Virus record (IMG/VR): IMGVR_UViG_3300032224_001604
Coordinates: 1-22,431 of that record
DNA: 22,431 nt
Origin: a virus
Reading direction: 5' to 3' (one strand)
Position 1 is the stretch's first letter, and the number at the start of each line of letters is the position of its first letter. The position numbers and the translations under genes were made by a program. The notes under the pieces are model-generated. The model had not been told where the DNA came from. It was given only the letters and a program-made list of their open reading frames with translations, and did no database searches. Positions 1-22,431 of this stretch are shown piece by piece.

Positions 1-2
1 AA

Positions 3-671
3 TTTGTTTATTACATTCCGGACAAACTAAATGATGTACTCTATTATATTAATAATCGCTGGGTTTCTCACAGTCACGCTCTTACAGCCCATCCTCGCGA
101 CATACAGCCGGGTAACTGGAGTGATGTTGGCAATCGCTTTCTTCCTTGTATGTTCAATGAGCTTGTGGATTTTGTTGAAATAGAACAAGCATGGCATCAC
201 TGCATGTGGAGTGACGAAGCTAAGACTGAATTCGAAGTGCCCTGGTGGCGTAGTGGATGGTTACGTTTGCGCACTTGGCGCAGTCCAGAAGCTGGCATGC
301 AATACCTAAAGTGGGCTAGTGGACTTGTTGTTGACGAAGACATGGGGTCTAATCCTAGTGAAAAAGGCTATGGTGAACCAACTTACCAAGCTAAGGCCGC
401 TAAAGAAATTATCGAGCTTTACACTTGGTGGACTGTTACCTATCGTAATCGTCCTGATCCATACGAAGCAAGTGGTTGGACTGCGGCCTGTGAAGCTAGT
501 CGTATTGCCAACGGTGGCCGACTAAGTTTTAGTGCTGAGAAAGATCCAGTAATCAAAAAAGCTGTTGACAAGGCTCACAAGTTACTTCAAAAAATTGAGG
601 CGGACTACGAAAAAGAAGAAGAAGCTATGATGATTCGTCTTATCAAAATTAGACAAAGTCTTTGGACATAG
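3..671 (+). CDS. Phage protein of unknown function, 5' end cut by window
   Basis: The frame is open from the first complete codon at 3 to the TAG at 669-671, so the gene begins before the window; 222 codons are visible. The ATG at 150 is internal, because the 49 codons before it read as good protein (for example YYIPDKLNDVLYY, then HPRDIQPGNWSD). The visible part is rich in tryptophan and aromatic residues (WWRSGWLRLRTWRS, ELYTWWTVTYRNRPDPYEASGW), which suggests a folded soluble domain. It ends in a charged helix with EADYEKEEEAMM followed by IRLIKIRQSLW. No signal peptide or membrane segment is visible in this part. I do not recognise a named domain. The next gene overlaps its 3' end by 10 bases, as in a phage operon. 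Existence of the gene is secure; function is not assigned. Confidence 0.85.
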   Translation, partial: FVYYIPDKLNDVLYYINNRWVSHSHALTAHPRDIQPGNWSDVGNRFLPCMFNELVDFVEIEQAWHHCMWSDEAKTEFEVPWWRSGWLRLRTWRSPEAGMQYLKWASGLVVDEDMGSNPSEKGYGEPTYQAKAAKEIIELYTWWTVTYRNRPDPYEASGWTAACEASRIANGGRLSFSAEKDPVIKKAVDKAHKLLQKIEADYEKEEEAMMIRLIKIRQSLWT

Positions 672-892
672 AATATAGAAAACACGGCCGCAGATGGCTC
701 GCCGAAGTTTGGGATTCTCATTTGAAGAAAATGTCCGGCATTGATCGGACTGTTCCTCTTTTAGAAGATCAATACGTAGAAATTAATCAATGGTGCATCG
801 ATGTGCTTAAATATCATGCTCGAACAGCTTATCACGTGTTTGAATTTAAAACAAAAAAGGATTTGGAATGGTTTCTTTTAAGGTGGTCTTAG
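662..892 (+). CDS. Small phage protein of unknown function
   Basis: A 76-residue protein overlaps its upstream neighbour by 10 bases and the radical SAM gene downstream by 25 bases. The first in-frame start is TTG at 662; the first ATG is at 731 and would give a protein 23 residues shorter. No clear ribosome binding site precedes either start, so the start is uncertain. The product has a basic N-terminal part, an EDQYVEINQWCIDVL stretch and ends KTKKDLEWFLLRWS. A C-terminal phenylalanine-rich element closing with an LRWS-like tail is, from memory, common in small proteins of T4-like marine phages, but I cannot name a family. It is the only small gene beside the radical SAM cassette. It lacks an obvious leader/core split with Cys, Ser or Thr repeats, so nothing marks it as a peptide substrate. 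Confidence 0.65.
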   Translation: MDIEYRKHGRRWLAEVWDSHLKKMSGIDRTVPLLEDQYVEINQWCIDVLKYHARTAYHVFEFKTKKDLEWFLLRWS

Positions 893-2181
893 AACGATTG
901 TACCGTAAGTACAAAAGAAAATATATTAAACAGATGAATTCTATGACTAAAAATACCTTATGCGCAGTACCTTGGATGCATCTTAACTTTGAACCTAATG
1001 GCAAAGTTGTTCCTTGCTGTTTAACTAGTCATCACAACTATTTTGCCGGTGATCTTAATAAACAAAGTATTGAAGAAATATGGAACAGCAAAAACATGAA
1101 AGATCTGCGGTTACAGTTTCTTGCTGGTGAAGAACCAAAGATTTGCGCTACATGTTTTGATCGTGAAAAAGTAACAGGAGAAAGCGGTCGTTATTATCAA
1201 AATAAAGAATTCTCAAATGTTATAAAAATTATTCCAGAGATAACAGAACCCGATGGATCTGTACCTGATATGAAATTAATGTATTGGGATTTCCGTTTTA
1301 GTAATCTATGTAACTATAAATGTCGAAGTTGCGGTCCTCGCTATAGTTCATCATGGGTTCCTGATTATAAGAAGCTAGGCTGGACTATTGAAGATGATGC
1401 TAAAGTTACAAACATTCAATCGGTAGAAGGTGTAACTAACTATGATTTCTTAAAAGATCAAGTACAGCACGTACAGAAGGTATATTTCGCCGGCGGTGAA
1501 CCCTTGCTTATGCCCGAGCATTGGCAGACCTTAGACCTGCTAGTTGAAAATAAAAGATTTGATGTTAAAATATCTTATAACACAAACGCATCAAGTTGGA
1601 CCTACGGTGGAAAAAATGCTCTAGACTATTGGCGTCAATGGGAGCCTTGGAAGATCGAAGTGTGGCCTAGTTTAGATGAAATCGGTGAACGTGCCGAGCT
1701 TATTAGAGCTGGAACAGTTTGGAAAAAGGTTGAAGCGAATTTAAAAGAACTAATCACACTCGACAACATTACAATTCGTCCCGGCATGACTATTGGTGCA
1801 TGGAATGTACGTAGACTTCCGGTTATTATCGATTATCTAGTAGATATCGGTGTGGTCAGTGCTAAACATAATTATCAGAACTTTTTTATCAACTTGCTAC
1901 AACACCCAGCACATTATCATGTATCTATATTACCCGACGCATATAGACAAGAAACTATCAGTGAATTACGTGCATGGATTAGCAAGCATAATAAAAAATA
2001 CAACACTACCGTTGATCATGCATTTACGCATATCATACATGAACTTGAAAAACCGTTTGACCTACAGGCAGCTAAAAAGTTTATATGGAATACTGAAACA
2101 ATAGACGGCATTAGAGATGAAAACTTATTTACAGTCATACCTGAAATGTTGGTAGTACGTGACGCGGTAAATAATCCATGA
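868..2181 (+). CDS. Radical SAM protein with N-terminal twitch/SPASM-like cysteine region
   Basis: This 437-residue protein should cleave S-adenosylmethionine at a [4Fe-4S] cluster to start radical chemistry. The cluster motif CX3CX2C is at C148, C152 and C155 (NLCNYKCRSCGP). The SAM-contact GGE motif follows at about 209-211 (YFAGGEPLL), and SLDEIGERAELIR near 268-280 resembles the later strand of the barrel. Before the barrel, residues 32-96 hold a second cysteine set (C32, C50, C51, C93, C96) in the context PWMHLNFEPNGKVVPCCLT and ICATCFDRE. This is typical of SPASM/twitch domains that hold auxiliary clusters, here placed N-terminally as in 'twitch domain-containing radical SAM' proteins. 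Start: ATG 868 has AAGGA at 857-861 with a 6-base gap; ATGs at 934 and 943 lack this. The stop overlaps the next start as ATGA. The family is confident; the substrate is unknown. Confidence 0.9.
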   Translation: MVSFKVVLERLYRKYKRKYIKQMNSMTKNTLCAVPWMHLNFEPNGKVVPCCLTSHHNYFAGDLNKQSIEEIWNSKNMKDLRLQFLAGEEPKICATCFDREKVTGESGRYYQNKEFSNVIKIIPEITEPDGSVPDMKLMYWDFRFSNLCNYKCRSCGPRYSSSWVPDYKKLGWTIEDDAKVTNIQSVEGVTNYDFLKDQVQHVQKVYFAGGEPLLMPEHWQTLDLLVENKRFDVKISYNTNASSWTYGGKNALDYWRQWEPWKIEVWPSLDEIGERAELIRAGTVWKKVEANLKELITLDNITIRPGMTIGAWNVRRLPVIIDYLVDIGVVSAKHNYQNFFINLLQHPAHYHVSILPDAYRQETISELRAWISKHNKKYNTTVDHAFTHIIHELEKPFDLQAAKKFIWNTETIDGIRDENLFTVIPEMLVVRDAVNNP

Positions 2182-3116
2182 AAAAAATTATTAAAATAGA
2201 ACAGCAAGATAATTCACCGATGTTCTTAACGTGGGTTATTAATAATATATGCACTAATGCTTGTTCATATTGCCCATCAGTATTACACGATGGTAAAAAT
2301 CATCACTATAACTGGGAGAAGGCTAGAGAATTTTTTAAGATACTATTTCAAAGATACCCAAATATACATTGCAGTGTCAGTGGCGGCGAACCAAGTGTCA
2401 GTCCATTCTTACCCGAAATTGCTAAAATATTCCATGAAGCTAATCATACACTAGGACTAACTAGCAATGCCGCTAAACCAGTAGATTATTGGGATAATAT
2501 TTCTCCATATTTAAATTATATTTGTTTTTCTTATCATCCTGAATTCCCTGATAAAAAATTTGTTGAGAAAGTAAGTACCGCAGGCAATCATACATTTGTT
2601 ACTGCTAGAGTAATGATGTACCCTAGCATGTGGGATCATTGCGTAGAAATGTATAATCAACTGAAAGAATTATCTCATATATTTGTAGAACCAGTTAGAA
2701 TATTAGATTGGGGTGGCTTGGATAAATTTGCCTTTAAATATACCGATGAGCAATTACAATTTTTTATTGATAATGCTAGAATACCTCGAATCTTAGGTCA
2801 TTTAACACATGTAAAATCTCCTATTATCACTCCAACATTTTATCTTGATGATGGTACGATAGATAGTAAACCAAACACTGTAGATTATATAAATGCTGGC
2901 ATGACTAATTTTTCAGGTTACAGTTGCGAAATTGGTTTGAAAGCATTGTTTATTAATTATAATGGAGATGTATTTTTAGGCAACTGTTTAATCAACGGTG
3001 CTATTGGTAATATCAACAGTCCCGAAAACATTAGGTGGCCAGATGCTCCGGTAATATGTAATAAAGACCTATGTCATTGCACTAGCGATGTGAACATTAA
3101 TAAGAGAATGTTATGA
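2178..3116 (+). CDS. Second radical SAM protein with C-terminal auxiliary cysteines
   Basis: A 312-residue radical SAM enzyme. The CX3CX2C cluster motif is at C25, C29 and C32 (NICTNACSYCPS), and the SAM-binding GGEP is at 69-72 (CSVSGGEPSVSPF). The C-terminal part has five more cysteines (C250, C270, C294, C299, C301) around INYNGDVFLGNC and CNKDLCHC, the look of a shortened SPASM/twitch domain able to hold an extra Fe-S cluster. It differs clearly from the upstream radical SAM gene in size and domain order, so it is not a recent duplicate. It begins inside the stop of the upstream gene (ATGA, 4-base overlap) and its own stop overlaps the next start in the same way, so the four genes 868-6218 are probably translationally coupled. 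SPASM enzymes often modify peptides, but here that is inference only. Confidence 0.9.
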   Translation: MKKIIKIEQQDNSPMFLTWVINNICTNACSYCPSVLHDGKNHHYNWEKAREFFKILFQRYPNIHCSVSGGEPSVSPFLPEIAKIFHEANHTLGLTSNAAKPVDYWDNISPYLNYICFSYHPEFPDKKFVEKVSTAGNHTFVTARVMMYPSMWDHCVEMYNQLKELSHIFVEPVRILDWGGLDKFAFKYTDEQLQFFIDNARIPRILGHLTHVKSPIITPTFYLDDGTIDSKPNTVDYINAGMTNFSGYSCEIGLKALFINYNGDVFLGNCLINGAIGNINSPENIRWPDAPVICNKDLCHCTSDVNINKRML

Positions 3117-4159
3117 AGATAGCACAATTTCGATTTGAATTAGAGGACAGATCTCCGCTAATCTTAACCTACAATTTACAAGATAATAGTCTAACTCCCA
3201 AATGGATAGATGTTGTTAACAAACGCAAACTAGAAACTAACCAGTCTACTCTGAAACAATTCTTAACAGGCAATTCTTTTCCAACAGAACCGTTAGAATT
3301 AAAAATACAAAATAAGACCGCAGATGATTTGCCTAAGTTAATGGAAAAACTTAATCAAATTATTTCTAACATTAACAAATATTATGACCAGCCGTTGCCG
3401 GTGTTTACTAGTACGACAGAAATAGATCATGATATTTTAAATTATCTACATAGTGAATTTGAACGGTACGGTGAAAGACACGCTGAAATGTCAAATCATT
3501 ATATGGACCCTAGGCCTAATATGGATCCAAAAGTTTGGCCTGGTATAGGATTTAAAAAAGATTTTCATCAACTGTGGTTAGATTTAAATCAATGGATCCA
3601 CATAACTGAATCAGCGATAGATACTGACGAATTTCCAAATTTTAGTTGCCTAATACAGTACACGCCTTTTGAAGAACAAGGTGCACCTATAGAAGAAGAA
3701 GATAAACTATTTTTATCTAATACACCTGCATGGGGAGGATTATACTTAGGATATAATACACTAGGTAAAGATTATGTTCATACATATTTTGATAATGATC
3801 AACGAGTAATTGCTAATGACCAAGTCAAAGTTCAAAAGTATCTAAGTTCCGAAGTATGGTTAAACTTTACAAGAGATTCTGTATATCAATCGCATCATTA
3901 CTCACCGAATTTAGGATTTTGGCAATGGTACAAGTCGTTGCCTCAGGATCTTCAAGCTAAGATTCCTATTCATAGTTTAAACGAACTTGCTCTTGGTCGA
4001 TACTATCTAGGCACTGTTAGTTTTGATCAAGCATTTTTAAATTTCCATCCAGTGTATGAAGACTGGTTAGAGTCAGGTAGCGACCTTCGCAGGAGATGGA
4101 ATTCTGAAGTTTTTTCTAAAATTGTAAAGGTAACTGGAATTAAAATAATCAATGAATGA
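3113..4159 (+). CDS. Unrecognised protein of the radical SAM cassette
   Basis: A 348-residue protein that I cannot place in a family. The N-terminus (MKIAQFRFELEDRSPLILTY) is beta-like. A helical stretch DDLPKLMEKLNQIISNINKYY follows near residues 70-90, then YGERHAEMSNHY around 119-130 and FKKDFHQLWLDLNQWIH around 147-163. The second half is rich in aromatic residues and has LGRYYLGTVSFDQAFLNFHP near 310-329. It contains one cysteine, so it is unlikely to be another Fe-S enzyme; scattered His and Asp/Glu residues could bind metal but form no motif I know. No signal peptide or membrane segment is visible. It starts in an ATGA overlap with the second radical SAM gene, and its end overlaps the hydroxylase-fusion gene by 8 bases. 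The conserved-looking operon position suggests a partner, substrate-binding or substrate protein for its neighbours. Confidence 0.85.
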   Translation: MKIAQFRFELEDRSPLILTYNLQDNSLTPKWIDVVNKRKLETNQSTLKQFLTGNSFPTEPLELKIQNKTADDLPKLMEKLNQIISNINKYYDQPLPVFTSTTEIDHDILNYLHSEFERYGERHAEMSNHYMDPRPNMDPKVWPGIGFKKDFHQLWLDLNQWIHITESAIDTDEFPNFSCLIQYTPFEEQGAPIEEEDKLFLSNTPAWGGLYLGYNTLGKDYVHTYFDNDQRVIANDQVKVQKYLSSEVWLNFTRDSVYQSHHYSPNLGFWQWYKSLPQDLQAKIPIHSLNELALGRYYLGTVSFDQAFLNFHPVYEDWLESGSDLRRRWNSEVFSKIVKVTGIKIINE

Positions 4160-6218
4160 AATATTAGAAAAATTTATTAAAGAATCAGAGAGCAATCAAT
4201 GGGCTCCTCACTTGCCAATTCCTAAAGATATATATCATTCAACATGGCCGTGGGCACCTGTTGAGTTTAAGGCTAACTTTAAAAAAATGCATCAAGAATG
4301 TATCGACAATGATCACTTGTTTGTGGGACATAGACAGAAGGATCGACAGTTTAGCTACAATCACGAAGGCTGGGCCGCTTTAACATTGCACGGTATTAGT
4401 CCTACCGCCACTGAAAATTATGAACAGTACGGGTTTAAATCTATTAGTGAAGCTGACTATCACTGGACTGAAGTTTGTGATCTATTTCCAACTTGTGCAG
4501 AATTTTTAAAAAGCCTAGAGTATTATGAATACGACCGTGTGCGCATCATGAAATTATCAGCTGGCGGCTATATAATGCCTCATGTAGACGGTCCTGGTAG
4601 AATATTCGGACCGTTGAATATCGCAATTAATAATCCCGAAGGTTGCGATTTTTATTTTCGCAAATGGGGTAAGGTTCCATTTAAACAAGGCACGGGTAAT
4701 TTCTTAGATATAGGCAATGAACACATAGTTTGGAATAACAGCAATGAAGATCGCTATCATTTTATTGTACACGGATCGCCATCGCACTCTCTACGAGAGT
4801 ATGTGTTTAAACAATTAACCACAAGACTACAAGATAATACATCATCGGATAAAAGAATCCAAGTTGCTTATGGAGTGTATAATCAACTAGATCAAATTAA
4901 TAACAAAGAAATGTACATCAGAGCCAAGAGCACTACGTTGTTTTATCTTGAAAGATTAAATGTTAAAATGATAGTTAATGGAGAAGAACCCATGTCTATC
5001 ATCTGCAAGGATGATGTAGGATCTATACTAAGAGAAGCAGTTGACAACAACTTTGACTATTGTGTTGTGCAATCTGCTGGATGTCAAATTAGAAACTTGT
5101 CGTTTCATGAAGATTTATTAGAGTTTATAAGTGAAAACAACTTTGGTGTTGCCGGTCACCCTCTATGGTGGACTGATGGTAGATGGTTAGAATTACATAA
5201 GCAGTTTTTTATAGTTAATCTTAAAGCATACAAAGAAGTAGGATGTCCGGACTTTGGCCCAGAAACTCGTAAAAAAACACCGGTACCTGTGCTTGAACGT
5301 AGCGAAGAAAACTTCCATCATGACTATACACCGCTTTGGATTAAACCTACTGGAAAACATGCCTCATATAATGAACTACCGCAAGGTTGGATGTTATTAT
5401 CTGCTATGTTCGATAGTGGACATTCTGTAATCACACTGAGCGAAAAAATTCGATTAGGAAAATTTTATATATATCCTGACCACGAAACAACACAGTTTGT
5501 CAACAGTATTAGTACATTGACTACATACCCTGATCAAAACTGGAATCAGAACAAATGGATAGAAGATTGTAAATTAGTTAAGGATCAAATATGGTTGTTT
5601 AATTCCGAGTATATGGGAATTCCAAACACAAGTGTATATGATATAGCTGTATCAACTGCTAGCGGTTTTAAAATATTTGATTTATTTAAAAAACCTCGAC
5701 TTGCAGATAATGCAAAAATTATCATTTATGATTTTAATCCTAAAAGTCTAGATTGGTACAGGCATTTTTATACCTGGCATAACGAAGATCTATTAGAATG
5801 TATACGAAGCTTTCCTGATAGGGATAATTTTACATGGGCAGGACATTCTGATCCAGTATATAGAGAAAACCAAGGATTCAATGACGGATTAAAAACCGTA
5901 TATGATTATTTTGGAAAAGACAACTTTGCTAAATTTTGGAAAGAATTCAAAGACACTACTGTAGAATTTATACAATTAGACTTATATAAAAATCCAGAAC
6001 ATTTGGCTTTTTTAGTTACCGGCGATGGTAAGAAATTTATCAATTTGACTAATATTTTTAGCACTGATGCTACACAAGTTATTTTTGGCAATATTGAATG
6101 TATGGTAGCCCAAACGAGATGTTTAGGATATGTATATACAGTAGACCCAACTGTGGATATTACCATGTTTGACTTTTGGGGACGCCATAAACGTGGCGAG
6201 GTTAGAGACCTATTATGA
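4152..6218 (+). CDS. Asp/Asn-hydroxylase-like dioxygenase fused to GT-like and methyltransferase-like regions
   Basis: A 688-residue multidomain protein. Residues about 1-220 match the aspartyl/asparaginyl beta-hydroxylase cupin pattern: HVDG with H144 and D146, then GPLNIAINNPEGCDFYF, then FLDIGNEHIVWNNS with H191 and the likely 2-oxoglutarate-contacting R201 in EDRYHFIVHG. Such enzymes use Fe(II), O2 and 2-oxoglutarate to hydroxylate side chains. Residues about 235-500 look like a nucleotide-sugar glycosyltransferase-type fold (REAVDNNFDYCVVQSAGCQI, then EFISENNFGVAGHPLWW), which is a weaker call. Residues about 500-688 resemble a SAM-dependent methyltransferase (AKIIIYDFNPKSLDWY, VEFIQLDLYKNP, KFINLTNIFSTDA), also tentative. 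The gene overlaps the previous one by 8 bases and is last in the run; only 2 bases separate its stop from the next promoter. The dioxygenase call is fairly firm; the other two need structure comparison. Confidence 0.85.
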   Translation: MNEILEKFIKESESNQWAPHLPIPKDIYHSTWPWAPVEFKANFKKMHQECIDNDHLFVGHRQKDRQFSYNHEGWAALTLHGISPTATENYEQYGFKSISEADYHWTEVCDLFPTCAEFLKSLEYYEYDRVRIMKLSAGGYIMPHVDGPGRIFGPLNIAINNPEGCDFYFRKWGKVPFKQGTGNFLDIGNEHIVWNNSNEDRYHFIVHGSPSHSLREYVFKQLTTRLQDNTSSDKRIQVAYGVYNQLDQINNKEMYIRAKSTTLFYLERLNVKMIVNGEEPMSIICKDDVGSILREAVDNNFDYCVVQSAGCQIRNLSFHEDLLEFISENNFGVAGHPLWWTDGRWLELHKQFFIVNLKAYKEVGCPDFGPETRKKTPVPVLERSEENFHHDYTPLWIKPTGKHASYNELPQGWMLLSAMFDSGHSVITLSEKIRLGKFYIYPDHETTQFVNSISTLTTYPDQNWNQNKWIEDCKLVKDQIWLFNSEYMGIPNTSVYDIAVSTASGFKIFDLFKKPRLADNAKIIIYDFNPKSLDWYRHFYTWHNEDLLECIRSFPDRDNFTWAGHSDPVYRENQGFNDGLKTVYDYFGKDNFAKFWKEFKDTTVEFIQLDLYKNPEHLAFLVTGDGKKFINLTNIFSTDATQVIFGNIECMVAQTRCLGYVYTVDPTVDITMFDFWGRHKRGEVRDLL

Positions 6219-6220
6219 GG

Positions 6221-6249
6221 TTGACAACTAGTCAGTTTGACACTATAAT
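6221..6249 (+). promoter_or_regulatory. Consensus sigma70 promoter
   Basis: TTGACA at 6221-6226 and TATAAT at 6244-6249 match both consensus hexamers exactly, with the optimal 17-base spacer. Transcription would begin near 6256, giving a leader of about 24 bases that carries AGGAG at 6270-6274, five bases before the ATG at 6280. This implies strong expression by host RNA polymerase early in infection. A second TTGACA at 6237-6242 lies too close to the -10 box to work with it. Confidence 0.88.
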
Positions 6250-6279
6250 ATAAGTATTGTTAAACAAACAGGAGCAGAA

Positions 6280-7479
6280 ATGGCTAAAGTAGCAACCAAA
6301 TCACGCATTACCAAAAAGCAAGTAATTGTACATCGTACCCGTGCAGTTAAAGATCATAGCCCAGTTTGGGAAGGTTGTGAGACTTGGGATGCCGATACTT
6401 TCCATCGCTTTTTTAAGAAGGCTATGGACTACTACCGTTTGGAAAGCGACATTAAAACTTACAAGCCTGCTGTTGCCAAATGGATGGAAACAGTTGGTTG
6501 TACCAAAGCTGATATTACAGCGTTCAAAAAAGTAAAAGATAGCCGTGTTGGTACTACGATGGGTGCGGTTGCTTGCTGTTTGAATCGCGGAATGACTCCG
6601 TTACGTGCTGATTTTAATCAAGGTCGCGACACTGCGGCTTGGTTGCGGGCAGAGATTGTTAAAGTTATTTCTGCTGGTAGGGACGATATCGATGAAGTTG
6701 AAGCCAAAGCACTTGAAGCCGCAAAGCCTGCGGTATATACTCCTTCAATTCAAGAGCGTGTTAAAGAATCCGCTTACAAAATGACTGAAGAATTGGAAGA
6801 TGCTATCGAAGGCTTCCAAACTGATGCAGAAAACTTTGATCCGAAAGCATTTAAAGTACTTAACTTGCTCAAAGGTAAAGAAGTTAAGGCTACGCATGCT
6901 CGCATTATTAAAGGATTTTACGCAAAAGATCTAGCAGAACTTGAAGAACTTGCTAGCGGTAGCAAGGATGAGCAGTTAATCGAAGGATATAGTCACCGCA
7001 CTAAAAAGCAAATTCGTAATTTGATTGCATTCTATCAAGAAATTGTAAGCGCATGCGATATGCTAGGACAAGAAGCTAAGGTTAATCGTAAGCCACGCAA
7101 GGCTAAAGTTGTTCCTAAAGATAAGATTGTTGCTAAACTCAAGTACAAAAAAACTGACGAGCCACTAAAACTAGTGTCTATTAATCCTACAGACATTATT
7201 GGTACTAAGGAATTATGGGTATATAATACTAAGAATCGTAAACTAGGCAAGTATGTTGCTAATGAATACATGGAACTTGGAGTTAAAGGTACTACAATTA
7301 CCGGGTTTAATGAGATTATGAGTGTTTGTAAGACCCTGCGTAAGCCGGAAGAAAAACTCAAAGAGTTTAAGGCCGCAGGCAAGGTACAGTTGCGTAAGTT
7401 CTTAGATGAAATCAATGCTACTGATACTAAAATGAACGGTCGTATTAACGAAGAAATCATCCTGCTTCGAGTGCAGTAA
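6280..7479 (+). CDS. Phage protein of unknown function under a strong early promoter
   Basis: A 399-residue soluble protein, lysine-rich and probably mostly helical. The N-terminal 25 residues are basic (VATKSRITKKQVIVHRTR). Next comes a compact region with SPVWEGCETWDADTFHRFFKKAMDYY at about 27-52, quoted here only as a landmark split at WDAD, followed by DSRVGTTMGAVACCLNRGM. A long acidic/helical middle follows (EVEAKALEAAKP; TEELEDAIEGFQ), then HRTKKQIRNLIAFYQEI near 239-255, a basic linker (NRKPRKAKVVPK) at 269-280, and a C-terminal domain with KELWVYNTKNRKLGKYV. From memory, similar proteins occur in T4-like marine phages as conserved hypotheticals. No catalytic motif is visible. The basic tail and linker would fit nucleic-acid binding, but that is inference. 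The start is well supported by AGGAG at 6270-6274 and the upstream consensus promoter. Confidence 0.9.
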   Translation: MAKVATKSRITKKQVIVHRTRAVKDHSPVWEGCETWDADTFHRFFKKAMDYYRLESDIKTYKPAVAKWMETVGCTKADITAFKKVKDSRVGTTMGAVACCLNRGMTPLRADFNQGRDTAAWLRAEIVKVISAGRDDIDEVEAKALEAAKPAVYTPSIQERVKESAYKMTEELEDAIEGFQTDAENFDPKAFKVLNLLKGKEVKATHARIIKGFYAKDLAELEELASGSKDEQLIEGYSHRTKKQIRNLIAFYQEIVSACDMLGQEAKVNRKPRKAKVVPKDKIVAKLKYKKTDEPLKLVSINPTDIIGTKELWVYNTKNRKLGKYVANEYMELGVKGTTITGFNEIMSVCKTLRKPEEKLKEFKAAGKVQLRKFLDEINATDTKMNGRINEEIILLRVQ

Positions 7480-7493
7480 CAGTTCGATAAAAC

Positions 7494-7529
7494 ATGGATA
7501 AATACTCCATAAGAGAGTATTTTATCCAT
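7494..7529 (+). promoter_or_regulatory. Hairpin with late promoter box in its 5' arm and start codon in its 3' arm
   Basis: The arm at 7494-7507 (ATGGATAAATACTC) pairs with 7515-7529 (GAGTATTTTATCCAT) with a single unpaired T and a 7-base loop. The 3' arm includes the first two bases of the ATG at 7528, and the possible ribosome binding site AAGAGAG is at 7511-7517, so long transcripts would hide the start. The late-type box GATAAATA at 7497-7504 lies in the 5' arm. With T4 spacing, its transcript would begin near 7510, inside the loop, and lose the 5' arm. Confidence 0.7.
7497..7504 (+). promoter_or_regulatory. T4-like late promoter box (GATAAATA)
   Basis: GATAAATACTCCAT differs from the T4 late consensus TATAAATA at the first base only, and shares GATAAATAC and a following CCAT with the boxes at 11111 and 11984. 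Expected start of transcription is about 7510, 18 bases before the tail-fibre ATG. Confidence 0.65.
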
Positions 7530-8994
7530 GACCCAATTAACAATACAAGACAGCATAGTTCAACTAGTAACCTCAGTTTTAGAAAATTCTACAGGTGCGT
7601 TTTCCCATACAGGAGACTACGCAATTAATGGAACTTTAACTGCTGATACTATTAGTGTTAAAAAACTTATTACAGAAGACGGCCCGCTTGTTGATTTTGG
7701 AAACTGGGTAGTTAATACAGAAGAAGAACTAAACGGACAGGGTTTTAATTGGACTTGGGGTACAGGCTCAGCCCAACTACAGTTCAGGACAGGCAACAGA
7801 CTGTGGTCTAGTGCTAGTTTTGATCTACAGTCAGATCAAACATATAAAATTGATAGCGTTCCTGTAATTACAGCTAGCAGTCTAGGCGATAGCATTGTTA
7901 ATAGTAAACTAAAATCGATCGGAACATTAAATTCACTTAAGGTAAGCGGAGATGCTTCATTAGGTGATTTTTTCTTCGTCAACAGTACATTTAATAAAAT
8001 TGGTATCGGTACAGAAGATCCAAGTGCTAGTATTACAATTTTAGATAACAATGTAGAAATATCTATTGGAAGTCCGGATTACGATATAGCTCATATCGGA
8101 ACTTCAAGTAATCACGATGTAAGCATTATTGCAGACGGAAGACCTAGGATAACTGCTACTGCTGCCGGCGAAGTTATTATTGGTAATGCTAGTAGTAGAG
8201 ATGGATTACTAAGAGTCAACGGTTCGATCTATGTGGATAACTTAATTTCTGATACAAGGATTGATCGCTCAAGTCCATTAGAATTTTTAGCCACACGAGA
8301 TCAATCAATTTATGGATTAGGTATCGTCTGGGCTGGTAATGGTGCACAACGAGAACTTCTAATGTACAGCGACCCTGATAGATTACGTACTACTGAAAGT
8401 TTTGAAGTAGCAGAAGGACAAAGTTATTATATCGGTGTTAGCCCTGTGTTATCAGGCAATCGTCTCGGTAACAGTATTGCTCATAGTAATTTAATTACTG
8501 TTGGGCCATTAGATAATTTAACAGTACAGGGTACAACTAATTTACGTAATGATTTAAATGTTGATGGGATTACTACATTAACTACACTAAGTTTAACCGA
8601 TGGTACACAAAATATCATCATCGATAAAACTGGTATTGGTAGTTTTAAATCAGTTAAAGTTTCTTCGGCTGGTTTTGAAGCATTGTATGCCGATACATCT
8701 GAAATCAATATTGGTGATAGGTCGTTAACAAACAGAGCTGTTAAAGTTTTTGGGCCGTTAAGTGTAGGAATTGCGAACCCAGATCCGACCTTACAATTTG
8801 CCGTTAACGGTGACGTTGCTATCGGCGGTAAGAAGTTCACCAACGATAACGAAGCTCCAAATAGTGGTACTTGGTCACAAGGAGATATATGTTGGAACAC
8901 TACTCCATTACCTAGTAGCTTTATCGGTTGGGTATGTATCCAAACAGGTAGTCCTGGAACATGGGCCGGCTTTGGATTAATTGCTAGCCAATAA
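7528..8994 (+). CDS. Tail fibre-like structural protein with internal duplication
   Basis: A 488-residue protein rich in Gly, Ser, Thr, Asn and Asp with short beta-strand repeats, as in phage tail fibres. Residues about 72-145 and 264-339 are diverged copies of one unit: YKIDSVPVITASSLGDSIVN matches YYIGVSPVLSGNRLGNSIAH, followed by GTLNSLKVSG and GPLDNLTVQG. Fibre-type strands such as NKIGIGTEDPSASITI and LSVGIANPDPTLQFAVNG occur, and DLNVDGITTLTTLSL is the 'old/new layer' style of phage fibre repeats. The C-terminus (about 445-488) carries GTWSQGDICWNTTPLPSSF and a TGSPGTWAGFG end, common at fibre tips. It probably forms a trimeric adhesin or baseplate-attached fibre; host receptor unknown. 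Late box and hairpin lie just upstream, consistent with virion-protein timing. Confidence 0.85.
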   Translation: MTQLTIQDSIVQLVTSVLENSTGAFSHTGDYAINGTLTADTISVKKLITEDGPLVDFGNWVVNTEEELNGQGFNWTWGTGSAQLQFRTGNRLWSSASFDLQSDQTYKIDSVPVITASSLGDSIVNSKLKSIGTLNSLKVSGDASLGDFFFVNSTFNKIGIGTEDPSASITILDNNVEISIGSPDYDIAHIGTSSNHDVSIIADGRPRITATAAGEVIIGNASSRDGLLRVNGSIYVDNLISDTRIDRSSPLEFLATRDQSIYGLGIVWAGNGAQRELLMYSDPDRLRTTESFEVAEGQSYYIGVSPVLSGNRLGNSIAHSNLITVGPLDNLTVQGTTNLRNDLNVDGITTLTTLSLTDGTQNIIIDKTGIGSFKSVKVSSAGFEALYADTSEINIGDRSLTNRAVKVFGPLSVGIANPDPTLQFAVNGDVAIGGKKFTNDNEAPNSGTWSQGDICWNTTPLPSSFIGWVCIQTGSPGTWAGFGLIASQ

Positions 8995-8996
8995 AA

Positions 8997-9024
8997 TTGA
9001 CCTTACACTGTAAAAGTGTATAAT
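8997..9024 (+). promoter_or_regulatory. sigma70-type promoter for the queD/UV-endonuclease operon
   Basis: TTGACC at 8997-9002 (one mismatch to TTGACA) and TATAAT at 9019-9024 (perfect) are separated by 16 bases, giving a start near 9031. It begins just after the stop of the tail-fibre gene and would turn on the downstream repair/metabolic genes with host polymerase. Confidence 0.8.
9004..9020. repeat. Perfect inverted repeat between -35 and -10 boxes
   Basis: TACACT (9004-9009), GTAAA loop, AGTGTA (9015-9020) form a perfect 6-bp dyad. It fills the promoter spacer and touches the -10 box, so it could be an operator. It is only 9 bases past the tail-fibre stop but lacks a U-run, so it is a poor terminator. 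Confidence 0.5.
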
Positions 9025-9030
9025 TACTAT

Positions 9031-9097
9031 ATGCGGACTTAGGCATTCATCCCGCAATATAAACTCTGCATGCCATTGCTAATCTTAGGAGATAACA
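9031..9097 (+). promoter_or_regulatory. queD leader able to form an H-type pseudoknot (candidate riboswitch)
   Basis: The predicted transcript starts at about 9031. TGCGG (9032-9036) pairs with CCGCA (9052-9056) to make a 5-bp stem with a 15-base loop. GGCAT inside that loop (9042-9046) is the exact complement of ATGCC (9070-9074) after an A/U-rich linker, so both helices can form together as a pseudoknot. The ribosome binding site AGGAG is at 9087-9091, 13 bases further on. Compact pseudoknots of this topology are used by preQ1 and SAM-II riboswitches; QueD acts in the preQ0/preQ1 pathway. The match to a known riboswitch class is not established: the linker is longer than in class I preQ1 aptamers. 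Confidence 0.4.
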
Positions 9098-9547
9098 ATG
9101 GCAAAATTTTATTCAACAAAACATTACGGACATAACATTGGATTGAGTGCTGTATTTAGACAGCCCAATGCAGATCATTCACATTGTCACCTGCTACACG
9201 GTTATAGTCTAGCATTCACATTCACATTTGGATGTGATACACTAGACAATAAGAATTGGGCTGTGGACTTTGGTGGACTCAAATCTCTCAAAGCATGGTT
9301 GGAAGATCACTTTGATCACAAGCTAGCACTAGATAAAGCAGATCCACACTTAGCCAAATTCCAAGAACTGGAATCATTGGATCTAGCTGAGATCCGTATC
9401 TTCGATGGAGTGGGTGCAGAGAAGTTTGCTGAACATGCGTTTAACTTTGCTGATCAATTGATACGTGAGAAGACTAATAATCGTTGCTATTGCGTAAGGG
9501 TAGAATGTGCAGAACACGGTGCTAACTCGGCTATCTACGAAGGCTAA
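9098..9547 (+). CDS. queD: 6-carboxytetrahydropterin synthase-like protein (QueD/PTPS family)
   Basis: A 149-residue T-fold enzyme of the 6-pyruvoyl-tetrahydropterin synthase/QueD family, which converts dihydroneopterin triphosphate to a tetrahydropterin, the second step toward preQ0 and queuosine or deazaguanine DNA modification. Visible marks: HSHCHLLHGYS at 27-37 with the likely catalytic C30, WAVDFGGLKSLKAWL at 54-68, FDHK with the D73-H74 pair, E108 in GAEKFAEHAF (substrate-binding position), and the VECAEHG C-terminal element. Compared with E. coli QueD, the first zinc ligand (His of SAAH) reads Phe here and HGH reads HGY, so metal binding must use a different histidine set, perhaps H27/H29/H31/H34. 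The length is slightly above that of the 120-residue E. coli enzyme. ATG 9098 follows AGGAG at 9087-9091. No other preQ0 gene is in the window. Confidence 0.85.
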   Translation: MAKFYSTKHYGHNIGLSAVFRQPNADHSHCHLLHGYSLAFTFTFGCDTLDNKNWAVDFGGLKSLKAWLEDHFDHKLALDKADPHLAKFQELESLDLAEIRIFDGVGAEKFAEHAFNFADQLIREKTNNRCYCVRVECAEHGANSAIYEG

Positions 9548-9701
9548 AGATATTTGGCGGCTTTGGGCCAAAGCATTAGGTGAGAAGTCGGGCAGTTCGG
9601 ACGAGGAATCGGACCGAATTGCTTGCATTAGAACGCTAGTTGTGTTAATATACGTTATCACAAACTTTTTTATAATCGCAGGCGTCATAAGGCATTGGTA
9701 A
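9507..9701 (+). CDS. Small single-pass membrane protein between queD and UV endonuclease
   Basis: A 64-residue reading frame starts at GTG 9507 with AAGGG at 9496-9500 six bases upstream. It overlaps the queD end by 41 bases in another frame and stops at TAA 9699-9701, sharing one base with the ATG of the next gene (TAATG), the usual sign of coupled translation. Residues 1-40 are charged (STKAKDIWRLWAKALGEKSG, then SSDEESDR). Residues about 41-61 (CIRTLVVLIYVITNFFIIAG) form one strong transmembrane helix, followed by VIRHW. This suggests a cytoplasmic N-terminal part and a membrane anchor. I do not recognise a family. It is the only explanation I see for the 150-base gap, and no signal speaks against it, but it is short. 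Confidence 0.6.
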   Translation: MQNTVLTRLSTKAKDIWRLWAKALGEKSGSSDEESDRIACIRTLVVLIYVITNFFIIAGVIRHW

Positions 9702-10729
9702 TGGGGAAAATAGGCTTCGCATGTAAATGGATCGATCATGCAGATCAAGTAAACGGCATTGGTAAAAATGACGATGCTAAACAATACAACACCGGTACAA
9801 CCACCGTTCGTTGGTTAAATAATCAATCGAGAGATATAGCAGAGCAGAGACTATGGGACCTAATGGTAGGCAATATCGAGGCGACTCGCAAATTGGTAGA
9901 ACGTGTCAGCACACTTGACCCTAGCCTTAGGATGGTTAGGATTAGTAGTGACATCCTGCCTGTTTATACTCACGCTGACTTTGCTGATTATTGGCGCAAA
10001 CCTGATGTTGTTTCATACGCTGAAACCCACTTTAAGAGAGTGGGTGATATTGCTCGCAGTAGCGGTGTTCGGTTGTCTATGCATCCTGGGCAGTTCACTG
10101 TCTTGGCAAGCGATAACCCAGGGATTGTTGAACGTTCGATCGCAGAATTTGAATACCATACCGACATGGTCCGCTGGATGGGATATGGAAAAACATTCCA
10201 AGATTTTAAGATCAACGTACACATCTCCGGCAAGCAAGGCCCTGAAGGCATTAGACGAGCGTACGAGAAACTAACGCCCGAAGCTCGTAATTGTATTACT
10301 ATTGAAAATGAAGAAAATTCATGGGGATTAAATGACTGTCTTACTATTAGCGATCTCGTTCCTATTGTGCTTGACGTACACCATCATTGGATACGTGAAG
10401 GGGAATATATCCTTCCGACAGACGATCGTGTTAGGCGTGTCGTTGACAGTTGGCGTGGTCTGCGCCCTACTATGCATTATTCAGTTTCTCGTGAAGATTA
10501 TCTCGTGGGCCATGACAGACTTACCGCACCTGTTCATGCCCAACTCCTTCTAGATGGCTACAAGAAACAAAAACTAAGGGCACACAGTGACTTTTATTGG
10601 AATCAAAAAACAAACGAATGGGTAATAACTTTTCTAAACCAGTTCGACATAATGTGCGAAAGCAAGGGCAAAAACCTCGCCAGCATGGAACTGTACAATC
10701 AAGCCAAAAGCTATCTCGAGAACAACTAA
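9701..10729 (+). CDS. uvsE: UV damage endonuclease, UvdE/UvsE family
   Basis: A 342-residue TIM-barrel endonuclease that nicks DNA 5' to cyclobutane dimers and 6-4 photoproducts, allowing light-independent repair without UvrABC. From ATG 9701 the family marks run in order: GKIGFACKW at the N-terminus, RISSDILPVY at 80-89, RLSMHPGQF at 124-132, INVHISGKQG with H174, ITIENEENSWG near 200-209, LDVHHHW at 224-230, MHYSVSR near 258-264, AHSDFYW at 294-300 and FDIMCESKGKNLA with metal-binding E320. These supply the expected His/Glu/Asp set for three metal ions. The family is usually about 300 residues, so it is full length. A TTG at 9695 is an alternative start, but ATG 9701 fits the TAATG junction. 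The gene is the third in the promoter-8997 operon, an obvious benefit for a sunlit-water phage. Confidence 0.93.
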   Translation: MGKIGFACKWIDHADQVNGIGKNDDAKQYNTGTTTVRWLNNQSRDIAEQRLWDLMVGNIEATRKLVERVSTLDPSLRMVRISSDILPVYTHADFADYWRKPDVVSYAETHFKRVGDIARSSGVRLSMHPGQFTVLASDNPGIVERSIAEFEYHTDMVRWMGYGKTFQDFKINVHISGKQGPEGIRRAYEKLTPEARNCITIENEENSWGLNDCLTISDLVPIVLDVHHHWIREGEYILPTDDRVRRVVDSWRGLRPTMHYSVSREDYLVGHDRLTAPVHAQLLLDGYKKQKLRAHSDFYWNQKTNEWVITFLNQFDIMCESKGKNLASMELYNQAKSYLENN

Positions 10730-10851
10730 TACATAGGTTGGAAACTCTTAGAGAAGAGCTAGAAGAATCCCCCGGTATCAGCGAACAACGTCGTGTTCAG
10801 ATACAAGGGGATATGACTCGGTACTCAGAGCAATTAAAGCGATTTGAATAA
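10618..10851 (+). CDS. Small basic phage protein overlapping the UV endonuclease gene
   Basis: A 77-residue protein read from ATG 10618, overlapping the last 112 bases of the UV endonuclease gene in another frame; a TTG at 10597 would add seven residues. The N-terminal third is basic and disordered (MGNNFSKPVRHNVRKQGQ, then KPRQHGTVQSS). The rest is one amphipathic helix pair with SREQLIHRLETLREELEESPG and SEQRRVQIQGDMTRYSEQLKRF, the latter after a GI turn. The helical end lies in sequence not used by any other gene, which supports real coding. No clear ribosome binding site is visible, so translation may be coupled to the upstream gene. It could bind nucleic acid through its basic tail, but the family is unknown to me. 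It is followed at once by a terminator hairpin that includes its stop codon. Confidence 0.65.
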   Translation: MGNNFSKPVRHNVRKQGQKPRQHGTVQSSQKLSREQLIHRLETLREELEESPGISEQRRVQIQGDMTRYSEQLKRFE

Positions 10852-10874
10852 GGGCATACCGCCCTTATATTATT
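10848..10874 (+). terminator. Rho-independent terminator between convergent genes
   Basis: ATAAGGGC (10848-10855), loop ATACC, GCCCTTAT (10861-10868) is a perfect 8-bp stem with a 5-base loop, followed by ATTATT. The stop codon of the rightward gene (10849-10851) is inside the 5' arm and the leftward gene ends at 10870, so it probably serves both directions, more strongly rightward. Confidence 0.8.
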
Positions 10875-11082
10875 TCGGTGCTTTTGGAGTACGTGGCTTC
10901 TTAGTCGAAGGTGCTTTCTTTGCCGCTGGCTTTTTCTTAGCTGGAACAATAGATTCTACAACAGCTTGACTAGCCTGTTCAGCAACTGGACTTACAGCTG
11001 GGGTTTCGACCTTATAAGGCACTTCTACGACCGGTGCTTCTTTAGGACCAAATCCAAATAGTTTTTTAATGTGATTTAACAT
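10870..11082 (-). CDS. Small Lys/Ala/Pro-rich protein with short hydrophobic N-terminus
   Basis: A 70-residue leftward protein. The N-terminus MLNHIKKLFGFGPKEAP has a short amphipathic start. The middle (VVEVPYKVETPAVSPVAEQ) is acidic to neutral and the last 25 residues are a basic, proline-containing tail with repeated AKKKPAAKKAPSTKKP, like histone H1 tails. Such tails bind DNA electrostatically; a role in DNA condensation or packaging is possible but only inference. On the minus strand, AGGAG (positions 11094-11090) sits 7 bases before the ATG, and a perfect TATAAATA box lies 20 bases upstream of the start codon, so it is predicted to be a late gene. No similarity to a named family is recognised. 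Confidence 0.8.
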   Translation of the reverse strand: MLNHIKKLFGFGPKEAPVVEVPYKVETPAVSPVAEQASQAVVESIVPAKKKPAAKKAPSTKKPRTPKAPK

Positions 11083-11101
11083 AGTTAATCTCCTAGTGAA
11101 A

Positions 11102-11109
11102 TATTTATA
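11102..11109 (-). promoter_or_regulatory. Perfect T4-type late promoter box (TATAAATA), leftward
   Basis: The plus strand reads TATTTATA, so the minus strand carries the exact T4 late consensus TATAAATA. With T4 spacing, transcription starts near 11096, immediately before the AGGAG of the leftward 70-residue gene. Confidence 0.72.
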
Positions 11110-11110
11110 C

Positions 11111-11118
11111 GATAAATA
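11111..11118 (+). promoter_or_regulatory. T4-like late promoter box (GATAAATA), rightward
   Basis: CGATAAATACCAT is identical over 13 bases to the box at 11983-11995. T4 spacing places the first transcribed base at about 11124, which is the A of the dismutase ATG. The box is divergent from, and palindromic with, the leftward box: TATTTAT (11102-11108), ACG, ATAAATA (11112-11118). Confidence 0.68.
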
Positions 11119-11123
11119 CCATT

Positions 11124-11684
11124 ATGTACAACTTTATTAGATACGTTAGTTTGAATGAGGGCAAGACTCCTAAAAGTCTCACCCAAACAAAATTACCATA
11201 CGCCCGCGATGATTTAGAACCCAGCATGAGCGAAGATACCATTGATTATCACTACGGCGAATTATATGGTGGGTATGTTAAGCGTTTTAACAAAGGCGAA
11301 GGCGATCCTGACTTTAATGAAGCAGGTGCGTTTTTACATAATATTTACTTTACGCAGTTTCAAAAACCTACAAGAACTAACGAACCAGACGGCTCTGCAG
11401 GCGAGTTCATTACTAAACATTTCAAAACATTTGATAAGTTTACAGATGCATTTGAAAAAGAAGCCATGAAGATACAAGGCAGTGGCTGGGTATATCTAGC
11501 ACGTAACGGTGAAATAAAGACAATTAAAAATCATCAAATTAAGCAGGACATTGTTCTGTTAGTTGATTGGTGGGAACATGCTTGGGCATTAGATTATCAA
11601 GCAGACAAGAAAAGTTATCTAGCTAATCAGTGGAAGATTATTAATTGGAATGTGATCAGTTCTAGAGTTGGTCTATCGTCTTAA
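11124..11684 (+). CDS. sod: Fe/Mn-family superoxide dismutase with T4-like capsid-targeting N-terminus
   Basis: A 186-residue enzyme converting superoxide to O2 and H2O2. All four metal ligands of the Fe/Mn family are present: H43 in DYHYG, H72 in AFLHNIYF, D148 and H152 in VDWWEHAW; the gateway Tyr is Y51. The core LPYARDDLEP starts at residue 24, so there is an N-terminal extension of about 15-20 residues compared with E. coli SodB. The extension, MYNFIRYVSLNE-G, resembles T4 internal-protein capsid targeting sequences (MKTYQEFIAE) and has an LNE-G site fitting the T4 gp21 protease rule (L/I-X-E before a small residue). The usual KHH after HYG is ELY, and the outer-sphere Gln appears replaced by H137 (KNHQ), as in some mycobacterial enzymes. 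ATG 11124 is the first start after an in-frame stop at 11097; no ribosome binding site is visible. It overlaps the convergent gene by 23 bases. Confidence 0.9.
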   Translation: MYNFIRYVSLNEGKTPKSLTQTKLPYARDDLEPSMSEDTIDYHYGELYGGYVKRFNKGEGDPDFNEAGAFLHNIYFTQFQKPTRTNEPDGSAGEFITKHFKTFDKFTDAFEKEAMKIQGSGWVYLARNGEIKTIKNHQIKQDIVLLVDWWEHAWALDYQADKKSYLANQWKIINWNVISSRVGLSS

Positions 11685-11955
11685 GACTACTCACAGGCAT
11701 ATCCCAAACTTTTCGAGCTTCAACACCCTTTTCTTGTGCAAACTTTTTAGCATCACAATTCCCGCATACATGATATACAGAGTTAGTTAATCGATTAGGA
11801 TCCATTGATCCCTTATCTCTTTGAAATACTTCACCGCAACAATCGCATTGTATAACTAATACTGATTTCTTTCGTTTATATGTGTGAGTAATACCTCTAT
11901 TGCTAGTGCGCACATAGTGATTTTCTCTAAATTCTGTTCTAATAAACATATACAT
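11662..11955 (-). CDS. Small zinc-ribbon-like phage protein
   Basis: A 97-residue leftward protein with two Cys pairs: C37 and C40 in QCDCCGEVF, and C64 and C67 in HVCGNCDAK. Twenty-three residues separate the pairs, the spacing of a four-cysteine zinc ribbon; C39 is an extra cysteine. The N-terminus is basic (RTEFRENHYVRTSNRG; YKRKK), and SMDPNRLTNSVYHV lies between the knuckles. Zinc ribbons of this kind bind nucleic acid or proteins; some occur in phage endonucleases, but no HNH catalytic motif is visible. The start could be the ATG ending at 11955 or the in-frame ATG at 11949, as neither has a clear ribosome binding site. It converges on the dismutase gene with a 23-base overlap. From memory, related proteins are conserved hypotheticals in marine T4-like phages. 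Confidence 0.75.
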   Translation of the reverse strand: MYMFIRTEFRENHYVRTSNRGITHTYKRKKSVLVIQCDCCGEVFQRDKGSMDPNRLTNSVYHVCGNCDAKKFAQEKGVEARKVWDMPVSSLKTIDQL

Positions 11956-11981
11956 ATTTACGTTAAGATTATAAAATGGTT

Positions 11982-12003
11982 TCGATAAATACCATATCGA
12001 GGG
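11982..12003 (+). promoter_or_regulatory. Late box within a hairpin covering the ribosome binding site
   Basis: GATAAATA at 11984-11991 is a late-type box. TCGATA (11982-11987) pairs with TATCGA (11995-12000) over a 7-base loop, with two further T-G pairs possible. The ribosome binding site GAGGG (11999-12003) overlaps the 3' arm. T4 spacing predicts a start near 11997, so the late transcript lacks the 5' arm and keeps GAGGG free, six bases before the GTG at 12010. Confidence 0.6.
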
Positions 12004-12009
12004 CCAATC

Positions 12010-12333
12010 GTGATTACAATTTCTGACTCAGCAAAAGCAAAAATCAAGGATTTACTCCTTGAAGAAAACAATCCTAAACTAGCGTTACGTACATTTGTAC
12101 AAGGTGGAGGCTGTAGCGGATTTAGCTACGGTTTTACTTTTGACGAAGAAACTAACGAAGACGATTTTGAAATACCGTTAGATCAACACAAAATACTTGT
12201 GGATAGTATGAGTATGACATATCTACAGGGCGCAGAAATAGATTATAAAGAAGATGTCATGGGAAGCCAATTTAGTATAAAGAATCCAAATGCAACAACA
12301 ACATGCGGCTGCGGTAGCAGTTTCGGAGTTTAA
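12010..12333 (+). CDS. A-type Fe-S carrier protein (IscA/ErpA/HesB family)
   Basis: A 107-residue A-type carrier that holds and delivers Fe-S clusters to apoproteins. The three diagnostic cysteines are present: C35 in [10 protein letters not shown] and C99, C101 in [12 protein letters not shown], at the expected distance and with the C-terminal CGCG.SF signature. The start [16 protein letters not shown] matches the family N-terminus, and [16 protein letters not shown] the first strands. Length is typical (about 107-115). It begins with GTG at 12010 after GAGGG, preceded by a late box. Only 2 bases separate its stop from the giant structural gene, so it is expressed with virion genes. In T4-like marine phages such carriers are common near structural genes. 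ErpA and IscA subtypes cannot be separated here. Possible clients include the phage radical SAM enzymes, but timing argues for a late or virion role. Confidence 0.93.
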
Positions 12334-12335
12334 TT

Positions 12336-15300
12336 ATGTCACTACAAGTAATTGATATCGGTATTCAGGGTAATGACGGAACTGGTGACAGTATCCGTGA
12401 ATCTTTCCGTAAGGTAAATGCAAACTTTAATGAGCTCTATGGCATTTTTGGTGCTGGCGGAACTATTAAATTTACAGCACTCGGCGATGCGCCAACTAGC
12501 TATACCGGTAATCAAATTATCATGGCTAATCCTGCAGGTAGTGCCTTAACTGCTAGAACGATCGTTTCGAGCAATTCAGGTTTAACTATCAATGCTAGTG
12601 ATCCTACTAAACTTACCTTAACAGTTAGTAGCCCTAACTTATCAAACGATCCGTTCCCAACATTGGGTAACTTCCTTAATGCTAACAGTTTGACTCTTGG
12701 TAAATTAGCAGATCCAAGTGCGGCCTTAGTAACAGCATTTAATAGCGCATATCAAAGTTTAGGTATTACTACGACCTTAGATCAACTACCAGTTACTAAA
12801 GGTTATGCTGATAAGAATTATCTTCAAGCTACATCTACAACTAGTAATGGCATAACTTCAGTCGCTCTAACTAGTGCAGTTAAACCTCGAACACAACCTA
12901 CATTACCGCAAACTGGTGATCCTGATTATGATCCAACACTGACAAGTAACTATCTAAGCACTGAAGCGATGCAACGTAAAGATGTTGTATATCGAGGTGG
13001 TGACACTATGACTGGTGTGTTAAATCTCAGTGATCATCCAGCACCGCTATCTGGTTCAGGTGTTGTTAATAGCACAAACGATCTCCAGGCAGCTTCAAAA
13101 TATTATGTTGACAACAATACCTATTACAGTGGTGTTAATCTATTTGTATCGGCTACTAAAGGTGACGATACACAAAAGAATACTCCAATAGGACGCGAAG
13201 GACGTTATTGGCAATATGCTTATAAAACTGTAGGTGCCGCTTGCTTACAAGCACAGAATTTAATCAATCTTGCTAATTTTGAACCCGGTCCATACAAGCA
13301 ACGCATTGCCTACACAGTCGGCCCAAGCCAATACAGTAGTCAAATACAAAGTATAACACTAAGCGGTGGCAATAGTGCTGATACTGGATATACCGGTGCG
13401 GCCAATTTATTAGAATTAAACAAGGCATTTATTCAACAAGAAACTGTTGCTTATCTTAATAAAAAATATGTAAACAGTTTTACCTTTAGTAAGACACGCT
13501 GGGCATCAATCATTGAAAATATGATTAGTGCAGTCGGATACGACCTTGTATTAGGTACTACACATAATGTAACTACTCAAGCTAGTCAATTATTTGGAAC
13601 ATACAATAGTGATATCATCAATAATCAATTGACACAAATTATTGATGCTATTAATCAAGCCAAGACTCAAATTTTAAATTATTCATATAGCACTGCTTCA
13701 TTACAAACTTATATTGGTACTGTAATTGATGCTATCTGTTATGATTTAATATTTGGTAGCAACTATCAAAGTCTAAGAGTAGCACAGGCATTTTCAAATG
13801 CTGGAACAAGTCTAAGTACAACAGAAATCGCATCAGCGATTACTAATCTCGGTTCTTCTATTGTTGCAATCAGTGAAGTTGCAACATCGCCTACAATGAT
13901 AGCTACTGTTAACAGTTTAGTAACAACTATAAAGGCAGTCATACAAGCAGGATCAACGATCACACTTTCATGGCCTGCTCTTTCATCAACTGTGATAGGA
14001 CAAACTAGTGCTAGAGATTTATTAAAGAACAATATTGGTTTTATACAAGCTGAAATTATTGCCTACTTATTGGCTAACTATCCATCATTAAGTTATAGCA
14101 AAACTACTTGCCAGCGAGATGTAAAATACATCGTTGAAGCGTTGATTTACGATTTAATGTACGGTGGTAATAGCCAAAGTGCATATGCTGGTTTGAGATA
14201 CTGGATCGGTAATGTTTTACAAATACAAGCTACAGAAAAAACAGCAACCGTTGCCGCAATTAATTATATCAATACATTAGTTCAGGCAATCGTTACTAAT
14301 ACACTACCTGTATTAATATATCAAACTAGCGTTTCACAATATATTAATTCTACATTAACTGGTAACAATACTGCTACTGCTACATTCTATAGCGGAAGTA
14401 CATCTAGTACAACATTAACTGTAACTACCGGTACTGTTTTAATCAGTGTTGGTCAGGTAATTACAGGAACAGGTTTCACTAATGGGCAGAAAGTAGTAGC
14501 GACTAGTATCAATGGAATTTACACTACTATCACATTAAGTGCTGTACCAAATGCAACTCCGAGCGGTACATTCACATTTACTAGTCCCGTACTAAGTTCT
14601 TTAAGCACAAACATTTCTACAATTTCATCTATAGTAAACAGTGTAAGCACACCGAGTCCGAGCATTACACTACCTACTACTAGCGCGGCAGCGAGTATTT
14701 TAACAACTGCTAGAACAGCAGTACTAGCACAAAAGACTGCTCTAAGTTCAGCTTCAGTAACGTACATTAATAATACATATCCTGTTCTTAATGACAGCGG
14801 AACAAATGCTAGTATTACTAGTTTATTCAACATAGCGACCGGTTTGTTGACCAACGGAATCGCTACAAGAACAACTCCAACATACGGAACACCAAGTGCA
14901 TTAACTGTTGCTTACGGTCATGCACGTGATGCGCTGTTAGCTAACATTACTTTTATTGCGGCAGAAACAAATGCCTGGATTAATTCTCAGTATTCTGGAT
15001 TAACTTATAATACAGCAACTAATACTAGAGATATAACTTATATTGTAGAAGCTGTCATACACGACCTAGTATATGGCGGTAACAGAGCAACAACATTAGC
15101 ATCTCAACAATTCTGGATAAATGGTGTTTCTCAGATAGAATCTAGTCTAACTCAAGCTATATTGGCGGCTGCGGTACAGCATGTTCAACAAATTGCCGCT
15201 CAGATTATTGGTAATACAACAGTTAGTCCATTATATCAAGGTGTCATTACACAAACTAAAAATAGTTCGTGGGCAGACGGCGGTGCCGCATCTACTACAA

Positions 15301-18300
15301 TATTCACGTTATTCAATCAAATACAAGATGTTATTGTAAACAATACAACATACAGTATTACTGCTCCAGTATTAACAAGTTATAGCAATGTTACTCAAAA
15401 TGCCAGAACTATTATGGAGTCTAACAAGACTACCATTTCAGCATATGTTAACACATACCTAACTACTACATATCCGGGCGGTTTTACCTATAATCAATCT
15501 ACTTGTTATCGAGACGTTGGTAATATCATCGATGCAATGGTTATCGATTTATTAACTGGTGGAACTTATCAAAGTATTAATGCAGGTCTAAGTTATTATA
15601 GTAATACAAGTGCTAAGAGTGTTGCTATTGGTACTCAATATAGTCAAACAGTAGATGGTATACAGTTTGCTAGAGACCTAGCACTTCAAGTATTAAATCA
15701 AACTACTGCACAACGTTATCAAACTTTAACTACACAAGTTGTCAGTGGTAGTTATACAGCCAGTGCTGGTGCTAAAACAACATTTACAACTAACATGAAT
15801 ACTATAATTAGTATCATACAGTTAGGTTACGGCGCGGCACCGACACCGAGTTATGGTACTGGTCTTTATACTTTAACTATTAGCAACGGTGGTAATAGTT
15901 CTGTTGATCAAGGTACTGCTGGCAATGTACACATTATACCTGCTAAGGTACTAGTAGGCGGAAGCTCGGGTGCAAATGGTTTAATTGTAAGCTATACTGC
16001 TAACACCGGAACCGGTGTTGATACTATCGTATTACGTTATAGCAAACCTGGTTTCTTCCAATATGTGCCAACTACTGCAACAGGTACTAGCGGAACTAAT
16101 ATAATCACAGTAGCTAGCTTAACATATACAAATATCTATACAAGTAGCATTGCTATTGGAATGGGTGTGTCTGGCGGTAACATTCCTTTAGGAACATATG
16201 TTACTGGTATTAACGGAACTACCATCACATTGAGTGCTAGCCTAACTGGTGCTCTTTCTTCAACCTCAGTCATATTTGGTGAACAAATGGATTTTGGTGA
16301 AACTGTTAAAAATCTTAACATCACCATTCGTGTTGAAAGCGGTATTTACTATGAAGATTATCCAATTAAATTACCGGCTAACGTATCCATCAGCGGTGAT
16401 GAATTCCGTAGAACAATTATCCGTCCGTTGGATCGTGTAAGCCAAAGTCCATGGCGTAGTATATTCTTTTATCGTGATTCAATTATTGACGGAATACAAA
16501 CTGGTCTAATCGATTTTACTACTGATTATTCTAGTACATTAACATCTTCATTAACTATATCAGCACCGACTGGAAATATTACAGCTACGTTGGCATCTGG
16601 TCAGGCTCCTGCAAGTTGGGTTGGATTGGTTATTATGACTGCTACTAGTGATACAGGAATAGTCGGAAAGGCTGTCATTACAAGTGTTGCTGGTAATATA
16701 TTAAATTGTACAGTAGTATATCCGTTCCCAAGTGCAACTACATTTACTACAGGTAACTGGCACGTATATGGAACTAAAAACTATGGACGCCATTACTTAG
16801 TTGATCCGTTAGATATCAATTCAACTCCGTTGAACAACAAATTAATTGACGTGTTCATGTGTAACGATGCTACACGTATTACTGGCATTACATTCCAAGG
16901 TCACGGCGGATTCGCTATGGTGCTTGATCCAGAAGGTCAAATTAAAACTAAGTCACCATATGGACAAGTATGTACATCATTTAGTCAATCAACTAATGCT
17001 AAACGTTTTGCAGGTGGGCAGTTTGTTGATGGATTTACAGGACGACTATTTGGTACTATCACTAATGTCGCTAGTGCTAACGGGGTAGCTGGTATTACAG
17101 TTACAGTTACTGGTAGTGTAAACAGTGGCCTTGATATCCGTGCTCCGCAAACGCCTTGCGTATTTTATATTGCAGGCAATCGTTATCAAGTTGATGATGT
17201 TCCAACTTATGACAGTGGAACATACACAGCAACACTAACACTCGATGTTTCTACACCATATGATCCAAGTACCTTATACAGTGCATCATTGATAACTAGT
17301 TCAAATTATCCAAATGCATCCATTGGTGGTATTATCGATGCGGTTACTTACGATCTAGTAACTGGTTCTAATTATCAAACTAATAAAATGGCATTAGCAT
17401 GGTTGCAACCTGCTAATGCTGTTATTGGTATTAAACAATTATATGTCTTATCCGCTATTAATAAAGCTAGAGACATTATGAATTCAAATATTACTAATAC
17501 TACAAGTAAGAGTAAAATTACAGCTAGTATTGCTAATCTTACTAATGTTATCACTAACGGTATAGGTGTATTACCAAGTTCAACATTCCCGGTATATACG
17601 GGTTCAGGTGCAACATCAACTAACGTAGCAAATGCTGTAACTATTCTACAGGCTAATAAAGCATTTATACAAGCAGAAATTACTGCATGGTTTGCTAGTA
17701 ATTTTATTACAAAATCAATTGCCACCTATAGTGCAACGAAGACTCAGAAAGATATCGGTTATGCAGTTGATGCCTTAACATATGACTTGTTATATGGCGG
17801 GAACTCAGCATCTTATGATGGAGCAAGTACCTACTACTTAGGCGGAAGTTCAAATATCTCAGGCCAAGAAACATATTATATGTCTATGTTTGGTCGACTA
17901 AGCACTATTATACAACAAGTTGTGCAGAATCAAACTGTTAGTGTTTCAGCAGGTAATATCGTTAGTCAAAATAAAGTTGCGGCTACTGCGGCAACAAGTA
18001 CAGAAGCAACTACTCTAGCAGGCCTAGTAAGTGTTCACATTGATTATCTATATGAAGGTATATTTAATAACACAGTCCAGGCTACTATTACTTCAGGATC
18101 AAATGTATTAACTAATGTCCCTTATAACCCATTAATTAACGTCGGCTCAACTATTCCAGCTGGTACTTACTTTGCCTCTGGGGCAACTGTTACAAGTATA
18201 GCTAGTTATTTGTCAAGCGGACAAATTACAGTTAATAACAATGCGGCAGCATCTGGAACATACGTTCCATTATCATTTACTCGAAGTGATGCTACATCAG

Positions 18301-21300
18301 TCGTTCGTACAGTTTTAACATTGCCAACTGATACAAATTACAACCAAGTTAAATCTGACAGGACTACGATTGTTACAGCAAAATCTGCAACACAGACATC
18401 AATAACTAATTATCTTAACGCTGGTGCTAGCTTGCCAATTAACATTGAAATGGGTGGTAACCGTTCAATGTTAGCAAATGACTTCGCTATGATTAATGAC
18501 TTAGGTTATGCCATTGTTGTAACCAACGGTGCAGCCTCCGAGCAAGTTTCAACATTCTCATACTACTGTCATACACACTTCTGGTCAATTAATGGTGGCC
18601 AGATACGTGCTGTAGCCAGTTCAAATGCACACGGTAATTACGGATTACGTGCAACAGGTTTCGATGTAACAGAATTGCCAGACTCAGTTGTACTAGCTAA
18701 CGACATGGTACAAACTGCTAAAATTTACAAACAAGGTATATTCGCAGGCCAAATGGCTCCAACTGCTACTACCCAAGCGTTGTCCGTTTACATTGTCGGT
18801 TATAACTACATTCCATATAATGTTAGCGAATTAGAAATTGACCACACACTATCGGGCGGTAATATTACACGTTATTTGATCGGTAGCGTTGCACATACAA
18901 CAACCACTGTCAATGGACAAAACGTTTTACAATTAAACTTGAGTACAAGCGGTACTAATGCCACATCAACAAACGGTTTAGCATATGCATTATATGATGG
19001 CCAGTTGATCACTATACGTATATTACAGAACATTAAATTCTTAAACATTGATAATGTAAAACCAACTCGCCCATCGACTGCTGTCCAGTACAGTGATAAT
19101 CTAGCAGATATCTATCGTGTTATTGCATATGGTTTGACAGAATCAACCGGCGAGCAACTACCAGCCAATACTGCTATCCTAGGCACTGATACTTCTTTCG
19201 GTTTTTATCTGTTTACCACAGATGGTGGCAATATTTCAAATGCTGATCCTAACTATGATGCTAGCGCATCAGTAGTTACTTCATTAGCTACATTTACTGG
19301 AAACATTAGCGGAACTACATTAACGGTTTCAAGCGGATTAGTAGGAACTATTAGTATTGGTCAAGGAGTTACTGGCAATGGAATTACCGCAGGTACTTAT
19401 ATTACCGCAGGTAGTGGATCTAGTTGGACTGTTAATCAAAGTATAAGCGCAACAGGAAGCATTACAATTACTGCTTCATCAGGAAGTGTTACAAGTACAA
19501 CACTAACAATTAATTCATTCGTTGCTGGTACTGTGTTTACAACTGCCAGCACCTTAGTCGGTGCTTATATCGGTGGTGTTGGATTCACTGCACAAACAGT
19601 AACAGCGGTGGCTAACCCTACTGGATCAATATTTGTTCTTACATTAAGTGCGGTACCAACTATTATCCCTGGTGGCACCGTTACATTCTCTAATAAGACA
19701 CAAGGTCGCAATGTAGGCGATAATAAGATTTCAGTATTGACTATTGCTAATCAATCAATAATTTCGCAAGTTAACAAAGGACTTTACCTATTTGGTTGGG
19801 CAGGTAGGGTACACCGCGTAGTAAGTTATACTGCGCCAACTACTATTGCTACTGGTTCATTCAGCACAGGTAGTACATCAAGTTATACGCTAGTAGTTAC
19901 TGGTGTTGCTGGTACTATCTCAAATGGACAAGTTGTAATTGGAACTGGATTTAACAGTACACAATATGTTTCAGCAGTAAGCCTAGTTGGGTCAACTGCT
20001 ACTGTTACTCTAAACAACTATCCATCAGTTCAGCCTTCTGGAACTATTACATTCGGTACTGTTCAAAATAGTTATTTGACCATTGATCCAAATCCAGTAT
20101 ATAATAATTCTGCTGATGGAACTGCTATCAATAGCATGACTTATTCTAGTACTGCGAGTGGTCCTACAGGAACTAGCTACAGTCTAGTAACATTTACAAT
20201 TCCATATAGAACAGCATATCCGGCAGTTGATAGTTATATTACTATATCAGGACAAAGTACTAGCACATATAATGGCGCATATCAAATTGCGGCTATAGGT
20301 AGTTCTACTCTAGTCACAGTATCAAGCAATGCTACATTATCAGTAGGTATGGTTGTTACTACTGTGGCTGCAGGAGCATATGTTCCTTCATATTGTATTA
20401 TTCAATCACTGATTGGTACTACACAGTTTACAATCAGTCCAGCCGCTTGGTTACCTGCAGGTACAAGTATTAGTGCTACCGCAGTTGCAACTGTTCAAGG
20501 TGTAACAATTACTAGTGGTGGTACAGGTTATACAACGGCACCGATAATAACTTTTAGTGGCGGTGGTGCTATTACTCAAGCACAAGCTAGTTGTACGATT
20601 GTCAACGGTAGTATTGCTACTGTAACAGTTACAAGCCCCGGTTATGGATACACTAGCCTTCCTACTATTTCATTAAGTCAGATATTAGGCGGAGCACAAT
20701 TAACAGCGGTACTGACATCTATCGTTCAAACTAGTGCTACTGTAACTACTGGTATCAATACTAACACCATGAGCTTGGTATATCCTACTGCTCCTGGAAC
20801 TGCTGGAACTGCGAGTGCATCATTAAACTCAGTTGCGTCAATGACTGGTTCTACTATTACTGTAACTACTGGCGTATTAACTGTAGGTACACTAGCTTCT
20901 GGAACTATCGCAGTAGGTATGGTGTTAACCGGTGGTACTATAGGTAGTAACGTTTATATCACTGCTAATATTAGTGGTAGTGGTAACGGATCAACATGGC
21001 AAACTAACACAACTGTTGCTCAAACTATCACCACTATTACTGGTACTGCTAACTTATTAACAGTTAGTAAAACAACCAATATGTATGTTGGTGCACCGAT
21101 CGTCTTTACCGGTACTACTGCCAATCCAGTGTTTGGAAATGTAGTCAGCGGAACAACATATTATATTAGTAGAATCATAGCCGCAACACAGCAAATTGGA
21201 ATTAGTTCTACGCAAAGTACTACAGACTTTACCCTAACCACAGTAGCTTCTGGTAGCATGGCATACTATTCACCAAGCTATGTTTATGGAACTAGCTATA

Positions 21301-22431
21301 CTAATAGTGGAACAGGTTTAACTGTAACAACAGTAAGCTCAGGAACATACGCTGGTACTTATAGCGTAACATATACATTTAGTTCAACTACTGCTCCGAC
21401 TACTGGTGTTTATTATTATGTAAGCGGTAATACTAATCCATTGTACAACGGTTATACAATTTGTTCAGCAAGTAGCACAACTAGCATTACATTAAATTAT
21501 CCATACAATCCTGGAACTTATAGTAATGCAACAACTACAACTATTACGCGAGAGGCTACATCAGGTGCTAGTACAACGTTAGGTATTTCAACTCCGTTTA
21601 GTTTAAGCAATGCATTTAATCCTCGTCTAGGTTATCCAGGAGCAGAAGCCGCACAGATTACTACACGTATTTCAACAACTCGTGTTACAGGACATGACTT
21701 CTTGAATATCGGCACTGGTAGCTACACAACTACCAACTGGCCAACAGTTATCTATGGTAATCCATCGCAGGCAGCTAATCAAAGTCAAGAAGTATTAGAA
21801 GAAGGTGTAGGTCGTGTGTTCTATGTGACCACTGATCAAAATGGTATTTTCCGTGTAGGACGTTTCTTCAGCGTTGACCAGGGTACCGGTAGTGTAACAT
21901 TTAGTGCGTCTATTGCATTGAGTAACCTAGACGGTCTAGGATTTAAACGTGGTGTAGTTGTTGCTGAGTTCTCAACAGATTCAGCAATGACTAACAATGC
22001 CGCTGATACAGTACCAGTACAAAGTGCAATCCGTGGATTTGTTGATCGTAGATTAGGGTTGGATTACGGTGGCAATCCGATTGCAAGTACTAATTTAATC
22101 GGTCCAGGTTACCTAGCACTTAGTGGTTCATTGGCTATGAAGGGCAACCTAAATATGGCCTTATACACAATTAACAACTTGGCTGCTCCAAGTATTAGCT
22201 CCGATGCAACTAATAAGTTATATGTTGATACGCAAGTTGCAAATACTAACTCAGTCAATAAACTTAAAGACGTTGCGGCTACATTATCCTCAACTGTTGC
22301 TAATACTGACTTCTTAGTGTATGACAGTGCTGTTAGCAACACAGGTGGAACTACTGGTGGTTGGAGAAACGTAAGTATTCCAACAGGTGATGTTAATACA
22401 ACATTCAATGCAGGCGCTGGTACATTAACAA
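12336..22431 (+). CDS. Giant fibre/baseplate-type structural protein, 3' end cut by window
   Basis: One reading frame stays open from ATG 12336 (GGAG at 12325-12328) to the window end, 3365 complete codons without stop. Frame checks at landmarks throughout agree. The N-terminus QGNDGTGDSIRESFRKVNAN, then NFNELYGIF, is the start typical of T4-like marine phage fibre/baseplate proteins. Next comes a gp37-like strand GGDTMTGVLNL at about 221, then seven AxxYDLxYGGN helical repeats (402-1816). A pectin-lyase/beta-helix-like section follows at about 1325-1364 and 1520-1570 (RVESGIYYEDYPIKLPANVS; FQGHGGFAMVLDPEG). Many Thr/Ser/Gly-rich beta repeats fill 1950-3090. A C-terminal part has GHDFLNIGTG (3118) and NGIFRVGRFFSVDQGTG, then new fibre strands (LAMKGNLNMALYTINNL). 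Probably a long host-contact fibre or baseplate protein. No enzymatic residues can be assigned. Confidence 0.88.
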   Translation, partial: MSLQVIDIGIQGNDGTGDSIRESFRKVNANFNELYGIFGAGGTIKFTALGDAPTSYTGNQIIMANPAGSALTARTIVSSNSGLTINASDPTKLTLTVSSPNLSNDPFPTLGNFLNANSLTLGKLADPSAALVTAFNSAYQSLGITTTLDQLPVTKGYADKNYLQATSTTSNGITSVALTSAVKPRTQPTLPQTGDPDYDPTLTSNYLSTEAMQRKDVVYRGGDTMTGVLNLSDHPAPLSGSGVVNSTNDLQAASKYYVDNNTYYSGVNLFVSATKGDDTQKNTPIGREGRYWQYAYKTVGAACLQAQNLINLANFEPGPYKQRIAYTVGPSQYSSQIQSITLSGGNSADTGYTGAANLLELNKAFIQQETVAYLNKKYVNSFTFSKTRWASIIENMISAVGYDLVLGTTHNVTTQASQLFGTYNSDIINNQLTQIIDAINQAKTQILNYSYSTASLQTYIGTVIDAICYDLIFGSNYQSLRVAQAFSNAGTSLSTTEIASAITNLGSSIVAISEVATSPTMIATVNSLVTTIKAVIQAGSTITLSWPALSSTVIGQTSARDLLKNNIGFIQAEIIAYLLANYPSLSYSKTTCQRDVKYIVEALIYDLMYGGNSQSAYAGLRYWIGNVLQIQATEKTATVAAINYINTLVQAIVTNTLPVLIYQTSVSQYINSTLTGNNTATATFYSGSTSSTTLTVTTGTVLISVGQVITGTGFTNGQKVVATSINGIYTTITLSAVPNATPSGTFTFTSPVLSSLSTNISTISSIVNSVSTPSPSITLPTTSAAASILTTARTAVLAQKTALSSASVTYINNTYPVLNDSGTNASITSLFNIATGLLTNGIATRTTPTYGTPSALTVAYGHARDALLANITFIAAETNAWINSQYSGLTYNTATNTRDITYIVEAVIHDLVYGGNRATTLASQQFWINGVSQIESSLTQAILAAAVQHVQQIAAQIIGNTTVSPLYQGVITQTKNSSWADGGAASTTIFTLFNQIQDVIVNNTTYSITAPVLTSYSNVTQNARTIMESNKTTISAYVNTYLTTTYPGGFTYNQSTCYRDVGNIIDAMVIDLLTGGTYQSINAGLSYYSNTSAKSVAIGTQYSQTVDGIQFARDLALQVLNQTTAQRYQTLTTQVVSGSYTASAGAKTTFTTNMNTIISIIQLGYGAAPTPSYGTGLYTLTISNGGNSSVDQGTAGNVHIIPAKVLVGGSSGANGLIVSYTANTGTGVDTIVLRYSKPGFFQYVPTTATGTSGTNIITVASLTYTNIYTSSIAIGMGVSGGNIPLGTYVTGINGTTITLSASLTGALSSTSVIFGEQMDFGETVKNLNITIRVESGIYYEDYPIKLPANVSISGDEFRRTIIRPLDRVSQSPWRSIFFYRDSIIDGIQTGLIDFTTDYSSTLTSSLTISAPTGNITATLASGQAPASWVGLVIMTATSDTGIVGKAVITSVAGNILNCTVVYPFPSATTFTTGNWHVYGTKNYGRHYLVDPLDINSTPLNNKLIDVFMCNDATRITGITFQGHGGFAMVLDPEGQIKTKSPYGQVCTSFSQSTNAKRFAGGQFVDGFTGRLFGTITNVASANGVAGITVTVTGSVNSGLDIRAPQTPCVFYIAGNRYQVDDVPTYDSGTYTATLTLDVSTPYDPSTLYSASLITSSNYPNASIGGIIDAVTYDLVTGSNYQTNKMALAWLQPANAVIGIKQLYVLSAINKARDIMNSNITNTTSKSKITASIANLTNVITNGIGVLPSSTFPVYTGSGATSTNVANAVTILQANKAFIQAEITAWFASNFITKSIATYSATKTQKDIGYAVDALTYDLLYGGNSASYDGASTYYLGGSSNISGQETYYMSMFGRLSTIIQQVVQNQTVSVSAGNIVSQNKVAATAATSTEATTLAGLVSVHIDYLYEGIFNNTVQATITSGSNVLTNVPYNPLINVGSTIPAGTYFASGATVTSIASYLSSGQITVNNNAAASGTYVPLSFTRSDATSVVRTVLTLPTDTNYNQVKSDRTTIVTAKSATQTSITNYLNAGASLPINIEMGGNRSMLANDFAMINDLGYAIVVTNGAASEQVSTFSYYCHTHFWSINGGQIRAVASSNAHGNYGLRATGFDVTELPDSVVLANDMVQTAKIYKQGIFAGQMAPTATTQALSVYIVGYNYIPYNVSELEIDHTLSGGNITRYLIGSVAHTTTTVNGQNVLQLNLSTSGTNATSTNGLAYALYDGQLITIRILQNIKFLNIDNVKPTRPSTAVQYSDNLADIYRVIAYGLTESTGEQLPANTAILGTDTSFGFYLFTTDGGNISNADPNYDASASVVTSLATFTGNISGTTLTVSSGLVGTISIGQGVTGNGITAGTYITAGSGSSWTVNQSISATGSITITASSGSVTSTTLTINSFVAGTVFTTASTLVGAYIGGVGFTAQTVTAVANPTGSIFVLTLSAVPTIIPGGTVTFSNKTQGRNVGDNKISVLTIANQSIISQVNKGLYLFGWAGRVHRVVSYTAPTTIATGSFSTGSTSSYTLVVTGVAGTISNGQVVIGTGFNSTQYVSAVSLVGSTATVTLNNYPSVQPSGTITFGTVQNSYLTIDPNPVYNNSADGTAINSMTYSSTASGPTGTSYSLVTFTIPYRTAYPAVDSYITISGQSTSTYNGAYQIAAIGSSTLVTVSSNATLSVGMVVTTVAAGAYVPSYCIIQSLIGTTQFTISPAAWLPAGTSISATAVATVQGVTITSGGTGYTTAPIITFSGGGAITQAQASCTIVNGSIATVTVTSPGYGYTSLPTISLSQILGGAQLTAVLTSIVQTSATVTTGINTNTMSLVYPTAPGTAGTASASLNSVASMTGSTITVTTGVLTVGTLASGTIAVGMVLTGGTIGSNVYITANISGSGNGSTWQTNTTVAQTITTITGTANLLTVSKTTNMYVGAPIVFTGTTANPVFGNVVSGTTYYISRIIAATQQIGISSTQSTTDFTLTTVASGSMAYYSPSYVYGTSYTNSGTGLTVTTVSSGTYAGTYSVTYTFSSTTAPTTGVYYYVSGNTNPLYNGYTICSASSTTSITLNYPYNPGTYSNATTTTITREATSGASTTLGISTPFSLSNAFNPRLGYPGAEAAQITTRISTTRVTGHDFLNIGTGSYTTTNWPTVIYGNPSQAANQSQEVLEEGVGRVFYVTTDQNGIFRVGRFFSVDQGTGSVTFSASIALSNLDGLGFKRGVVVAEFSTDSAMTNNAADTVPVQSAIRGFVDRRLGLDYGGNPIASTNLIGPGYLALSGSLAMKGNLNMALYTINNLAAPSISSDATNKLYVDTQVANTNSVNKLKDVAATLSSTVANTDFLVYDSAVSNTGGTTGGWRNVSIPTGDVNTTFNAGAGTLT
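13405..17850 (+). repeat. Seven diverged AxxYDLxxGGNxQ protein repeats
   Basis: Copies are centred at residues 402 (YDLVLGTTHN), 469 (YDLIFGSNYQS), 605 (YDLMYGGNSQS), 909 (HDLVYGGNRAT), 1070 (IDLLTGGTYQS), 1672 (YDLVTGSNYQT) and 1816 (YDLLYGGNSAS). The full unit, about 60 residues, reads L..NK.FIQ.E..AY....Y.....Y....C.RD..YIVDA..YDL.YGGN; copies 2 and 6 keep only its second half. The DNA of the copies has diverged, so recombination between them should be limited. The Tyr-Asp-Leu core with two flanking helices suggests a helical module inserted between beta sections. Confidence 0.8.
14395..21060 (+). repeat. Thr/Gly-rich beta repeats of the giant structural protein
   Basis: A loose 50-60 residue unit reads ..LTV......G.I..G..V.G.G...GT.I....G...T......SGT.TF. 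Clear copies lie near 14395-14580, 16095-16270, 19300-19470, 19490-19690, 19860-20055 and 20835-21060. Examples are TVSSGLVGTISIGQGVTGNG and VVTGVAGTISNGQVVIGTGF. They look like stacked beta-sandwich or fibre-shaft modules. Similarity is at protein level only. Confidence 0.6.
16300..17050 (+). other. Pectin-lyase-like beta-helix section inside the giant protein
   Basis: Residues about 1322-1572 carry IRVESGIYYEDYPIKLPANV and SISGDEFRRTIIRP, then YGRHYLVDP, ITGITFQGHGGFAMVLDPEG and RFAGGQFVDGFTGRLFG. The phrase 'V.SG.Y.E..PI.LP.NVSI.GD...TII.P' is the usual first turn of right-handed parallel beta-helices found in phage depolymerases and tail spikes. It may be a structural stalk only: no catalytic residues can be pointed out. 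Confidence 0.55.

Follow-up and report, generated by a model that had tools for sequence, protein, structure and literature searches.

Analysis of a 22,431-base IMG/VR virus record from an uncultivated tailed phage, hereafter the window, identified four overlapping plus-strand genes, A to D, spanning positions 868-6218, whose homologues occur in conserved association on many other contigs, and the four-gene arrangement is accordingly more than chance. Judged from sequence comparison, the genes appear to constitute a recurring and previously undescribed enzyme set of two radical SAM proteins, a protein family without annotation and a hydroxylase-led multidomain protein. The reading that we favour, with roughly even confidence, is that A-D form one biosynthetic cassette that would make or decorate a carbohydrate during infection.

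Predicted products of the four genes

The open reading frames were confirmed on the plus strand with the overlaps of 4 bases (A/B), 4 bases (B/C) and 8 bases (C/D) described by a first-pass annotation of the same DNA. Gene A (868-2181) encodes an N-terminal-twitch (SPASM-like) radical SAM protein that scores as a member of NCBIfam NF033640, "twitch domain-containing radical SAM" (360.8 bits against a cutoff of 170; 9.7e-108), a family label that carries no function and is silent on B, C and D. Its CX3CX2C motif is placed at residue 148 (C148/C152/C155) and its GGE at residue 209, and the N-terminal cysteines 32/50/51/93/96 fall within a match to the SPASM domain (PF13186; 4.6e-15; residues 32-96). 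A second, different radical SAM protein is encoded by gene B (2178-3116), with a Radical_SAM match (PF04055; 1.3e-7), CX3CX2C at residue 25, GGE at residue 69 and extra C-terminal cysteines at 250/270/294/299/301, so that the motifs and additional cysteines claimed earlier for two distinct radical SAM genes were located in both. Prokaryotic viperin was rejected as an identity for either protein, NF038283 giving 31.9 bits for A and 24.6 bits for B against a cutoff of 180. By tblastn against 50,697 isolate-phage records, the only matches to A were distant radical SAM genes in Vibrio phages, and no match was obtained for B, C or D, nor for the divergent C and D2 proteins of locus L094. One Vibrio phage, K566, holds a cluster of four distant A relatives (L026, 14965-21707), two of which bear no annotation beyond "hypothetical" or "radical SAM" protein.

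Gene C (3113-4159; 348 residues), which had been called unrecognised, has no relative at a meaningful score in Pfam, PHROG, NCBIfam or PDB, and comparison of its alignment with PDB and Pfam likewise returned nothing meaningful. Residues H113, N159, H163, E166, Y214 and G218 do not vary across the 30 phage and cellular rows that were compared, a pattern of the kind that an active or binding site would show.

Gene D (4152-6218) comprises an N-terminal part, D1, and a remainder, D2, which in many relatives are two separate genes encoding D1 of approximately 225-245 aa and D2 of approximately 450-460 aa. D1 (approximately residues 1-228; 4152-4835) is assigned as an AspH-type Fe(II)/2OG hydroxylase by its match to PF05118, Asp_Arg_Hydrox (residues 74-206; 4.9e-7; 30.2 bits against a gathering cutoff of 22.6), and by fold matches to AspH and to a nucleoside-antibiotic hydroxylase, the latter being the nearest. 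The AF2 model of full-length D, built on a thin alignment, was mediocre, and its listed PDB matches were of hydroxylase type. The HxD...H...R set of iron and 2OG residues (H144-x-D146, H191 and R201) agrees with the initial description of a hydroxylase-led protein and is invariant throughout the phage rows and the six cellular ones, owing to which D1 looks catalytically intact.

For D2, neither a Pfam domain nor a PDB relative was found by sequence; the AF2 model of its homologue in locus L025 was confident (pLDDT 93.6, pTM 0.87). Foldseek comparison of this model with PDB gave COLGALT1 as the best match (4.5e-5), together with LH3, mimivirus R699 and other GT-A proteins at a TM of approximately 0.27, and separately gave NNMT-family methyltransferases (3.9e-4 to 5.9e-4), a likeness at the level of fold only. 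From the modelled structure D2 reads as a GT-A glycosyltransferase (approximately residues 236-455; 4857-5516) joined to a class-I SAM methyltransferase (approximately residues 456-688; 5517-6218), with approximate boundaries. The putative methyltransferase half carries G505-F506-K507 and D527, candidates for the glycine loop and for the acidic residue after strand 2 of a Rossmann-type fold, with G505 and D527 conserved. In the GT-A half, H336, H349, Q351, H389 and D391 are conserved, and no DxD was found at the expected strand in the alignment. Some GT-A enzymes are without DxD; nevertheless, owing to the absence of this motif and the weakness of the fold matches, the GT-A half may not be an active glycosyltransferase. 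Extended versions of D2, of about 1170 aa, occur in loci L072, L074, L075 and L077, and the added part in L075 is a B12-binding radical SAM domain.

Downstream of the cassette, the window also contains a QueD-like 6-pyruvoyl-tetrahydropterin synthase gene (9098-9547), unaccompanied in the window by any identified queuosine partner gene, a UvdE UV endonuclease gene (9695-10729), an A-type Fe-S carrier gene (12010-12333; Fe-S_biosyn, 9.2e-21) and an open frame of 3365 aa (12336-22430) with tail-fibre PHROG matches, which runs off the window end.

Recurrence of the cassette in phages and Bdellovibrionota

In IMG/VR, scans for D recovered 24 loci and scans for C recovered 94 stretches, the latter being reduced to 80 loci, and co-occurrence was counted in 30 dereplicated C loci with enough flank. 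Both the hydroxylase D1 and D2 lie within approximately 4.5 kb of C in 27 of these 30 loci, on which ground chance co-location was rejected, and C stands alone in none of them, although the counts are biased by the inclusion of some loci found through D; among the loci found through C alone, D is present in 22 of 25. A was found in 19/30 and B in 16/30, figures to be read with the fragmentary nature of most loci, as a gene missing nearby is not necessarily missing from the genome. The recurrent association of the four genes is thus borne out in IMG/VR.

The commonest full order is A-A'-C-B-D1-D2, the A gene being duplicated (A, A') in many relatives, and the A of the window groups with the single-A loci. 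The order of the window itself recurs with a fused D in L001 and with a split D in L023 and L025, and the order C-D1-D2-B is found in L014-L019. A second locus type (L002-L012, L041-L068) consists of C and a fused D with neither A nor B nearby and mostly precedes genes for an AAA_5 ATPase and for replication; one such locus, on a 239-kb contig, carries two A genes and a carbamoyltransferase gene approximately 65-75 kb away.

The copies in cellular genomes are distant ones. An exact-pattern scan of genome contigs for cellular C was empty, and a profile search of Bdellovibrionota found homologues in 24 of the 291 genomes sampled. D2 was found in 5/129 genomes of one Bdellovibrionota order. Locus L125 encodes a D2-C fusion beside D1, and locus L128 a single protein of 1,072 aa that unites C, D1 and D2; such fusion into single polypeptides is good evidence that the three act together. 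In company with gene-neighbourhood conservation, these fusions lend good support to the first-pass proposal of one modification pathway. Locus L102 carries A, A, D1, D2 and C alongside genes for a GT2 glycosyltransferase, a YdjC deacetylase, a B12 radical SAM protein, a carbamoyltransferase and a glutamine amidotransferase, and L128 has the GT2, carbamoyltransferase and amidotransferase in common with it, the amidotransferases being 60% identical. The possibility of L102 being a prophage was rejected, as its flanks, with TPP-enzyme, PilZ and histidine-kinase-like genes, have a chromosomal look. Other Bdellovibrionota loci (L129-L131, L136, L139) hold C homologues with no A, B or D nearby, and the surroundings of these copies may give a clue to the role of C itself.

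Candidate products and competing explanations

Sugar chemistry is a common theme of the neighbourhoods in phages as well, which makes a glycan- or sugar-modifying pathway the best reading. The cassette neighbours in L074, L075 and L077 include a pair of GT7 transferases, a UDP-glucose dehydrogenase and a carbamoyltransferase. In L078 and L087-L098, paired upstream genes give profile matches to glycogenin, a GT8 enzyme (3.5e-10), and further genes carry a VDADN motif that, on visual inspection and with no backing from databases, looks like that of GT-A enzymes. The balance tilts towards a carbohydrate product because these sugar-nucleotide, glycosyltransferase and carbamoyltransferase genes stand beside a D2 that reads as a glycosyltransferase-methyltransferase. 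From the target list of protein, peptide and glycan offered by the initial annotation, the glycan has consequently gained ground and the ribosomal peptide has lost it. Several observations weigh against a carbohydrate, however: second-type loci carry C and D with no sugar genes close by, the same kinds of enzyme occur in small-molecule pathways too, neither A nor B matches any sugar-acting radical SAM family, and the missing DxD and weak fold matches of the GT-A half of D2 leave its glycosyltransferase activity in doubt.

If the product is a carbohydrate, the reactions, their order, the substrate and the biological role can be outlined as we infer them. D1, as an active-looking Fe(II)/2OG hydroxylase, would put in a hydroxyl; D2 would transfer a sugar and methylate the product; radical steps catalysed by A and B, such as a deoxygenation, an epimerisation or the forming of a bond, would act on the same sugar or on an intermediate linked to a sugar; and C would serve D as a dedicated enzyme partner or as a binding protein. 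The most likely product would be a surface glycan, which could alter receptors or exclude other phages, and the phage's own tail proteins are the second candidate acceptor. A more specific proposal, namely an unprecedented glycan-type modification of host receptors or tail fibres by a hydroxylate-glycosylate-methylate machine working with the radical SAM enzymes and C, common to large aquatic phages and Bdellovibrionota, is put forward tentatively and falls short of being probable.

Modification of a virion protein ranks second, as a serious though unlikely alternative, in which D1 would hydroxylate a side chain of the tail fibre or another structural protein, D2 would glycosylate the hydroxyl and methylate the sugar, A and B would introduce radical changes and C would recognise the substrate. 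The membership of D1 in the protein-hydroxylase AspH family, the presence of COLGALT1 and LH3 among the best PDB fold matches of D2, with a logic resembling that of LH3 with COLGALT1, and the large tail-fibre genes downstream of the cassette in the window all speak for it. A collagen-like substrate was nonetheless rejected, as no GXY repeats occur in the tail fibre or other scanned proteins; moreover, the cellular copies sit amid sugar-modifying genes with no tail fibre to modify, and the nearest fold match of D1 is the nucleoside-antibiotic hydroxylase. That same resemblance, along with the carbamoyltransferase and B12 radical SAM neighbours, would suit a diffusible modified sugar- or nucleoside-like compound acting on the host or on competitors, as would L020 (1-8951) and L080, where a tryptophan halogenase gene, an AMP-binding gene and a number of genes resembling hydroxylases adjoin the cassette and give the look of an extended biosynthetic cluster. 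Such additions are rare, however, the neighbours tested include no recognisable exporter or resistance gene, and the GT8 and GT7 pairs are better suited to glycan assembly, making a small molecule improbable.

SPASM/twitch radical SAM proteins often modify peptides, and A and B do show weak NCBIfam matches to peptide maturases, both points speaking for a ribosomal peptide (RiPP) pathway with A and B as maturases. Every one of these matches is far under its cutoff, and the RiPP pathway is disfavoured, to the extent of being quite improbable, because no short ORF family within approximately 6 kb is common to the different cassette architectures. Modification of a nucleic acid, as in the hypermodified bases of phages, would follow the logic of base J-like modification, in which a 2OG hydroxylase is succeeded by a glycosyltransferase, and the QueD-like gene lies approximately 3 kb downstream of the cassette. 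However, D1 belongs to the Asp_Arg_Hydrox family and not to TET/JBP, QueD forms a separate block present only in window-like loci and the cellular copies sit with sugar genes, so that we consider this explanation scarcely credible.

Relation to known systems and significance

Radical-SAM-rich marine T4-like phages with A-type Fe-S carriers have been described, their radical SAM genes being discussed as Fe-S metabolism (PMC5332604), and the host-recognition islands of pelagimyophages are reported to combine radical SAM cassettes with GT8 transferases and also to include an Asp/Asn hydroxylase, the radical SAM genes being discussed as island content (PMC7029224), a precedent that speaks for the glycan reading. 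The present phage resembles both in being a large aquatic tailed phage with several radical SAM genes, and the former also in its A-type Fe-S carrier, whereas neither report describes the A-D set, C or D2. The collagen hydroxylation-glycosylation system (LH3, COLGALT1) and the collagen-modifying enzymes of mimivirus (PMC9546862) similarly combine a 2OG hydroxylase with a GT-A glycosyltransferase, a likeness of fold only; here an AspH-type hydroxylase stands at the N-terminus, a putative methyltransferase forms part of D2 and no collagen-like substrate was found. Bacterial surface-polysaccharide clusters are comparable in that genes for a GT2 enzyme, a carbamoyltransferase, a glutamine amidotransferase and a deacetylase accompany the cellular C-D1-D2 genes, but the radical SAM/hydroxylase/D2 core would be unusual in such clusters and the neighbours tested include no recognisable flippase or polymerase. 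No description of the A-D set, C or D2 was found in the literature covered, most subscription papers lying outside the search, and the earlier statement that no known phage system has this set stands in the libraries searched.

Radical SAM genes are numerous in uncultivated aquatic phages. Overall, some phage radical SAM genes are hereby tied to a recurring pathway with two unannotated families, C and D2, informative fusions and cellular relatives. Phage radical SAM genes without a known use are in this way turned into a testable enzyme set, which suggests that phage receptors or tail proteins could be altered by way of radical chemistry.
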